Shown: one piece after another, positions 1 through 64,000 of the stretch | Layout: each line of letters begins with the position of its first letter | How positions within the stretch are numbered: the stretch's first letter is position 1 | NCBI RefSeq assembly: GCF_001586785.1 | Contig: NZ_LUFH02000015.1 | Location: 1 to 64,000, forward strand | Length of the DNA: 64,000 nt | Origin: Sphaerospermopsis aphanizomenoides BCCUSP55 | GTDB lineage: Bacteria; Cyanobacteriota; Cyanobacteriia; Cyanobacteriales; Nostocaceae | Direction of reading: 5' to 3' | The notes under the pieces: generated by a model | What the model was told of the DNA's origin: nothing | The model's database searches: none | Seen by the model: the letters and a program-made list of their open reading frames with translations, nothing else | Made by a program: the position numbers and the translations under genes

Positions 1-61
1 AAAGTCGCACGCCCAGATTTAACTGAGAGGTGCGGAGGATAATACCTCCCATCGACTCAAC
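1..61 (+). mobile_element. Group II intron 3' end (partial domain V and domain VI)
   Basis: The window opens with AAAGTCGCACG, which matches the loop and 3' strand of group II intron domain V. A domain VI-like hairpin follows: GAG pairs with CTC and GGAGG pairs with CCTCC across ATAATA. An unpaired A at position 55 lies 7 nt before a plausible intron end AAC (position 61), as expected for the branch-point adenosine. The 5' half of domain V and any intron-encoded reverse transcriptase would lie before the window, so this is recognition from memory of the conserved core and needs the upstream sequence. Confidence 0.5.
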
Positions 62-152
62 CAATACATCTTTCCTTAAATATTGTAAAATTCACGTAAT
101 AAGCTAGGGGTGTTAGTTTACAAAACGCCTCAGCTGCAAAGGAGACACAAAA

Positions 153-506
153 GTGGAAGAAAATAACCAAGGTAATACAGAACAAGGTTCTCAGGGAACA
201 ATTGTAGTTGCTGGAGAGCGCCCTATTGGTAGCAGCGACTTACAAGTTGCAGAAACAGTATCAATTGCTGGCTTACGTCCTATCACAACAAGTAGTTTAC
301 AAGTAGTTGAGACTTACAATGTAATGGGTATTCGTCCCATTAGTGCTAACACTTTCCAAGTTGTGAGCAGTATTAACTTATCTGGTATTCGTCCCATCAG
401 TTCTAGTGCATTGGTAGTTTCAGAAAACTATTCCATATTTGGCAATCGTCCAGTAGCATCAAATACTATTGATGATTCTGATAGCCTGATGGGTTTTCTC
501 GATTAA
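153..506 (+). CDS. Small protein of five 19-residue G-x-R-P-I repeats
   Basis: This is a 117-residue protein of unknown function. After a polar N-terminus (about residues 1-17) the chain repeats with an exact 19-residue period, each unit beginning G-x-R-P-I/V and continuing with small and hydroxyl residues, then L-Q-V-V-E and a short hydrophobic stretch. There are four full units and a fifth partial one ending near residue 100. The alternating pattern suggests beta-strand repeats. There is no signal peptide or membrane segment, and the tail is acidic and ends M-G-F-L-D. The start is GTG, chosen because AAAGGAG (138-144) lies 8 nt upstream. A rho-independent terminator follows. I believe similar repeat proteins occur in other Nostocales, but no function is known to me. 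Confidence 0.85.
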   Translation: MEENNQGNTEQGSQGTIVVAGERPIGSSDLQVAETVSIAGLRPITTSSLQVVETYNVMGIRPISANTFQVVSSINLSGIRPISSSALVVSENYSIFGNRPVASNTIDDSDSLMGFLD

Positions 507-534
507 TCTCAAAACTTACCCCCATATCCTAATT

Positions 535-566
535 AACCCGGTTTGATCAATAAACTGGGTTTTTTA
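535..566 (+). terminator. Rho-independent terminator after the repeat-protein gene
   Basis: AACCCGGTTT (535-544) pairs with AAACTGGGT (552-560) with one G-U pair, and a run of T follows (559-565). It lies about 30 bp after the stop codon of the G-x-R-P-I gene and is correctly oriented for it. Confidence 0.85.
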
Positions 567-859
567 TTATAAGAAAATCGAGTGAGCCACAACCACCGAG
601 ATAAAGTATCGGAGCAAGGCATTGATACTTTATCGTGCTAAGAAACAGTGGATGTAGGCGAACGGATTGCTCCTTTAGGGGCAGTCATGATATATTTGTT
701 TTCAACAGGAACGGTAATTAACCTGTATAAAAACCTAACTGCCTAACGGCAATCTGTACCTTGACAACTAAATCTATGGGGTTCTACTTCGTAGTTCTAG
801 TATCACCTGGAAGTAGGTAAAAGATTTACAGGTACTAGACGACACAGAATTTAACTCAA
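567..859. other. Gene-free stretch, probable body of a non-autonomous IS element
   Basis: No convincing coding sequence is seen here. A perfect 11-bp inverted repeat, GATAAAGTATC (600-610) and GATACTTTATC (624-634), forms a hairpin with a 13-nt loop. The stretch leads directly into the IS200/IS605-type right end at 860-1010 and may be the left part of the same element. Its exact left boundary could not be fixed. Confidence 0.4.
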
Positions 860-1010
860 ACAAAATTTGCAGTGATGCAACTACCTCGCCCGCTGGGGGA
901 AAGTAACGCTTAGGGAGAGAACCACCTCTGGGTTAGACACCGCAAGGGATCTAAACTAAGTAGACTCGTTGAACTAAGAATCTGCGCTCCTTTAGGACGC
1001 AGAGTGTCAA
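860..1010 (+). ncRNA. IS200/IS605-type right end with omega-RNA-like sequence, no tnpB
   Basis: This segment resembles the DNA downstream of tnpB in cyanobacterial IS200/IS605 elements: a GC-rich folded stretch, then GTTGAACTAAGAATC, a terminal hairpin and GTGTCAA. The hairpin (981-1003) pairs TCTGCG with CGCAGA and TCC with GGA around a TTTA loop, with one bulged C at 987. Bulged subterminal hairpins and a TCAA right cleavage site are known for the family. In complete elements this region encodes the guide RNA (omega-RNA/reRNA) used by TnpB. No TnpB or TnpA reading frame is present nearby, so it is a decayed or non-autonomous copy. An IscB-type relative is less likely but not excluded. Confidence 0.55.
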
Positions 1011-1064
1011 TCTAGGAATAGGAATATAAATTTAAAGTCATACCAATTTTAAAAATGATTGTTA

Positions 1065-1177
1065 CAGATGTAGGTTGGGTTGAGGTACGTTAGCGTAGCG
1101 TGCCGTAGGCATAAACCAAAGTTTCAAAACTTTGTGGAAGTTGGGTTTCACTTTGTTCAACCCAACCTACTCATCTG
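1065..1177. repeat. MITE-like inverted repeat element
   Basis: The ends are inverted copies: CAGATG followed by TAGGTTGGGTTGA (1065-1083) against TCAACCCAACCTA then CTCATCTG (1157-1177), differing by a 2-bp insertion. The interior holds the cyanobacterial palindromic motif TAGCGTAGCGTGCCGTAGGC. It has no coding capacity. Confidence 0.7.
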
Positions 1178-1183
1178 TCGCAT

Positions 1184-1221
1184 TTTAAACTCTATTTAAA
1201 CTCTATTTAAACTCTATTTAA
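1184..1221. repeat. 11-bp tandem repeat TTTAAACTCTA
   Basis: Three exact copies of TTTAAACTCTA lie end to end (1184-1216) with the start of a fourth. They sit between the MITE-like element and the csbD-like gene. No function is evident. Confidence 0.8.
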
Positions 1222-1332
1222 TTACTCCTTTTTACATAGATAACTATTATATCTTGTATACCTTGTGGTGGAAGTTTTAAGGTAATATTCAAGCTAATTT
1301 GGTATGGTAATTAGCAAATATAGGTAAAAAAA

Positions 1333-1515
1333 ATGAGCTTAGAAAAACGGGCAAAAGCCACAGGTAAAAATATTGAAGGTAAAGCACAAGAAGCATTAGG
1401 AAATATTACTGGTGATCCAGAAGATAAAGCTGAAGGTAAAGCCAAGCAAGCCGAAAGCGAAGTACGTCATGGTGTTGAAGACGTAAAAGATAATGTCAAA
1501 CAAAAACTTGATTAA
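1333..1515 (+). CDS. CsbD family stress-response protein
   Basis: This is a 60-residue, very hydrophilic, Lys/Glu-rich helical protein with no membrane segment. The CsbD-like pattern is clear: the N-terminal K-A-T-G-K-N-I-E-G-K-A-Q-E-A-L-G is followed by G-D-P-E-D-K-A-E-G-K-A-K-Q, the family's duplicated G-K-x-x-E motif. CsbD proteins are small general-stress proteins of unclear biochemical role. The start is the first ATG, preceded by a purine-rich GGTAAAAAAA. It is followed 70 bp later by a lipoprotein gene in the same direction, and the two may be co-expressed. Confidence 0.85.
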   Translation: MSLEKRAKATGKNIEGKAQEALGNITGDPEDKAEGKAKQAESEVRHGVEDVKDNVKQKLD

Positions 1516-1585
1516 ATAAGAGTTCGTAGTTGTATTAAAAACAAAATGCAACTACGAATAAATATGTTTTCTGAGGAGGTAAATT

Positions 1586-2026
1586 ATGATTTTGTTACAG
1601 CAGAGTCGCAAAATATTGACGGCTTTAGTTTTGATTTTAATCCTCACTTTAACTACAGCTTGCGGTGGTGGAAGAGTTGCAGAATCAAACCGTACTATTA
1701 CCCCATCAGCAGTGGGTAGAGATGTTACTTATGCTGAATTAGAGCGTGGTAATACTCCAGGGGGACAAAATTTCGGTAACTGGGTTGTGCAAACTTCTAA
1801 AGGATTAGTTACTGATGCTTATGTGCGAGATAATAACAAGCTAGGTGTGGTTATTTCTCCGCAAGTTAGTCCGAATGACGTGCGACCTTTAGCAAATTCT
1901 TTGGTGCAAGGTTTTAGAAAGAATTTTCCTAATCAAGATTTGAAGGTTTTGATATATGCACCTGATAAAAAATTAATTTTGACTGCTGATTATATTGCTC
2001 AAACTAATCAAATTAGGTATAGCTAA
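1586..2026 (+). CDS. Hypothetical lipoprotein
   Basis: The 146-residue product starts with a classic lipoprotein signal: a charged tip, a hydrophobic stretch rich in L and I, then the lipobox L-T-T-A-C with the lipidated Cys at about residue 26. The mature part has no domain I can name. Its C-terminal half (from about residue 95) looks like a compact alpha/beta unit with N-D-V-R-P-L-A and F-P-N-Q-D-L-K-V-L-I-Y. The ATG is strongly supported by GAGGAGGT just upstream. A second gene follows after 55 bp. It is probably anchored in the plasma or outer membrane facing the periplasm. Confidence 0.75.
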   Translation: MILLQQSRKILTALVLILILTLTTACGGGRVAESNRTITPSAVGRDVTYAELERGNTPGGQNFGNWVVQTSKGLVTDAYVRDNNKLGVVISPQVSPNDVRPLANSLVQGFRKNFPNQDLKVLIYAPDKKLILTADYIAQTNQIRYS

Positions 2027-2081
2027 CCATAAAGATTTTCATTGTGTAAATAGTGTAAATATAAAACAGGAGATAAGTCAC

Positions 2082-2603
2082 GTGAGAAGTAGTGAAGAAT
2101 ATAAACGCGACATAATGAAAGATTTGGCTCAGGGAAACGTAGAATCTTTGGATAATATGCCGACAGATACAACAAATGAATATGAAACATTTGATGATTT
2201 CGCTCAACGGACAACAACAGACCAACGTCGGCAATTATTTAGTCAATCTTTGCATCCAGAACGCATTCCTCCTAGTCAAATGGAGCCAGAATTACAAAAG
2301 GCAATTGCTCAAATTAAACCCAATGAACGGGATGATGTAGCAAAGGCATTTTTCAAACAGTTAAAAGAACGAGGACTGGACGAAAAAAGGTTAGAACAAC
2401 AGTTAAATCTTTCTACTCACAACCCTAACCGCATGACTGCTGATGATGTGAGTAATCTGGCATCTTTCACCTATCATAATCATCCTGATGTTTTTCGTGA
2501 GGTGTTAGCGGAACAACCAGGAATTATCAAGTTTCTCAGTAATCCTATTGTGGCAGGAATTATTGGGATTGCGGCGGCTAAATGGTTGGGTAGTCGGAAG
2601 TGA
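2082..2603 (+). CDS. Hypothetical protein with C-terminal hydrophobic segment
   Basis: I chose the GTG at 2082 because AGGAGA lies 8 nt before it. An in-frame start at 1995 would run inside the preceding lipoprotein gene, and ATG 2115 is the other alternative. The 173-residue product is mostly polar and helical and ends with a Gly/Ala/Ile-rich hydrophobic stretch before S-R-K, which could be a single membrane anchor. It contains repeated Q-R-R-Q-L-F and acidic/basic helical segments but no catalytic motif that I recognise. The gene follows the lipoprotein gene closely in the same direction. Its function is unknown. Confidence 0.65.
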   Translation: MRSSEEYKRDIMKDLAQGNVESLDNMPTDTTNEYETFDDFAQRTTTDQRRQLFSQSLHPERIPPSQMEPELQKAIAQIKPNERDDVAKAFFKQLKERGLDEKRLEQQLNLSTHNPNRMTADDVSNLASFTYHNHPDVFREVLAEQPGIIKFLSNPIVAGIIGIAAAKWLGSRK

Positions 2604-2663
2604 TCATCTGTAATTTTGTAGGGTGGGTAATGCTCACTCTACACCCTGATCATCAGTTCAGAC

Positions 2664-3119
2664 TTAGGGTATAAAATCTGCATCAAGAACTTCTGTTACG
2701 GAAAAAGGCGGCTCTTCGGGGAATAGATTTGAGGAAAGCTGATATTTATTAATTGTGTCTTTTCTAGCATCTTGATAACAGTCTAGAAAAACATCATTTA
2801 AAATAGCTTTTAAACTAGGACTATCTGCCAGAGTATATGCTATTTGTCGTCTTTGTTCAACAACTGTATTACGCCAACCCCTAGCGTTATAATCTTTTTC
2901 TTCTGTCCAATATTGTAGTTTTAATAAATGTTCAATTAGGACAACTAGGCGAGTTTTTAGTTCTTTCTTTTCCCTCCGTCCCATACTATCAATTTCTTCA
3001 ATCAAGTTCTCAATATCTAGTTGTTCTAAATCTCTTTCTTTCAACTGTTGAACTGTGGTTTGTATCCATAGGTAAAAATCTTGATCATATAATTTTTTGT
3101 TGTTATCAACTGTCAGCAT
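2664..3119 (-). CDS. DUF29 family protein
   Basis: This 151-residue protein has the DUF29 signature: an N-terminal L-Y-x-x-D-F-Y-x-W followed by L-D-I-E-N-L-I-E-E-I-D-S-M-G-R-R-E-K, then L-L-K-L-Q-Y-W and a Trp-rich central helix. DUF29 proteins are common and multi-copy in cyanobacteria. Their function is unknown, and they often sit among toxin-antitoxin and accessory genes, as here. It has no signal peptide or membrane span. The length is normal for the family. Confidence 0.9.
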   Translation of the reverse strand: MLTVDNNKKLYDQDFYLWIQTTVQQLKERDLEQLDIENLIEEIDSMGRREKKELKTRLVVLIEHLLKLQYWTEEKDYNARGWRNTVVEQRRQIAYTLADSPSLKAILNDVFLDCYQDARKDTINKYQLSSNLFPEEPPFSVTEVLDADFIP

Positions 3120-3252
3120 AAATTTTTCTCCTGACTCAAGTTATGGTTAACAATATTGTACGAGGAATAAAAAGGACAAACTGATTAGTTAGCGATGCTC
3201 TATCGAATCTCAAGTCATAAATTTTGAGAAATACTCTCAGAAAGGATTATTC

Positions 3253-3546
3253 CTATTTTCTATCTATCCAATAGTTTGGCTTGCGTTGAAGGTGCATTAC
3301 AGCTAAGATTTGAATTTTATCACCATAAACTCTGTAAACTATGCCATAGGGAAATCCATCAATATGGCAACGTCTAGTATTTTGAATCATTAGTGTCCAA
3401 GCATTTGGGAAATTAACTATGCGGTTAAGTGTTTTTTCAACCGCATTAAGAAAAGTATTGCCAAGTTTAGAACTAATGTTATCGTAATATAAAGTCGCTT
3501 CTTCAAGTTCTATTTGTGCATAAGGATCAAATTCAATCAACATCAC
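3253..3546 (-). CDS. RelE/ParE family toxin
   Basis: The product (96-97 residues) has the RelE/ParE fold pattern: an N-terminal strand, two amphipathic helices with A-x-x-E-L-x-E-A-T-L-Y-Y-D-N, then R-R-C-H-I-D-G-F-P-Y-G-I-V-Y-R-V and a final strand with I-L-A-V-M-H-L-Q-R-K-P. ParE members poison gyrase and RelE members cleave ribosomal mRNA; the sequence does not decide which, though the G-F-P-Y-x-I-x-Y-R pattern is ParE-like. The first codon is GTG (3546) or ATG (3543). It overlaps the stop of the upstream antitoxin gene, a typical coupled toxin-antitoxin arrangement. Confidence 0.88.
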   Translation of the reverse strand: MMLIEFDPYAQIELEEATLYYDNISSKLGNTFLNAVEKTLNRIVNFPNAWTLMIQNTRRCHIDGFPYGIVYRVYGDKIQILAVMHLQRKPNYWIDRK

Positions 3547-3767
3547 CGATTCCTTAATCTTTGTAATACTTCATCGGCTGGTATTAACGTAACTTGACCT
3601 TCATCTATTGCCTGAATGCGATTTGCAATTTCTGTTTCCCAAGCGGCCTCGACTTCAGGATTAATTTCATCAAGACTTTTGAGAAGATGTTCAGCAAGCA
3701 TCGCTCTGTATAGAGGAGGTAAGGTTAATACTGCTCCAAAAATTTCGTCGTAAGTAACGTCAGCCAT
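3543..3767 (-). CDS. Addiction-module antitoxin (partner of the ParE/RelE toxin)
   Basis: This is a 74-residue protein of the putative addiction-module component type. An N-terminal helical part with L-P-P-L-Y-R-A-M-L-A-E-H-L-L-K-S-L-D is followed by E-V-E-A-A-W-E-T-E-I-A-N-R-I and a short tail with I-P-A-D-E-V-L-Q-R-L. I used the ATG at 3767 because AGGAG stands before it at 3776-3780. A longer in-frame start (3809) lacks such a site. The stop overlaps the toxin start, so the two are translationally coupled. As in other modules it should neutralise the toxin and autoregulate the pair. Confidence 0.85.
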   Translation of the reverse strand: MADVTYDEIFGAVLTLPPLYRAMLAEHLLKSLDEINPEVEAAWETEIANRIQAIDEGQVTLIPADEVLQRLRNR

Positions 3768-3944
3768 ACAGAAAACTCCTGACAGAGTGCGGTAATGACA
3801 TCTTAGCATAAATGCGCTTAACCCACCCTACAGGCTAGGGGCGAAAATTAAGCGCGTGCAAATATAACCCTGTTAGAAACTCAGGTAAATAGTAAGTCTC
3901 CTATTATGGGATAGTTGCAAAAATCAAATCTTAGATGCTATGGT

Positions 3945-4229
3945 TCAGATGTCTAAGGTTAGCTGTTTTGGTAGCTGTTGTAAAATTAAATCAACAAAAT
4001 CTTTATTCCATTTGATGACTCCATTGCGAAAATCTCCAAATGGCTTTGCTTTTTTAGTAGGTTGCCATTGCCAGTCCTCCTTAATTTTTTCGATGTATCC
4101 TAGATTTGCTACCATCGTGTAAAAACTTTCTAGACTCCATTCTCCTCCAGTTTCTCGACAAAGTATTTTACGTAGTACATCTTCATCAAGATATTGCGGT
4201 TGCTGAGAGTCGGTATTTTGTGGCATCAT
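3945..4229 (-). CDS. Hypothetical protein, 94 residues
   Basis: I do not recognise this protein. It is short and soluble-looking, with a polar N-terminus, an acidic helix (Y-L-D-E-D-V-L-R-K-I-L) and an aromatic middle containing E-W-S-L-E-S-F-Y and D-W-Q-W. A basic segment (P-T-K-K-A-K-P-F) and an amphipathic C-terminal helix follow. There is no signal peptide or membrane segment. AGGAGT precedes the paired ATG codons on the coding strand. It may be a small accessory gene like its neighbours. Confidence 0.55.
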   Translation of the reverse strand: MMPQNTDSQQPQYLDEDVLRKILCRETGGEWSLESFYTMVANLGYIEKIKEDWQWQPTKKAKPFGDFRNGVIKWNKDFVDLILQQLPKQLTLDI

Positions 4230-4601
4230 AAATTGACTCCTATTTTTTCTAAGGAATTGGAGTTAAGTGATTTTGACGTATCTGGCAAAAGATACGATAA
4301 AGAACCGTCAGCACTGCTACCTGGTGTACCAGTCCAGGTAGTCTGACTTTTAATTCAAAAATGTTAAGAAAGCTTTAACACCAGTGCCATAAGTAATCTA
4401 CCACAGCTAGTCTCTGGCTGTCAAGAAAAAGCACTATTTCTTATTTTATATATCCTATTAGACAATATACACTATCTATTCCATATTGTCAACTGGTTTG
4501 TGGTGTTAAATATATTTATAATTTCAAGCCGCGCTATCTACTATATCATACCTGTTTCTAAAATTCTGAAATTCTGGTTTCTATGGTTCATCAAATAAAC
4601 A
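4230..4601. other. Gene-free stretch
   Basis: It is AT-rich. I see only a possible short hairpin, ACCTGGTGTACCAGTCCAGGT (4319-4339), and no start with a ribosome-binding site leading into a believable reading frame. It contains the upstream region of the 94-residue gene. Confidence 0.5.
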
Positions 4602-4656
4602 CCCGACTTCTATGATCAATTGATAATTTATTGACAAGATCAAAAAAGAAGTCGGG
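4602..4656. repeat. Inverted-repeat element, copy 1 (CCCGACTTCT/AGAAGTCGGG)
   Basis: CCCGACTTCT (4602-4611) and AGAAGTCGGG (4647-4656) are perfect 10-bp inverted repeats around an AT-rich loop. A near-identical element lies at 5441-5503 and a decayed one at 5555-5580. This is a dispersed hairpin repeat rather than a terminator, because no T-run follows. Confidence 0.8.
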
Positions 4657-4696
4657 ATCTGATGTTGATTGTTTTGGTTGTGGGATTTGCGATCGC

Positions 4697-4807
4697 CTAC
4701 ACCACCATCCAACCTTCACCCTGACCACCTGATTGCTTGATCAAGTAATCTAAAATTCTATCACTGCGTACCAAAGCAGCAGTATCAATCATCAAGTGTA
4801 AATATCT
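4697..4807 (-). pseudogene. 3' remnant of an unrecognised gene
   Basis: On the minus strand a short open frame reads R-Y-L-H-L-M-I-D-T-A-A-L-V-R-S and ends G-E-G-W-M-V-V before TAG (4697-4699). An in-frame stop sits just upstream of the Arg. The 36-residue stretch has good codon character and looks like the C-terminus of a helical protein whose front part is missing. It could instead be a tiny gene starting at ATG 4792, but no ribosome-binding site is seen. I do not recognise the parent protein. Confidence 0.35.
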
Positions 4808-4814
4808 CTATATA

Positions 4815-5390
4815 TCAGCTAGGAAACACCTTTGATAAATCTAAAACTAAATCAGGGAAATGTGGCAATTTAACAGACTCATGAGGTAACAAAATTAACT
4901 TACGACGATAATCAAAATTGCCTTGAGAATCTTGATAAGGTTCACTGTAGCAATCTAAACGATGATTGATTAAATTAAAAATCCAATAATCAGAAATAGC
5001 TGCTTCTGCATATAAAGGTAATTTCACTTCTTGGTCATATTTCAAAGTAGAGTTAGAAATTTCAATTAACAGTAAAATATCAGATGGTGTGGGATGATCT
5101 ATAAAATAGTCATCAGCACGATTGCGGAGAATTGCTAAATCCGGTTCTGGTTCACTGTTTGGAGGTATAGATATAGGATCTTGATTTTGTAAAGTTGCGC
5201 GATTACCTAGTAATTGTGTTAACTCTCTGATTAATCGTCTATTGAAGGTTGAATGCGATTTACCTTTTGCAGCCATTTGAATTATTTCACCTTTGATTAA
5301 TTCAACTCGCTCATCTTCTCTAAAGAAGCCGAGTTCCGCTAGACGGTGATATTCAGCGATGGTGAAGCGTTTAGCAGTAACTACAGTCAT
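4815..5390 (-). CDS. Uma2 family endonuclease-like protein
   Basis: The 191-residue protein is a standard-length Uma2 (DUF820) member with a PD-(D/E)xK nuclease-like fold. Visible landmarks are the N-terminal F-T-I-A-E-Y-H-R-L, then R-V-E-L-I-K-G-E-I-I-Q-M-A, H-S-x-x-N-R-R-L, E-P-D-L-A-I-L and I-L-L-L-I-E-I-S-N-S-T-L-K-Y-D. The last matches the E-I-x-S-x-S-T-x-x-x-D/K core that carries the acidic and lysine residues. Uma2 proteins are very numerous in cyanobacteria, and their role is uncertain. The gene lies between two copies of the CCCGACTTCT inverted-repeat element. Confidence 0.9.
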   Translation of the reverse strand: MTVVTAKRFTIAEYHRLAELGFFREDERVELIKGEIIQMAAKGKSHSTFNRRLIRELTQLLGNRATLQNQDPISIPPNSEPEPDLAILRNRADDYFIDHPTPSDILLLIEISNSTLKYDQEVKLPLYAEAAISDYWIFNLINHRLDCYSEPYQDSQGNFDYRRKLILLPHESVKLPHFPDLVLDLSKVFPS

Positions 5391-5440
5391 AAAAGTTACA
5401 GAATTACAGAGCTATTTATATATTAACTCTGCAATACCCA

Positions 5441-5503
5441 GATCCCCGACTTCTGACATCAATTTATAATTTCTTGACAAGTTTAAAAAAGAAGTCGGGG
5501 ATC
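5441..5503. repeat. Inverted-repeat element, copy 2 (GATCCCCGACTTCT)
   Basis: GATCCCCGACTTCT (5441-5454) and its complement AGAAGTCGGGGATC (5490-5503) form a 14-bp perfect stem. The interior TAATTT..TTGACAAG is close to copy 1 at 4602-4656. It sits just upstream of the Uma2 gene. A run of TCAATTATCAATTG motifs and a decayed third copy follow up to 5580. Confidence 0.8.
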
Positions 5504-5611
5504 TAATATTCAATTATCAATTGTCAATTGTCAATTATCAATTGATAAAATAAACCCCCGACTTCCTAAAGAAATCGAGGATTTAAGTATTATTTAGTTG
5601 GCAGTATTCAA

Positions 5612-6319
5612 TTAAACAGCCGCTAATTCCTTGGTAGGACGCTTGCTGTTACGAATATTATTGATTGCTTCCGCATAATCAGGAGCATTAAAGACAGCAG
5701 AACCAGCTACAATAGCATTAGCGCCGGCTTCCAAAACTTGCCAGGTGTTATTGGCTTTCAATCCACCATCAACTTCAATCCAAGGATCTAAACCGCGTTC
5801 ATCGCACATTTGACGCAACTTGCGAATTTTAGGAACTACACCAGGAATAAAGCTTTGTCCACCGAAACCGGGGTTAACGCTCATAATTAGCACTAAATCA
5901 CACAGATCCAGTACATATTCAATTAATTCTAAAGGTGTACCGGGGTTGAGTACAACACCAGCTTGTTTACCGAGTTCTTTGATTTGTCCCAAAGTGCGGT
6001 GGAGGTGAGGTGAAGCGTTATGTTCAGCGTGTACAGAAATGATATCCGCACCAGCCTTAGCAAACCCTTCTACATATTTCTCAGGTTCCACAATCATTAA
6101 GTGGACATCCAGAGGCTTGGTTGTAACTGGACGAATCGCCTCCACAACCAGAGGACCTATTGTAATATTAGGTACAAAACGTCCGTCCATTACATCAACG
6201 TGAATCCAATCTGCTCCCGCTTTATCTACTGCACGAATGTCGTCACCCAGACGACTAAAATCCGCTGATAGGATAGATGGAGAGATAACTATGGGCTTTT
6301 TAGATGGGTTTTGGGTCAT
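5612..6319 (-). CDS. rpe: Ribulose-phosphate 3-epimerase
   Basis: Rpe interconverts ribulose-5-phosphate and xylulose-5-phosphate in the Calvin cycle and pentose-phosphate pathway, in the cytoplasm. The 235-residue TIM barrel shows all family landmarks: S-P-S-I-L-S-A-D-F near the N-terminus, the metal-binding [18 protein letters not shown], the [10 protein letters not shown] loop, W-I-E-V-D-G-G-L and the phosphate-binding [13 protein letters not shown] used the ATG at 6319, which gives the usual length. An in-frame start 22 codons earlier gives an atypical extension. The gene is divergent from the subtilase-like gene at 6441. Confidence 0.97.
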
Positions 6320-6440
6320 GGCTAGTGGGTTCTTAAGCGTCCTCGTCTGTAAGCATTGTAACAAAATATGGAGAAATCTATTCAAATTTTAAATGTCAAA
6401 TTTCAAAATTTTCTATAAAGCTTTTGCCTGAAAATTGACT

Positions 6441-8033
6441 ATGAAAAAGACTTGGATAATTTGCGGTTTGGGTGTTTCCTGCTTAACTGTGCCAGTTTTG
6501 GCATCTGTGCAGTTTGGCAGTTCATTAGGAAGTAATGGTATTGATGCGCTGAAATTACATCAACCTCCTTACAATTTAACTGGCCGCAAAATTGCGATCG
6601 GTCAGGTAGAAATTGGTCGTCCTGGTATGTTTGGCTTGGATAAAGCCGTGTCTAAAAATCGTGCTATTTCCCCTGTGGCGGTGTTTTTACGCACTGTACC
6701 AGCTAAATCAAACACTGGTGTCGATCCCCATGCTTATAATGTGGCTGCGGTGATGGTGAGCAAAGATAAAGCTTGGCCAGGAGTTGCACCAGATGCAAAG
6801 CTGTATTCTTCCGCTGTGGGATCTACGAAAAATATGGGTCAGGCAGAAGAATGTTTGTCAGCACAACATATAGCATTACAAAACGGTGATGATGTTCGTG
6901 CGATTAACTTTAGTTTTGGTGAGCCTTTAAATCGTGACCCTAGACCAGAAGCTGTTTTGGATGGAAAAGCTTTACTAACTATGTGTATTGACTGGTCGAG
7001 TCGGGTGCATGATGTCGTGTATGCGATCGCAGGCAACCAAGGCAAAGGCGGGATTCCCATTCCTACAGATAATTTTAACGCAATTAACGTGGCTTTTTCA
7101 TCGCCAAGAGCAGGGATTTTTAATAAAGTTCATGTTTCTAACTTAGCAGGTAATAATCAAGGAATAGGCGATCGCCTAGCAGGTCAAGAATTTAATATTG
7201 ATGGACGCAGATCAATTAGTTTAGTCGCACCTGGTACTAATATTCCTTTACTCAATCCTGATGGCAAATTGAATAAATCTACAGGTTCTAGTTTTGCCGC
7301 ACCTCACGTTACAGCTACTGTGGCTTTATTACAAGAATTTGCTGACCGACAGTTAAAGTTAAAACAACCAAATTGGAATATTAATTCTCGATCTCATCAA
7401 GTAATGAAAGCTGTATTATTAAATTCAGCCGATAAAATCCAAGACCGAGGAGATGGTTTATGGTTGGGAATGACTAGGACTTTAGTTGATAAACAAAATC
7501 GAGATTGGTTTGCTTCTGATGCTTACAAAAATACCAAAATTCCTTTAGATGATCAAATGGGTTCTGGACATTTAAATGCTTTTCGTGCTTATCAACAATT
7601 TCTTCCCGGTCAATGGCAACCTACCACTGCTATTCCTCCAGTTGGCTGGGATTATAATAACATCAATACTGCCTCATCTGTAGAATATAATTTAGACAAA
7701 CCTTTAGCACAGAATAGTTTTGTAACGATTACTTTAACTTGGGATAGATTAGTTGAATTAAAAGATACAAATCAAAATCAACAATATGATGTGGATGAAA
7801 GTTTTGAAGATAAGGGATTAAATAATCTCGACCTTTATTTAGTTAAGGAAGATGCTAAAAATTTAGAATCTGGAGTTGTTTGTGCATCAACTAGTGAAAT
7901 TGATAATGTAGAGCATATTTTTTGTCCAGTTCCTGTAACGGGTAAATATAAAATTCGCGTGCAGTTTAAACAACAGGTGAATGAAAAAACTCAAACCTAT
8001 GGTTTAGCTTGGTGGACTGCATCTGTTAAGTGA
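6441..8033 (+). CDS. S8 (subtilisin-like) serine peptidase, secreted, atypical Asp site
   Basis: The 530-residue protein starts with a signal peptide (about residues 1-22). The subtilase core follows: N-F-S-F-G-E-P, A-I-A-G-N-Q-G-K-G-G with the oxyanion Asn near 199, and G-S-S-F-A-A-P-H-V-T-A with the nucleophile Ser near 284. The catalytic Asp strand reads I-A-I-G-Q-V-E-I-G, with Glu (about 57) where Asp is normal, and the His motif is D-P-H-A-Y-N-V-A-A rather than H-G-T-H. After the catalytic domain an all-beta C-terminal region (about 390-530) resembles a pre-peptidase or P-type domain. ATG 6441 was preferred over TTG 6435. It probably acts outside the plasma membrane; activity is uncertain. 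Confidence 0.82.
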   Translation: MKKTWIICGLGVSCLTVPVLASVQFGSSLGSNGIDALKLHQPPYNLTGRKIAIGQVEIGRPGMFGLDKAVSKNRAISPVAVFLRTVPAKSNTGVDPHAYNVAAVMVSKDKAWPGVAPDAKLYSSAVGSTKNMGQAEECLSAQHIALQNGDDVRAINFSFGEPLNRDPRPEAVLDGKALLTMCIDWSSRVHDVVYAIAGNQGKGGIPIPTDNFNAINVAFSSPRAGIFNKVHVSNLAGNNQGIGDRLAGQEFNIDGRRSISLVAPGTNIPLLNPDGKLNKSTGSSFAAPHVTATVALLQEFADRQLKLKQPNWNINSRSHQVMKAVLLNSADKIQDRGDGLWLGMTRTLVDKQNRDWFASDAYKNTKIPLDDQMGSGHLNAFRAYQQFLPGQWQPTTAIPPVGWDYNNINTASSVEYNLDKPLAQNSFVTITLTWDRLVELKDTNQNQQYDVDESFEDKGLNNLDLYLVKEDAKNLESGVVCASTSEIDNVEHIFCPVPVTGKYKIRVQFKQQVNEKTQTYGLAWWTASVK

Positions 8034-8423
8034 GAAGTAAGTAATCAGTAATCAGTAATCAGTAATCAGCTATTATCTGGAATTTATGAGCATTTTTAGC
8101 GAGGAATGAGGAATTGATTTTGGTATCGGTTTACCTTAAAAATCCTTTAAACTTAGCCTGAGAAACAGTTTTAGCTGACTGCTGACTGCTGATAGCTGAA
8201 TGCTTTGTCCTAGGGGTAGCAGCATCACTAGCTTTGCTGGGTATAAATTTGATTTGTCCAGATTTGCAAAATAACAGCATCCTCTATGGGGAGTATTTTG
8301 GCATATTGGCAGACATTTTTCCTAAAACTCATCATAATAATGGGGCAGTAGGTCAGAGCAAAATTAGTCACAAAATGTTAATTTAGAAAACTATGACTAA
8401 GTTTTACTGCCCTACATCTACCA
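8034..8423. repeat. Intergenic stretch with AGTAATC heptamers
   Basis: It begins with four to five copies of the heptamer AGTAATC (8037-8069), followed by short direct repeats of GACTGCT near 8175. The rest is AT-rich upstream sequence of the RNase D gene. No gene or clear regulatory site is seen. Confidence 0.6.
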
Positions 8424-9347
8424 ATGCCTTATCTTACTGCTGCTAGGGATATTCGTTCCCTGATTACTAAATATACCAACTCTCAAACTCTGTGGATAGA
8501 TACAGAAGTTGCCGACTTCAAAAGTCGTAATTCTCGCTTATCGCTGATTCAAATATTGGATAATCCTCAAGATATGACTGGTGACAGTGTTTATATTTTG
8601 GATGTCCTAGAACAGCCTGATGTGATTGCTGATTTTATTGAGCAAATAATGATGAATGCAGCTATCGAAAAGGTTTTTCATAATGCTAGTTATGATGTGA
8701 AATTTTTAGGAAATAAAAAAGCAAAAAATATTACTTGCACTTTAGAAATGGCTAAAAGTATACCCTATCATATTCTACCTTTGCCTAACTATCAATTAAA
8801 AACTCTGGCTGCTGTACTTTGTAATTTCCACAGTATTGATAAAGGAGAACAAGGAAGCGATTGGGGTCAAAGACCATTAACTGATGAACAAATAGAATAT
8901 GCTTATTTCGATTGTATTTATTTGGCGCAAATACATTTGCAATTATTAGCATTGCAGTCAAAGATGCACACAGACCCAGCCACAGAAGATTTAACTAAGC
9001 TTTCTGAAAGATATACAGAAGTGGAACAGCAACGCAAGTTAATAAATTCTGAATTTGATTATTTACAAGAGCGATTAAAAAAAGCAATGCAAATGCAAAA
9101 TATATCAGAAACTGAATATTGTAAGCTGTCTGGATATGAACGTAAATCTGTCAAGGTGAAATTTACAGAACTGATGCGATTGGTGGAAAATCAAGATATT
9201 GATTTGGATTTTCCAATTACTCTGACAGAGAAATTGCAAAAAGAATTAGGCAGAAATTTGGAACAGTTAGATGTAGATGTTGAAAAAACTTCTGTTTGGC
9301 GATTAATTGCTAAAACTCAGGAGAATGATGCTAGTGATGAGTCATAA
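8424..9347 (+). CDS. rnd: Ribonuclease D family 3'-5' exonuclease
   Basis: This 307-residue protein is a DEDDy exonuclease. Exo I is W-I-D-T-E-V-A with D26 and E28, Exo II is H-N-A-S-Y-D-V-K-F-L with D91, and Exo III is Y-A-Y-F-D with Y159 and D163. RNase D trims the 3' ends of tRNA precursors and other stable RNAs. The C-terminal third (about 190-300) is helical and charged, and there is no clear HRDC sequence signature, so this is a shorter cyanobacterial form than E. coli RNase D (about 375 residues). The start ATG has no strong ribosome-binding site. Confidence 0.88.
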   Translation: MPYLTAARDIRSLITKYTNSQTLWIDTEVADFKSRNSRLSLIQILDNPQDMTGDSVYILDVLEQPDVIADFIEQIMMNAAIEKVFHNASYDVKFLGNKKAKNITCTLEMAKSIPYHILPLPNYQLKTLAAVLCNFHSIDKGEQGSDWGQRPLTDEQIEYAYFDCIYLAQIHLQLLALQSKMHTDPATEDLTKLSERYTEVEQQRKLINSEFDYLQERLKKAMQMQNISETEYCKLSGYERKSVKVKFTELMRLVENQDIDLDFPITLTEKLQKELGRNLEQLDVDVEKTSVWRLIAKTQENDASDES

Positions 9348-9686
9348 ATTACAGTAGCAGTAATAAATTTTTACTCTCATGCTATGGGAATGAATCCTCT
9401 AAGGCATACCATCTTTAACGTCATTCCCATTCGGAAATTTTAAACTAGATAATAAAATGGTAAGACATAAACAATTTCATATTTTTAAAATGAGCGTATT
9501 TATACATTAATTTTCATATTTTTAGTTTAATTTGAAAAAAAGTTTAACTATATTTGAAAAATATCAGGAAAGCTTGTCAATTGAGTCAAAATCTCTAGCA
9601 CAAGTTAGAATTATTGTGGAGTAACACCAATAAATTAGATTATGGTAATGATTTCCTTACGGTATGAAAGCGATTTATAAGAACTT
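9348..9686. repeat. Intergenic stretch with a 10-bp inverted repeat
   Basis: ATGGGAATGA (9384-9393) and TCATTCCCAT (9421-9430) are perfect inverted repeats separated by 27 nt, just after the RNase D gene. The remaining 250 bp are AT-rich upstream sequence of the TPR lipoprotein gene, with nothing else I can support. Confidence 0.6.
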
Positions 9687-10529
9687 ATGAAAGGGCAGTT
9701 ATTGACACACAAACGGCAATTGTTAGGCAGAATATTCACGATAGCAGTGGTTACTGGTTTCAGTGGAATTTTATGCGTTTCTTGCAATAGGGGTCAGGAT
9801 GTTTTAGTGACAGAAATAGGGGTCAGTCCTCCGAATCGTCTCACACAAAAAACATCCAAAGCTGGAGAATTCTATATTCAAGGACAGAATCAGCACGCTA
9901 AAGGTAATTCCCAAGCTGCTATTGCTGCCTATAGTAGATCGATTAGCCTTAATTCTCAATATGCACCGGCTTTCAAAAGTCGAGGGTTAGCATATTTTGA
10001 TATTGGGAATAAACAGGGGGCGATTGCAGATTATAATCAAGCATTGCGTCTCAATCCCAATGATGCAGAAACCTATAATAATAGAGGAAATGCCCGTGCA
10101 TCACTGGGAGATCAACAAAATGCAATCGCAGATTATAATGAAGCTATTCGCCTAGCTAATAACTACGCCGAAGCTTATAATAACAGAGGAAATGCCCGCG
10201 CTACCCAGGGAGATAAAAGTGGGGCGCTGGAAGATTATACTCAAGCGATTCGGATCGATCAAAACTATTCTGTTGCCTACAATAACCGGGGCAATACCTA
10301 TGCTTCCCAGGGAGAACAACAGAAAGCGATCGCAGATTATAATGAAGCTATCCGCCTCAATCCCAACTTCGGCCCTGCTTTCAATAATCGCGGAAATGCC
10401 TTTGCTGCTAGTGGAGATAAACGGAGTGCGCTACAAGACTTACAACGGGCAGCAGCGATATTTGATAAAGAAGGCAACAAACAATTGTATCAACAAGTAA
10501 TGAAAAATATTGAGGAATTGGGAAAGTAA
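9687..10529 (+). CDS. TPR-repeat lipoprotein
   Basis: The 280-residue protein has an N-terminal signal ending in I-L-C-V-S-C, a slightly unusual lipobox, with the mature Cys at about residue 33. From about residue 60 come six consecutive 34-residue tetratricopeptide repeats, recognisable by A-Y-N-N-R-G-N-A, G-D-x-x-x-A-I-A-D-Y-N-x-A-I-R-L and N-P-N. The repeats are so similar that the DNA itself is repetitive (10080-10400). TPR arrays mediate protein-protein contacts; the partner is unknown. Anchoring at the membrane, facing the periplasm, is inferred from the signal. The gene is followed by an oppositely oriented symporter operon. Confidence 0.85.
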   Translation: MKGQLLTHKRQLLGRIFTIAVVTGFSGILCVSCNRGQDVLVTEIGVSPPNRLTQKTSKAGEFYIQGQNQHAKGNSQAAIAAYSRSISLNSQYAPAFKSRGLAYFDIGNKQGAIADYNQALRLNPNDAETYNNRGNARASLGDQQNAIADYNEAIRLANNYAEAYNNRGNARATQGDKSGALEDYTQAIRIDQNYSVAYNNRGNTYASQGEQQKAIADYNEAIRLNPNFGPAFNNRGNAFAASGDKRSALQDLQRAAAIFDKEGNKQLYQQVMKNIEELGK

Positions 10530-10579
10530 TTCGTAATTCGTAATTATAAATTACTACCCAGTCCCCAGTCCCCAATAAT

Positions 10580-12235
10580 CTATTCTTCAAAACTTGGAGT
10601 ACGTAAATCTTCCACCAAAGCTTGAATATCTGCTGGTGGAGGTGGTGTTAAACGAGAAACTATCAGGGTGACTACAAAATTAATCACCATTCCTAAAGTA
10701 CCGATACCTTCAGCAGAAACTCCAAAAAACCAAGGTGTCATTCCACCAAATTTCACCCCAACAATATAGATAATGGTGAAAATTAAACCTGTTAACATTC
10801 CCGCAATAGCACCTTGAGAATTTGTGCGTTTATCAAAAATTCCTAAAACTATCACCGGGAAGAAACTAGCAGCAGCTAAACCAAAGGCAAAAGCTACAAC
10901 TTGAGACACAAAACCAGGAGGGTTAACACCAAAATAACCCGCAAGAACTAAGGCAAAACCAACAACAACCCGCCCCACAAATACCCGTTTTTCTTCCGAA
11001 GCTGTTTCATCAAAAATCCGATAATAAAGGTCATGGGCAACGGAACTAGAAATTACCAATAATAAACCCGAAGCTGTTGATAATGCTGCGGCTAAACCAC
11101 CTGCTGCCACTAAAGCTATTACCCAAGGTGCAAGTTTAGCAACTTCTGGAGTAGAGAGAACAATAATATCGTTGTCGATGGTAATTTCGTTGGTATCTTT
11201 TTTGGGAGTTAACTGTAATTTACCATCTTGGTTTTTATCTTCAAAAGTGAGTAATTTGGTTTTTTCCCATTTATTAGCCCAGTCTAATTGTCTGACTTCT
11301 TCAACTGTATGGTTGTGGAGAGACTGAATTAAATTGTAACGGGCAAACATAGATAAAGCCGGGGCTGTGGTGTAAAGAATGGCAATAAATAATAATGCCC
11401 AACCAGCAGAAAATCTCGCTGCCCGCACATTAGGAACAGTGTAAAATCGGACAATAATATGGGGTAAACCAGCAGTACCTACCATCAAAGCCACAGTGGT
11501 AAACAATACATCCAACATCGTTTTATTAGCAAACGGTTGGGTATATTCTTGAAATCCTAAATCTGTCTGAATTTTATTTAAGTTGTCAGCAACATCACTA
11601 AAGGTAAATGCTAATTGGGGAACAGGATTTCCTGTGAGAATAAAGGCAATGGCAATGGCAGGAATTAAATAAGCTAAAATCAAAATACAGTATTGGGCAA
11701 CTTGTGTCCAAGTAATACCTTTCATTCCTCCCAAAACTGCAAAAAAACCAACGATAACAATACCGATAATCACACCAGTATTGATATCAACTTGTAAAAA
11801 GCGGCTAAATACAATCCCCACACCGCGCATTTGTCCTGCAACATAGGTGAGGGAAACGAAAATGGCTGCAACTACCGCAACTAAACGAGCGAGATTTGAT
11901 TTATAGCGATCGCCTACAAAATCTGGTACAGTATATTTACCAAACTTCCGTAAATATGGGGCTAATAATAAAGCTAATAAAACATAGCCACCGGTCCAAC
12001 CCATCAAATAAATTGAACCATCATAACCCAGGGTTGAAATTAACCCAGCCATCGAAATAAACGAAGCCGCAGACATCCAATCTGCTGCTGTCGCTGCACC
12101 GTTAGCAATAGAAGGAATACCTTGACCGGCAATAAAGAAATCTTTGGTATTTTCTACCCGTGACTGCCAACCAATGTAAATGTAGAGAACAAAAGAAAGT
12201 CCTACTATTAAAATCGTCCAAAGTTCAACTGACAC
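10580..12235 (-). CDS. Sodium:solute symporter, large subunit (ActP-like, DUF4212-partnered)
   Basis: This is a 551-residue membrane protein with about 13 hydrophobic segments, of the SSS family subgroup related to acetate/cation symporters. Landmarks are K-D-F-F-I-A-G-Q-G-I-P near residue 32, A-A-D-W-M-S-A-A-S-F at 50-60 and G-T-A-G-L-P-H-I-I-V-R-F-Y near 253-265. A soluble insert at about 300-365 carries D333-K-N-Q-D-G-K-L, which resembles the first part of an EF-hand loop. The small DUF4212 gene lies 9 bp upstream, so the two form one transporter. The substrate is probably a small carboxylate, but this is inference. Confidence 0.9.
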   Translation of the reverse strand: MSVELWTILIVGLSFVLYIYIGWQSRVENTKDFFIAGQGIPSIANGAATAADWMSAASFISMAGLISTLGYDGSIYLMGWTGGYVLLALLLAPYLRKFGKYTVPDFVGDRYKSNLARLVAVVAAIFVSLTYVAGQMRGVGIVFSRFLQVDINTGVIIGIVIVGFFAVLGGMKGITWTQVAQYCILILAYLIPAIAIAFILTGNPVPQLAFTFSDVADNLNKIQTDLGFQEYTQPFANKTMLDVLFTTVALMVGTAGLPHIIVRFYTVPNVRAARFSAGWALLFIAILYTTAPALSMFARYNLIQSLHNHTVEEVRQLDWANKWEKTKLLTFEDKNQDGKLQLTPKKDTNEITIDNDIIVLSTPEVAKLAPWVIALVAAGGLAAALSTASGLLLVISSSVAHDLYYRIFDETASEEKRVFVGRVVVGFALVLAGYFGVNPPGFVSQVVAFAFGLAAASFFPVIVLGIFDKRTNSQGAIAGMLTGLIFTIIYIVGVKFGGMTPWFFGVSAEGIGTLGMVINFVVTLIVSRLTPPPPADIQALVEDLRTPSFEE

Positions 12236-12244
12236 CGTTTCTCC

Positions 12245-12499
12245 TCACTTCTTAATCTTATATTTGCGGTCTAATTTATCCATTTGGAAAGCATAGGTAA
12301 AAATCAAACCCACAAAAATCAAAATAGATCCTTGTTGTGCCATCCAAAAGCCAAAAGGCACTCCAAAAAACTTAATGGTATTTAAAGGTTGAACCAACAA
12401 AATACTAAAAACAATCGAAGCTAAAGCCCAAATAATTAAAAGATTTCTGATTAAAGCAGTGTTAGCACGCCAATAAGCACGGCGTTGTTCTTCATCCAT
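12245..12499 (-). CDS. DUF4212 small subunit of the sodium:solute symporter
   Basis: The 84-residue protein has a polar N-terminus (E-E-Q-R-R-A-Y-W-R-A-N) and two membrane segments, about residues 18-38 and 50-70, separated by F-G-V-P-F-G-F-W-M-A-Q-Q-G. This is the DUF4212 pattern found next to ActP-like symporters of the VC_2705 type. It lies first in the operon, 9 bp before the large subunit, and probably assembles with it in the plasma membrane. The length is typical of the family. Confidence 0.9.
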   Translation of the reverse strand: MDEEQRRAYWRANTALIRNLLIIWALASIVFSILLVQPLNTIKFFGVPFGFWMAQQGSILIFVGLIFTYAFQMDKLDRKYKIKK

Positions 12500-12728
12500 T
12501 GTTCTTTTCCGGGGTGCATCATAGATAATTTCAATCAGCCGTTATTATCTAGCCTGACTTGGGTGTTTTGATGTTAATTTTTTTAAACGGATTTATTTTT
12601 ACCGCTTTTTGCCGTTACCAAAACTGTAACCGCCAACTGTTTATGTGCTGGTAAATGCGATAGTAAACATCTGACACATCATAAGCGTCTAACTTAATGA
12701 ACCGCTAAAACCACAAATGAGGTAGCAG

Positions 12729-12935
12729 ATGAACCGACAAAAGTTTAGTGCTGTACAAAAAAACTTTTTACAAAGACGTTATGGCGTAAATTTGGGTAGA
12801 CGGTATGTTTTAGCCGCAGCCAGTTTTGTGATGTTGAGTGTATTGGGATGTTCCCAAGTTGATCAAGGTAACAAATTTATGAATAAATATCATCTACCTA
12901 GTTCTGAAACTGAGTTTACAAAAGACAATCTCTAA
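12729..12935 (+). CDS. Small hypothetical lipoprotein
   Basis: A 68-residue product with a basic N-terminus (Q-R-R-Y-G..G-R-R), a hydrophobic stretch and the lipobox S-V-L-G-C, placing the mature Cys near residue 41. The mature part is only about 28 residues. The front has an R-R-Y-V-L-A-A-A segment, so a Tat-like signal is possible but the motif is incomplete. ATGAGGTAG-type purine-rich sequence lies just before the ATG. I do not recognise the family. It is transcribed away from the symporter operon. Confidence 0.5.
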   Translation: MNRQKFSAVQKNFLQRRYGVNLGRRYVLAAASFVMLSVLGCSQVDQGNKFMNKYHLPSSETEFTKDNL

Positions 12936-12988
12936 AATTTTCTTGTATATTCAATTTTGGATGGAAAATTTTAGATTTTAGATAGTTA

Positions 12989-13054
12989 AATCCAAAACCC
13001 AAAATCCAAAATCCAAAATCCAAAATCCAAAATCCAAAATCCAAAATCCAAAAT
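12989..13054. repeat. CCAAAAT heptamer array
   Basis: About nine tandem copies of the heptamer CCAAAAT lie just downstream of the stop codon of the AI-2E-type permease gene. This is one of several 7-bp arrays in the window. Confidence 0.9.
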
Positions 13055-13056
13055 TC

Positions 13057-14229
13057 TCAAGCGACGCTATCAGAAACACTAAGGGATTTTTTCGCTTCCG
13101 CTTTGGCAGATTCTTCTGGTGTCATGGGTGTAACTATTTCCTCAGATGAAGAATTTTCTGTATCATGGTTAATGATTGGTAGACGGATGGCGCTAATCAC
13201 CGTTTTAATAACTACAGCGCAGGGAACCGCAACAATAACACCCAAAAGTCCGCCTATTCTTGCTCCAGTTAAGATAGAAATTAGCACCCAAACTGGATTT
13301 AAACCTGTAAAACTTCCTAAAATCCGGGGTGCAATCAAGTTTTCCAGAATTTGCTGGACAATGACAGATGCAGCTAAGACTCTAGCACCCATCCAAATAT
13401 CCTGTAAGGAAACTAATAAGGTTGTCGCCGCAATTCCCACAGAACCGCCAAAGGGAATTAGAGCCATCAGACCAATGGTTAAACCAAATAATAATCCATA
13501 AGGCACTTTCAACCACAAAAAGCTGGGTATCAGGGCAGATGCCATACAAACGGAGAGAATTAGTTGGCTGATGAAGAAGTTTTGAAAGCTGAGGCGTACT
13601 GTTCTAGAAAAAGGTTCACGAAATCTCGTGGGTAGCCATTCTACTAAACTTTCCCAGAGTTCACCACCATGCTGCAATAGATAGAAGGTTAAAACCATTG
13701 TTAGCAGAAAGTCCAGCAAGCTAGTAAAGGTGACAACCGCTAAATTTAAAACTTGTCCAGCAATAGCTTGTAATTGACTCTTGACGCGATCATTAATTTG
13801 CACGACGATAGCATCAAGGTTTATTGGTAAGCCCATGCTTTCGGCTTTTTCGTTTAAGATCATTAATTGCGATCGCCCGGAGTCAATCCACTCTGGTAGA
13901 CGGGCTACCAGTTGCTGGGCTTGGGTGAGTGCTAGAGGAAAGAGGGTGACACCCAGCGCCAATAAAATGGATAAAGCTAATAAAAATACTAAGATAGCAA
14001 CTTGTTCTCGCCTGGCACCGTGTCTTTCCATCCAACTAACTGGGTAGTTGAGAAGAAAAGCTAGGACTGAGGCTCCAACTAAAATGACTATCAAAGAGTG
14101 GAAATAATTGAAAATAGCCGATATCGCCCAACCATTGAGAACTAATAGAGGAGCGAACAGCGCGATCGCCCCGATTCGCGCTATTGGTGTCAATGTTTGC
14201 CACCAGTCGAGTAGCTTGCGTGTCTGCAT
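13057..14229 (-). CDS. AI-2E family transporter (PerM/UPF0118 type permease)
   Basis: The 390-residue protein has about eight hydrophobic segments and the family pattern: a hairpin of two N-terminal spans (I-L-V-G-A-S-V-L-A-F-L-L-N-Y-P-V), a long amphipathic region (about 110-170), then F-L-L-T-M-V-L-T-F-Y-L-L, P-Y-G-L-L-F-G-L-T-I-G-L-M-A-L-I-P-F-G-G-S, and the ending with N-L-I-A-P-R-I-L-G and L-G-V-I-V-A-V-P. Members export or transport diverse small molecules; the AI-2 name need not apply here. The charged tail (about 355-390) is variable. It lies in the plasma membrane. Confidence 0.92.
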   Translation of the reverse strand: MQTRKLLDWWQTLTPIARIGAIALFAPLLVLNGWAISAIFNYFHSLIVILVGASVLAFLLNYPVSWMERHGARREQVAILVFLLALSILLALGVTLFPLALTQAQQLVARLPEWIDSGRSQLMILNEKAESMGLPINLDAIVVQINDRVKSQLQAIAGQVLNLAVVTFTSLLDFLLTMVLTFYLLQHGGELWESLVEWLPTRFREPFSRTVRLSFQNFFISQLILSVCMASALIPSFLWLKVPYGLLFGLTIGLMALIPFGGSVGIAATTLLVSLQDIWMGARVLAASVIVQQILENLIAPRILGSFTGLNPVWVLISILTGARIGGLLGVIVAVPCAVVIKTVISAIRLPIINHDTENSSSEEIVTPMTPEESAKAEAKKSLSVSDSVA

Positions 14230-14347
14230 TTTTAAAATAATTGGGGATACAACTAAATAGAACTCAGTTAAATTTTTCTTTACAGACTATTATCTCTAAC
14301 TATATCAGTCTCTTTCATTCCTCTAGTTTATAAACAGACCAGCCATA

Positions 14348-14728
14348 ATGCACAATCTACCACCAATGGATAATTACCCACATCCTCAAGACAAGACAGC
14401 CTCTAGAAGACTGCTACTTTTATACTTGATTCCTGTGTTCGGCTTTTTTCCATCCCTCTGGACTCTCTATCATGGTCAGGGTAGCCGGGAACAACTAGCT
14501 GTGAGTCGTCTGTCGATTACTTTGGGCTTTATATGGATGTTAGGCTATAGTTTGTTAGCTTCTGGGGCAACTACTTCCGATTTTCTGGCAATGAGGTTGT
14601 TAATTCTTAACAGTTTTTTCACATCTGGTTACTTTCTGGTCAACATTTGGTTAATGGTTCGTATCATCCAAGGAAAATCTTACCGTTTACAAGGATTGAG
14701 CAATTTTGCCGAACGCATACTCAAGTAA
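14348..14728 (+). CDS. Small integral membrane protein of unknown function
   Basis: The 126-residue product has a polar N-terminus and three to four hydrophobic segments: about 19-38 (L-L-L-L-Y-L-I-P-V-F-G-F-F-P), 52-72, 80-95 and 100-110. The start may be ATG 14348 or the Met at codon 7. The motif S-R-E-Q-L-A-V-S-R-L-S-I between the spans looks conserved. It precedes the LCP-family gene in the same direction, with 340-390 bp of repeats between them, so linkage to cell-wall assembly is only suggested by position. Confidence 0.65.
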   Translation: MHNLPPMDNYPHPQDKTASRRLLLLYLIPVFGFFPSLWTLYHGQGSREQLAVSRLSITLGFIWMLGYSLLASGATTSDFLAMRLLILNSFFTSGYFLVNIWLMVRIIQGKSYRLQGLSNFAERILK

Positions 14729-14751
14729 GTTGCTCCCTTCGGGAATAGGAG

Positions 14752-14885
14752 TTCAGTAGTTCAGTAGTTCAGTAGTTCAGTAGTTCAGTAGTTCAGTAGT
14801 TCCAGGAGTAAGAAGAAAGAATTAAAATTTCCCCCTACACCCTACACCCTACACCCTACACCCTACACCCTACACCCCACACCCT
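14752..14885. repeat. Two adjacent short tandem arrays
   Basis: An octamer array AGTAGTTC repeats about six times (14752-14802). After 30 bp a heptamer array ACCCTAC repeats about seven times (14832-14885). Both lie in the 340-bp gap between the small membrane protein and the LCP gene. The rest of the gap is ordinary AT-rich sequence. Confidence 0.9.
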
Positions 14886-15120
14886 CAACTCCTACATGAG
14901 TTAAATATGATCAAATCTGGTTTATGATTGCCCTACTCTAGCAACTTCTCCGGATTAACAATAAATTAAGAGAAATCCGGGTAAAGGTTTTGTAGTTCCC
15001 AAGAGCAGAAAAATCAGCACTATTAATGAGGATTAGTCTATCATAGTCTGATTTGTCTACATAAAATATATATTGATTCGGCAAATTTACGGTATTCTAT
15101 CAGTCAGTGTGAGGGAATTT

Positions 15121-16536
15121 GTGACTAGTCAAAGAACATCAGCAGAAGATAATAAATCAGCAAAAACCAAAATCCGAGGCAAAAAGCCTCGCAAATCTAA
15201 ATCAGGGCGCTGGTTATGGTTTGCGGTGGGTATGGGTGGGATTGCAATGGTGTCAGGTATGGCAGGGGCTTTGTTAGCAGTTTCTTGGGATAGTACGCCT
15301 TTGCAACAGGCGCAGCTAAGTCCACAGGATGCAGCAGTTTTTGATGGCGATCGCATTTCTGGAAATGGGTTTCAATTTTCCCAATTAACTCGCCCTGTCA
15401 ATATCTTAGTTATGGGCATGAGTGTACTGCCACCAGATGTCCAAAACCCGCCTAGTGAAACCAAAGAACTCAAGTATCTCCCCCAAATCAACTCTTTTGA
15501 CGGTCTTGCTGATGTGATGCTCTTGATCAAATTTGATCCAGAGACAAAAAAAATAGTTATGCTTTCTGTTCCCAGAGATACTCGCACAGAGGTTGAAGGG
15601 TTTGGAGTCAAAAAAATTAACGCCGCCAATGTTGATGGTGGTCCTGCTTTAACTGCTAAAACAGTCAGTAATCTTTTGGGTGGGGTGGGAATAGATCGTT
15701 ATGTCCGCATTAATGTCCTGGGAGTTGCCAAGCTGATAGATGCTTTGGGTGGGGTAACAGTCTATGTTCCCAAAGACATGAAATATCAGGATGACTCACA
15801 ACATTTATATATTAATTTAAAGGCAGGTAAACAGCATCTTAAAGGTGAACAGGCTCTACAACTGCTGCGCTTTCGCCATGATGAGTTAGGGGATATAGGT
15901 AGAATTCAACGTCAGCAAATGGTATTGCGTGCTTTGATTGAACAAAGTCTCAATCCCACAACTTTAACGCAATTACCCCAAATTCTGAATGTAGTTAAAG
16001 ATAATATTGACACTAACTTAACCGTTGAAGAATTAGTTGCATTAGTTGGTTTTGGTTCTCGAACTAATCGTTCCAATATGCAGATGTTAATGCTGCCTGG
16101 TCGTTTTAGTGAGAATGGCGAATATGATGCTAGTTATTGGATACCACAAAAACGAGCAATTCAGAAATTAATGGTTCAGAATTTTGGTCTAGAATCAGAA
16201 TTATTAGACACCGAAATTATAGATCCGGCTAGATTGCGTGTGGCAATTCAAGATAGCACAGGTGGCGATCGCTCTCAAATCCGTCCCCTGATTACAGCTT
16301 TGGAAAAAGCCGGATATCGCAATATCTTTATCTCTAAACCCTGGGGTGAACCTTTAGAAATTACCCACATTGTCGCCCAACAAGGAGATACCGAAAGTGC
16401 CGAATCAATTCGTAATACCCTAGGATTTGGTGAAGTGCGAGTAGAAAGCACTGGTAATATCGGTTCAGATATTAGTATTCAGGTGGGTAAAGATTGGTTA
16501 GATAACAAAGCCTTGTTTGAAGCCGGAACTAGGTAG
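15121..16536 (+). CDS. LytR-CpsA-Psr (LCP) family glycopolymer ligase
   Basis: LCP proteins transfer undecaprenyl-linked glycopolymers to peptidoglycan on the outer face of the plasma membrane. After a basic cytoplasmic head (K-K-P-R-K-S-K-S-G-R-W) there is one membrane segment. The LCP domain follows with D-V-M-L-L-I-K-F-D-P, S-V-P-R-D-T-R, K-I-N-A-A, L-G-G-V-T-V-Y-V-P, G-E-Q-A-L-Q-L-L-R-F-R-H and R-I-Q-R-Q-Q, which hold the Arg/Asp residues that bind pyrophosphate. A C-terminal LytR_C domain (R-L-R-V-A-I-Q-D-S-T-G onward) completes it. I prefer GTG 15121, which has AGGG upstream; TTG 15073 adds 16 residues. Confidence 0.9.
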   Translation: MTSQRTSAEDNKSAKTKIRGKKPRKSKSGRWLWFAVGMGGIAMVSGMAGALLAVSWDSTPLQQAQLSPQDAAVFDGDRISGNGFQFSQLTRPVNILVMGMSVLPPDVQNPPSETKELKYLPQINSFDGLADVMLLIKFDPETKKIVMLSVPRDTRTEVEGFGVKKINAANVDGGPALTAKTVSNLLGGVGIDRYVRINVLGVAKLIDALGGVTVYVPKDMKYQDDSQHLYINLKAGKQHLKGEQALQLLRFRHDELGDIGRIQRQQMVLRALIEQSLNPTTLTQLPQILNVVKDNIDTNLTVEELVALVGFGSRTNRSNMQMLMLPGRFSENGEYDASYWIPQKRAIQKLMVQNFGLESELLDTEIIDPARLRVAIQDSTGGDRSQIRPLITALEKAGYRNIFISKPWGEPLEITHIVAQQGDTESAESIRNTLGFGEVRVESTGNIGSDISIQVGKDWLDNKALFEAGTR

Positions 16537-16633
16537 AGGGTGCTGGGTGTTCTTAATTTTGAATTTTGGATTTTGGATTTTAGATTTTGGATTGTTTTGA
16601 GCAACTTCAATCTAAAATCTAAAATTTTCTTCC

Positions 16634-16670
16634 CTGTCACCTGTCACCTGTCACCTGTCACCTTTCACCT
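16634..16670. repeat. CACCTGT heptamer array
   Basis: Five to six copies of the heptamer CACCTGT lie between the LCP gene and the terminator of the small minus-strand gene. The same heptamer recurs at 35955-36036 and near 46435-46470. Confidence 0.9.
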
Positions 16671-16683
16671 ATTCCCTATTAAC

Positions 16684-16714
16684 AAAAAGGCGTGAAATTT
16701 GTTCTCACGCCTTT
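16684..16714 (-). terminator. Rho-independent terminator of the 50-residue gene
   Basis: AAAGGCGTGA (16686-16695) pairs perfectly with TCACGCCTTT (16705-16714). Read on the minus strand the stem ends in a T-run (the A-run 16684-16688). It lies 44 bp past the stop of the minus-strand small gene at 16758, which supports that gene as a real transcription unit. Confidence 0.8.
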
Positions 16715-16757
16715 ATCGTTATTACTTCTCCTGATGTGAAGTTTTTTAAAGTAATAT

Positions 16758-16910
16758 CTACCAAGATGCAGCCTTACCTCTCTTATAGGGAATACCAGTA
16801 AAAGGTTGAAAACCAATTACAGGATAGGCATCATCTGTAGGGCTAAAAATACGCATGAAGGCTTCAGAAAGAAATTGAATCATACTAGCAAGCATTTTAG
16901 TGATAGCCAT
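16758..16910 (-). CDS. Small protein of 50 residues, unrecognised
   Basis: This short gene reads from ATG (16908-16910) to TAG (16758-16760). An AAGGAG ribosome-binding site lies about 10 nt upstream, and a strong terminator lies downstream at 16684. The product begins M-A-I-T-K-M-L and has an amphipathic or hydrophobic N-terminal helix (about residues 5-22: M-L-A-S-M-I-Q-F-L-S-E-A-F-M-R-I-F). Then come S-P-T-D-D-A-Y-P, a G-F-Q-P-F-T-G turn region and a basic tail ending S-W. The separate signals on both sides make it convincing. I do not know its function. A membrane-surface role is possible from the amphipathic helix. Confidence 0.65.
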   Translation of the reverse strand: MAITKMLASMIQFLSEAFMRIFSPTDDAYPVIGFQPFTGIPYKRGKAASW

Positions 16911-17093
16911 AATCTTTTGACTCCTTTTTTATGCCTTTTATCTTTCATATCTATACTTTAATCCTGATATTTATTACTTGCTCATATTCGCAATATATTT
17001 CTAATATATGCAATCTTTATTAGTATTTATTTGCATTTCTTCAACAAATCTCATACTTCTACTACTTAATATGTATAGAAATACTATAGGACT

Positions 17094-17158
17094 CCTATCG
17101 GAATAATATTTGATTATTGATAGCTTGCGTGGCGTAGCCATACAAAACTCCGTACATC
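17094..17158. repeat. Dispersed repeat, copy 1 (TATAGGACTCCTAT)
   Basis: The palindromic head TATAGGACTCCTAT is followed by TTTGATTATTGATAGCTTGCGTG and CCGTACATC-type ends. Copies lie at 47061-47124 (same orientation) and, decayed, at 57529-57572 (opposite orientation). It is non-coding. Confidence 0.75.
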
Positions 17159-17756
17159 CAAATCCTCTAAAACCCTATTCCCTATTTCCTGCCTTAATGT
17201 CCTAATTATCCTGGCTACAGCTATATATTTTTGTAAAGCTCGGTACAGTCATCCAAGCAGATTCCTAGACAATTCAAAACTTAACGATGAGCGGCAATTA
17301 ACTTGATCTGTTGCCCGTGATATGTTCCGTAGGTGAACACGGAAACCTTATATTTTGAGTAACCGTAATTTTCTCATTAACCCATTCAGTATATTCACTT
17401 GGGCTAACTTGTCAATATAATGGTAAATATCACATTTACATGATTAATATTTAATCTATAAAATTGACTTATCCTCGTGTAATCGTCAAAATTGTAGATA
17501 TAACAATTTTGCCAAAATAGCAGTCATCTATTCAATGGTTACACCCAAACTTACTATATTGATAATTTACAGCTTTATCAAACTTTTTATTCCTTATTTT
17601 TGACTCATAAGTCTTGACATTACTCTCCTAATATCCGGGAGTATCCCAAATGTGTAAGTTGAAGGCTTGATATGAATGTATCCCTGACAACCGGAGGCAT
17701 TACCGCAAAGAACGCAAAGCACACAAAGTTAAGAGGGTTGACGAAAGTTTTTATTA
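17159..17756. other. Gene-free stretch with two adjacent hairpins
   Basis: I find no convincing gene. Two consecutive stem-loops occur: GGCAA/TTGCC (17293-17297 with 17311-17315) and TTCCGT/ACGGAA (17325-17330 with 17339-17344). A third, ACTCTCC..GGGAGT, lies near 17621-17643. These could belong to a small RNA or leader, but no promoter or terminator pair defines one. Confidence 0.4.
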
Positions 17757-17798
17757 TTGCTGAGTTTATTTTTGCATTTTTTAAGGATAATTTACATT

Positions 17799-18404
17799 AT
17801 GAATATCAGTCAAAGCGCATTAATTTTAATAGGTTTTCAGAATGACTATTTTGATCGGGATGGTATTTTATATTCTGTGATTGAAGAATCATCCCAAGCT
17901 AATGATGTTGTCAACAATACAGTTAATTTACTCAGAAAAATAATAGCTACTCCGATTTTGATAATTACAACTCCTATTTTTTTTACTCCTGACTATAGTG
18001 AGTTATTTGAGCCTGTAGGAATTCTCAAAACGATTAAAGAGATGAAAGCTTTTCGACAGGGAACTAAAGGAGCAGAAATGATTGCCGAGTTCAGGGAATT
18101 TGAAGATCGAATTCTAGAAATTCCTGGTAAAAGAGGTCTTAATGCTTTTTCCAATACAGACCTTGATAGTGTACTCAAAAGTAAGAACATTACTAACGTC
18201 ATATTAGCAGGTACGGTGACTTCTATTTGTATTGATTCTACAGGACGTTATGCTCATGAGCAAGGTTATCAAGTGCAAATTCTTTCTGATTGTACTTCTT
18301 CTAGAACCATATTTGAACACGAATTTTATACTAGCCAAATATTTCCACTATATGCCCAAGTTTCTACATCTTCACAACTGTTGATAGATTTACAATTATG
18401 CTAA
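17799..18404 (+). CDS. Isochorismatase-like cysteine hydrolase
   Basis: The 201-residue protein has the isochorismatase/nicotinamidase fold and a complete catalytic triad: Asp16 in I-G-F-Q-N-D-Y-F, Lys111 in P-G-K-R-G-L-N-A-F and the nucleophile Cys144 in A-G-T-V-T-S-I-C-I-D-S-T-G-R. Family members hydrolyse isochorismate, nicotinamide, N-carbamoyl compounds or related small molecules; the substrate is not deducible. ATG 17799 has AAGGATAA upstream; a 14-codon longer start lacks support. Its last codons overlap the start of a hybrid histidine kinase by 7 bp, implying coupled translation. Confidence 0.88.
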   Translation: MNISQSALILIGFQNDYFDRDGILYSVIEESSQANDVVNNTVNLLRKIIATPILIITTPIFFTPDYSELFEPVGILKTIKEMKAFRQGTKGAEMIAEFREFEDRILEIPGKRGLNAFSNTDLDSVLKSKNITNVILAGTVTSICIDSTGRYAHEQGYQVQILSDCTSSRTIFEHEFYTSQIFPLYAQVSTSSQLLIDLQLC

Positions 18405-20185
18405 TTTTGCCATCTACAACATTAAAGAATATGGAATATGAACAAATCGAGTTACACACCCAAATACAATATCGTTTAATTGAAAAATTGTCGGAATCAG
18501 AAAAAAGATATCGTGATTTAGTTGAGAACCTACAAGCAATAGTTTTTACAATTGATCAAGACCAAAAAATTATATTTGTCAATCAGGCATGGACGGAAAT
18601 TTTTGGTTATAGCTTTTCTGATTCAATTGGTTTAGAATTTGTTGATTTTATTCATCCAGAAGATAAGGAAAAATATTTACACTTAATCAATCATAAAGAT
18701 AATCAAGGTTTAAATATAAATGTGAGCCAAGAATTGAGATTTTATCATCAGCAAGGAATGATAGTGTGGATACAATTGTCTGGTAGATTTAATTCGCTCA
18801 ATTATTTATCTGGCACATTGGTCGATATTACTCAACGCAAAAAAGCAGAAGTAGCAACTAATCAAGCATTATTAAAAGAAAAAAAAATGAGAGAAAAAAT
18901 GGCATTTACTAATGATAAATTAATGATTACTAATGCCGAATTAGATCGTGCTACTCGCCTCAAGGATGAGTTTTTAGCAAATATGAGCCATGAATTACGT
19001 ACTCCATTAAATGCGATTTTAGGAATTTCAGAAGCATTGATGGATGAAGTTTATGGAACATTGAATGAAAGCCAAAAATCAGTAATTTGTACAATAGAAC
19101 GTAGTGGTAAACATCTGCTGGAATTGATTAACGATATTCTGGAACTCTCCAAAGTTGAATCGGGCAAGTTAGAGTTAGAATTAACTCCTGTTAATTGTAA
19201 ACATCTGTGTGAATTCAGTCTCACTTTTGTTAAACAACAAGCGATTAAAAAAAATCTGAAACTCAGTCTAGATATCCCTCTTGACTTACCTGATATTATG
19301 GTGGACGAAAGGCGTATGCGTCAGGTTTTAATTAATTTACTCAATAATGCTGTTAAATTTACGCCTGAAGGGGGTCGGATTAAGTTAATTGTGGATAGGG
19401 AAGAAGGGTTAAATCAGACATACGAGGAGACACTGAAAGAACCTCATTTTACTACCTCTAACAGTGATTATAACTTCGACCACCAGCAGGAATTTCTTTG
19501 TTTTTCCATTACTGATACAGGAATAGGTATAGCACCAGAAGATTTACCGAAATTATTTCAGCCTTTTGTTCAGATTGATAGTAAACTGAACCGTAAATAT
19601 AACGGTACAGGATTAGGATTAGCCTTAGTTAACAGCATAACTAAAATGCATGGTGGTACAATTACATTAACTAGTGAACTGGGTAAAGGAAGTTGTTTTA
19701 CAGTCCGTTTACCCTACTTAAAAGCACCACGGCAAAATATCCCATCCCCTCCACTCAAGGTTAAGCAACAGTCTGCAAGCATGACATCAACTCTCAACCA
19801 GGATTCTCAATCTCCTTTGATTTTAATTGCAGAGGATAATGAAGCAAATATAAGTACCATTGCTTTTTATTTAGAAAACCGGGGTTATAAGCTAATTTTG
19901 GCTCAAAATGGAGCAGAAGCAGTTTCTCTAGCTCAAACCGCACAGCCAAATTTAATTTTGATGGATATTCAAATGCCAATTATGGACGGACTGGAAGCAA
20001 TTCGCCAGATTCGTACTTTTCCTCATTTGAATCATATTCCTATTATTGCTTTAACTGCATTGGCGATGCCAGATGATCGTGCTAAATGTTTCAGTGCTGG
20101 AGCAAATGAATACTTAACCAAACCTGTCAGAATGAAATTTTTAGCAGAGACAATTCAACAATTGCTGTCTGACCAGGAATTTTAG
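18398..20185 (+). CDS. PAS hybrid histidine kinase
   Basis: The 595-residue sensor has a short N-terminus, one PAS domain (about 33-148, with V-N-Q-A-W-T-E-I-F-G-Y and L-V-D-I-T-Q-R-K-K), and a coiled linker. The HisKA domain has the phosphorylated His198 in A-N-M-S-H-E-L-R-T-P. The HATPase_c domain shows N-L-L-N-N-A-V-K-F-T, D-T-G-I-G-I and G-T-G-L-G-L. A C-terminal receiver (about 475-595) carries the acceptor Asp in L-I-L-M-D-I-Q-M-P. No membrane span is present, so it is probably a soluble PAS sensor. The only linked gene is the cysteine hydrolase just upstream, whose end it overlaps; no output regulator is adjacent. Confidence 0.93.
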   Translation: MLILPSTTLKNMEYEQIELHTQIQYRLIEKLSESEKRYRDLVENLQAIVFTIDQDQKIIFVNQAWTEIFGYSFSDSIGLEFVDFIHPEDKEKYLHLINHKDNQGLNINVSQELRFYHQQGMIVWIQLSGRFNSLNYLSGTLVDITQRKKAEVATNQALLKEKKMREKMAFTNDKLMITNAELDRATRLKDEFLANMSHELRTPLNAILGISEALMDEVYGTLNESQKSVICTIERSGKHLLELINDILELSKVESGKLELELTPVNCKHLCEFSLTFVKQQAIKKNLKLSLDIPLDLPDIMVDERRMRQVLINLLNNAVKFTPEGGRIKLIVDREEGLNQTYEETLKEPHFTTSNSDYNFDHQQEFLCFSITDTGIGIAPEDLPKLFQPFVQIDSKLNRKYNGTGLGLALVNSITKMHGGTITLTSELGKGSCFTVRLPYLKAPRQNIPSPPLKVKQQSASMTSTLNQDSQSPLILIAEDNEANISTIAFYLENRGYKLILAQNGAEAVSLAQTAQPNLILMDIQMPIMDGLEAIRQIRTFPHLNHIPIIALTALAMPDDRAKCFSAGANEYLTKPVRMKFLAETIQQLLSDQEF

Positions 20186-20453
20186 ATTTTAGATTTGAGA
20201 TTTTAGATTTGAGATTTTAGATTTTAGATTAAAAAATTTGGGGTATAGAATCTGGTTTTTCAGGACAGAAAAATAATCGCTGCGCTGCGTACGCTTCGCT
20301 AACGTAAATCCCAAATCCAAAATTTTCCAAGTAACCTGACCATAGTTAGATAAGAAATAACTATTAAAAAATATTAACTTACTTACCTTCAAAATATTAT
20401 TGGCTTGTAAATCTAGGCTTACAAGGCATTTTTCGCCATTTTACGCTCAAGGC
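20186..20453. repeat. Intergenic repeats before the NAD locus
   Basis: AGATTTTAGATTTG-type repeats (20181-20232) follow the kinase stop. At 20279-20305 the common cyanobacterial palindrome CGCTGCGCTGCGTACGCTTC occurs. No gene is seen. Confidence 0.6.
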
Positions 20454-20486
20454 TTGACATAAATTATGGTAAAAAGTACCATAATT
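20454..20486 (+). promoter_or_regulatory. pncB promoter overlapped by a perfect palindrome (putative NrtR operator)
   Basis: TTGACA (20454-20459) and TACCAT (20477-20482), 17 bp apart, form a plausible promoter 33 bp ahead of pncB. A perfect 10-bp inverted repeat, AATTATGGTA (20462-20471) and TACCATAATT (20477-20486), fills the space between and over these elements, where a bound repressor would block RNA polymerase. Because an NrtR-like NAD regulator lies in the same locus, I infer that it binds here. The assignment to NrtR is inference; the palindrome is directly seen. Confidence 0.65.
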
Positions 20487-20518
20487 AAAGAAAGCACTTT
20501 TGCTAAGGCTAGAGTTAT

Positions 20519-21895
20519 ATGACCACTTGTATGGATGTGGGCTATGGCTACCAAAACCCAGAATTGACTGTCAGTCAAGAAGATTACAGCTTGCTGACGG
20601 ATCTTTACCAGCTGACAATGGCAGCTTGTTACACAGGTGAGGGGATAGAACAAAAACGAGCCAGCTTTGAGTTATTTGTCAGGCGCTTACCTGAAGGTTT
20701 TGGCTATTTAATAGCAATGGGTTTGGCGCAAGCTGTGGAATATTTGGCGAAATTCCGGTTTAATTCTGCCCAAATAGCTGCTTTACAGAGAACAGGAATT
20801 TTTACTCATGCACCTGAGCGTTTCTGGTCATTACTAGCTGAAGGAACTTTTACTGGAGATGTGTGGGCTGTACCAGAAGGTACTGCGGTATTCGCCAATG
20901 AGCCATTGTTAAGAATTGAAGCACCTTTATGGCAAGCACAGTTAGTAGAAACCTATCTTCTCAATACTATTAATTATCAAACTTTAATCGCTACAAAAGC
21001 AGCTAGATTACGTGATATTGCGGGGGAAAAAGCAACTCTTTTAGAATTTGGCACACGCAGGGCTTTTAGTCCCCAAGGGTCTTTATGGGCGGCGAGGGCG
21101 GCTTTGGCTGGTGGTTTAGATGCAACTTCCAATGTGTTAGCAGCACTACAGCTAGGTGAAAAACCAAGTGGTACTATGGCACACGCTTTAGTCATGGCTT
21201 TGTCAGCTTTAGAAGGAAGTGAAGAACAAGCTTTTACAGCTTTTCATCAATATTTTCCTGGTGCGCCGTTATTAATTGATACTTATGATACTGTGACTGC
21301 GGCTCAAAGGTTGGCTTTGAAAGTCAGAACGGGAGAAATGAAATTAACGGGGGTGCGTTTAGATTCTGGAGATTTAGTTAGTTTATCAAAACAAGTGCGA
21401 TCGCTCCTTCCAGAAGTTGCAATTTTCGCTAGTGGTGATTTAGATGAATGGGAAATACAACGACTAAAAACAGCAGGTGCGGAAATTGATGGTTATGGTT
21501 TAGGCACAAAATTAGTTACAGGTTCTCCTGTGAATGGAGTTTATAAATTAGTGGATATTGATGGCATTCCCGTGATGAAAATGTCTAGTGGTAAGTTTAC
21601 TTATCCAGGGCAGAAGCAAATTTTTCGTACTTTTAAAGGAGGTAAGTTACAAGCAGATAAATTAGGTTTATTGGCTGAAAGTTTTGGTGAAGAAAAACCT
21701 TTATTACAGTTGGTAATGAAAGAGGGTAAACAATTACAACCACCGGAAAGTTTAACAACAATTCGTCAGCGAACTGCTAATTCTGTGGCGAGTTTATCAG
21801 AGGAAGCAAGAAGATTAGAAAATCCGATTTCTGTAAATGTGGAGATTTCGGAAATGTTGCAGAATTTGACTGACGAGACGAAATCAAAATACTAA
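20519..21895 (+). CDS. pncB: Nicotinate phosphoribosyltransferase
   Basis: PncB makes nicotinate mononucleotide from nicotinate and PRPP in NAD salvage. The 458-residue protein shows L-T-D-L-Y-Q-L-T-M-A near the start, F-E-L-F-V-R-R-L-P, F-G-T-R-R-A-F-S-P, the phosphate-binding G-A-P-L-L-I-D-T-Y-D-T and V-R-L-D-S-G-D-L, then Y-G-L-G-T-K-L-V and a C-terminal domain. It is of the longer bacterial type. It heads the NAD locus and lies directly behind the palindromic promoter. nadD follows after 205 bp, a gap occupied by a MITE-like repeat. Confidence 0.95.
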   Translation: MTTCMDVGYGYQNPELTVSQEDYSLLTDLYQLTMAACYTGEGIEQKRASFELFVRRLPEGFGYLIAMGLAQAVEYLAKFRFNSAQIAALQRTGIFTHAPERFWSLLAEGTFTGDVWAVPEGTAVFANEPLLRIEAPLWQAQLVETYLLNTINYQTLIATKAARLRDIAGEKATLLEFGTRRAFSPQGSLWAARAALAGGLDATSNVLAALQLGEKPSGTMAHALVMALSALEGSEEQAFTAFHQYFPGAPLLIDTYDTVTAAQRLALKVRTGEMKLTGVRLDSGDLVSLSKQVRSLLPEVAIFASGDLDEWEIQRLKTAGAEIDGYGLGTKLVTGSPVNGVYKLVDIDGIPVMKMSSGKFTYPGQKQIFRTFKGGKLQADKLGLLAESFGEEKPLLQLVMKEGKQLQPPESLTTIRQRTANSVASLSEEARRLENPISVNVEISEMLQNLTDETKSKY

Positions 21896-21916
21896 TTATG
21901 AACGCAGTTAAACAAT

Positions 21917-22065
21917 GGACAATTAATAATTGACAATTGACAATTACCTTTCCCCAGAAGTGGGAGGAATGGGCGATAAGAATTGTTTGATTTCTTCTCC
22001 TTTCTAAGAGAGGTTTTAAACCTGGAATGAAACTATTGTCAATTATCAATTATCAATTATCAATT
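21917..22065. repeat. MITE-like element, copy a
   Basis: Runs of AATTGACAATT at the left end and of its complement type (GTCAATTATCAATT) at the right end bracket about 90 bp that include GGTTTTAAACCTGGAATGAA. Related copies lie at 27405-27560 and, inverted, at 35687-35833. It has been inserted between pncB and nadD. Confidence 0.7.
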
Positions 22066-22100
22066 CATAACTATCACCTATTTCCTGAACTCCTATTCTT

Positions 22101-22664
22101 ATGAACATCGCTTTATTTGGTACAAGTGCTGATCCACCGACTGCTGGACATCAAAAAATTCTCAAATGGTTATCTGAAGATTTTGATTGGGTTGCTGTTT
22201 GGGCTGCTGATAATCCTTTTAAATCTCAGCAAACTCTTTTAGCTCATCGGGCTGCTATGTTACAACTACTAATTACAGACATAGAAGCGCCTAAAGATAA
22301 TATTACTTTAGAGCAAGATTTGAGCAGTTGGCGAACTTTGGAAACTGTCAAAAAAGCCAAATTACGTTGGGGAGAAGATGCTGAATATACTTTGGTAATT
22401 GGTTCAGATTTGCTGACTCAGCTACCCCGTTGGTATCATATTGAAGATTTGCTCAAACAAGTGCAACTACTGGTAATTCCCCGTCCAGGTTATGTCATAG
22501 ATAATTCTAGTTTGGAGGGAGTGAGACAGTTAGGAGGAAAAATTGCGATCGCCAGTTTAACTGGTTTGGATGTCTCTTCCACAGCTTTTCGTGAACAAAA
22601 AGATCCCGAAACTCTCACACCCCCTGTTGTCGCTTATATTCATCGAGAGCATTTGTACGTTTAA
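22101..22664 (+). CDS. nadD: Nicotinate-nucleotide adenylyltransferase-type protein
   Basis: NadD adenylates nicotinate mononucleotide to deamido-NAD. The 187-residue Rossmann-type nucleotidylyltransferase starts with A-L-F-G-T-S-A-D-P-P-T-A-G-H, where the usual H-x-G-H reads T-A-G-H. It continues with W-A-A-D-N-P-F-K and ends with the I-S-S-T-x-R equivalent, V-S-S-T-A-F-R. Y-T-L-V-I-G-S-D-L lies in the middle. The replacement of the first His by Thr is noteworthy but I believe it is common in cyanobacterial homologues. The stop abuts the start of the NrtR-like gene with no gap. Confidence 0.92.
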   Translation: MNIALFGTSADPPTAGHQKILKWLSEDFDWVAVWAADNPFKSQQTLLAHRAAMLQLLITDIEAPKDNITLEQDLSSWRTLETVKKAKLRWGEDAEYTLVIGSDLLTQLPRWYHIEDLLKQVQLLVIPRPGYVIDNSSLEGVRQLGGKIAIASLTGLDVSSTAFREQKDPETLTPPVVAYIHREHLYV

Positions 22665-23411
22665 ATGCCAGCACACAACCATAAAAAAAATCCCAATCTG
22701 AATCATCAACAACCGTTAGCTGATTTCAAAGTCGGTGTAGATAATGTAATTTTTTCTGTAGATACTGCCCAAAATCGGCTGTTAGTTTTATTAGTAATGC
22801 GACAGCAAGAACCATTTTTAAATTCTTGGAGTCTTCCCGGTACTTTAGTACGTCAAGGAGAATCTTTAGAAGATGCTGCTTATCGCATTATGGCAGAAAA
22901 AATCAAGGTCAATAATCTCTATCTAGAACAACTCTATACTTTTGGTGGGCCAAATCGTGATCCACGAGAAAAAACTGATAGTTATGGAGTGCGTTATTTA
23001 TCAGTCAGTTATTTTGCTTTAGTTAGATTTGAAGAAGCAGAATTAATTGCTGATAAAGTTGCTGGTATTGCTTGGTATCCAGTTAAACAAATCCCTCAAT
23101 TAGCATTTGACCATAATGAAATTATCACCTATGGACACAGAAGACTGAAAAATAAATTGGAGTACAGTCCTGTAGCTTTTGAAGTTTTACCCGAAACCTT
23201 TACTCTCAATGATTTGTATCAGTTATACACTACAGTTTTAGGGGAAAACTTTTCCGATTATTCTAATTTTCGAGCGCGTCTACTCAAACTAGGTTTTCTA
23301 TCCGATACCGGAATTAAAGTATCAAGAGGTGCAGGTCGTCCCGCTAGTTTGTATAAATTTGATGCGGCAGCTTTTGCACCGTTCAAAGATAAACCATTAG
23401 TGTTTATTTAA
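22665..23411 (+). CDS. nrtR: NrtR-like Nudix transcriptional regulator of NAD metabolism
   Basis: The 248-residue protein has an N-terminal Nudix fold (about 20-150) and a C-terminal winged-helix domain (about 165-245). The wing ends with R-G-A-G-R-P-A-S-L-Y-K-F, typical of NrtR. The Nudix box is eroded: the expected R-E-x-x-E-E-x-G reads R-I-M-A-E-K-I-K, so metal-binding glutamates are lost. That fits a regulator that senses ADP-ribose-type ligands rather than hydrolysing them. It starts directly at the nadD stop and lies within an NAD-synthesis locus. It probably represses pncB and this locus through the palindrome at 20462-20486. Confidence 0.85.
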   Translation: MPAHNHKKNPNLNHQQPLADFKVGVDNVIFSVDTAQNRLLVLLVMRQQEPFLNSWSLPGTLVRQGESLEDAAYRIMAEKIKVNNLYLEQLYTFGGPNRDPREKTDSYGVRYLSVSYFALVRFEEAELIADKVAGIAWYPVKQIPQLAFDHNEIITYGHRRLKNKLEYSPVAFEVLPETFTLNDLYQLYTTVLGENFSDYSNFRARLLKLGFLSDTGIKVSRGAGRPASLYKFDAAAFAPFKDKPLVFI

Positions 23412-23453
23412 GGGAATAGGGAATAGGGAATAGGGAATAGGGAATAGGGAATA
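23412..23453. repeat. GGGAATA heptamer array, six copies
   Basis: Exactly six tandem GGGAATA units start at the base after the NrtR-like stop codon. The complementary array TATTCCC, also six units, lies at 23863-23904 on the far side of the four-helix-bundle gene. Confidence 0.95.
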
Positions 23454-23487
23454 TAATATTATTTGATTCGCATGGAGAAAATAAAAA

Positions 23488-23850
23488 ATGTCAGAGATTA
23501 AAGATTTTAAAGATTTACAAATTTGGCAGAAAGGTATGGATATAGCTGAGAAATGCTATTTCCTAACCAAAAATTTTCCCAAGGAAGAACTTTATGGTAT
23601 GGTTCAACAAATCAGACGCTCATCCGCTTCTATTCCAGCTAATATTGCCGAAGGTTATGGTAGAAGAACTACTGGTGAATATATCAGATTCCTAAATATA
23701 GCTCAAGGTTCGATTAATGAATTACAAACACATCTTATTTTATCAGAAAGAGTTGGATTATGTGATGTTAAGGATATAGATTTAATTTTTCAAAATCTTC
23801 AGGAAGAAACTAGGATGATTATTGCTTTAATAAAAAAATTAGAACAATAA
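23488..23850 (+). CDS. Four-helix-bundle protein (23S rRNA intervening-sequence protein family)
   Basis: The 120-residue protein matches the S23/IVP family: K-D-F-K-D-L-Q-I-W-Q-K-G-M-D near the start, then Y-x-L-T-K-N-F-P-K-E-E-L-Y-G-M-V-Q-Q-I-R-R-S, S-I-P-A-N-I-A-E-G-Y-G-R, and E-Y-I-R-F-L-N-I-A-Q-G-S with E-L-Q-T-H-L. These proteins form four-helix bundles and were first seen inside 23S rRNA intervening sequences; their function is unknown. Here the gene interrupts the NAD locus between nrtR and nadE. It lies between inverted heptamer arrays of equal copy number, suggesting it arrived as a unit. Confidence 0.92.
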   Translation: MSEIKDFKDLQIWQKGMDIAEKCYFLTKNFPKEELYGMVQQIRRSSASIPANIAEGYGRRTTGEYIRFLNIAQGSINELQTHLILSERVGLCDVKDIDLIFQNLQEETRMIIALIKKLEQ

Positions 23851-23862
23851 AAATAATTTTCC

Positions 23863-23904
23863 TATTCCCTATTCCCTATTCCCTATTCCCTATTCCCTAT
23901 TCCC
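23863..23904. repeat. TATTCCC heptamer array, six copies
   Basis: Six exact tandem TATTCCC units end seven bases before the nadE start codon. They are the reverse complement of the six GGGAATA... register units at 23412-23453, so the two arrays could pair as a long stem in RNA or DNA. Confidence 0.95.
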
Positions 23905-23911
23905 TTTTTAT

Positions 23912-25585
23912 ATGAAAATTGCAATTGCTCAACTTAATCCTATCATTGGTGACTTGTCTGGTAATGCCCAAAAAATCCTGGAAACAGCAAAACAGGCAGC
24001 ATCATCAGGTGTACGTTTATTATTAACACCAGAACTTTCTTTATGTGGATATCCACCACGGGATTTATTACTCAATCCTAGTTTTGTGAAAGCAATGGAT
24101 ATCACATTAAAAAAATTAGCTCAGGATTTACCACCTAATTTAGCTGTATTAGTGGGAACTGTTGTCAAAAATTCTGATGCACATATTACTGGTGGTAAAA
24201 CTTTATTTAACAGCATTGCTTTGTTAGAAGCAGGAAAAATTCAGCAGTATTTTCACAAGCGACTATTACCAACTTACGATGTATTTGATGAAAAACGATA
24301 TTTTGAGCCTGGGTTACAAGCTAATTATTTTTCCTTGAACGATATCAATATTGGTGTGACAATTTGTGAAGATTTATGGAATGATGAAGAATTTTGGGGT
24401 AAACGCAGTTATGCCATTAACCCTATTGCTGATTTATCAATTTTAGGTGTAGATTTAATTGTCAATTTATCGGCTTCACCTTACACCGTTGGTAAGCAGA
24501 ATTTACGGGAAGCAATGTTAAAACATAGTGCCGTAAATTTTCAACAACCTTTAATTTATACCAATCAAATTGGTGGCAATGATGATTTAATTTTTGATGG
24601 ACGCAGTTTTGCTTTGAATCGGCAAGGAGAAATTATTTGTCGTGCTAAAGGCTTTGACACCGATTTCTTAATTGTGGAATTTGAGGAAACACAACGAGAT
24701 TTACAATTGAGTTCTGTTTCCCCAGTTTATGAATCAGAAGATGAGGAAATTTGGCACGCTTTGGTTTTGGGTGTGCGAGATTATGTTAATAAATGTCGTT
24801 TTTCTCAAGTAGTTTTAGGTTTAAGTGGTGGTGTTGATTCGGCTTTAGTCGCGGCTATTGCTACCGCTGCATTAGGGAAGGATAATGTGTTGGGTATTTT
24901 AATGCCTTCTCCCTATAGTTCTGAACATTCTATTAGTGATGCTTTGGCATTGGCGGATAATTTGGGAATTAAAACCCATACTTTACCTATTGGGGAATTG
25001 ATGGCAGGTTTTGACAATACTTTAGTTGATTTATTTTCAGGAACAGAGTTTGGTATTGCGGAAGAAAATATTCAATCCCGCATTAGAGGTAATTTATTAA
25101 TGGCCATAGCCAATAAATTTGGCCATCTGCTTTTATCAACAGGAAATAAATCAGAAATGGCAGTTGGTTACTGCACTCTCTATGGTGATATGAATGGCGG
25201 TTTAGCGGTAATTGCAGATGTCCCTAAAACTCGTGTTTATTCTCTTTGTAATTGGTTAAATGCTCATAGCAATAGGGAAATTATTCCCCAAAATATCATT
25301 ACAAAAGCGCCAAGTGCAGAACTAAAACCAGGTCAAGTTGATCAAGATTCTCTTCCTGCTTATGAAATATTAGATGATATTTTAAAACGTCTGATTCATG
25401 ACCACCAATCAGCAGAACAAATAGTTGCCGCAGGACATGATTCAGCTATAGTCAATCGAGTGTTGAAAATGGTTTCTATTGCCGAATTTAAACGCCGACA
25501 AGCACCCCCAGGACTGAAAATTACTGATCGTGCTTTTGGTACTGGTTGGAGAATGCCTATTGCTAAAGCAGTTAGTAGTCAGTAG
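23912..25585 (+). CDS. nadE: Glutamine-dependent NAD+ synthase
   Basis: NadE amidates deamido-NAD to NAD using glutamine. The 557-residue protein joins an N-terminal nitrilase-type glutaminase domain to a C-terminal NAD synthase domain. The glutaminase triad is E41 (T-P-E-L-S), K117 (H-K-R-L-L-P) and C152 (V-T-I-C-E-D-L-W). The C-terminal part has the ATP-binding loop G-L-S-G-G-V-D-S-A-L near residue 305 and S-T-G-N-K-S-E-M-A-V-G-Y. Together with pncB and nadD it completes the route from nicotinate to NAD. The upstream heptamer array leaves no room for a normal ribosome-binding site of its own beyond TTTTTAT. Confidence 0.96.
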   Translation: MKIAIAQLNPIIGDLSGNAQKILETAKQAASSGVRLLLTPELSLCGYPPRDLLLNPSFVKAMDITLKKLAQDLPPNLAVLVGTVVKNSDAHITGGKTLFNSIALLEAGKIQQYFHKRLLPTYDVFDEKRYFEPGLQANYFSLNDINIGVTICEDLWNDEEFWGKRSYAINPIADLSILGVDLIVNLSASPYTVGKQNLREAMLKHSAVNFQQPLIYTNQIGGNDDLIFDGRSFALNRQGEIICRAKGFDTDFLIVEFEETQRDLQLSSVSPVYESEDEEIWHALVLGVRDYVNKCRFSQVVLGLSGGVDSALVAAIATAALGKDNVLGILMPSPYSSEHSISDALALADNLGIKTHTLPIGELMAGFDNTLVDLFSGTEFGIAEENIQSRIRGNLLMAIANKFGHLLLSTGNKSEMAVGYCTLYGDMNGGLAVIADVPKTRVYSLCNWLNAHSNREIIPQNIITKAPSAELKPGQVDQDSLPAYEILDDILKRLIHDHQSAEQIVAAGHDSAIVNRVLKMVSIAEFKRRQAPPGLKITDRAFGTGWRMPIAKAVSSQ

Positions 25586-25724
25586 TTAGTAGTTATTGGG
25601 CATTTTTCATTTGTCATTTGTTATTTGTCAGTAGCAAGAATTCAGTTTTTTTCTTCTTTCCCTACACCCTACACCCTACACCCTTAAACTCCTGCACACC
25701 ATACTTTAATCACACCTTCATCAA

Positions 25725-26408
25725 TTAACCACCTATTTCTCGCAGCATGGCTTCTACCCGATCTGCACCTTCTGAATCATTACTACTACGATATAAATTC
25801 AGGGCTTTTCTTAATACATTGCTGGCCTGTTGAGTTTGTCGTCTTTGTTTAAACATTGAACCCATTAACTCATAGGTGCGGGGATTATTTCTATCTAAGT
25901 TTATAGCTTGTTCGTAAGCCCACATAGCTGATTCGTAGTCTCCCAAAGAAGTTTGGGTGACACCTAAACCTAAATAGGCATTAAAATTATTACGGTTTAA
26001 CTGAATAGCACGCCGATAAGCTTCTTTCGCTCCGTTAGTGTCTCCTACGTTACCTTTAATGTAACCTACGGCGTAATAAAAATCACTATTATTGGGGTCA
26101 ATAGCGATCGCTCGCCGGTAGGAGGCTAAGGCCAATTGAAAGTTACCTTGTTGAGCATATAAATAGCCAATCCCCGAATGAATTTTGGCATTTCTAGGAT
26201 CTAATCTTCCTGCTTCCTGATAAACAGCGATCGCCCCATTATAATCCCCTGCATCTACAAGCCTCCGTCCTTCTTCTAGCAGATCCTTTAACCTGGGGTT
26301 GCTGGCTTGAGCAACTAATACTTCTTCACCCCTGGCTACCAAAGGAGTGGTAGTCACGAAGCTTCCTAATAATAAAACAGTCACTAAAAAAGATGTCCGT
26401 TTATACAC
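25725..26408 (-). CDS. TPR-repeat protein with signal peptide
   Basis: The 227-residue protein has an N-terminal signal (about 1-26, L-V-T-V-L-L-L-G-S-F-V) followed by four to five tetratricopeptide repeats (about 40-200) with G-D-Y-N-G-A-I-A-V-Y-Q-E-A, G-I-G-Y-L-Y-A-Q-Q-G-N-F-Q-L-A-L-A-S-Y and A-I-A-I-D-P-N-N. There is no lipobox, so it is probably periplasmic. The TPR array should bind another protein; the partner is unknown. GCGATCGC sites fall within the gene. It stands alone, convergent with nadE. Confidence 0.85.
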   Translation of the reverse strand: MYKRTSFLVTVLLLGSFVTTTPLVARGEEVLVAQASNPRLKDLLEEGRRLVDAGDYNGAIAVYQEAGRLDPRNAKIHSGIGYLYAQQGNFQLALASYRRAIAIDPNNSDFYYAVGYIKGNVGDTNGAKEAYRRAIQLNRNNFNAYLGLGVTQTSLGDYESAMWAYEQAINLDRNNPRTYELMGSMFKQRRQTQQASNVLRKALNLYRSSNDSEGADRVEAMLREIGG

Positions 26409-26825
26409 AATAAATTCCTTAAATTTTAGTTAAGTTTTTGTTTACACATTAAAACAAAAATTTTGAAATTTGAAAACTGTGTTTATTCACATTTTCAAAA
26501 CATTCAAGGAGTATGAAGTCATGCTATGGGTTCAGGAGTGTCACTTCCTAGAAGTTCAGGAAGAACAAATAAGAAGCACGATGGAATATAAAAGCCAGCT
26601 TCTTCTATTCATAGCGAGTGGTTGCGCCGTCAGTGCGGTTGCTGCTAACTAACATTCGATTTTGGATTCACCTCACGGATAAATCAGCAAGCTTGTACCA
26701 TTAAGGAATTATTGGTCATTAGGATGACAACAACATCTATAAAGTTCCAGGTCTTCTTGCCTTCGTCATTAAAAAAATGCAAAATAAAAAAAAGTCAAGC
26801 TATTAGCTATTTATGAGGTAAATAT
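26409..26825. other. Gene-poor stretch with one doubtful small frame
   Basis: The only candidate is a 43-codon frame on the plus strand from ATG 26521 to TAA 26652. AAGGAG lies about 10 nt upstream, and the product ends in a hydrophobic tail L-L-L-F-I-A-S-G-C-A-V-S-A-V-A. It may be a real membrane micropeptide or chance. Nothing else is seen except the ribosome-binding site of the YbjQ gene, GAGGT. Confidence 0.3.
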
Positions 26826-27152
26826 ATGCTTTTAAGTACCACTGATGTCATTCAAGGTGCTGTAATTGATTCCTATTTAGGCATAGTAACAGCAGAAGTT
26901 GTTTATGGTAGCAATTTCCTGCGGGATTTTTTAGCAAGCATTCGTGATATTGTTGGTGGACGCACTGGCAGTTATGAACGTTTATTTGAAGAAGGACAAC
27001 GCAAGGCACTAGAAGAACTAGAACAACGAGCGCAACGTCTAGGAGCAAATGCTGTCATTGGCATTGGAATTGATACTGGTACAATCAATGTTGATCAATC
27101 TGGAGTGTTATTACTAATAACTGCCACAGGTACGGCAGTAAAAATCCGCTAG
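26826..27152 (+). CDS. YbjQ/UPF0145 family protein
   Basis: The 108-residue protein matches the YbjQ (heavy-metal-binding-domain, UPF0145) family in length and pattern: V-I-Q-G-A near the N-terminus, G-I-V-T-A-E-V-V-Y-G-S-N-F, R-D-F-L-A-S-I-R-D-I-V-G-G-R-T, then G-S-Y-E and A-x-x-L-G-A-N-A-V-I-G-I-G-I-D. Members form pentameric rings; the function is not settled. GAGGT 7 nt before the ATG supports the start. It is soluble, with no signal peptide. Confidence 0.9.
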   Translation: MLLSTTDVIQGAVIDSYLGIVTAEVVYGSNFLRDFLASIRDIVGGRTGSYERLFEEGQRKALEELEQRAQRLGANAVIGIGIDTGTINVDQSGVLLLITATGTAVKIR

Positions 27153-27404
27153 TATCACGGAGCAAAATTCAAAATTTACAGCAATTTTCCAGTAAATAAA
27201 CCACATTTTTTTTCACGCAGAGGTGCAGAGACACAGAAGAGAATCAAGAGCGTAGTATAAATACATGAAAAATGCCGTAAGAGGTAGAAGTTGTGGAATT
27301 ATTCATTAATTATCTTGATTCTCACCAAAGAGATAGTAATTAACTCTTACTACTGATAGATATTAAAAAGCCAAAATGGCAATTTAATTTTAGATATAAG
27401 CTTC
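27153..27404. other. Gene-free stretch
   Basis: It contains CACGCAGAGGTGCAGAGACAC, a short repeat of a type common in these genomes (about 27215-27235). I see no coding frame or terminator. Confidence 0.5.
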
Positions 27405-27560
27405 AACAATTGACAATGAACAATAAACTATGGACTATTACCTCTCCCTCAAGGGTAGAGGATTGAAAGTACGGGAAGGTTTCTCTTTTTCTTTAAAAAG
27501 AGAGGTTTTCAACCAAATTAACCAATTATCAATTATCAATTATCAATTGTCCATTGATAA
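27405..27560. repeat. MITE-like element, copy b
   Basis: TTGACAATGAACAATAAAC at the left and AATTATCAATTATC repeats at the right enclose TACCTCTCCCTC and a CTCTTTTTCTTTAAAAAGAG hairpin, followed by GGTTTTCAACC. It corresponds in layout and sequence to copy a at 21917-22065. Confidence 0.65.
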
Positions 27561-27606
27561 ATATACCTGAAATACTTTGCTGAAATAGCAAGGGAGCAAA
27601 TAAACT

Positions 27607-28239
27607 ATGTCATACGTAAATCGTGTAGGTGATGAGATTATTCCTGAATCTACGGTAGCAACAAGAGTAACAGAATACCGCGATCGCGTGCGCTGGGGTC
27701 CAGTAATTTCCGGCGTTTTGCTGGCTTTGGCTATTCAGTTAATTTTGAGTTCATTTTTCGGTGCGCTTGGTGCGGGTAGAATAGCGGACTCGTTAGCACC
27801 AAGATCAATTGCCCCAGGTATTATTAGTAATGTAGGAATTTGGTCAACTGTCGCTTTATTACTTTCTCTATTTCTTGGTGGTTGGGTAACAACTCGCGCT
27901 TGTGGGCCAATGCACCGAGATACAGCCCTACTTAATGGCGCAATTCTTTGGGGAACAACCTTAGCAATTAGTTCATTTCTATTAGCAAATGGCGTGTGGG
28001 GAGCTTTTGGTGTTGCTGCTTACAATGCTGCTGAAGTCATGAATCAAATGCGATTACAAGGTACTACCATATCACCAAATTTACCTGCATTAACTCCCAC
28101 CCAAACTCGTGAAATAGCAGCAGCAACTTCTAGAACTTTGTGGTGGTTTGTCTTAGGTTCTTTGTTGAGTTTAGCAGCAGCATTAATGGGTGCAGTTGCA
28201 GGCGCTCGCACACCTCGGAATAATAATTACAATCATTAA
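27607..28239 (+). CDS. Four-span integral membrane protein of unknown function
   Basis: The 210-residue protein has a polar, cytoplasm-like N-terminus (about 1-30) and hydrophobic segments at about 33-55, 75-95, 108-130 and 178-200. Features are R-V-R-W-G-P-V-I-S-G-V-L-L-A-L before the first span and the small-residue-rich last span A-A-A-L-M-G-A-V-A-G-A-R. A 35-residue loop follows the third span. I recognise no transporter or enzyme motif. A GCAAGGGAG purine stretch precedes the ATG. Confidence 0.75.
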   Translation: MSYVNRVGDEIIPESTVATRVTEYRDRVRWGPVISGVLLALAIQLILSSFFGALGAGRIADSLAPRSIAPGIISNVGIWSTVALLLSLFLGGWVTTRACGPMHRDTALLNGAILWGTTLAISSFLLANGVWGAFGVAAYNAAEVMNQMRLQGTTISPNLPALTPTQTREIAAATSRTLWWFVLGSLLSLAAALMGAVAGARTPRNNNYNH

Positions 28240-28347
28240 TCGAATTTGAGATTTTAAATTTGGGATTTTAAATCATATATCCCCGAATTATTTGATAATT
28301 TGGGGATTACTTTATTACCCTGGTACTTACTTTTTACCAATTACCAA

Positions 28348-30768
28348 TCACCTAATTAACTGTTGAAAAATTGGATCTTGGTTAATATCATCAAAGTCTA
28401 TATCAGTTGCGGCATCTTCCTTATAGCTAGGTTTAAGTTGAATAGCTGTTTGGAGATTTTCTAAAGCTAGTTCAATTTCTCTTTGTAGTGCAAAACAAGC
28501 TGCTTTATTGTAATAAGCACTATGATAATCTGGATTTATTTCCAGTGCTTTATCAAAGTTGGTAATTGCTTCATTATCTTTTCCCAATCTCACCAATGTA
28601 TAACCGCGCTTATCCCAGATTTTGGGGGAGTTCGGTTGAAATTCTAAAGCTTTATCAAAGGAAGAAATTGCATCTTCATAACGTTCTAATTCTACTAATG
28701 ACAAACCGCGATTTAACCAAGCTACACCATCATCAGGTTTAATTTGGGTAGCTTTATCAAAACAGTTAAAAGCTTCTTGATGCTTACCTAAATAACCACA
28801 AGCAACACCGATATCACACCAAGCTTGATGATATTCAGGGTTAATTTTAATGGCTTTATTGTAAGACATAATCGCATCTTTATAGCGTTTTAATCTATTC
28901 AAAATTAAACCGCGTTTCAGCCAAACTTCTGCATTGTCAGGTTGAATTTTAACTACTTGTTCATAAATAGCTAAAGCATCTTCATAGCGTTTTTCTGAAA
29001 ATAGCATTTCCGCTTCTTTGATATAATCATCAGCAGAAACTTCTGGTTGTGTGGGTTCTGGTAATTTTTTGGGTGCTTTTTCTGGTCTTGTTTCTGGTTC
29101 TGGGGTAGGTTGAGGTTTAATTTCTGCTAACTCTTGCAAAATCGCATCTTTCTGTTTTTGAGCATTTAATTGTAATTCTGAAAGTTGAGCAACAAATTCA
29201 GATTCTAAATTTTCTAATCTTTCTAACTTCTCAAAAATCTTCAATTTCTGTTGCTGCACATCAGTTTGAATATCTGAAAACTGAGAGGTAAATTCCTGAC
29301 CAGATACTTCTAGATTTTCAATAATTTCCTGTTGACGAATTTGAGCAGTATTCTGTAATTCTTTCAGTTGGTTGATAAATTCAGATTTTAAATTTTCTAA
29401 TTTTTCTAAAATCTTCGATTTCTGTTGCTGTACATCAGTTTGAATATCTGAGAATTGAGAAGTAAATTCACTACCAGATGCTTCTAAATTGTCAATAATT
29501 TGTTGTTGACGCTGTTGTGCAACATTCTGTAATGCTGAAAGTTCGTTGATAAGTTGAGTTTCTAAATTTCGGAGAGTTTGTTGAATGATAACTTGCTGTT
29601 TTTTAATATCTTGCTGCACATCAGTCTGAATATGTGAAAACTGAGAAGTAAATTCACTACCAGATGCTTCTAAATTGTTAATTATTTGTTGTTGACGCTG
29701 TTGTGCAACATTCTGTAATTCTCTAATTTGCTGAGAAAATTCTAATTGTAATTGCACCAAACCAGCAACTACATTGTCTTTTTGGTTTTGAGCATCGCTT
29801 TGGAATTCAGCAAGTTGTGATTTAAAGAGATTATTGATTTTTTCTAGATTATCTATAAATATATCTTTTTGATGTTGAGCATCTGACTGAAATTGAAATA
29901 ATTGATCAGTAAATTCTGACCGCGATTGTGATATACTTTCAAAAGTCTGTTCTTTTTGTTGTAAAGTCTCCGCCTCTAATCCATGAAGTAAAGATATCAA
30001 CTGAGAACGAGATTGTTCAATATCACTCACAGCAGTATGTTTTTCCGTTTCTACTTCTAATTTCAGTTTATTTAACTGAGAGATTAAATCAGTTTCCAAT
30101 TTCTTGACATTTTCAATAGTAATTTTTTGTTGTTGAGCAGATAGAGTTACTTGTTCTAATTGAGTGTTTAATTTAAATTCTAAATTGCTGATATTTTCTT
30201 GAGCAGATTCAACTTCACGTTCTAGAGCCGTTAAAAATTCTTGTTTTGATTTGGGTAAATCAGATAATAAAATAGATAAATTTTCTTGTTCACCTTGAAT
30301 TCCTTGTTTGAGTTGATTAACTTCCTGTACTAATTCTTGAGTAATATTTTGAGATGTTTTAATCAAACTTTCAGCATCTTGATTAACAGTAATTAACTGA
30401 GTTTGCAACTTTTCTATTCCTTCTACTTGTTGCATTGCTCGGTCAACAATATCCTTAATTATAGCTTTCCGCAACAACCATAATGTAGCAATTAAAACTA
30501 CAGGAAATAAACTTAAAACAGTTAACCAGATATTGAGCAGGGTATTAGTGCGATTAAAAGCACGCTCAAAATCTGACTGTACTTGCTTTTGAATGCGGTT
30601 TTCTGTTCGCAGTTTGGTTAACTCTTCCCGTTCCTGATTTGATAATACCTGAGCATTAGCAGATAGTTCAAATTTTCCACTGACAAAACCAGTGGATATC
30701 AGCAAGGGTGACAATAAAATGGCGCTTTTTAAAGCTATTTTCGAGAAAATGGGTTTTTTGCTGTTCAT
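28348..30768 (-). CDS. Membrane-anchored coiled-coil protein with C-terminal TPR array
   Basis: The 806-residue protein has an N-terminal signal-like segment (about 12-40, ending A-N-A-Q) and a membrane span near 77-98 followed by basic residues. A very long coiled coil (about 105-560) comes next, then a Pro-rich linker (P-Q-P-T-P-E-P-E) and five to six TPR units (about 590-780). Within the coiled coil, a block of about 70 residues with A-Q-Q-R-Q-Q-Q-I-I-x-N-L-E-A-S-G-S-E-F-T-S-Q-F-S is repeated three times. The basic side of the span suggests the long tail is cytoplasmic. A scaffold role is inferred; no enzyme motif is present. Confidence 0.8.
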   Translation of the reverse strand: MNSKKPIFSKIALKSAILLSPLLISTGFVSGKFELSANAQVLSNQEREELTKLRTENRIQKQVQSDFERAFNRTNTLLNIWLTVLSLFPVVLIATLWLLRKAIIKDIVDRAMQQVEGIEKLQTQLITVNQDAESLIKTSQNITQELVQEVNQLKQGIQGEQENLSILLSDLPKSKQEFLTALEREVESAQENISNLEFKLNTQLEQVTLSAQQQKITIENVKKLETDLISQLNKLKLEVETEKHTAVSDIEQSRSQLISLLHGLEAETLQQKEQTFESISQSRSEFTDQLFQFQSDAQHQKDIFIDNLEKINNLFKSQLAEFQSDAQNQKDNVVAGLVQLQLEFSQQIRELQNVAQQRQQQIINNLEASGSEFTSQFSHIQTDVQQDIKKQQVIIQQTLRNLETQLINELSALQNVAQQRQQQIIDNLEASGSEFTSQFSDIQTDVQQQKSKILEKLENLKSEFINQLKELQNTAQIRQQEIIENLEVSGQEFTSQFSDIQTDVQQQKLKIFEKLERLENLESEFVAQLSELQLNAQKQKDAILQELAEIKPQPTPEPETRPEKAPKKLPEPTQPEVSADDYIKEAEMLFSEKRYEDALAIYEQVVKIQPDNAEVWLKRGLILNRLKRYKDAIMSYNKAIKINPEYHQAWCDIGVACGYLGKHQEAFNCFDKATQIKPDDGVAWLNRGLSLVELERYEDAISSFDKALEFQPNSPKIWDKRGYTLVRLGKDNEAITNFDKALEINPDYHSAYYNKAACFALQREIELALENLQTAIQLKPSYKEDAATDIDFDDINQDPIFQQLIR
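29200..29735. repeat. Internal repeats inside the coiled-coil gene
   Basis: Three blocks of about 200 bp encode the repeated N-L-E-A-S-G-S-E-F-T-S-Q-F-S unit and its flanks. The nucleotide identity is high between the two blocks around 29450-29520 and 29640-29710. The repeats are in frame, so copy-number change by recombination would keep the gene open. Confidence 0.75.
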
Positions 30769-30965
30769 AACACCTTCCCTATCCGTTAGTTAGTTTTTGC
30801 AGCGGTATGTCTATGATAGATGATGGATGTGGGGTTACTGGATTTTAGGGTGGTTGTTTGATATTAGCAGATTAGGGGAAAACAAGGGATCTATCAATAA
30901 GCTTGTAAATGTATTTGATGAAATTGTATAAAAAGTGTGACGATAGTTGATTGATAAAACGTGCG

Positions 30966-31217
30966 TTATTCGTCATTTAGTAAATCCTCTAAAATTTCAG
31001 GAGTCAATCCCCTTACTTCTGCTTTTGTGGCGATTTCATCCATTAATTGACTCAAAGAAATAGGAGGTTTATCTAATAATTCTTTCATGCGTAAGGCTAA
31101 GATAAATTGTATCTTTTTTTGTTCTTCTTGTGATGATTTAGTGTAAGCCTGTGCTGTAGCAACATCGACAGGAATATAAATTGTTGTATTTTCCGTGTTG
31201 ATCATGCAGTTTGACAT
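30966..31217 (-). CDS. Antitoxin-like small protein, no toxin partner seen
   Basis: The 83-residue protein has an N-terminal T-I-Y-I-P-V-D-V-A strand, then a helical part K-I-Q-F-I-L-A-L-R-M-K-E-L-L. It ends with S-L-S-Q-L-M-D-E-I-A-T-K-A-E-V-R-G-L-T-P-E-I-L-E-D-L-L-N-D-E (given here as motif only). This ending is common to cyanobacterial antitoxin-like proteins that usually precede a PIN-domain toxin. No such toxin follows here; the next minus-strand gene is the coiled-coil protein. The start could be the first Met or Met5. Confidence 0.65.
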   Translation of the reverse strand: MSNCMINTENTTIYIPVDVATAQAYTKSSQEEQKKIQFILALRMKELLDKPPISLSQLMDEIATKAEVRGLTPEILEDLLNDE

Positions 31218-31276
31218 TATTGTAATTTTATTTTAGTCTAATTGTGTGTCAAAAGAGAGAGCATCAGGATGGAAAT

Positions 31277-31417
31277 ATGGAAAAATTAAAGATAGAACGT
31301 CTAGAAGCTAAAGGTTGGATAGTGGGAACAGTTGCAGAATTTCTGGAACTAACTCCTGAAGAAGCAGCTTTAGTAGAAATTAAATTAGCACTTAGTCGCA
31401 ACAGTAAGACAAAGTAA
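31277..31417 (+). pseudogene. Truncated XRE-type antitoxin fragment
   Basis: From ATG 31277 to TAA 31415-31417 the frame encodes 46 residues: K-I-E-R-L-E-A-K-G-W-I-V-G-T-V-A, then E-F-L-E-L-T-P-E-E-A-A-L-V-E-I-K-L-A-L-S-R. I recall this as the N-terminal part of cyanobacterial helix-turn-helix antitoxins, which then continue into the DNA-binding domain. Here the frame ends after N-S-K-T-K, before any helix-turn-helix. It is either a truncated relic or a short independent protein. Confidence 0.5.
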
Positions 31418-31498
31418 AAATCTTAATACCAGGTTGCTGTTAAGTCGGTAATAGTTTAAGATCAATATAATTACCATCTAAAATTTAAAGTAAATTCT

Positions 31499-32431
31499 GT
31501 GCTGGATTATATCACTGCTAATCTTCCATTGTTTGCTGATTTGGATCGAAAGTTGATAGTGAAAATAGAAGAGAAAGTTGATTTTGAGCAGTCTAATTTT
31601 ATCATCAATGGAGAAGCTTTAGATTGTCTGAAAAAGCTACCAGATTCTTTAGTGCAAACAGTTGTTACCAGTCCCCCTTATTATGGTCAGCGTGACTATT
31701 GTGCAGAAAAACAAATTGGTATTGAAGAAAGTGAATATGAATATATAAACCGACTTGTAGAAATATTTGATGAAGTCAAAAGAGTATTAAAAGAAGATGG
31801 TACACTCTGGTTAAATTTAGGTGATAAATATATAGATGGAAATTTAGCAGGTTTACCTTGGAAATTGGCATTAGCACTTAAAGAAAGAGGATGGATTTTA
31901 AGGTCAGATATTATTTGGTATAAACCTAATGCTATGCCATCTTCTGTTAAAAATCGTCCTACAACTGACCATGAATATATTTTTTTATTGGCTAAAAGTT
32001 CAAAATATTACTATGATGCTGATGCTATTCGTGAACCTCATGTAACTTTTTCTGAAAATAGTAAAATGCGGGGTGGACGAAATCATTTGGGTAAAAAAGG
32101 TGGAACTCCAGAACAGGGTAAAAATGCAGGTAATTCTAATTTACATAACGGTAGATGGGATCAAGCATTTCATCCCAAAGGAAGAAATAAGCGGACTGTT
32201 TGGGAAGTTCCTTTATCTAAATTTAGAGATGCACATTTTGCAGTCTTTCCAGAACAATTAATAGAACCATGTATTTTAGCAGGTTCATCTGAGGGGGAAA
32301 TAGTTCTTGATCCTTTTTTTGGTGCTGGTACTGTCGGGTTAGTGGCGATGAAGAAAGGACGTAAATTTATTGGGATTGATATTAATGAAGATTATTGTCA
32401 AATTGCTAGTAAGAGAATTTTTAATAATTGA
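31499..32431 (+). CDS. Type II DNA methyltransferase (beta class, N4-C or N6-A)
   Basis: The 310-residue enzyme protects host DNA from the adjacent restriction enzyme. The catalytic motif T-S-P-P-Y (57-61) comes first and the AdoMet-binding motif D-P-F-F-G-A-G-T-V-G (about 271-280) near the end, the beta-class order. T-S-P-P-Y allows either N4-cytosine or N6-adenine methylation. The middle (about 175-235) is the target-recognition region with R-G-G-R-N-H-L-G-K. The start is GTG at 31499. Its stop codon abuts that of the convergent restriction gene. Its DNA is AT-rich compared with nearby core genes, consistent with transfer. Confidence 0.92.
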   Translation: MLDYITANLPLFADLDRKLIVKIEEKVDFEQSNFIINGEALDCLKKLPDSLVQTVVTSPPYYGQRDYCAEKQIGIEESEYEYINRLVEIFDEVKRVLKEDGTLWLNLGDKYIDGNLAGLPWKLALALKERGWILRSDIIWYKPNAMPSSVKNRPTTDHEYIFLLAKSSKYYYDADAIREPHVTFSENSKMRGGRNHLGKKGGTPEQGKNAGNSNLHNGRWDQAFHPKGRNKRTVWEVPLSKFRDAHFAVFPEQLIEPCILAGSSEGEIVLDPFFGAGTVGLVAMKKGRKFIGIDINEDYCQIASKRIFNN

Positions 32432-33313
32432 TTATTTAATAGATTCAAAAATATGTAAGATTTCTTTGAGTTTATTATTCAGTATTGGTTCTACTTCAGT
32501 TATTTGATTAGGGTTTTTATCAATGTGAATAAATTCCTTACATTTCAATGAATCAAAATCTATTTTCCAAGCTTCGGCTATAATAATAGGAATACACTTG
32601 TATTCTTCATTATTTGCTTTTTCAATTGCTTGGTTAATATCTCTAGTAAAAAGCAAAGCATGTCCACCACCAGTAGTTTCTCTTGTTTTTACTGGAATTA
32701 ATATTGTTCCTTTATTTCCTGTAACGGTAACATCGTAAGTCTCTCCAGCAAGTTTAATCTGAGTTTCGCCAACTATTAGATTTATATTGTTATTTTTAAA
32801 TATTTCTTTTAAATTTACCATCACAATTGCCTCAACCAAAGTTCCTTTTATAGCTCGACTACTTCCTTCTAACTGTTCCATAATTACTTCACAATTCGGA
32901 AACCATTCCCATATTTCCGGTTCGGGTAAAATTGTAGATACATATTTAAGAACGTGAATTTGAAGTAATGGTTTACGTTCAATAGCTGTCCCATCAATAT
33001 TTTTGAATAATGTTTGTAGTCTTTGTATGGGAGCATCTCTAAAAATCCAACCCACAAAACGCCATTTAGCATCGCATTGACTATATGGACGAGCAATACC
33101 GTCATATAAATTTACGTCTTTGGGAACTTTACGATTGAAATACTTTAGTAAAACTTCTTGTGCTTTAGATGAATCTTTTTCAATAACAAATTCATATAGA
33201 CTCGTATAACTCTCTGAGTTTAAAAAGCTAAGGAAATCATCAAAAAAAGGTTTATTTGAATTAGCGATTATTGCTAGTTCTTTCAGTCGAATGTTCTCAG
33301 GAATATTATTCAT
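32432..33313 (-). CDS. Putative Type II restriction endonuclease
   Basis: The 293-residue protein is placed tail-to-tail with the methyltransferase and follows the controller gene with an 8-bp overlap, the usual layout for C-regulated Type II systems. The probable nuclease centre is near residues 190-212: a Tyr-Asp (Y-D-V-T-V-T) followed by G-T-I-L-I-P-V-K-T-R, a plausible D..xxK half of a PD-(D/E)xK site. Upstream E-A-I-V-M-V-N-L may provide a further acidic residue. I cannot assign its recognition sequence. ATG 33313 was chosen over TTG 33316. Confidence 0.75.
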   Translation of the reverse strand: MNNIPENIRLKELAIIANSNKPFFDDFLSFLNSESYTSLYEFVIEKDSSKAQEVLLKYFNRKVPKDVNLYDGIARPYSQCDAKWRFVGWIFRDAPIQRLQTLFKNIDGTAIERKPLLQIHVLKYVSTILPEPEIWEWFPNCEVIMEQLEGSSRAIKGTLVEAIVMVNLKEIFKNNNINLIVGETQIKLAGETYDVTVTGNKGTILIPVKTRETTGGGHALLFTRDINQAIEKANNEEYKCIPIIIAEAWKIDFDSLKCKEFIHIDKNPNQITEVEPILNNKLKEILHIFESIK

Positions 33314-33530
33314 CAAAAAACTCTTTGGGTGAAATATTTAACGCATCTGCAATTTTATGGATATTCACAAGACTAATATTTCTTTCACCACGTTCTACTC
33401 CTCCAATATAACTGCGATCTAAGTTACACAGATGTGCTAATTCTTCTTGAGATAGTTGTAGATTTTGTCGAATTTGACGTAGCCTACTACCAAATTTTTG
33501 TTGAATATTTTTATTATCAGGTGTTGTCAT
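33306..33530 (-). CDS. Controller (C) protein of the restriction-modification system, XRE family
   Basis: The 74-residue protein is a compact helix-turn-helix regulator: G-S-R-L-R-Q-I-R, then L-S-Q-E-E-L-A-H-L-C-N-L-D-R-S-Y-I-G-G-V-E-R-G-E-R-N-I-S-L, closing with I-A-D-A-L-N-I-S-P-K-E-F-F. R-S-Y-I-x-x-x-E-R-G-x-R-N is typical of C proteins. It precedes and overlaps the endonuclease gene, and a C-box-like double operator lies 24 bp upstream. C proteins delay endonuclease production until DNA has been methylated, and they switch from activation to repression of their own operon. Confidence 0.9.
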   Translation of the reverse strand: MTTPDNKNIQQKFGSRLRQIRQNLQLSQEELAHLCNLDRSYIGGVERGERNISLVNIHKIADALNISPKEFFDE

Positions 33531-33553
33531 AAAAACAATTAAAAGTTATTGAT

Positions 33554-33578
33554 GATTTTAAGTCCACGGACTTTAAGT
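33554..33578 (-). promoter_or_regulatory. C-box operator of the restriction-modification system
   Basis: Read on the minus strand the site is ACTTAAAGT, CCGTG, then GACTTAAAATC. These are two copies of the ACT-N3-AGT half-site arrangement around a CCGTG centre, which matches the known C-box layout (GACT-N3-AGTC sites flanking a CGTG-type spacer). It lies 24 bp before the controller gene ATG, as expected for autoregulation of the C-R operon. Confidence 0.75.
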
Positions 33579-33662
33579 ACCATAGTTATATAAAATCAGG
33601 TATGAACCTTTCCCCCAAATGCACCGTCTACAATTTGACGTAGTTTACAAAGTGCATCAACC

Positions 33663-35684
33663 ATGAAAAACAGACAAAAAAAGGCTTGTCACCAACTCAT
33701 CAGCATCACCTTACTAACCACCTTCCTCACTCCCTATTCTGTCACCGCAACCCCACCCAGAAACCCTGATAAAACCGTCAACTGTGAAATTCTCGTTGTG
33801 GGTGGTGGACTCTCAGGAGTTGCGACAGCTTACGAAAGTTTACTCGCAGGAAACACAGTTTGTTTAACAGAAATTACCGACTGGTTGGGTGGACAAATAT
33901 CTTCTCAAGGTACATCTGCGTTAGATGAAAGACCTACCCAACGTGCTAAACAATTCTATTCACGCGGATATTTAGAATTAAGAAACCGCATTCAACGCAA
34001 ATATGGCCAACTTAACCCCGGTGACTGTTGGGTAAGCGACTCCTGTTTTCTTCCCCGTGATGCTCACAATATCATCACCCAAATGTTAAAAGACGCTGAA
34101 AAAGAGGGAAAAGGAAAATTGCAATGGTTTCCCAATACAGTAATTAAAGATTTACAAATTAGCCAAGATGGTAAGATTATAAATGGTGCGATCGCAATTC
34201 AACATCAACCAGCAAAAAACGCACCACCTCTCAATACCTTCACCTTATCCCAAACCATTGAAGACGCTTATAGTTACCAAAACTCACCCCGCTTCACTAA
34301 AACTATCATTCGTTTTCTGCCCAAACAATCTAAAAAAACCTCAAAATGGTATCTTGTAGACGCAAGTGAAACTGGGGAAATTATCGCTTTAGCAGATGTA
34401 CCTTACCGTCTAGGAATTGATGCGCGTTCCTATCTCGAACCTTCAGCTTCTAGCACCACTAATGACCCCTATTGTACCCAAGGTTTTACTTACACCTTTG
34501 CAATGGAGGCTACAAAAGAACAGCAAAACCAAATAATGCCCCCATTTTATAATCAATATGCCCCTTATTTTAGCTATGAACTATCAAGATTAGCCAATTT
34601 TGATTTAGTTTTTACCTATCGTCGTATTTGGAGTCCGCAACAGGGAAAACAAAGTAAATTCGGTGGTGTCAATTTTACCACTCCCACTCCAGGGGACATA
34701 TCTATGCAAAACTGGACTTGGGGTAATGACTACCGTCCGGGGACAAGCAAAGATAATTTAATTTATACACGCCAACAATTACAAGCCACAGGTCAACTAC
34801 AACCAGGTAGCTGGATGGGAGGACTGAGAACCGAAACCCTCCGCAAAGGTGAAGAAAATGCTTTAGCTTATTATTACTGGTTAGTTGCGGGAAATACTGA
34901 TTCTCAACTCGGTGCAAATGTGAAACAACCCCAACCCAATAACCGTTTCTTAACAGGTTTAAATTCCCCAATGGGAACAGTACACGGGTTATCTAAATAC
35001 CCATATATGCGGGAAGGGAGACGTATTATCGGCCGTCCCAGTTGGGGACAACCGGAAGGGTTTGGTATTTGGGAAGTTGATATTTCCCGCCGTAACTATA
35101 ATGATGAATATTACCGGAAAACTCTACCCGCAGATATGTATCGTCAGTTAAGAGCGACACTTGCAGGTTTAGAGGCGACATCAGTAATTAGGGGTGAAGT
35201 TCCACCAGATAAAGCCATGAAGCGCAGTCGTTCTACTATTTTCCCTGATGCTGTAGGTATCGGTCACTACGCTATAGATTTTCATCCTTGCATGGAAAAC
35301 AGTCCAGCAGAAGCACCGGGAAATAAAGAACGTCCAGGAGAAAGAAGGGGTGCAGGTAACGCTTATCCTTTCCAAATTGCCCTAAGAGCGATGATTCCCC
35401 AAAAAATTGATAACTTATTAGTAGGGGGTAAAAGTATTGCTACTAGTCACATAGCTGCTGCTGCTTACCGAGTACATTCCTTTGAATGGTCTTCTGGTGC
35501 TGCTGCGGGAACTGTAGCTAGTTTTGCGCTGAAAGAAAATATTGCACCTTATCAATTAGTTGATAATTTACCGAAACCAGAACCAAAGTTACAAGTTTTA
35601 AAACGGTTGTTGGAACAAAATGGTAATCCTACAGCTTTTCCTGATACATCTATTTTTAACCAAAATTGGGAAGATTGGAAGTAA
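33663..35684 (+). CDS. Secreted FAD-dependent oxidoreductase
   Basis: The 673-residue protein starts with a signal peptide (about 1-28). The dinucleotide-binding segment follows: C-E-I-L-V-V-G-G-G-L-S-G-V-A-T-A-Y-E (about 41-58), with T-E-I-T-D-W-L-G-G-Q closing the FAD-binding beta-alpha-beta unit. The C-terminal part has the second FAD contact, L-L-V-G-G-K-S-I-A-T-S-H-I-A near residue 583. It belongs to the FAD-dependent oxidoreductase family that includes xanthan-lyase-like proteins (FAD_oxidored type). The substrate is unknown. Export of an FAD enzyme suggests a periplasmic or extracellular redox role, which is inferred. Confidence 0.85.
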   Translation: MKNRQKKACHQLISITLLTTFLTPYSVTATPPRNPDKTVNCEILVVGGGLSGVATAYESLLAGNTVCLTEITDWLGGQISSQGTSALDERPTQRAKQFYSRGYLELRNRIQRKYGQLNPGDCWVSDSCFLPRDAHNIITQMLKDAEKEGKGKLQWFPNTVIKDLQISQDGKIINGAIAIQHQPAKNAPPLNTFTLSQTIEDAYSYQNSPRFTKTIIRFLPKQSKKTSKWYLVDASETGEIIALADVPYRLGIDARSYLEPSASSTTNDPYCTQGFTYTFAMEATKEQQNQIMPPFYNQYAPYFSYELSRLANFDLVFTYRRIWSPQQGKQSKFGGVNFTTPTPGDISMQNWTWGNDYRPGTSKDNLIYTRQQLQATGQLQPGSWMGGLRTETLRKGEENALAYYYWLVAGNTDSQLGANVKQPQPNNRFLTGLNSPMGTVHGLSKYPYMREGRRIIGRPSWGQPEGFGIWEVDISRRNYNDEYYRKTLPADMYRQLRATLAGLEATSVIRGEVPPDKAMKRSRSTIFPDAVGIGHYAIDFHPCMENSPAEAPGNKERPGERRGAGNAYPFQIALRAMIPQKIDNLLVGGKSIATSHIAAAAYRVHSFEWSSGAAAGTVASFALKENIAPYQLVDNLPKPEPKLQVLKRLLEQNGNPTAFPDTSIFNQNWEDWK

Positions 35685-35686
35685 AT

Positions 35687-35833
35687 TAATTGACAATTGA
35701 TAATTGACAATTGACAATTGTTTCATTCCAGGTTTAAAAACTCTACTTTCCAGGAAAAAAATAAACAATTTGTCTTTGCAAATCCTCTCACTTCCAGGTA
35801 GATTTAATTGTCAATTATCCATTGTTAATTGTC
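35687..35833. repeat. MITE-like element, copy c (inverted)
   Basis: The ends are AATTGACAATTG-type repeats and TCAATTATCC/TTAATTGTC. The interior GTTTCATTCCAGGTTTAAAAAC is the reverse complement of the AGAGGTTTTAAACCTGGAATG part of copy a, so this copy lies in the opposite orientation. Confidence 0.7.
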
Positions 35834-36094
35834 ATATAGTAATTACCATTCAAGTGAGGTACAAGCTGTAATAATTCAACGCAGATGGACGCAGATAAAC
35901 GCAGATGATTTTGTAATTCACCAGACTAGGAAACCCTATACCAACGTTTCTTTACTGTCACCTGTCACCTGTCACCTGTCACCTGTTCCCTGTTCCCTGT
36001 TCCCTGTCACCTGTCACCTGTCACCTGTCACCTGTTCCTTATGAATTAAACTAGATATTTGAAGTGTAGTTTTGTAAAACGTAGTTTTTGATTT
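35834..36094. repeat. Short repeats upstream of clpS
   Basis: CGCAGATGGACGCAG..AACGCAGATG direct repeats (35881-35908) are followed by a CACCTGT heptamer array with TTCCCTG interruptions (35955-36036). No gene is supported here. Confidence 0.8.
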
Positions 36095-36418
36095 ATGGAG
36101 ACAAGACTTGCAGCTGTTTACGATATGGCCACAGCACCAACTGTCACACCTGAGCGGGTTAATCAAGTTACTCGGAAAACCTATCCTAATTATAAGGTGA
36201 TTGTCTTAAACGACGATTTCAATACTTTTCAGCACGTGGCTGAGTGTTTGATGAAGTATATTCCGGGAATGTCAGGCGATCGCGCTTGGGATCTCACCAA
36301 TCAGGTACACTATGAAGGACAAGCAATAGTGTGGGTTGGTCCCCAAGAACCAGCAGAATTGTACCACCAACAGCTGCGACGTGCTGGGTTAACAATGGCA
36401 CCTCTGGAAGCAGCTTAA
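36095..36418 (+). CDS. clpS: ATP-dependent Clp protease adaptor ClpS
   Basis: ClpS delivers N-degron substrates to the ClpC/ClpA-ClpP protease. The 107-residue protein has a flexible N-terminus (about 1-28) and the core K-V-I-V-L-N-D-D-F-N-T-F-Q-H-V, whose N-D-D-x-x-T contacts the substrate N-terminal residue. V-A-E-C-L-M-K-Y-I-P-G-M-S and E-G-Q-A-I-V-W-V-G-P-Q-E-P-A-E-L-Y-H-Q-Q-L follow. The length is typical for cyanobacterial ClpS. A DUF2103 gene starts 2 bp after its stop, so the two form an operon. Confidence 0.95.
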   Translation: METRLAAVYDMATAPTVTPERVNQVTRKTYPNYKVIVLNDDFNTFQHVAECLMKYIPGMSGDRAWDLTNQVHYEGQAIVWVGPQEPAELYHQQLRRAGLTMAPLEAA

Positions 36419-36420
36419 TT

Positions 36421-36717
36421 ATGCCTAAACCCACTGATGGCAGACTTGTTTGGAATCATTCTACCCACATTCCTGGACTCATACCCATTTTAGAGCGTCT
36501 GTGTCAACATGATGGTATTGGTACTGTGACACCGGCAGTCATTGGTAGAGTCAAAGGCCATGCGCCAAAAATGCAGTTGCGTGTGTCTGTACCGATTCGT
36601 GGGGGTTATAAAATTATTGCACGCCAGGGTAAAACAGTGCAAGAGGTGTTTGTTCTCACTAATCTATCACAGGATCAATTGGAAAATGCGATCGCTGTGG
36701 CTATGAAAATTGCATGA
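36421..36717 (+). CDS. DUF2103 family protein
   Basis: The 98-residue protein starts at ATG 36421, two bases after clpS. Earlier in-frame starts lie inside clpS. It has W-N-H-S-T-H-I-P-G-L near the start, H-D-G-I-G-T-V-T-P-A-V-I-G-R-V-K-G-H-A-P, then a basic strand-rich part and V-F-V-L-T-N-L. This is the DUF2103 pattern, described as a small metal-binding cyanobacterial/archaeal family of unknown function. The His residues H13, H16, H32 and H47 (approximate) could bind metal. Co-transcription with clpS is suggested by the spacing and the shared terminator. Confidence 0.85.
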   Translation: MPKPTDGRLVWNHSTHIPGLIPILERLCQHDGIGTVTPAVIGRVKGHAPKMQLRVSVPIRGGYKIIARQGKTVQEVFVLTNLSQDQLENAIAVAMKIA

Positions 36718-36731
36718 ATATGACAATTAAT

Positions 36732-36762
36732 CAAAGGAGGAGTTCAAAACACTCCTCTTTTG
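36732..36762. terminator. Bidirectional terminator between DUF2103 and the small membrane gene
   Basis: CAAAGGAGGAGT (36732-36743) pairs with ACTCCTCTTTTG (36751-36762), with one G-U pair and a 7-nt loop. T-rich and A-rich arms make it usable on both strands, and the flanking genes converge on it. Confidence 0.8.
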
Positions 36763-36770
36763 ATGTTTGA

Positions 36771-37091
36771 CTATTCCTCAACTTCATGTACTGCAAATTT
36801 ATGTAATGGTAAACTGAGAATACAAGAAAAAGTTAAAAAATATGACAAAGCTGTAGTAATTTTTAAAGTCATGGTTAAACCTTCCCAATTCGGTACAACC
36901 ATTTTCTCAATCCCGAAAGCAACACAATAAACTAACCAATAAGCAAAGCTCATTCTTAATAAAACTTCTTCTGTTGCTTGAGATTCATCCTGATCTTTAT
37001 TGCTATCCCACAACAATAATAAGCCAGCAATACAAGCCACAAAGGAAACAGCAACTACAAACTCGTGACAAAATAGATTTGTTAAACACAT
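36771..37091 (-). CDS. Small membrane protein, three spans, unknown function
   Basis: The 106-residue product has hydrophobic segments at about 10-28, 48-65 and 78-97. An acidic loop (D-S-N-K-D-Q-D-E-S-Q-A-T-E-E) lies between the first two, and the C-terminus is acidic. I do not recognise a family. It ends nine bases from the bidirectional terminator, convergent with the clpS operon. The ATG has no strong ribosome-binding site, so the start is less certain than the frame. Confidence 0.6.
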   Translation of the reverse strand: MCLTNLFCHEFVVAVSFVACIAGLLLLWDSNKDQDESQATEEVLLRMSFAYWLVYCVAFGIEKMVVPNWEGLTMTLKITTALSYFLTFSCILSLPLHKFAVHEVEE

Positions 37092-37272
37092 TTGCTTTTA
37101 TCCCTATTTTCATGATGTCGGTATCGCAAATTAGTCTAAAGGCATATTCCCAACGACAGCACAAAATAGTTACAAACTGAAATAATGTAAATAATTACAA
37201 CAAGAATTGCTAGATTTATTAAGTATTTTTACAAGAAAATTTTCATTTTTGATACTATAAACCTATTCATAC

Positions 37273-38970
37273 CTAATTTAGAACATAAACCTGGGCTGTA
37301 TCTGTTTCTAAAACAAGCTTTCCAGGTCTGGTGATTATGCCATTATCTGTAATTTTAAATATTGGCCATAGCTTCTCTGAATCTGATGAATTATATTTCA
37401 TATAATAAGGCTTTTCATAACCTGTATCATTAAGGAAAGTACCGTCTATAAGGAATAATCTTTTCGGATGAATGACGTAATTACCCGATGCACAAACATT
37501 CACAACTTGAATACCCTTGTGCGTCATATTAGTATCAATATAATTATATTGATTATTAACTGTTCTTCTACTCCTAACTCTGGGATCGCAAATGACTGCA
37601 CCGGATGGTAAATGATTGATTATTCCAGCGATATCTGCTGTATTTATGACTCGGTTATTGCCATATTTACTAAGCATAAACTGATAATCATAGAATAAAT
37701 TACTCAAGCATGAAATCAAAACAATCATGCCAGTAAATATATAAAAAATTAGTTTTTTGTTTTTAGCCAGATTAACGTATGCACAAGATGTAATTGTGAA
37801 GACAATAGGAGCAAATAATATCAGTAACTTATAATGAAACACTGTTTTTTCTGAATCAAGATTTGATGCTGCATACATATAAATTAACCATGTAGAACAC
37901 CAAATACACCAAATAGATTTGTTACCTTTAAATTTAGTAATTCCTAAATATGTCACTAGAGATAGAAAAAGAACAGATATTAAAAAATAAATCCATGAAG
38001 AATTCCATAAGTAAACTTCTTGGAAAAGTTTATAGTAATTTAAGAAAAGATTACTCAGTCTTTTTCCAAAACTCATCAATAAAGAATTGTTTGAGGAAGA
38101 AGAAGCAGTCATTACAATTTTAATAATACTTTTTGTATTCCGGAAACCACGACCAAATTCACCTATCCAATATGGCAGTAAAGCAATGACAGCGGATAAA
38201 ATGCTAATTATAGGTAGACTTATTAATGAATAGAGTTTCCTTTTTATAACTTTTTTATATATAAAAATTGAGCAGCTAAGGACAAACACTATTGGCATGA
38301 CAAATAGTGTAGAAGAATGCAAACTGATTAATATAGCTAAAACTACTCCATAGCTAAACCATAAAATAACTTGTTTGTTTTAAGAAAATTTTCCCTCTAT
38401 TTTCTGTTAATAGAGTCCTGTATAAGCCAGCAAATTTAAAGGAATTTATCTAGGATTCCATTGCATTTTACTAATAAATATTTCTCCATACAAAACGCTA
38501 TACCAAAATCCAGCTAAACCACTGAAAAAAATTCTTACTTGTGGTTCAACATTTTCTAGAAGTAGATAAACTAGATAAGTGAATAGCGGAATAGATAAAA
38601 AAGAAAATAAAGCATTTGGTAAGGCTTGAAAAACTGGATCTGCGCCGAAAATGGTAAAAGGAAAACAAAGATAATAATAAAGAGGTAAGATATGGTATCC
38701 CACAATTGTAGTGACTTGAGAACCCAGAGTTGGCCAGTCTCCTTTCCACATATTAATAACTACAAAGGCATCTCTAACTTGATCGGAATCTTGTCCGATA
38801 TCAAATGACATATATTGGAAAACAGCTATAATTCTTGTTATAAAACCAATTAAAATTGCTATAACTATCAAGCTATATCCTATCAAATTAATTGACCTAA
38901 GACTCTGTGACTCTGAGTTAAATTTAAACATGGTAGTAATATCTTGAATAACAACATATAGGTTAGCCAA
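37273..38970 (-). pseudogene. Disrupted GT39-like multispan membrane protein (three in-frame stops)
   Basis: Two frames, 38446-38970 and 37273-38322, lie in the same reading frame. The 41 codons between them carry three TAA stops but otherwise read sensibly (L-N-L-L-A-Y-T-G-L-Y and Q-V-I-L-W-F-S-Y-G-V-V-L-A-I). The front part has S-F-D-I-G-Q-D-S-D-Q-V-R-D-A-F, H-I-L-P-L-Y-Y-Y-L-C-F-P and several membrane spans, as in dolichyl-phosphate-mannose-type (GT39/ArnT-like) glycosyltransferases. The rear has more spans and a soluble C-terminal domain. This is a recently inactivated gene, unless the region contains sequencing errors. Confidence 0.75.
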
Positions 38971-39097
38971 TAGCAGCGATTACGCCAGCAACCATTAATT
39001 TGCGTCTACTAGGCCAAAATATTACCATAAAATAGTTAGTGCTTTTTAAAGTTGTTGTAAATTTATCTCTACTCTGTTCCCTGTCACCTTCTCTACA

Positions 39098-39574
39098 TCA
39101 GCATTCTTGTTCACAAGCACCAATACTTACCCAGGAACTAGAACCATCTTGCCAATGTTCCTTTTTCCAAATAGGTGCATTATGTTTAAGTGTATCAATA
39201 GCATATTGACAAGCTGCAAAAGCCTCACTCCGATGGGGACATCCCACCGCTACTAAAACACTGATTTCCCCGATTTTTAACCGTCCAATGCGATGATATA
39301 TTGCTACCCGATTCACATCAGTCCAATTACAGCGAATATCAGCAGCAATTTGATAAAATATCTGTAAAGCCATTGGTTCATACGCTTGGTACTCTAAAGC
39401 TACCACAGCTTTACCATCGGTTTGATTACGAACCATTCCACTCATTACCACCACTGCACCATTAGCAGGGTTGTCTGCCTTAGTATAAATTTCTTCAATA
39501 GACAATGGGGCTAAAGTAATACCAAAACTATCTTCAGCTTTACGTTTGATAGGAAAAATCATTGTGATGCTCAT
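39098..39574 (-). CDS. moaE: Molybdopterin synthase catalytic subunit
   Basis: MoaE converts precursor Z (cyclic pyranopterin) to molybdopterin with sulfur from MoaD. The 158-residue protein has G-A-V-V-V-M-S-G-M-V-R near residue 39 and L-E-Y-Q-A-Y-E-P-M-A. H-R-I-G-R-L-K-I-G-E, V-A-V-G-C-P-H-R-S-E-A-F and the catalytic-lysine motif P-I-W-K-K-E near the end follow. The C-terminus ends C-E-Q-E-C. The start may be the first or fourth codon. No other moa gene is adjacent in this window. Confidence 0.95.
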   Translation of the reverse strand: MSITMIFPIKRKAEDSFGITLAPLSIEEIYTKADNPANGAVVVMSGMVRNQTDGKAVVALEYQAYEPMALQIFYQIAADIRCNWTDVNRVAIYHRIGRLKIGEISVLVAVGCPHRSEAFAACQYAIDTLKHNAPIWKKEHWQDGSSSWVSIGACEQEC

Positions 39575-39841
39575 AATAACCCAAATTAATCTTGATAAAA
39601 GTACGTGATGACAGGGTGTAGGGATGAGAAAATAATCACTCTCTATTTATTCTCTATTATCTGTCCTCCATTCCCTATTCCCTGACTCTACGAGTAATAC
39701 CATTTTGGATTTGAGATTTTGGATTTTGGATTGGGAATCCCTTTCTTTGTACTGGTTCTGTACAACCATCTGTTGCCATCATTTTTCAAATTGGTATAAG
39801 TTTATAAATCAAATCAGATTGCTACAAGTAGGAAAATTTTC

Positions 39842-42262
39842 ATGATCTTCTCAGTATCTAACTATGAAGCAGCAAGACTTGATACTCTCTATCAGTATGA
39901 AATTCTAGATACTGAACCAGAGCAAACTTTTGATGATTTAGTATCTTTAGCCGCACTCCTTTGCAATACACCAATTGCTGTGATTAATCTGATAGATGCT
40001 CACCGTCAATGGTTTAAAGCAAAAGTAGGGTTAGATCACCAGGAAATGGCCTTGGATGAAGGCTTTTGTCGAGTTTGTCTTGAAAATAAAGATGTTTTAA
40101 TTATTCCTGATACCTTAGCAGATGAACAGTTTGCCACATCAAATATAGTCACATCCGAACCATACATCAGATTTTATGCTGGCGTACCTTTAGTGGGATC
40201 AGGAGAATACATTATTGGTACTTTGTGTATAGCAGATCAAGTACCACGCCAAATTACTCCTCAACAGTTAGCAGGACTGCAATCTATTAGTCGTCTCATC
40301 GTCAGACAATTAGAAATTCGCCGCAATTTAAAAGAATTGGCACGCATTAATTTAGATTATAAACAAGCACAAGAAGCACTTGTTCATAGTGAATCTACGT
40401 TACATAGTTTCTTTGAGAGTGCGCCAATGATGATGGGAATTGTCGAGTTAGTAGATAACGATATTCTGCATATTGCTGATAATCCTAATAGCGCGAAATT
40501 TTTTGGACTTACTCCACAAGCAATGCAAAATCGTCTAGCAAGAGAAATGGGTGTAGATATTACCCATTTAAACCAGTGGATTAAATACTATCGTCAAGCA
40601 GAATTAGCTCAAGCACCTGTCAGATTTGAATATGTTCACAAAATTTCCAATCAACAAGTCTGGTTATCAGCCACAGTCTCTCCCATCGCTAAAAATCATC
40701 ACAATCGTCAACAATTTGCCTATATAGTAGAAGACATCACAAATCGTAAACAGGTAGAACAGAAACTGCGCGAACAAGCAGCATTAATAGACATTGTTAC
40801 CGATGCTATTGTTGTGCGAGATTTAGAAAACAATATATTCTTATGGAACAAAAGTGCAGAGAAGCTTTATGGTTGGAAAGTTGAAGAAGTTATCAATAAA
40901 AATGCTAGTCAAATCTGGTTTGGTGAACCTGTATCCCAACAACAGGAAATTTATCAAACTGTATTGAAGTATGGTTCATGGCAAGGAGAATTAAATAAAA
41001 ATACAAAATTTGGCACAGAAATAATTGTAGAAAGTTGCTGGAACTTAGTTTATGATGAAAATTTTCAAGCTAAATCTATTTTGATAGTTGAGACAGATAT
41101 CACTCAAAAAAAACAACTAGAACAGCAATTTTTACGCGCTCAACGCATGGAAAGTATTGGTACTCTCGCTAGTGGAATTGCCCATGATTTAAATAATGTA
41201 TTTTCGCCCATTTTAATGGCAGCACATCTACTACAAAATCAAGCTCTAAATTCCCAATCCCAACAGGTATTAGCCATCGTAGAAACTAATGCTAAACGTG
41301 GCGCTAACTTAGTTAAACAAGTGTTATCATTCGCCAGGGGAATTCAAGGTAATCGCACAGTAATTCAAGTCAAGTATTTGATGGCAGAACTGCAACAAAT
41401 TGTTGAACAAACATTCCCTAAAACAATTACAGTCAAGGCAGAAATTCAGCAAAACTTATCTCCCGTTTATGGTGATATTACCCAATTAGAACAAGTATTA
41501 ATTAATTTATGTCTTAATGCTCGTGATGCCATGCCCAACGGTGGTGATTTAACAATCATTGCTGATAATATTTGCATTGATGAAACATTTACAAAAATAC
41601 ACCTAGACGCGCAAGTTGGTTCTTATATTGTGATTAAGGTAATCGACACAGGAACAGGTATTTCCAGCAGCATATTAGATAGAATATTTGAACCATTTTT
41701 TACAACTAAAGAATTTGGTAAAGGAACGGGACTCGGTTTATCAACAGTCATAGGCATTATTAAAGGTCATAGTGGATTCATCACTGTCTCTAGTTCACTA
41801 GGTAAAGGTACAGAATTTCATGTATATTTACCAGCAGTTTCTACAGAAATTAAGGAATCATTACCAGAAATAGAAAACCCTATTGGCAATGGAGAATGGA
41901 TTTTGTTAGTAGATGACGAAGTTTCTATTCAGCAAATTACTAAAACTACATTAGAAAACCATAATTACACAGTAATTACTGCTAGTGATGGAGTCAAAGC
42001 CATAGAACTGTACAGCCACAATCAAGATCAAATCAGAACAGCAATAATTGATATGATGATGCCAAATATTGATGGCATCACCACTATTCAAAAATTGAGA
42101 AATATTAATCCAAACTTAACAATTATTGCCATGAGTGGACTGATTACCAGCGAACATTTATCTATGCAACAAAAACTTAATCATATAACTTTTTTACCCA
42201 AACCATTCACAGCACAAGAACTATTGAAAACTCTTCATACAGTCAAAAATTTATCACAGTAA
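39842..42262 (+). CDS. GAF-PAS-PAS hybrid histidine kinase
   Basis: The 806-residue kinase has an N-terminal GAF domain (about 15-165, with L-C-N-T-P-I-A-V-I-N-L-I-D-A-H-R-Q-W-F and Y-A-G-V-P-L). Two PAS domains (about 180-305 and 315-425) and a HisKA H-box A-S-G-I-A-H-D-L-N-N (about 446-455) follow. Then come HATPase_c (N-A-R-D-A-M-P-N-G-G, D-T-G-T-G-I, G-T-G-L-G-L) and a C-terminal receiver (about 685-806; acceptor Asp in A-I-I-D-M-M-M-P). It is soluble. The second PAS, kinase core and receiver closely resemble those of the gene at 42720, so the pair arose by duplication. Confidence 0.94.
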   Translation: MIFSVSNYEAARLDTLYQYEILDTEPEQTFDDLVSLAALLCNTPIAVINLIDAHRQWFKAKVGLDHQEMALDEGFCRVCLENKDVLIIPDTLADEQFATSNIVTSEPYIRFYAGVPLVGSGEYIIGTLCIADQVPRQITPQQLAGLQSISRLIVRQLEIRRNLKELARINLDYKQAQEALVHSESTLHSFFESAPMMMGIVELVDNDILHIADNPNSAKFFGLTPQAMQNRLAREMGVDITHLNQWIKYYRQAELAQAPVRFEYVHKISNQQVWLSATVSPIAKNHHNRQQFAYIVEDITNRKQVEQKLREQAALIDIVTDAIVVRDLENNIFLWNKSAEKLYGWKVEEVINKNASQIWFGEPVSQQQEIYQTVLKYGSWQGELNKNTKFGTEIIVESCWNLVYDENFQAKSILIVETDITQKKQLEQQFLRAQRMESIGTLASGIAHDLNNVFSPILMAAHLLQNQALNSQSQQVLAIVETNAKRGANLVKQVLSFARGIQGNRTVIQVKYLMAELQQIVEQTFPKTITVKAEIQQNLSPVYGDITQLEQVLINLCLNARDAMPNGGDLTIIADNICIDETFTKIHLDAQVGSYIVIKVIDTGTGISSSILDRIFEPFFTTKEFGKGTGLGLSTVIGIIKGHSGFITVSSSLGKGTEFHVYLPAVSTEIKESLPEIENPIGNGEWILLVDDEVSIQQITKTTLENHNYTVITASDGVKAIELYSHNQDQIRTAIIDMMMPNIDGITTIQKLRNINPNLTIIAMSGLITSEHLSMQQKLNHITFLPKPFTAQELLKTLHTVKNLSQ

Positions 42263-42719
42263 TCTCATCACCAGGGTGACATTTAATTTGCATATTTTAA
42301 ATTTTGGAGAAAAAGCCTTACCGAAATAGTGCTGATTACTGAGTAACGAGTAATGAATAAAATCCCTACTTAGAACTCAACACAAATAGGTCTAAAGCCC
42401 CTGATATCATTCATGGAAGCAGGAAAAATATTTATTTCCTACAGCATTCAGAATGAATTAGAGTGTTCGAGTTATTCTTGATAATTGATGAGAAAACGTA
42501 CTTCTGTAGCTCATTGCTACAAACAAATATTCTGACTCCTCACTTCTGACTCCTGAATTCTTAGCATTTTTCTTCCTTTAGAGGGATTACTACTACACCC
42601 CAAAATGAGGTTAATTGTACAAATGAAGCGAAGAGTTTATATCACTGTCACCTGTCATTTGCTATATAACTAAAATGCTTACATATTAAAACTGCCCCTA
42701 TAAGCTGTGGGAGGCAAGG
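42263..42719. other. Gene-free stretch between the two hybrid kinase genes
   Basis: I see no coding frame, terminator hairpin or clear operator in these 457 bp. There are only scattered ACTCCT/CTGACTCCT direct repeats (about 42530-42555) and one CACCTGTCA. AGGCAAGGA just before 42720 can serve as the ribosome-binding site of the next gene. Confidence 0.5.
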
Positions 42720-44633
42720 ATGAAAAAAATTAAAATTAAAGTTTTGTTAATTGATGATGATGAAGATGATTATATTTTAACTCGTGATTGGTTCAATGAA
42801 TTTCAGGAAACTGGTTGTGACTTAGAATGGGTGGAGAGCTATCAACTAGCTAGAAAAGAAATTGCTAAAAACCAACATGATATCTATCTAGTAGACTACC
42901 GTTTAGGGGCAGATAACGGACTAGAATTGTTGCGTGAAGCTATTAACAATGGTTGTACTTGTCCCTTTATTTTACTTACAGGTCATGGAGATAGAGAAAT
43001 AGACTTGGAAGCAATGAAAGCTGGTGCAGTAGATTATTTAGAAAAAAGTCAATTAACTGCACCTTTATTAGAACGTTCAATTCGCTATGCCATTGAACGC
43101 AAACAAACAGAACAAAAAATCCGTCAACAAGCTGCTTTACTTGATGTTGTTACCGATGCAATTTTTGTAGCTGATGTAGATGAACAAATTTTATTTTGGA
43201 ACAAAGCTGCTGAACATTTGTATGGTTGGAGTCGAGAAGAAGCAATAACAAAAAAAATCTGCCATCTCTTTCCAGAAAACAACTTTTTTCAATTTGCACA
43301 AGGACTCCAACTTCTGACTACAAATCACTCCTGGAAAGGAGAATTATGTCAAACTACTAAATATGGACAAGAAATCATTGTAGAAAGTCGTTGGACATTA
43401 TTACCAACATTCGGTGAAAAATACCAGTCTATTTTAGTTGTTAACACTGATATTACTCAAAAAAAGCAACTAGAACAGCAGTTTTTACGCGCCCAAAGAT
43501 TAGAGAGCATTGGTACTTTAGCTAGTGGTATTGCCCACGACTTAAATAATGTCCTTGCACCCATTTTGATGACTGCTCAACTTTTGGAAACTCAAGTTAA
43601 AGATGAACGTTCTCGACAACTGATACCAATATTAATTACCAATGCTAAACGCGGTGCAAATTTAGTTAAACAAGTATTATCTTTCGCTCATGGACTAAAT
43701 AGCAATACCTGTAGTGGATCAGGTCAATACACCCTGATCCAATTAAAACATTTACTTATAGAAATTGAACAAATAGTTAAAGAAACATTTCCTAAAAATA
43801 TCGAAATTATTACCCAAATTAATCAAAATCTTTGGACGGTTTCTGGTGATGCTACTCAACTACATCAAGTATTAATGAATTTATATGTCAATGCTCGTGA
43901 TGCTATGCCCAACGGTGGCCTTTTAAAGATTACTGCGGAAAATCTCTTAGTTGATGAAAATTACGCCCAAATGCACATTGATGCTGAAATCAAACCTTAC
44001 GTTATCATTACTGTAACTGATACTGGTATTGGCATTCAACCAGCAATAATAGACCGGATATTTGAACCGTTTTTTACTACTAAGGAATTTGGCAAAGGTA
44101 CTGGTTTAGGTCTTTCTACAGTTTTAGGAATTATTAAAAGTCATGGTGGTTTTATTCATGTTTATAGTGAAGAAAAAAAAGGTAGTCAATTTAAAGTTTA
44201 TTTACCAGCACAAAATTCCACTGAAATTATTGAAGACCCCAAAATATCTTTAACTCAAGGTAAGGGAGAACTCATATTAGTGGTAGATGACGAAACTGCT
44301 ATTTGTGATATTACCAAAAAATCATTAGAAGCCTATAACTATAAAGTAATTATAGCCCACAATGGCATTGAAGCTATTGCTTTATATGTAGAATATCAAA
44401 ATGAAATATCCTTAGTGTTAACTGATATATTTATGCCGTCGATGGATGGATTAACCACTATCCGTACCATCCAAAAAATTAATCCCTATGTCAAAATTAT
44501 TGCTGTTAGTGGACTGGCAACCAGCGATAAAATCAGTGCAGCTGATGATATTGGCGTTAAAGCTTTTTTATCTAAACCTTATACAGCAACTCAATTATTA
44601 CAAACTATTACTACAGTTCTCAGTTATCAGTAG
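42720..44633 (+). CDS. REC-PAS hybrid histidine kinase
   Basis: The 637-residue kinase starts with a receiver domain (about 6-125: V-L-L-I-D-D-D-E-D-D, acceptor in I-Y-L-V-D-Y-R-L, L-L-T-G-H-G). A PAS domain (about 135-250) and HisKA with A-S-G-I-A-H-D-L-N-N follow. HATPase_c (N-A-R-D-A-M-P-N-G-G, D-T-G-I-G-I, G-T-G-L-G-L) and a second receiver (about 515-637; L-V-L-T-D-I-F-M-P) complete it. With receivers at both ends it can take a phosphate from a partner kinase and pass one on. It is a paralogue of the gene at 39842, sharing near-identical blocks in the PAS-kinase-REC part. Confidence 0.94.
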   Translation: MKKIKIKVLLIDDDEDDYILTRDWFNEFQETGCDLEWVESYQLARKEIAKNQHDIYLVDYRLGADNGLELLREAINNGCTCPFILLTGHGDREIDLEAMKAGAVDYLEKSQLTAPLLERSIRYAIERKQTEQKIRQQAALLDVVTDAIFVADVDEQILFWNKAAEHLYGWSREEAITKKICHLFPENNFFQFAQGLQLLTTNHSWKGELCQTTKYGQEIIVESRWTLLPTFGEKYQSILVVNTDITQKKQLEQQFLRAQRLESIGTLASGIAHDLNNVLAPILMTAQLLETQVKDERSRQLIPILITNAKRGANLVKQVLSFAHGLNSNTCSGSGQYTLIQLKHLLIEIEQIVKETFPKNIEIITQINQNLWTVSGDATQLHQVLMNLYVNARDAMPNGGLLKITAENLLVDENYAQMHIDAEIKPYVIITVTDTGIGIQPAIIDRIFEPFFTTKEFGKGTGLGLSTVLGIIKSHGGFIHVYSEEKKGSQFKVYLPAQNSTEIIEDPKISLTQGKGELILVVDDETAICDITKKSLEAYNYKVIIAHNGIEAIALYVEYQNEISLVLTDIFMPSMDGLTTIRTIQKINPYVKIIAVSGLATSDKISAADDIGVKAFLSKPYTATQLLQTITTVLSYQ

Positions 44634-44700
44634 CAAAAGGCAAGAGGCAAAAGTTCTTAATTTTGGATTTTGGATTTTGACTTTTTTTCTCCCTGTCACC

Positions 44701-45237
44701 TCAATTACCAATCAATTCCACCGCATCCCGTCCATCCCCATCTTGTAAGTAAACTCTGACAATTTCTTCTTTAGCAGTGGGTAATTTCTTACCTACAAAA
44801 TCTGGATGTATTGGTAACTCCCGATGACCCCTATCTACCAATACAGCCAAACGAATTACCTCTGGTCTACCATACTCATTGACTGCATTTAAAGCAGCAC
44901 GAATTGTTCTGCCTTTGAAAATGACATCATCTATCAAAACAACTGTTTTACCAGTCAAATCAAAAGGGATATCAGTTTTAGCTGGAGTTCTTAATCCAAT
45001 CTGGTCTAAATCATCACGATAGAATGTGATATCTAATGCTCCAACAGCTACACTTACACCTTCAAGAGCTTCTATTTGACGTGCTAATAAATTAGCCAGT
45101 GGAACTCCTCTAGTATAAATGCCCAGTAGTACCAATTGGGATAAATCACGAGTTCTTTCGATAATTTGAGAAGCAAGGCGGGTCAAGGTACGACGCAGTT
45201 CTTCTGATGACAGAATTTCAACTACTTTGGTAGACAT
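44701..45237 (-). CDS. pyrR: PyrR bifunctional regulator/uracil phosphoribosyltransferase
   Basis: The 178-residue protein has the PRTase loop [15 protein letters not shown] (about 96-110), [13 protein letters not shown] near the N-terminus and [18 protein letters not shown], all PyrR hallmarks. In Bacillus it binds pyr mRNA to regulate pyrimidine synthesis and has UPRTase activity. In cyanobacteria it lies apart from pyr genes, as here, so the regulatory role is uncertain. I chose the ATG at 45237, giving the usual length; a 20-codon upstream extension is not family-like. Confidence 0.95.
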
Positions 45238-45352
45238 AATTACTAGGGAAGAGGGTGTAGAGTTTGGAGTGTAGGGGAGAATAGGAAAAACACGCAAATA
45301 AGGGGGAATATTGATCTTTTTTTGCCTACTATCTCCTGACTCCTGCTTTCAA

Positions 45353-46315
45353 TTACAAACTATATATTAAAAATATCGCTAATCCTAACCACAATAGAAA
45401 TGAGTATTTAGTTAATTGCAACGCTTTGTAAATTGCATCTGGAGTGATGGGATAAATAGCATCTCCTAGTAATGGTTTATTTTTAGCTACTCCACTATAG
45501 TAGTTTATCCCTCCCATCTGTATACCCAAAATAGCAGCATAGGCGCATTCGCTCCAACCAGAATTAGGACTGGGATCTTGAATAGCATCCCGGTGACAAA
45601 TACGCCAAACATATAAAGGTTTAGCTGATATTAGCGCCAAAGTCATCACTGTTAACCGACAAGGAACCCAAGTTAAACAGTCCTCTAACTTAGCACTGAA
45701 CCAGCCAATATAAGTGTAGGGTGCTTCCCGATAACCCACCATTGAATCAAGGGTACTACTAGCTTTGTATGCTAGAGCGAAAGGAACTGGGCCGACAAAA
45801 GGCACTAATGCACCCAAGATGGCATAAAACAAAGGAGCCATCACCCCATCAGTCGCATTTTCTGTCACTGTTTCTACAACTGCTCGCAAAACTTCTGCTT
45901 CTGAGAGATTTTCTGTATCTCGACCCACATAATGACTTAAAATCTTTCTTGCTTGTGCTAAATTTCCTGTTGTTAAAGGTTTGATAACATCTACAGCCGC
46001 AGACCGTAAACTATGAAGAGCAAAACAACTGGCTAGAAAAATACTCTCTAAAATTATTCCTAACCATGGATGTAGCCATCTGCTAATTTGAATGATTAGC
46101 CAGCCACACAAACCACTGCCTATAATAGGGATAATAGCGAGTATAATTCCAGCTAGACGCTGTTTTATTTGACTCTGACAGTGCTGCAAAAAAAATTTAC
46201 TTAAACCAGAAATTATCCACCCCATCACTCGCACTGGATGAGGCCAACCCCAAGGATCTCCAATTAAGTAATCTAATAAGGCAGCAATAATTAATATATA
46301 GATGTTATTCGTCAT
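45353..46315 (-). CDS. cobD: Adenosylcobinamide-phosphate synthase
   Basis: CobD/CbiB attaches aminopropanol (phosphate) to adenosylcobyric acid in cobalamin synthesis, at the membrane. The 320-residue protein has several membrane spans and the family motifs: A-A-L-L-D-Y-L-I-G-D-P-W-G-W-P-H-P-V-R-V-M-G near the start, then L-S-H-Y-V-G-R-D-T-E-N-L, V-V-E-T-V-T-E-N-A-T-D-G and A-S-S-T-L-D-S-M-V-G-Y. W-S-E-C-A-Y-A-A-I-L-G-I-Q-M-G-G lies near the end. No cobalamin riboswitch or other cob gene is visible nearby. Confidence 0.95.
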   Translation of the reverse strand: MTNNIYILIIAALLDYLIGDPWGWPHPVRVMGWIISGLSKFFLQHCQSQIKQRLAGIILAIIPIIGSGLCGWLIIQISRWLHPWLGIILESIFLASCFALHSLRSAAVDVIKPLTTGNLAQARKILSHYVGRDTENLSEAEVLRAVVETVTENATDGVMAPLFYAILGALVPFVGPVPFALAYKASSTLDSMVGYREAPYTYIGWFSAKLEDCLTWVPCRLTVMTLALISAKPLYVWRICHRDAIQDPSPNSGWSECAYAAILGIQMGGINYYSGVAKNKPLLGDAIYPITPDAIYKALQLTKYSFLLWLGLAIFLIYSL

Positions 46316-46475
46316 TGGTCATTGGTCATTAGTCATTAGTCATTGGGGAAAGGGAATAGGAAATAGTATAGAAATTTATTCTCTCCCTGCTGCCTGCTAG
46401 AAAGCTCCCTGCTCCCCTGCTTCTTCTTCCTGTCACCTGTCACCTAATCACTGTCACCTGTCACCTGTCAACTGA

Positions 46476-46919
46476 CTAAACTACAAAACTAGCTTCTTCA
46501 CCTAAAGATGCCTGCCAACTACGAGCATCATAATAAAGGTCTGCCAAAGTAATACTGTACAATGCTTCTTTGAGCTTTTGGTTCAATCTTTGCCATAGCG
46601 TAAAAGTTACCCAATCTTCCGCTTGTGCAGGTGGTGAATTGGAAAGAGGTAAGTGAGTTATGTTTTCCCCAACTGCCTCTAAAATTTGTCCTATAGAGAT
46701 TTGAGCAGGTTTTCTTGCTAATTGATAGCCACCGATGCTGCCGCGAATAGATTTTACTAATCCAGCACGACGCATTTCTATTAGCAGTTTCTCTAAATAG
46801 GCAGCTGGAATATCTTGACGTTGGGCGATCGCTCTTACAGATACCGGGCCATATTTTGGCTGTAAACTCAAATCCAGCAACGCCTTCACACTATAATGTC
46901 CTCTAGTCGTTAGTTTCAT
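46476..46919 (-). CDS. Rrf2 family transcriptional regulator without the cysteine cluster
   Basis: The 147-residue protein has the Rrf2/IscR winged helix: M-K-L-T-T-R-G-H-Y-S-V-K-A-L, V-S-V-R-A-I-A-Q-R-Q-D-I-P-A-A-Y-L-E-K-L-L, and the wing V-K-S-I-R-G-S-I-G-G-Y-Q-L-A. The region that holds three Cys ligands of the iron-sulfur cluster in IscR contains none here (the protein has no Cys). It cannot therefore bind an IscR-type cluster. It resembles the cluster-free cyanobacterial group, whose ligand is unknown. It stands alone, with heptamer repeats downstream. Confidence 0.9.
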   Translation of the reverse strand: MKLTTRGHYSVKALLDLSLQPKYGPVSVRAIAQRQDIPAAYLEKLLIEMRRAGLVKSIRGSIGGYQLARKPAQISIGQILEAVGENITHLPLSNSPPAQAEDWVTFTLWQRLNQKLKEALYSITLADLYYDARSWQASLGEEASFVV

Positions 46920-47391
46920 CTATCAGGGAATAAGGAACAGGGAACAGGGTAATAAATTACTAATGACTAATGACTTCAATATCATCTTAGGTAAGCAGAC
47001 AACTTGTTTGCGGAACTTTAAAAAACTTAAACAAATACAGTCTACCAGTAATTCACAAACTATAGGAATCCTATCTGATTTTTGATAGCTTGCGTGGCGT
47101 AGCCATACAAATTCCGTACACATCTAGCAACGTTCTTTCCATATTCACTACCAAGACGAGTAAATTCACAAATCACATCGGATGGCTATATATATAGATA
47201 TCAGCAAGATCAGAATTTTATTTTAGAAAATATCTTGACAAGATTGGTAATTGTGCAACAATTTTTCCTGTAAGTGTAATATACTTGGCTATGCTGAGAT
47301 AAAAAATAAAGGATTCTGTTCCTGTTAGCTCAGTATCAGTTAAAATAAAATCGATTCAACCACTTCAAACATTCATTTTCGACCTAAGTTG
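46920..47391. repeat. Intergenic stretch with dispersed repeat copy 2
   Basis: TATAGGAATCCTAT plus TTTTGATAGCTTGCG..CCGTACAC (47061-47124) matches the dispersed repeat at 17094-17158. Short GGAACAGGG repeats lie at 46928-46950. The last 200 bp are the upstream region of the cyAbrB gene, where I see no certain operator. Confidence 0.7.
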
Positions 47392-47808
47392 ATGCCTAAA
47401 CAGAAAAAAATTGACCCCCTTGTCGGTGAAGAACTGCTCAAAAAAGTTAAGGAGCTAGAGAACGAGAGCAAGGAAGACAAAGCTAAACAGTGTGGCTACT
47501 ATACTGTTACCAAAAATGGTATAGAGCGCGTCAATATGATGAAATTCTTAAATGCCCTAATTGATGCTGAGGGCATTCAGTTGGATAGTACACCAAGTGC
47601 CAATGGTCGTGGTGGACGTAGTGCCAGCTATAGAATTAGTGTGCAGTCGAACAACAACTTATTGATAGGTTCGGCTTATACAAAACAGATGAATCTGAAA
47701 CCTGGAGATGAATTTATCATAACTTTGGGTAAAAAGCATATTCGACTACGGCAAGTAGACCCAGAAGATCGGGAAGATGATGCTGAAGTAGAAGCTACAG
47801 ATGAATAA
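47392..47808 (+). CDS. cyAbrB family transcriptional regulator
   Basis: The 138-residue protein is a cyanobacterial AbrB-like regulator. It has K-I-D-P-L-V-G-E-E-L-L-K-K-V-K-E-L near the start, C-G-Y-Y-T-V-T-K-N-G, R-V-N-M-M-K-F-L-N-A-L, and a C-terminal AbrB-type swapped-hairpin domain with L-L-I-G-S-A-Y-T-K-Q-M-N-L-K-P-G-D-E-F. The tail is acidic. Members control carbon-nitrogen balance, heterocyst and hydrogenase genes. I could not decide whether this is the CalA (cyAbrB1), cyAbrB2 or a third type. ATG 47392 is preferred over the TTG just before it. Confidence 0.9.
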   Translation: MPKQKKIDPLVGEELLKKVKELENESKEDKAKQCGYYTVTKNGIERVNMMKFLNALIDAEGIQLDSTPSANGRGGRSASYRISVQSNNNLLIGSAYTKQMNLKPGDEFIITLGKKHIRLRQVDPEDREDDAEVEATDE

Positions 47809-47929
47809 ATAGTTATTAGTTATTAGTCATTAGTCATTAGTCAGTTGTCAGCAGGAAGAGGCAATAGGGGAATAAACAGGAGGTTTTAAATTTTTAATTG
47901 CCCTGTTCCCTATTACCTATTCCGTGTTA

Positions 47930-49834
47930 CTAATGACCAATAACTATATCTGTGATTGGCAAGACTGGTAAGTATTGCTGTATTGCTTTGCGTGTAGCTG
48001 CCAAATTACAAGTCAAAGCAATTTGCTCCTTCTCTAATAAACCTAAAATGCAATCGGGGTTGTCTCTTGCTACCACTGGTAACTGATGCAAACCACGCAA
48101 TGTCATCCGGTCTAAAGCTTCCGATAAGGGTTCATCCTGCCAAGCATAGAGAAGATCAGTTGTACAAATGTCTATCACTGTTTGATGGTAAAAATTAGTC
48201 TGTATTTGATTAGGAGAATTCTGGAAACTTTCCCAAAGAGAAAGGGTACGGTTAATATCGTCCAGAGACAGAATGCCAACTAATTTTTCTGCGGTATCAA
48301 TTACTAAAGCACTACTTGTGCGATCGCGGATCATTTCCATAGCAGCTTCTAAAACCCCAAGATTCGCAGGCATTTTTTTGGGGTATGATCCCATAGCATC
48401 TGCTACAAAAATTTGCTGTACTATTTCTACCTGATCATCTTTTAATGCTGCAAGACCAATCTGTTGCAGATTGGAATTAGAATTAACGGTTGGCTTGATT
48501 CGCTCTACTAACCATACACTTAAACCTACTGCCGCCATCAAAGGTAAAACAATCCGGTAGTCGCGGGTTAATTCAAACAGCATTAAAATAGCTGTTAAAG
48601 GCGCTCTTACACTTCCCGCTAAAACAGCAGCCATACCCACCATTGCATAAGCTGGAGGCGCAGCCATATATTCAGCGATTGTTGGCACTATCACAGCCAA
48701 AACTTTGGCATAAGCAGAACCAAAGGATGCACCTAAAAACATTGCTGGTGCAAACAAACCACCCACAAAACCACTAGCAGAACTAACTGCTGTTATCAAC
48801 ACTTTCAAGACCATAAGTACAAGTAACAAGTTCAAAGAAAACTCCTGATCTTGCAACATTGCTTGTACAGTTCCATAACCAATACCTAAAATTTGTGGGT
48901 ACTGCAAAGCCACAACTCCAACTATTCCCCCACCAATAATTGGTTGAATCGGCATAGGAATTTTTCTGATCAATTCAAACCCTTTCACTCGACCATCAAA
49001 AACCGCTTTAGCTAAACCAATGGATTGAGTGTAAGTCAGGGCAACTAAACTTGCACCCAAACCCAAACCCAGATAAAGCGGTAATTCCAAAGGACTGCGG
49101 ACTTGGTAAGCAGGCAAAGCAAAAGCAGGTTGAGACCCTAAACCAATCTGAGCAATCAAGGATGCTACTACTGCTGCCAGTAAGACCACACTCACAGCAG
49201 AAGTAGCAAAAGATGTAGCGCCCATCACCACCTCTAAGGCAAAAAATACCCCGGCAATGGGAGCATTAAATCCAGCAGCTAAACCAGCCGCAGCACCAGC
49301 GCCCAGAAGTAACCGTTGTCTTTCTTGAGAAACTTGCAATACATCCGACAACAACATCCCAAAATTAGCACCAATTTCTACACTTGGGCCTTCTGGACCT
49401 AAAGATGCACCACTACCTAAAGACACAGCAGCAGCTATCATTTTGGTAACAGGTCGGAGTTGTCGCTTCACTTCTCTACCTTGAGCAACAGCGATTAAAG
49501 ATGAAAGTCCAGGGCCAAAGTCTTGAGTGCGCCAACGCATTAAGCCTACAATTAGGCCACCCAAAGTGGGAACACAAGCTAAAGTCCAAGCACCCCAAAC
49601 TCCTATCTGTCCCATAAAATCTTCCAGCATCAGGTCATGAATCAGCTGGATTAAATAGTGAAAGGTGACTACACCCATACCAGTACCACCACCAATGAGC
49701 ATGGCTAAAAACAGCACTACTGTTTCTGGAGATGGTTGAAAAAGATTAATCAGATGAGTTAAACGGGCAGGAGGTTTGGAAAAGGCAGGTACTTCCGTTA
49801 CCTTCCTGAGTTGAGTAGGAGGCAAGAGAGTCAT
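47930..49834 (-). CDS. ClC-type chloride channel/transporter with CBS domains
   Basis: The roughly 634-residue protein has the ClC membrane core (about 20-440) and two C-terminal CBS domains (about 485-620). Anion-path motifs are G-S-G-A-S-L-G-P-E-G-P-S-V-E-I-G, with the gating Glu in P-E-G-P, and F-V-G-G-L-F-A-P-A-M-F-L-G-A. The presence of the gating Glu allows either channel or proton-antiport behaviour. CBS pairs usually sense adenine nucleotides. I prefer the ATG at 49834, since the 31 codons before it are not family-like. It sits in the plasma membrane. Confidence 0.93.
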   Translation of the reverse strand: MTLLPPTQLRKVTEVPAFSKPPARLTHLINLFQPSPETVVLFLAMLIGGGTGMGVVTFHYLIQLIHDLMLEDFMGQIGVWGAWTLACVPTLGGLIVGLMRWRTQDFGPGLSSLIAVAQGREVKRQLRPVTKMIAAAVSLGSGASLGPEGPSVEIGANFGMLLSDVLQVSQERQRLLLGAGAAAGLAAGFNAPIAGVFFALEVVMGATSFATSAVSVVLLAAVVASLIAQIGLGSQPAFALPAYQVRSPLELPLYLGLGLGASLVALTYTQSIGLAKAVFDGRVKGFELIRKIPMPIQPIIGGGIVGVVALQYPQILGIGYGTVQAMLQDQEFSLNLLLVLMVLKVLITAVSSASGFVGGLFAPAMFLGASFGSAYAKVLAVIVPTIAEYMAAPPAYAMVGMAAVLAGSVRAPLTAILMLFELTRDYRIVLPLMAAVGLSVWLVERIKPTVNSNSNLQQIGLAALKDDQVEIVQQIFVADAMGSYPKKMPANLGVLEAAMEMIRDRTSSALVIDTAEKLVGILSLDDINRTLSLWESFQNSPNQIQTNFYHQTVIDICTTDLLYAWQDEPLSEALDRMTLRGLHQLPVVARDNPDCILGLLEKEQIALTCNLAATRKAIQQYLPVLPITDIVIGH

Positions 49835-50254
49835 GGAGAGACGGGGTAAATGTAGGAAAAAATTTAATTTTTTATCTGTTAATTCCCATTGTGAGGCATG
49901 ATTTAGCAACCAGACAACTATATACAAAAGCTATCAGCGGTCAGCAGTCAGCAGTCAGCAGTAAAATCCTCTTGCTACAAGGCTTTGTAATTAAAGTTTG
50001 TGCTTAGAGCAACCTGCAATGTGTTGTAAATTCTCTAGGAGTTATCTTTTTCCAAATCTAGCTATACTCGTTGTACGACAATCTAGCTATGATCAGTTGC
50101 AACAGCCTTTTAAGACGCAAGGGTGTAAGGGTGTAGGGGTGTAGGGGTGTAGGGGAAAACTTAATTCTTACTTCTGCCTCTTGCCTTTTGCCTTTTGGCT
50201 TGTAACTTTTTAACTGTCACCTATTTTCAAATCAGTGATTAAAGTTCAATCTAG
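49835..50254. repeat. Intergenic stretch with heptamer arrays
   Basis: CAGCAGT repeats (49935-49962) and a GGGTGTA/GGGGTGTA array (50120-50154) are the only structured sequences I see. No gene is supported between the ClC gene and the zinc-ribbon gene. Confidence 0.7.
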
Positions 50255-50626
50255 ATGAATATACACACTTTTGATAATAATTATGTTACTTGCCCGATTT
50301 GTCAGAGAAATAATAGGACAAAGCCTGTTAAGACCTACATCGGGTTATTTACTTGTCCCTATTGTCAGGAAAGGCTTGTCGTTTGTCAAAGTGGTCACTA
50401 CGTCCGTGATCCATTTATTTGGAAACAAATTCTCATGGCTTCAGCCTTACGTCGTCAAAGCCGACCTTTAGCGAGAATGATTAGAGATTTAGTGCTGATT
50501 CAGCGTCCGTTAGTTGCTTTGGCGATGGGAGGTGTAATTTTATTGGCTACAATTGCTGCCACCCAGGAAATGACAAACTATAAACAACAAGTGTTTCCAG
50601 GCACTGAAAAAGTGAACAGAGAATAG
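50255..50626 (+). CDS. Small zinc-ribbon membrane protein
   Basis: The 123-residue protein has two CxxC knuckles, C-P-I-C near residue 14 and C-P-Y-C near 34, forming a probable zinc ribbon. A further C-Q-S-G-H follows. The middle is basic and rich in Arg (R-R-Q-S-R-P-L-A-R-M-I-R-D-L). A single hydrophobic segment at about 88-107 is probably a membrane anchor, leaving the ribbon in the cytoplasm. I do not recognise a named family. Confidence 0.7.
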   Translation: MNIHTFDNNYVTCPICQRNNRTKPVKTYIGLFTCPYCQERLVVCQSGHYVRDPFIWKQILMASALRRQSRPLARMIRDLVLIQRPLVALAMGGVILLATIAATQEMTNYKQQVFPGTEKVNRE

Positions 50627-50632
50627 GATATC

Positions 50633-50766
50633 AGGACTTACGCATAGAATCTGTCGTCGGGTCTGGGTGTAAGGGTGTAGGGGTTTTCTTCTTCTCGATC
50701 TTAATTTTTATATCACTTCACCCCTTTGTCCAAACCTTTAATTTTCCGTTTTTCTGCGTAAGTCCT
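50633..50766. repeat. MITE-like element with 12-bp perfect terminal inverted repeats
   Basis: AGGACTTACGCA (50633-50644) and TGCGTAAGTCCT (50755-50766) are perfect inverted ends of a 134-bp non-coding element. The A-C-T-T-A-C-G-C-A end is one that I recall from many cyanobacterial intergenic repeats. GGGTGTA-type heptamers lie inside it and GTATGTAGGGT repeats follow. Confidence 0.8.
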
Positions 50767-50944
50767 AGGATGTAAGGTGTATGTAGGGTGTATGTAGGGT
50801 GTGGTGAAAATACCTGCATACTAAGTTGGCAAACAGCTTTATCTCGCTTCCAACCTACAAAGTATGGGAACAAGAAAAGAAATTAACTCTAATGAGTCAA
50901 CTGTAAAGATATTTTCTTCCCCCTACACCCCTACACCCCTTTAT
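50767..50944. repeat. Short repeats between the MITE and the GT39 gene
   Basis: GGTGTATGTA repeats (50773-50805) and CCCCTACA repeats (50920-50940) are present. No gene is seen. Confidence 0.7.
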
Positions 50945-52549
50945 TTATTGCCGAGTAATCAATTGCCAATCGTGAGCTTGATCAACTACCTTGATAGATT
51001 GAAGTTTCAGACTCTCTAAAGCAGATGCATTTAAAAGCAAATAGGGTTGCTCATTGTACTGCCAATAAAATTGTAAATCGCCAACAGAAGCAGGAATAAT
51101 AGTGCGATCGCTGTAAAAATCCAACGATGAACGACGGTAGGGAAAAGATGTGTAGATTTCTTTCACCGCCGGATTGGTACGCGCTATCATGGCAGCAACT
51201 GGTTTGACAGGATAAGCTTCTCCTGGTTCCCACATCCAGTAGTTAGAGTTCATTAGCAACAGTAGGGAAATATAACTTCCCCAAACTAAAATTTTCAAAA
51301 ATTGCCCATCGCCTCGTTCTGCCAAAATTGCTGCTAAAGTCATCGTTAATGCGGCAGCAGCAAAAATCATTTGTACATCCGTTTTGCCTGTGGTACCCCA
51401 ACTAAAATAAATGCTACCGGCAGAAGCTACCACGGCTAAAATAGCAAAACTAGTTACCCAAGCACGGGGATAGGAGGAAAAGAAACGCATATTTTCTATC
51501 TCTGTCACCTGGAAACCAAAAGCCAAAGCGCAGCTAGGATAAATCGGGAAAATATACCAAGGTAGCTTAATACTAGCAAGAGAAATCAGCAACGGATAAA
51601 CACTAGTCCAGACGATGATCAGTTTTGCCCAGCTAAGATTACGATTTTCCCAGGTGAAGCGAACAGTGTGTGGTAAAAATACTAGCCAAGGCCATGTCCA
51701 TTTGAGGACTTCTATGAGATAGTACCAAGGTGGTTCGGCTTTACCGTTGACAACGATATTAATTTGTTGCAGGGGTTGATTGACATCAATCTCAGAGAAG
51801 GGATAACCATAGTGTAGGAGTTGGGCAGTGTACCAACCAACTACAGGTAGGATACCAATCAATACTGCTGTCCACAGATAGTAACAAGTGAGTAATCTTG
51901 GTGTATCCCAAAACAGAAACACTACAGCGATCGCACCTAATGATATCCCTACTACGCCTTTAGTTAGGCAAATCAGCCCAAAACTGATACCTACACCCAG
52001 GCAATAACGTAAATCTCGGCGCGATCGCAGCACACACAACATCATCACCATCAACAAGCTTACTACCACGCCATCCAACATTGCTAACCTACCATGACGC
52101 ACTACTGGTAGCATGGTCAGATAAATTAAGGCGCTATAAATGGCAGACCAACGCTGGCGAAATATCTCTCTGCCAATACAATACAGTAAAGGTACAGAAA
52201 TAGCTGTTAAAATTGCACCAGGTAGGCGAGTTGTCCATTCATTTACGCCACCAAGAGAGTAAGCCCCAGCAATTAGCCAATGCATCAGGGGTGGCTGGTT
52301 ATAGTATGGTTCACCTCCCAAGGTGGGGTAAAGCCAGCGCATAGAACCTGCTGGAGCCCGCCAAATTTCTTTAGCAACTTGGGCTACAGTGCCTTCATCC
52401 CAATCTTGCAGGGGTACTTCCCCAAGATTGATGCTAAACAGCAACAATGCCGCCAACAGTAACACTATCAGCCATCTCCAATCAATCCTTTTGTCAACTG
52501 TGCGATGCTGTTTTTCTAGATGACTCCAAATGTAGCTTCCTTCTGGCAT
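50945..52549 (-). CDS. ArnT-like glycosyltransferase (GT39/PMT family)
   Basis: The 534-residue protein has about eleven membrane spans. The catalytic first loop is L-G-E-V-P-L-Q-D-W-D-E-G-T-V-A-Q-V-A, where D-W-D-E is the D/E motif of GT39 enzymes. Y-Y-N-Q-P-P-L-M-H-W and T-T-R-L-P-G-A follow, as in ArnT. Such enzymes transfer sugars from polyprenyl phosphate to lipids or proteins on the outer face of the plasma membrane. The C-terminal soluble part is about 100 residues. Unlike the broken relative at 37273-38970, this copy is intact. Confidence 0.9.
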   Translation of the reverse strand: MPEGSYIWSHLEKQHRTVDKRIDWRWLIVLLLAALLLFSINLGEVPLQDWDEGTVAQVAKEIWRAPAGSMRWLYPTLGGEPYYNQPPLMHWLIAGAYSLGGVNEWTTRLPGAILTAISVPLLYCIGREIFRQRWSAIYSALIYLTMLPVVRHGRLAMLDGVVVSLLMVMMLCVLRSRRDLRYCLGVGISFGLICLTKGVVGISLGAIAVVFLFWDTPRLLTCYYLWTAVLIGILPVVGWYTAQLLHYGYPFSEIDVNQPLQQINIVVNGKAEPPWYYLIEVLKWTWPWLVFLPHTVRFTWENRNLSWAKLIIVWTSVYPLLISLASIKLPWYIFPIYPSCALAFGFQVTEIENMRFFSSYPRAWVTSFAILAVVASAGSIYFSWGTTGKTDVQMIFAAAALTMTLAAILAERGDGQFLKILVWGSYISLLLLMNSNYWMWEPGEAYPVKPVAAMIARTNPAVKEIYTSFPYRRSSLDFYSDRTIIPASVGDLQFYWQYNEQPYLLLNASALESLKLQSIKVVDQAHDWQLITRQ

Positions 52550-52919
52550 ATTTTATGCTAATCACTTTACTCACTGGTTCTATTACATGGGTAAGGGAAT
52601 AGGGAATAGGCAAGAGTTGATTAATTTTCCCATGTCCAATGCCTAATGCCCGAAACCCAATTCCCAATTCCCAATGCCTAATGCTTTACTAAGTTACAAC
52701 TTCAAGGTTCTAAATCCTGAATAGTATTGCACCATCACCAAATATTTTTATAAGCAATGGCTAGATCCAAAATTAGCTCAGTTTTCTGTGGATAATGATA
52801 ATTTTTTGGAAAAAATTTTTCTTAGTTATTTTTTAAACAATTTAACAAGCATTTTTCAATTTAAATGATATAAAGAATACAACCCTAAACTGGTCAATTA
52901 TCCTGAAGGAGTCTGTATA
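52550..52919. other. Gene-free stretch
   Basis: Short repeats AGGGAATAGGG (52592-52612) and CCCAATTCCCAATT (52650-52672) are present, then AT-rich sequence. GAAGGAG (about 52903-52909) is the ribosome-binding site of the following gene. I see no clear promoter. Confidence 0.6.
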
Positions 52920-54440
52920 ATGCGCCTACCTTTTATTTTAGATATCGCCCTCGGTTTAATATTTATTTACTTAATCTTAAGTTTGTTAGCATCAGAAATT
53001 CAAGAACTGCTTGCTACAGTGCTGCAATGGCGTGCTGTACATTTAAGAAAATCAATTGAAATTCTCTTAGCTGGAGATGTCGCTAACTCAGAAGCCAAGG
53101 AAGTTATTGAACTTACCAATAGAATTTATACTAATCCGTTAATTAAAAGTATTAACCAAGAAGCCAAAGGACTGTTAGCTACTTTTCCCAGAAAATTGAC
53201 TTGGTTTATAGCTACTCTAACTCGGTCAATGCGAAAATCAAGATCTAAATATTCACCCAAACAAACATCTTTTGGCACTCAAAATAGTGCGCCTTCATAT
53301 ATTGGAGCAGATACATTTGCTACGTCTCTGATAGAAGAACTACAAATACCTAAATTAATTTATCACTTAACTGTAGTGAGACTAGAAAAATTTAAAGAAC
53401 AACGGTTGCAAGAAGTTAGAGATATTCTCATTAGATTGCACAGAAATTTAGAAATAACCAAAATTTCTAATGATATCACCCAGGATATTGGCAATGATTT
53501 CAAAAATTTAACTAAAGAATATACAGATATTGTTAATGATTTTAAATATCAGAAGTTTGATATAGATACCACTGTTCAACGCCTGAAGGATAGCCTGTAC
53601 AAATATGTAGATAATTTTGAAGCAAATATAGATCCTGAATATGAATTTTTAAGAGAAACATTGAAGAGATTACAGACACTCCGTGAACACATCTTTTCAA
53701 GTATTGATGAAGCAATAACTGTGGGAGGATTGAAACCAAATATCAACGAAATTGTCCAATTAATGAATCAAAGTAGTGCTGTTTATACAGAATTAAAAAC
53801 AGCCATACAAGATGAAAACAGCCCCACATATCAAACTCTTAGAGAATTGATTGATAGTTTACCACCTGTGATTGTGGATAATATTGGCACAATAGCTAAA
53901 CGAGCGCAATACAGAGCTAAAAGCACAGAGGATGGTATTAAAATATTACGGAAAGAACTGGAGAACTGTTTTGATAGCTCCATGCAGCGAGCAGGTGGTG
54001 TTTACAAACGTAATGCCAAAGGCGTAGCAATTTTGATCGGTATTACTTTAGCTGTCAGTGCAAATGCAGACACATTTCATATCATTGATCGGTTATCAAA
54101 AGATAGTGTATTGCGAGAAGCGATAGTTTATAAAGCTGTGCAAACATTAGAAAATTCTAATTCTGGAAATCCTGATCTCAATCCTCAAGAAATTGTCAAT
54201 GAGATTAATCTACCAATTGGTTGGACAAAGGAGAATTTACAAGAACAGCTAAACTGGGAAATAAACAAGATTCAAGGCTGGCCTGTTTTCCATGTATTAA
54301 CCATGATTTCTGGTTGGATAGTCAGCGGTTTTGCTATTGCCATGGGAGCGCCTTTTTGGTTTGATTTACTGAGTAAAGTTATGAATGTGAGAAATGCTGG
54401 TAAATCACCAAAATCGGCAAACAATCAAGATGATAAATAA
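52920..54440 (+). CDS. Membrane protein with long coiled-coil middle, unknown function
   Basis: The 506-residue protein has an N-terminal membrane segment (about 5-25, I-A-L-G-L-I-F-I-Y-L-I-L-S) and a long charged helical region (about 60-370) with repeated L-R-E-L-I, L-Q-T-L-R-E and D-E-A-I patterns. It has one hydrophobic stretch near 365-385 (G-V-A-I-L-I-G-I-T-L-A-V) and another at about 460-482. A-D-T-F-H-I-I-D-R-L-S and L-P-I-G-W lie between the last two. A strong GAAGGAG supports the start. I do not recognise its function. A membrane scaffold is possible. Confidence 0.75.
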   Translation: MRLPFILDIALGLIFIYLILSLLASEIQELLATVLQWRAVHLRKSIEILLAGDVANSEAKEVIELTNRIYTNPLIKSINQEAKGLLATFPRKLTWFIATLTRSMRKSRSKYSPKQTSFGTQNSAPSYIGADTFATSLIEELQIPKLIYHLTVVRLEKFKEQRLQEVRDILIRLHRNLEITKISNDITQDIGNDFKNLTKEYTDIVNDFKYQKFDIDTTVQRLKDSLYKYVDNFEANIDPEYEFLRETLKRLQTLREHIFSSIDEAITVGGLKPNINEIVQLMNQSSAVYTELKTAIQDENSPTYQTLRELIDSLPPVIVDNIGTIAKRAQYRAKSTEDGIKILRKELENCFDSSMQRAGGVYKRNAKGVAILIGITLAVSANADTFHIIDRLSKDSVLREAIVYKAVQTLENSNSGNPDLNPQEIVNEINLPIGWTKENLQEQLNWEINKIQGWPVFHVLTMISGWIVSGFAIAMGAPFWFDLLSKVMNVRNAGKSPKSANNQDDK

Positions 54441-54468
54441 TACCGTTTATAGCCCTATTTGTGACAGA

Positions 54469-55761
54469 TTAAAAAATGAAACTTACCTGTAAATTCCAAT
54501 CTTGTCCGTTGCGACTTATATCTATTTGGCGAATGAATTCTCGGAGATAGAATCGTCTTTCTACTTCCGATAAATCTAGCCAAAATTGAGCAATAGAAAC
54601 AGCTTGAGCCACAGAACGCAAGTTTACAGGTGGGAGAGTTGCTAACTGCGCTTGGAGTTGAGAAATTTCTGTGTGAAGTTTGTAGGCTCTGATTTTGGCT
54701 GTTTCTACATCTAAAATTCCTGTTTCTGTGAGGGTGGGTAACTGTTGCAGTATTTCTTGCTGACGTGCGATCGCATTAATTAAACTATTTTTTATGGCAT
54801 CTAATTGGGGAAAATTCATCCCCTCAACTGCTAAAGGTAAGTCCCGACAAACAATTGCAATTGTCTTTTCTAAAACTTCTGAGTAGGAAATAGCACTACA
54901 TTTTGGACTTTGGGGACAGCCTGTGGCGCGTAAATACAAATACTCCTTGTCTTGGTAACGCCGAGTAACACGAGTGACTATCATCCGCGACTGACACTGG
55001 CTACAGACAACCAAACCAGCTAAAGAACGGGGCGCACTAGCGGTACGAGATGGTAAACGGCTATTGCGGCGTAAAAGTCGGTCAACTTGCGCTGCTTCTT
55101 CCCTAGAAATTATACCCAGATGAGTATCAGAAATGATTTCCCCATTTTGATAAGCGGTATCTCCACGATAAACGGGATTTGTTAACCAGCGTCTTCCGGT
55201 GGTGACAGAGATTTTTTTACCGTATTTTTTGGCTATATAACGAACTGAACCACGCAGAGAACCATACAGTAAAAAGTTATCAAAAAAATCTTTGACTATA
55301 GGTGATGTAGCGCGATCAATAGTATATTTTCCTTTACCTCTGCGGTAGCCGTAAGGGATTTTACCCGGTGGTGGTGAAGCTTCCAGGCGATTTTTAGCGT
55401 GTCCTTGACGGATGCGACGACTGCGCTGTTGACGTTGAATTTCTTGCAGTAAACTCAGTAATTGGGCGCGGAATTTAGCAGATTCTGAAGTGTATGCTTG
55501 TTCCGTCGCAATTACCATTACCCCCATCGCTTCTAATTGGTTGAGGCGATCGCTCACTTGTTCTAATGTATCACCCAATTCTTCTAATCTGCGAATCAGT
55601 AAGTAATTTGCAGGTTTTGTTTCACAATCAGTTAGTAGTTGTTGTAATTGCGATCGCTTACCTAAATCTTCATACACTCGATCTATCTCCCATCCCCAAC
55701 TATTTTCATCGGGAGCAGTTTCTAACAGAGGATCAGTGTAACTGTAAGCAATAATTTTCAT
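54469..55761 (-). CDS. Serine-recombinase-family protein lacking the catalytic serine signature
   Basis: The 430-residue protein has the large-serine-recombinase layout: an N-terminal resolvase-like domain (about 1-130), a Recombinase domain (about 140-230, P-P-G-K-I-P-Y-G-Y-R, R-W-L-T-N-P-V-Y-R-G) and a zinc ribbon (C-S-Q-C near 255 and C-x5-C near 287). A C-terminal coiled coil (about 310-400) completes it. The catalytic strand reads I-I-A-Y-S-Y-T-D-P, where Y-x-R-V-S is expected, so both the nucleophile and its Arg partner appear to be missing. XisF-type excision recombinases are the nearest relatives I can name. It may be a domesticated DNA-binding protein. Confidence 0.8.
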   Translation of the reverse strand: MKIIAYSYTDPLLETAPDENSWGWEIDRVYEDLGKRSQLQQLLTDCETKPANYLLIRRLEELGDTLEQVSDRLNQLEAMGVMVIATEQAYTSESAKFRAQLLSLLQEIQRQQRSRRIRQGHAKNRLEASPPPGKIPYGYRRGKGKYTIDRATSPIVKDFFDNFLLYGSLRGSVRYIAKKYGKKISVTTGRRWLTNPVYRGDTAYQNGEIISDTHLGIISREEAAQVDRLLRRNSRLPSRTASAPRSLAGLVVCSQCQSRMIVTRVTRRYQDKEYLYLRATGCPQSPKCSAISYSEVLEKTIAIVCRDLPLAVEGMNFPQLDAIKNSLINAIARQQEILQQLPTLTETGILDVETAKIRAYKLHTEISQLQAQLATLPPVNLRSVAQAVSIAQFWLDLSEVERRFYLREFIRQIDISRNGQDWNLQVSFIF

Positions 55762-55883
55762 CAGTCATTTATTGATAAAGTTAGTTACTAGTTAAGAGGC
55801 AGAGTTTTTGAATTTTTAATTTTTAATTTTTAATTTTTTTCCCCACATCCTTCATCATCTGCCTCCACAACTAGCAACTAGCT

Positions 55884-56417
55884 TTAATATACTTTTTGTC
55901 CTCGATAGTTACCTGGCGGACTGTAACGACACACCAAGATATCCTTACCACCACCACGAGCAACACCACAGCCCACAGCAGTAGTATTTCGCCAAATTAT
56001 TTGAGTATAGTGACCCACATCATACCAGTTGCCTGTAGAACTGACATTAGGAAAAGTCCCATTCACAAAATATTGCTTCTCTTTACCCCAACTATCAACC
56101 ATTTGTGTGTAACTGAAATATCCCGCAGTCCCAGCCCACAAATTTTCGCCTTCGCCGCTATTCTGGCTATGTTGTAATGCTCCACCACGAGAAGCCAGGT
56201 AATTAGCCCACTTTTGGGCATTACTCGCTAAAGTATTAGACCATTTCAGCGGAGGAACATTGACTTCCTGACGGTATTTATTGTGAGCATTGAGAATTTC
56301 CGCAGCCCCGGTTGCATTTTGCGCTGAGACTTGTGACGTTTGAGGTAAAGACGTTGCTATAGCTATAGCTGCTGTTGTGAATACAGCATAGGTAATTTTA
56401 GATAATAAATGTGCCAT
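55884..56417 (-). CDS. Secreted CAP-domain (SCP/PR-1-like) protein
   Basis: The 177-residue protein has a signal peptide (about 1-31, ending V-S-A-Q) and one CAP domain: I-L-N-A-H-N-K-Y-R, P-P-L-K-W-S-N-T-L-A, G-E-N-L-W and G-H-Y-T-Q-I-I-W-R-N-T. The C-V-x-x-G-C-G-V-A type segment reads V-G-C-G-V-A-R, and C-R-Y-S-P-P-G-N-Y follows. The cavity residues (two His and Glu) are present. Bacterial CAP proteins are extracellular and of uncertain function. ATG 56417 gives a clean signal peptide; a start three codons earlier is possible. Confidence 0.92.
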   Translation of the reverse strand: MAHLLSKITYAVFTTAAIAIATSLPQTSQVSAQNATGAAEILNAHNKYRQEVNVPPLKWSNTLASNAQKWANYLASRGGALQHSQNSGEGENLWAGTAGYFSYTQMVDSWGKEKQYFVNGTFPNVSSTGNWYDVGHYTQIIWRNTTAVGCGVARGGGKDILVCRYSPPGNYRGQKVY

Positions 56418-56674
56418 GATTAACAAGGAGTTGAGACAGAGAAAGTTAGAAAAAATAAAAAACGTATTGGCTCAATCACTAGGAGAGCATCACGATGATT
56501 CTAACAATTGCCAATTCAGTCAAACGGCACTAATAAACTTTGAGAAAAAAGCCAGAAAATAATAGACTGCAAACCCTGTTCCCTGTTCCCTATTCCCTAT
56601 TCCCTGGTATATTAGCTGAATTCTGACAAATTCGTTACTGTAAAGTAAGTTGTGCAAAAATCAGGAAAAAGTCT

Positions 56675-57382
56675 GTGGTTCCCATTAAAGACAATAATCC
56701 TACAGAAATTACACCTTATGTTACTTATGGACTCATCGCTGCGAATATTCTGGCTTTTCTATATGAAACAAGTCTTCCTCCCCAAGCATTAAATGGGTTT
56801 TTACATTTGGCAGCTGTAGTACCCAGGGAACTTTCTTTAAGTTTTGCAGGTATTTCTGTCAACCAACCAGTACCAGAATGGGCTACTTTAATTACTGCCC
56901 AATTTCTCCACGGTGGTTTACTGCACCTAGCTGGTAATATGTTGTTTCTGTGGATTTTTGGTAACAATGTGGAAGATAAATTAGGACATTTTAAATATTT
57001 ACTGTTTTATTTATCTTGCGGTGTTTTGGCTTCATTAACCCAATGGTATTTTGCTCAGTATTCCAATGTTCCTTCTTTGGGTGCCAGTGGTGCTATTGCG
57101 GGTGTGATGGGTGCATATATTCTCCGGTTTCCCCAAGCAGAAATTCTCGCTGTACTACCTTTAGGTATTTTCTTCCCTACTTTTCGTGTTCCTGCATATT
57201 TCTTTTTAGGATTTTGGTTTATCCAACAAGCTTTTTACGGAATTGCTAGTTTAGACGCACCTACTAACATTGGTATGGAAAACGGGGGTATTGCTTACTG
57301 GGCTCATGCGGGTGGTTTTATCTTTGGGGCAATTCTTGGGCCTTTATTGGGTTTGTTTAATGATATAGCAGGTGACAGGTGA
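56675..57382 (+). CDS. Rhomboid family intramembrane serine protease
   Basis: Rhomboids cut membrane proteins within the bilayer. The 235-residue protein has six membrane spans, with the loop motif H-G-G-L-L-H-L-A-G-N-M-L-F-L-W-I-F-G-N-N-V, the catalytic Ser in L-G-A-S-G-A-I-A-G-V-M-G, and the catalytic His in W-A-H-A-G-G-F-I-F-G. All hallmark residues are present. The start is GTG (56675), and its ribosome-binding site is weak. CCCTATTCCCTGTT repeats lie upstream (56577-56605). Confidence 0.93.
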   Translation: MVPIKDNNPTEITPYVTYGLIAANILAFLYETSLPPQALNGFLHLAAVVPRELSLSFAGISVNQPVPEWATLITAQFLHGGLLHLAGNMLFLWIFGNNVEDKLGHFKYLLFYLSCGVLASLTQWYFAQYSNVPSLGASGAIAGVMGAYILRFPQAEILAVLPLGIFFPTFRVPAYFFLGFWFIQQAFYGIASLDAPTNIGMENGGIAYWAHAGGFIFGAILGPLLGLFNDIAGDR

Positions 57383-57955
57383 CAGTGGTAAAAGCCTTTG
57401 AGTGTCTAAGTTTTAGTTTTGATTAATGTCCTAACCGCCTTGTCTACGGCTATAAATCCTAGAAAATATAGCAGGAGGTAGGAGGGAAAGCCTAAAGTCA
57501 AGACGCAAAAGGGTTTTAGAATATTTAGATGTACGGATTTTTGTTCAAAAATCAAATATTATTCCTATATATGGCACAATTTATCTAGAAAATAAATCCA
57601 AAATCCAAAATCCAAAATCCAAAATCCAAAATCCAAAATCTAAAATACTTTAAATCCCCATCCTGTGAAGGTATGGGGAATTACACGAAGTGGTTAATTT
57701 TGGATTTATGAGAAAATTGGCTAAAAATAGTTAAGGGGGCGGTCAAAAGTCAAAATTCAAAAGTCAAAATTCAAAAGCCAAAAATTAAAAGTTTTACCTC
57801 TTGATAAATCAAGAGGATTGAACAAGGAATAAGTTTTTGTTTTTCCCCTTTAAAGGGGAAACTTTTGACCCATTTTTTTGCTAAGAAGCGGTAAAGAAGC
57901 TAAATTAAGTGGACTTTTTTAACCAAGAATCGACCTATTTTGAGATGAGGGAGTA
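57383..57955. repeat. Repeat-rich gene-free stretch
   Basis: It holds an inverted, decayed copy of the dispersed repeat (57529-57572; compare 17094 and 47061) and a CCAAAAT heptamer array (57594-57642). There are AAAATTCAAAAGTC direct repeats (57745-57785), and hairpins CCTCTTGATAAATCAAGAGG (57797-57816) and CCCCTTTAAAGGGG (57845-57858). The last two resemble the interior of the MITE family at 21917 and 27405. No gene is seen. Confidence 0.65.
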
Positions 57956-58303
57956 TCAACCTGAAATACTTTCAATTAGATGCCAATGTCGGCTCTGTTC
58001 AATCATTTGCCGAACAAAATCAAATATTTGTCGGCAGTGATTGTTCAATTGAAGTGGCAGTTCCTCATTCTTGATCACGATACTCATCCGGGTTTCCGTT
58101 TCCGTAGCACTGGATTTATCAACCAGTACCTCTACTGTCACTAATTTAGAGAACGATACGTTACCAGGAATTTCACGAGCCATAATGTAATCGGGTGTGT
58201 AGTATTGAACATCCAAACCACAATCCTGTAGCAGATCTATTAGTAATGCTTGCAGATGGTCGATGGGAACAGAAACAATAAACGAAGAGGTATAGCGAGC
58301 CAT
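57956..58303 (-). CDS. Conserved-looking hypothetical protein, 115 residues
   Basis: The soluble 115-residue product opens M-A-R-Y-T-S-S-F-I-V-S-V-P and continues L-L-Q-D-C-G-L-D-V-Q-Y-Y-T-P-D-Y-I-M-A-R-E. Strands V-T-V-E-V-L-V-D-K and R-M-S-I-V-I-K-N-E-E and an amphipathic C-terminal helix follow. The alternation of strands and helices suggests a compact ligand-binding or SRPBCC-like fold, which is only a guess. It may share a transcript with the 37-residue membrane peptide gene 98 bp upstream. Confidence 0.7.
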   Translation of the reverse strand: MARYTSSFIVSVPIDHLQALLIDLLQDCGLDVQYYTPDYIMAREIPGNVSFSKLVTVEVLVDKSSATETETRMSIVIKNEELPLQLNNHCRQIFDFVRQMIEQSRHWHLIESISG

Positions 58304-58401
58304 AAAAGCCCCACATTTTGTAATACTTTGTCCATCCTATAATAGAACACGCTGTAGTCAAAGAAAGTGAGCTGCTCAGATTGTGGAATGGTGGCAAGTG
58401 C

Positions 58402-58515
58402 TTAAATCACTGGTGCAGCGGTGACTACAAACCACAGTAAAAGAGCTAAAATTAGCACACCGATTTTAATGATTAGGTATGTAGAACTATCATGAATAAT
58501 CAGATTGGATGTCAT
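58402..58515 (-). CDS. Single-span membrane micropeptide, 37 residues
   Basis: From ATG (58513-58515) to TAA (58402-58404) the frame encodes a short polar head (M-T-S-N-L-I-I-H-D-S-S-T-Y), then one hydrophobic span (I-I-K-I-G-V-L-I-L-A-L-L-L-W-F-V-V) and T-A-A-P-V-I. A perfect GGAGGT stands 8 nt before the ATG, stronger than for most genes here, so translation is likely. Small one-span subunits are common in cyanobacterial photosynthetic and NDH complexes. I cannot match this one to a known subunit. Confidence 0.6.
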   Translation of the reverse strand: MTSNLIIHDSSTYLIIKIGVLILALLLWFVVTAAPVI

Positions 58516-58685
58516 TTTCTTTTACCTCCATTTACTACTAGCTAACAAGCTATGTGAAGTTAAAAGTTCATGAATTGAATTTTTATTTCTCTTTTATTGT
58601 CGCCTAAAAATAACTACGAAAGATATTGGGTAAACTTTACTTAACATTTATTGACTTCAGCAGGTTGAAACTGATTGTCTTAATG

Positions 58686-58724
58686 TTTGATTCTCAATCA
58701 GTAGCTGCACTATTGAGAATCAAA
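58686..58724. repeat. 13-bp perfect inverted repeat after the Rieske gene
   Basis: TTTGATTCTCAAT (58686-58698) and ATTGAGAATCAAA (58712-58724) pair perfectly around a 13-nt loop, 21 bp past the stop of the Rieske gene. No T-run follows on either strand, so it is a transcript-stabilising hairpin, an operator or an atypical terminator. Confidence 0.75.
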
Positions 58725-58745
58725 CTATTAAAATACTACTCAGCT

Positions 58746-59096
58746 TTATGGGACATCAATCAGAATGTTGCCATCTTCCACACGCACGGGAAATACTGGC
58801 AGGTTTTTTGCTGACGATACCATTGATAGTAATTTACCAACTCCAGGTGGCCAAGGACACCAGGTTTTAGCTTCACCACTATTTAAGTCAAAAGCACTAC
58901 GGTGAAAAGAACAAACAATTGCTCCATTTTCAATTTTCCCAGATTTCAGCGGTAACTTTAAGTGAGGGCAGTTATTTTCCACAGCATAAAGCTGATTTTC
59001 GTGATTTAACACCAGAATATTTCTGTCACCTACTTTCACCACTTGTCGCGCACCAGGGGATAGGGTGTTAGCTTCCAGAACTTTTGTCCAGGCCAT
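58746..59096 (-). CDS. Rieske [2Fe-2S] domain protein
   Basis: The 116-residue single-domain Rieske protein has both ligand boxes: C-P-H near residue 43 (N-N-C-P-H-L-K-L-P) and C-S-F-H near 62 (I-V-C-S-F-H-R-S-A-F-D-L). These provide two Cys and two His for the cluster. W-C-P-W-P-P-G follows. There is no signal or membrane segment, so it is a soluble ferredoxin-like carrier, of the type found with or related to oxygenase ferredoxins and NirD. No oxygenase gene is adjacent, so its partner is unknown. Confidence 0.93.
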   Translation of the reverse strand: MAWTKVLEANTLSPGARQVVKVGDRNILVLNHENQLYAVENNCPHLKLPLKSGKIENGAIVCSFHRSAFDLNSGEAKTWCPWPPGVGKLLSMVSSAKNLPVFPVRVEDGNILIDVP

Positions 59097-59370
59097 AGAG
59101 TTCTCCTTTCTTTACAGACCTGTTCTCAGTTTCCCGCAATTTTGTCCTGTGCGATCGCCATACTACTGATAGTCGGCTAATGTACCTGCAAGTGTTAACT
59201 TAAGTTGCTAGTTACAAAAATGTCAGAGTTTAGGGTGTAGGGATGTAAGGTATGGGAGTAACGGAAGAATAACCTTCTGACTCCTGATAGCGCAATGTAG
59301 TGTCAGCCATACTCCTGAACTCTTAACTCAGCACTCGGTACTCAACACTGTTTCCTAAAAGCTGAAAAGT

Positions 59371-60762
59371 ATGTTGTCAAATTTAATGTATCAAGCACAA
59401 CCACCTTTGGAATTTATCCCTCCAGCGTTTAACCCTTTACTATTAAGATTTGTATATCTTTTTTTACCAAGCTGGATACGCTGGAAAACTCCTATCAGTC
59501 ACATTGAAGCAGAGAATGTGGAAGTTTTGGCGGATATGTATCGTCAGTTTCAGGAGGGTAAGATTCGCTTTATGTTAGCGTTTCGACATCCTCAAACTGA
59601 AGATCCGCTGTGTTTAGGTTACTTATTTTCCCAACTTGTGCCAAAGGTAGCCAAACAGCAAAAAATAGGCATCAAAGATCCAATTCATGCTCATTTTATT
59701 TATGATCGCGGCATTCCTCTATGGGCTGGTAAACATATCGGTTGGATGGCTGCTCATTTGGGTGGAACTCCTATCCAGCGGGGTAAGGCTGACTGGATAG
59801 GGTTACGTTCAGCACGAGATTTATATATGAATGGAAAATTCCCCATGGCTGCTGCTCCCGAAGGTGCGACTAATGGGTTATCAGAAATTGTCAGTCCCTT
59901 AGAACCGGGTATTGCTCAAATGAGCTTTTGGTGTGCAGAAGATTTACAAAAAGCAGGTAGAAAGGAAGAAGTTGTAATTGTACCTGTGGGACTGAAATAT
60001 AGTTATATTCATGAACCTTGGGCGGCTTTAGCTAATCTGTTAGGTGAATTAGAAGCGGCTAGTGGTTTGTCTGTCAATTCCGGTAGTAATGTTGCTTCCT
60101 TTGAAGTCCTTTATACCCGTTTGTTGAGTTTAGCAGAACATTTATTATCGGTGATGGAGAAATTTTACACTCGATTTTATCATCAAACATTGCCAGAAGA
60201 AAAGATTATCAATGGGGAAATTACAGATAGAAATGAAGCCTTAGCTTATAGGTTACAAGCTGTGATGAATGTGGCTTTATTCATCGCTGAACAATATTTT
60301 GATTTACCATCGAGAGGAAATTGGAATGATAGATGTAGACGAGTAGAACAAGCGGGTTGGAATTATATCTTTAGAGAAGAATTCAAGGATATTAAATTAT
60401 TATCATCAATTGAAAAAAGTTTGGGCGATCGCATTGCCGAAGAAGCATATTTTCGGATGTGGCACATGAGGTTAGTAGAAAATTTTGTGGCTGTTTCTGG
60501 TATTTACATCCGCGAAAAACCATCAGTAGAAAGATTTGCTGAAACTACCTTACTTTTATGGGATATGGTCAATCAAATTAAAGGTAATAATCCTATCAAG
60601 CGTCCCCAATTAGGTAAGCAACAGGTAAAAATTACCGTGGGTCAACCGATATCTGTTTCTGAACGGTATCCAGCGTATAAAGGAAGTCGTGTTGCTGGTA
60701 GACAAGCAGTAGCTGAATTGACGAATGATTTGCAGCAGGTGTTAGAGAATTTAGTCAATTAG
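59371..60762 (+). CDS. PlsC-type glycerolipid acyltransferase family protein
   Basis: The 463-residue protein carries the acyltransferase motif HX4D as H73-P-Q-T-E-D78, then G-G-T-P-I-Q-R-G-K-A-D-W and the P-E-G motif in A-A-A-P-E-G-A-T-N-G (about 164-173). V-P-V-G-L-K-Y-S-Y follows. The remaining 250 residues form a helical C-terminal extension, so it is much longer than simple PlsC (about 250 residues). It probably acylates lysophospholipid or another alcohol at the membrane. The N-terminal F-V-Y-L-F-L-P-S-W-I-R-W could be a membrane-associated helix. The substrate is not deducible. Confidence 0.88.
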   Translation: MLSNLMYQAQPPLEFIPPAFNPLLLRFVYLFLPSWIRWKTPISHIEAENVEVLADMYRQFQEGKIRFMLAFRHPQTEDPLCLGYLFSQLVPKVAKQQKIGIKDPIHAHFIYDRGIPLWAGKHIGWMAAHLGGTPIQRGKADWIGLRSARDLYMNGKFPMAAAPEGATNGLSEIVSPLEPGIAQMSFWCAEDLQKAGRKEEVVIVPVGLKYSYIHEPWAALANLLGELEAASGLSVNSGSNVASFEVLYTRLLSLAEHLLSVMEKFYTRFYHQTLPEEKIINGEITDRNEALAYRLQAVMNVALFIAEQYFDLPSRGNWNDRCRRVEQAGWNYIFREEFKDIKLLSSIEKSLGDRIAEEAYFRMWHMRLVENFVAVSGIYIREKPSVERFAETTLLLWDMVNQIKGNNPIKRPQLGKQQVKITVGQPISVSERYPAYKGSRVAGRQAVAELTNDLQQVLENLVN

Positions 60763-60850
60763 GAGCGCCGGCAGCATTATCTGCCCATTAGAAATGAATA
60801 AAACTGGTTTCCTTCCTCCTACTTTCCCTGCTGTATCTTGACTCTAACAG

Positions 60851-62902
60851 TTAACTCCACTTAGCAGAACAAGCAATACGAAAACCATGATTTAAATCTC
60901 TACTAGCTGCTGGATAATTGACGCGATAAGCAGAACGGCAGTAGACTGGGCGGTAAGACCAAGAACCCCCGCGCAATACACGACGAGGGTGACTATCACT
61001 ACCACTCAATCGCGCACTGCCATTCGTTGGCGCACCTATGTAAGTATTATACCATCCATCTTCGCACCACTCCCAGACTAACCCATGCATATCGTGTAAA
61101 CCGAAAGCATTAGCTGGAAAAAATCCCACATTAGTTGTTTCTTTGCGGTAAATACCTTTTGAACCATTAGCATAAACATATTCACCATTGTAATTTGCTA
61201 AATCAGTGCTAATAGTATTACCAAAATAAAAAGGTGTAGTTGTACCTGCACGACAAGCATATTCCCATTCAGATTCACTGGGTAAACGATACAATTTACC
61301 TGTTTTTCGTGATAATCTGGCGCAAAATTCCTGTGCTTCATGCCATGATATCTGTTCTACAGGTCGGTTAGCACCTTTGAAATGTGATGGGTCTGGATAC
61401 AAATCAATTTTAATTTTTGGTAAATTAGAAACTGCTTGCCATTGTGCTTGGGTGATGGGATATTTTCCTAGTAAAAAAGGTTGAATAGTAACTTGATGTT
61501 GAGGACTTCCCTTATCTGCACTTTCTATTTCATTTTCTGTTGAACCCATTAAAAACGTACCACTAGGAATGGCAACTAATTCTAAAACTATGCCATTTTC
61601 TAAATCTTCTATAAACAACTCTACTGTTTTTTTACTGCGCTGAATTACCCAAGTTGTTCCCAAGCCCAAAAATCCAGGTTTAGAAATTAATTGTGCTGTT
61701 TCAAATTCAAAAGGTTGAGTTTGAATAATAGATAAAGATTGTGGTTGAGAAACTACTTTATTTGCTGTTTTGGGTGGTTGTTGAGATCGGGATTTGTGTA
61801 TTGTCCTGTTAACAGAGTTTTGGGAGGATTTTGTAGAAATTGATGGCTGAGTTTGATGTAGGTTTTGTGATGTTTGTAACTGAGAATTATACTCTCGATA
61901 GGTTTGTAAAACTGCTTGCCTAATTTCCTGTGCTTCTTGTTCCGATAAACCTAAATCCAGTCTTTTCGTCTCCAACCTTTTTAACATCACAGGAGAAAAT
62001 TGTCCGTTACCTTGTTTAGCTAGAGTCGCTGCTTCTTGATAATATAGATTTCTAGCTGGAGGGACTATAGCTTGAGGTGATAGAATTGCCGTAGGCAGAG
62101 AAGGATTGAGTTTTCTCAAATCTTCTAAAGCTGCTTGAGCATTTTGATAACGGAAGCCATGATGACGACGCACCATTTTTGTTAAAAATGCAGCTAAATT
62201 AGCACTTACCTGTGCTTCCTGTTGCCAGGATAATTCTGCTGTTTGTGGATCTTCTTCAATATTTTGAGGTCGTAACCCTGTTAAAGCTTGAATAGCAGTT
62301 ATTCCCAAGGCGTAAATATCACTAGCAAAAACTGTTTTACCCCTCACTTGTTCTGTTGGCATATAACCAATAGTACCTGCCATAATTGAAGTTTGCAGAC
62401 TACCACTACTATTGAGAATTTGAGAAGCAAGTTCCTTGACTATGCCAAAGTCAATTAAACAAACTTTCCCATCTTGCTGTCTGCGAATCAGATTTTGCGG
62501 TTTGATATCGCGGTGAATAACCTGTTGTTGGTGAACAAAAGCTAAAACTTCTAAAACATCCTGCAATAATTTGATGACATATCCTTCACTGAGTCGTTTA
62601 CCAGGAAGAATTTCTTTGTCTAAACATTGTCCATCAATAAATTCTTGCACAATATAAAATTTTTTGTTTTCCTCAAAGAAGGCCAGTAAGTGAGGAATTT
62701 GGGAATGTGTACCCAATATTTCTAAAATTCTCGCTTCCTTCTCAAAGAAATCTGCACGGACGGTATTGTAGTGTTGAGGTAAAAGTTCTTTCACCACACA
62801 TATAGCTTTACTTGGTTTTTGGGTATCTATAGCTTTATAGGTAATGCCAAAACCGCCATTTCCTAATGCTGCGATAATCTCGTAACGTCCAGCCAGCCGC
62901 AT
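60851..62902 (-). CDS. Ser/Thr protein kinase fused to formylglycine-generating-enzyme-like domain
   Basis: The 683-residue protein starts with a Hanks kinase domain (about 5-275): G-N-G-G-F-G loop, K38 in V-V-K-E-L, catalytic H130-R-D-I-K-P-Q-N and D151-F-G. A linker with S-Q-P-P-K-T-A-N follows. The C-terminal FGE/SUMF1-like domain (about 425-683) has G-T-F-L-M-G-S-T-E-N-E, L-P-S-E-S-E-W-E-Y-A-C-R-A-G and G-L-V-W-E-W-C-E-D-G-W-Y. It ends R-G-G-S-W..C-R-S-A-Y-R..G-F-R-I-A-C. The kinase is complete, so it should be active. The FGE domain is more likely a binding fold than an enzyme. Its C-terminus resembles variable regions of diversity-generating retroelements. Confidence 0.9.
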   Translation of the reverse strand: MRLAGRYEIIAALGNGGFGITYKAIDTQKPSKAICVVKELLPQHYNTVRADFFEKEARILEILGTHSQIPHLLAFFEENKKFYIVQEFIDGQCLDKEILPGKRLSEGYVIKLLQDVLEVLAFVHQQQVIHRDIKPQNLIRRQQDGKVCLIDFGIVKELASQILNSSGSLQTSIMAGTIGYMPTEQVRGKTVFASDIYALGITAIQALTGLRPQNIEEDPQTAELSWQQEAQVSANLAAFLTKMVRRHHGFRYQNAQAALEDLRKLNPSLPTAILSPQAIVPPARNLYYQEAATLAKQGNGQFSPVMLKRLETKRLDLGLSEQEAQEIRQAVLQTYREYNSQLQTSQNLHQTQPSISTKSSQNSVNRTIHKSRSQQPPKTANKVVSQPQSLSIIQTQPFEFETAQLISKPGFLGLGTTWVIQRSKKTVELFIEDLENGIVLELVAIPSGTFLMGSTENEIESADKGSPQHQVTIQPFLLGKYPITQAQWQAVSNLPKIKIDLYPDPSHFKGANRPVEQISWHEAQEFCARLSRKTGKLYRLPSESEWEYACRAGTTTPFYFGNTISTDLANYNGEYVYANGSKGIYRKETTNVGFFPANAFGLHDMHGLVWEWCEDGWYNTYIGAPTNGSARLSGSDSHPRRVLRGGSWSYRPVYCRSAYRVNYPAASRDLNHGFRIACSAKWS

Positions 62903-63268
62903 AGTTAAATAGCTTTAACGAGATTTGTAGAGAAATTATATGCAACGTATCTACAGGAGTTTGATTTTCCCCCACCTTGAGGTCGGGAAAAAATCAAGTA
63001 ACCTAAAGACGGAATTTTCAAGGTGTAGTTAAAGCACCTCGATTGACACTCCACTGAGATTTAATCTCCATGTTGCTTTTACTTTTGTTGTTCTTGTCTC
63101 CGCTTGTCGGGTTTTTAACCATATTCAGGGAGTAAAACAATACTAACATGAAGTTGCACAAGGCGTAAACGCATCCGTTGGCTTACCTTGAGAAATCTAG
63201 TCTTGATGCTATTCAGAGGATGTCAGTGAATGTACTGGTGAATATGGTTTTTCAATTCCAATCAACTA
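62903..63268. other. Gene-free stretch with a hairpin
   Basis: TTGATTTTCCC (about 62960-62970) and GGGAAAAAATCAA (about 62985-62997) form an imperfect stem. CACCTTGA and TTCAAGGTG lie just inside and beyond it. A 43-codon minus-strand frame near 63024-63155 lacks a ribosome-binding site and is not called. Nothing else is supported. Confidence 0.5.
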
Positions 63269-64000
63269 TTAAAACAATTTGGCGGATACATATAAGCGGT
63301 TCAACATGGCTTTAATTTTAGTACCATAATCTAAATCTGCTGACCATCTTCCTGATAGTTGATCAACGGAAGGAGCAATACCCCTAGTCACAAATCTAAA
63401 CCGAGGGTCTACTTCTTGTTGTACCAAGGGTTCTAAACTAGCGTAGGCTTTCAAATGTTGAATATGCGCTCTCACACCAATTCTGGCACTGGGAAAAGAA
63501 GCTGCTTCTGTACCACCACCTATGGCACCTAAACCGGCAAAGTTATTTTGCTGAGGTTTAACATCACTGCCAAATCTTAAGAAGCCAGTTTCTAAACACA
63601 TTTGGCAAAAGGCAATATCATGATTTACTCCCTCAACTGCTGCTTCTTCTCGATAAAGTTTGGGGATGTCAGGAAATTGCAAAAGACCATTTTCATTGTT
63701 ATTTTTCAAAAATATTTGCAGTGCTAATTCTGTGGTGTTACCATTAGAAATAATTTGGTTAACTTGTCCCGGACAAACTGATAAAATTGAGCGCAGGTTA
63801 AGAGTTTTAGTTGCACTATCCCAGCTAATGGAAACATGGAAGTTTTGCAATTCAATAGCTTTGATGTACACTATTCGCCGATAGGTAACACGGATAACAT
63901 TAGGCGATTTAGATAAATCAATCCGCAAGCGATCTACTAAATCAATGGGAATATAAGAGTTACCATTAATTAATATACCTTGTTCTGGATAATTTTGCCC
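63269..64000 (-). CDS. Glucosaminidase (GH73-like) peptidoglycan hydrolase, 5' end outside the window
   Basis: The minus-strand frame stays open to the window edge, so the true start lies beyond 64000; a TTG at 63928 is not the start. The visible 243 residues begin with a beta-rich part (G-I-L-I-N-G-N-S-Y-I-P-I-D-L-V) resembling a copper-amine-oxidase N-terminal-like repeat. The glucosaminidase domain follows: A-F-C-Q-M-C-L-E-T-G-F-L-R-F-G with the candidate catalytic Glu, N-N-F-A-G-L-G-A and R-I-G-V-R-A-H-I-Q-H-L-K-A-Y-A. Such enzymes cut peptidoglycan glycan strands. It is probably secreted, but the signal region is not in view. Confidence 0.85.
   Translation of the reverse strand, partial: GQNYPEQGILINGNSYIPIDLVDRLRIDLSKSPNVIRVTYRRIVYIKAIELQNFHVSISWDSATKTLNLRSILSVCPGQVNQIISNGNTTELALQIFLKNNNENGLLQFPDIPKLYREEAAVEGVNHDIAFCQMCLETGFLRFGSDVKPQQNNFAGLGAIGGGTEAASFPSARIGVRAHIQHLKAYASLEPLVQQEVDPRFRFVTRGIAPSVDQLSGRWSADLDYGTKIKAMLNRLYVSAKLF

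Follow-up and report, generated by a model that had tools for sequence, protein, structure and literature searches.

The window analysed here, a 64,000-nucleotide stretch of the Sphaerospermopsis aphanizomenoides BCCUSP55 genome, carries near its end a minus-strand gene (60851..62902) encoding a 683-residue protein that joins an N-terminal Ser/Thr kinase to a C-terminal domain of the formylglycine-generating enzyme (FGE) type, a C-type lectin fold. The kinase domain (residues 7-256; 62135..62884, minus strand) has all the marks of a Hanks-type enzyme, namely the glycine loop (GNGGFG), the HRDxKPxN motif (as HRDIKPQN) and DFG. The FGE-sulfatase domain (residues 441-677; 60872..61582, minus strand) matches Pfam PF03781 at E 8.3e-50, and its fold is supported, by sequence, by this match and by PDB entry 2y3c (E 3.2e-23). 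The PDB relatives include human FGE chains and 2y3c itself, variable protein 1 of Treponema denticola, which we take to be TvpA, a variable protein of a diversity-generating retroelement (DGR). That chain has the FGE-type fold and aligns at its C-terminus with the loop described below; unlike the window protein, it has no kinase part. The earlier note on this DNA was right that the end of the kinase-FGE protein is laid out like a DGR variable region (VR): its C-terminus reads GGSW-SYRPVYCRSAYRVNYPAASRDLNH-GFR-IACSAKWS, as in the VRs of DGR target proteins. The VR-equivalent loop is SYRPVYCRSAYRVNYPAASRDLNH (residues 649-672; 60887..60958, minus strand), for which no template was found in the genome. 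The C-terminal tail and stop codon (60851..60877, minus strand), where the DGR targets of this genome carry the hexamer AGGACT, lack that element.

The 6.1 Mb assembly contains four reverse transcriptase (RT) matches (Pfam RVT_1), all on contigs other than that of the window, and a scan of the window for templates under the A-rule (differences only at template adenines) was empty, in agreement with the note's statement that neither an RT nor a template lies there. Both a DGR-type RT and Avd are nevertheless present in the genome: two of the RTs, on C225 and C14, contain the motif GLPIGNLTSQ, presumably the mark of DGR-type RTs, and each is adjoined by an Avd gene scoring above the NCBIfam cut-off (NF033474). 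Three templates (TRs) were found, on C225, C39 and C17. The C225 template differs from the VR of the neighbouring variable protein gene at 17 adenines and no other base in 70 bp, and from that of a remote kinase-FGE gene on C27 at 19 adenines and no other base in 90 bp. The C39 template shows 14, 14 and 16 adenine mismatches to the VRs on C39, C14 and C182, respectively, and the C17 template 10 to a caspase-FGE gene, again with no others. In longer alignments, the six template-fitting VRs show 16-22 adenine and 1-2 non-adenine mismatches. The genome's DGR templates thus fit six FGE genes other than the window gene, including a kinase-FGE gene of the same architecture; the window C-terminus shares with DGR variable regions both its fold and its position.

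The DGR loci themselves are arranged in several ways. The C225 cassette (L008:9601-13108) consists of an FGE variable protein gene, Avd and the DGR-type RT, with the template lying downstream of the last. C14 (L009:13957-18493) and C39 (L060:1-1244) are probably one DGR divided between the ends of two contigs: Avd is cut off by the edge of C14, and by eye its start seems to come after the variable protein gene on C39. The third gene fitted by the C39 template, on C182, encodes a kinase-FGE protein. On C17 (L061:115-2249), the caspase-FGE gene is followed, about 200 bp downstream, by a template of its own. No RVT_1 match lies on this contig, and the pair would need an RT in trans; in the part of PMC10907252 available, trans diversification is considered for the DGRs of Thiohalocapsa PB-PSB1. 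C53 (L062:3396-6326) carries an FGE gene with AGGACT and a strong excess of NNC codons. Its A-rule pattern matched only C53 itself genome-wide, and no template for it was found in the assembly.

For the window loop, an 87-bp A-rule pattern allowing up to three mismatches, run against the whole genome, likewise matched only the window itself; the same kind of search, started from C14, did recover the C39 template. Aligned with the known templates, the window VR has 19 non-adenine mismatches to that of C225 (over about 105 positions, with 3 gap positions), 20 to that of C17 (over about 105 positions, with 4 gap positions) and, in a partial match, 10 in 64 positions to that of C39. The corresponding counts are 25, 27 and 12 for the FGE gene on C165, which is without a template, and 17, 19 and 11 for the target-like gene on C53, so that mismatch counts alone cannot tell the window gene from C53. 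A missing template is by itself weak evidence, because the assembly lies in 254 contigs and C53 also lacks one. Within this draft assembly, then, no template was found that differs from the window loop only at its adenines. The search of the genome that the earlier note had proposed, for a template and a DGR RT, came out half one way and half the other: both exist, and none was found for the window gene.

What does separate C53 from the window gene is the end of the VR. AGGACT stands near the stop codon in 6/6 template-confirmed VRs of the genome and in C53, and in 0/3 of the other FGE genes (the window gene, C165 and C183); no IMH-like element follows the VR of the window gene. Where the VRs read AGGACT the templates read AGCACT, the C17 template being read as far as AGCAC. 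This one-base difference between VR and TR ends (AGGACT against AGCAC(T); L008, L009, L012, L060, L061 and L063) resembles that between IMH and IMH*. By eye, a pyrimidine-rich stretch and then a hairpin with a T run follow most VRs. A longer version of the AGGACT motif, allowing one mismatch, occurs at six places in the genome, at the ends of the FGE genes on C14, C27, C39, C53, C182 and C225, and nowhere on C66; the reversed control gave 0 matches. C17 is absent from this set, its spacing being one base longer by eye. The longer motif is present in 9/40 genomes searched. Two observations count against reading the absence of AGGACT as a sign of a fixed loop: the exact hexamer occurs in only 9/16 TR-confirmed genes of other genomes, and it stands, perhaps by chance, before the stop codon of L100, one of the orthologues of the window gene introduced below.

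Codon usage was compared with the excess of NNC codons expected from AAC-rich templates, after correcting the expectation for amino-acid composition. Six FGE genes of the genome show a strong excess (13-16 observed against 3.8-4.6 expected), C17 shows a moderate one (9 against 3.9, P=0.009), and neither C165 nor C183 shows a significant one. The earlier note had pointed out that many codons of the window loop are such as adenine mutagenesis would give. They can indeed be derived arithmetically from AAC, AAT or AAA, but as a trace of mutagenesis they do not stand out (7 NNC codons against 4.6 expected, P=0.16). A codon fossil in the loop was considered, as the raw NNC counts looked raised, and was dropped once the correction left them non-significant. 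Among the orthologues, P is 0.02-0.07 for L097-L099, 0.38 for L070 and 0.99 for L100; the surplus in the first three, which are closely related, is perhaps a faint fossil of diversification.

We compared the loop among five orthologues, from Anabaena catenula (L097), A. lutea (L098), Trichormus sp. NMC-1 (L099), a Nostocales MAG (L100) and genome G031 (L070, of which only residues 456-683 match the window protein); the loop alignment itself was numbered by a 687-codon open frame, 4 higher than the residues 649-672 given above. In G031 the orthologue (L197:7640-8353) is a 238-codon frame with no kinase open reading frame seen adjoining it, and is apparently truncated. The first 12 loop residues, GGSWSYRPVYCRSAYR, are identical in the window gene and all five orthologues amid synonymous drift, and the second 12 vary at a moderate rate. 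A. catenula, A. lutea and Trichormus NMC-1 have the same loop throughout (24/24 residues). Across the 15 orthologue pairs, identity is 0.835 in the loop against 0.823 in the core, compared with 0.473 against 0.742 across 19 pairs of TR-confirmed genes, in which the loop falls below the core in 19/19. The loop is also below the core in 122/122 pairs with one TR-confirmed gene and in 305/328 other pairs. Pairs were compared only at ≥70% core identity and ≥150 aligned core residues, and they share sequences and hence are not independent. Split by loop halves, identity is 1.00 and 0.61 among the orthologues and 0.57 and 0.22 among TR-confirmed pairs (the last value from the 15/19 pairs of equal length). 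Against a fixed loop, the second half lies below the core in 12/15 orthologue pairs; it outpaces the core (61% against 82%) yet changes far more slowly than in DGR targets (22%).

The kind of substitution, on the whole, favours a fixed loop. When the window gene is set against four of the orthologues, pN/pS ranges over 0.11-0.28 (loop) and 0.20-0.28 (core); pS is higher in the loop than in the core in 4/4 comparisons and pN in 3/4, the latter counting against a fixed loop. Third positions make up 17/29 variable positions in the six orthologous loops and 1/100 differences in six TR-sharing pairs. From species to species, the differences in the window loop are thus mostly synonymous, or amino-acid replacements that accrue slowly, and this between-species comparison gave no hypervariability at template-adenine codons. 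The note's central proposal, a VR at this very C-terminus, is not supported: the change is of this kind, no template found fits, and AGGACT is missing.

The genomes that carry the orthologues, in which draft assembly may have missed genes, differ in their DGR equipment. No RVT_1 match was found in that of A. catenula, and A. lutea has a single one, without the DGR-type motif. The Nostocales MAG has one RT with a group-II-type motif and one further RVT_1 match. In Trichormus NMC-1 (L193) and G031 (L190) one RT each carries the DGR-type motif, which speaks against a fixed loop; typing there covers only part of their several RVT_1 matches. The neighbourhood of G031's DGR-type RT was considered as the site of a template and rejected, as the best stretch there has 10 non-adenine mismatches in 70 to G031's own orthologue. 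The loci of L097, L098, L099, L100 and G031 all have a downstream gene whose start is alike among them and which is, by eye, TPR-like. Its motif was sought in the window and at 12 further loci of the window gene's genome and was found at none, so that orthology rests on trees and similarity.

A tree of the kinase and FGE core (IQ-TREE, VR excluded, 26 sequences, midpoint root) joins the window group (100) to C27 and L069 at a node with bootstrap 87, and the whole falls within a clade (100) of kinase-FGE proteins whose loops vary. An FGE-only tree was built from 123/125 FGE sequences, after two that were duplicate or too short had dropped out. It recovers the window group at 0.999, but here L174 and L124 adjoin that group (0.81) and C27's neighbours come in at 0.44, which leaves C27 less clearly its sister. 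A second conserved kinase-FGE lineage comprises C165 (L064:2222-4117) and seven relatives (L142, L147, L155, L159, L160, L171 and L173), whose loops are alike (six identical), with no AGGACT and no codon excess.

We conclude, at a probability of roughly 0.87, that the window gene encodes a Hanks-type kinase-FGE protein of the DGR variable-protein family that is not a DGR target at present and whose loop evolves like that of an ordinary protein. The protein is best read as a non-diversified, probably retired variable protein of DGR type. Its place among kinase-FGE proteins whose loops vary suggests that its ancestor was a DGR target, which would then have lost its target site, after which a useful loop variant would have become fixed; the FGE-type C-lectin domain is most likely a module for recognising a ligand or substrate. 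We give an even chance to the full account, in which the window gene is a variable protein retired through loss of the target site and fixation of the loop by selection, C27 still matches a template, and the C165 lineage is a second, separate retirement.

An alternative that we regard as tenable, if rather doubtful, is that this kinase-FGE protein was never a target, its C-terminus following the ordinary FGE/C-lectin pattern and DGRs having been recruited to paralogues such as C27. It would account for the want of any clear surviving DGR signature and for the existence of other conserved FGE lineages (the C165 type, eight sequences). The nesting of the window group among proteins with varied loops argues against it, as does the AGGACT that L100 retains at the expected place, possibly by chance; that diversification was lost along the branch of the window group is the simpler account, though the reverse may also hold. 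It is very improbable that the loop is a live VR with its template in a stretch of the genome missing from the assembly: family and position are right, DGR machinery is available in trans, C53 is a target-like gene equally without a template in this assembly and the second loop half is less conserved than the core, but the first half is invariant across six genes despite synonymous drift, AGGACT is missing, the NNC excess is not significant and the assembly is listed as 99.96% complete. A catalytically active FGE fused to a kinase is a very unlikely reading. The strong Pfam match and the human FGE chains among its relatives speak for it; of the two active-site cysteine positions of FGE, the first aligns with Tyr in the window protein and the second with Cys, and the aligned human chain itself has Ser at the first.

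The window protein has close counterparts. The kinase-FGE protein of C27 (L012:1040-3241), in the same genome, shares the architecture and is 54% identical to the window protein over residues 3-679; unlike the window gene, it fits the C225 template and has AGGACT. Cyanobacterial DGR variable proteins with an N-terminal Ser/Thr kinase and a C-terminal CLec domain, and their paralogues, are described in the available part of PMC7517822; they have the domain architecture of the window gene, with paralogues dispersed around DGRs. The window gene differs from them in matching no template, in lacking AGGACT and in keeping its loop largely conserved. From this architecture, the likeliest role of the window kinase is one in which its C-lectin domain would recognise one particular ligand or substrate, a signalling role that matches proposals in the same portion of that paper. 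The DGR targets of Thiohalocapsa PB-PSB1, as far as the accessible part of PMC10907252 goes, similarly carry CLec sensors (of FGE subtype in DGR 6) on signalling proteins; they are reported there as diversified in natural samples, in contrast to the largely conserved window loop.

Applied together, the template A-rule, AGGACT, the NNC excess and the kind of substitution tell DGR targets and fixed paralogues apart. The available part of PMC7517822 also proposes that favoured DGR variants may become conserved, and the window gene and C27 form a same-genome pair for testing this published idea of later fixation of DGR-made variants. If there were indeed two separate retirements, DGRs would be a kind of workshop from which new receptor specificities emerge and become fixed.
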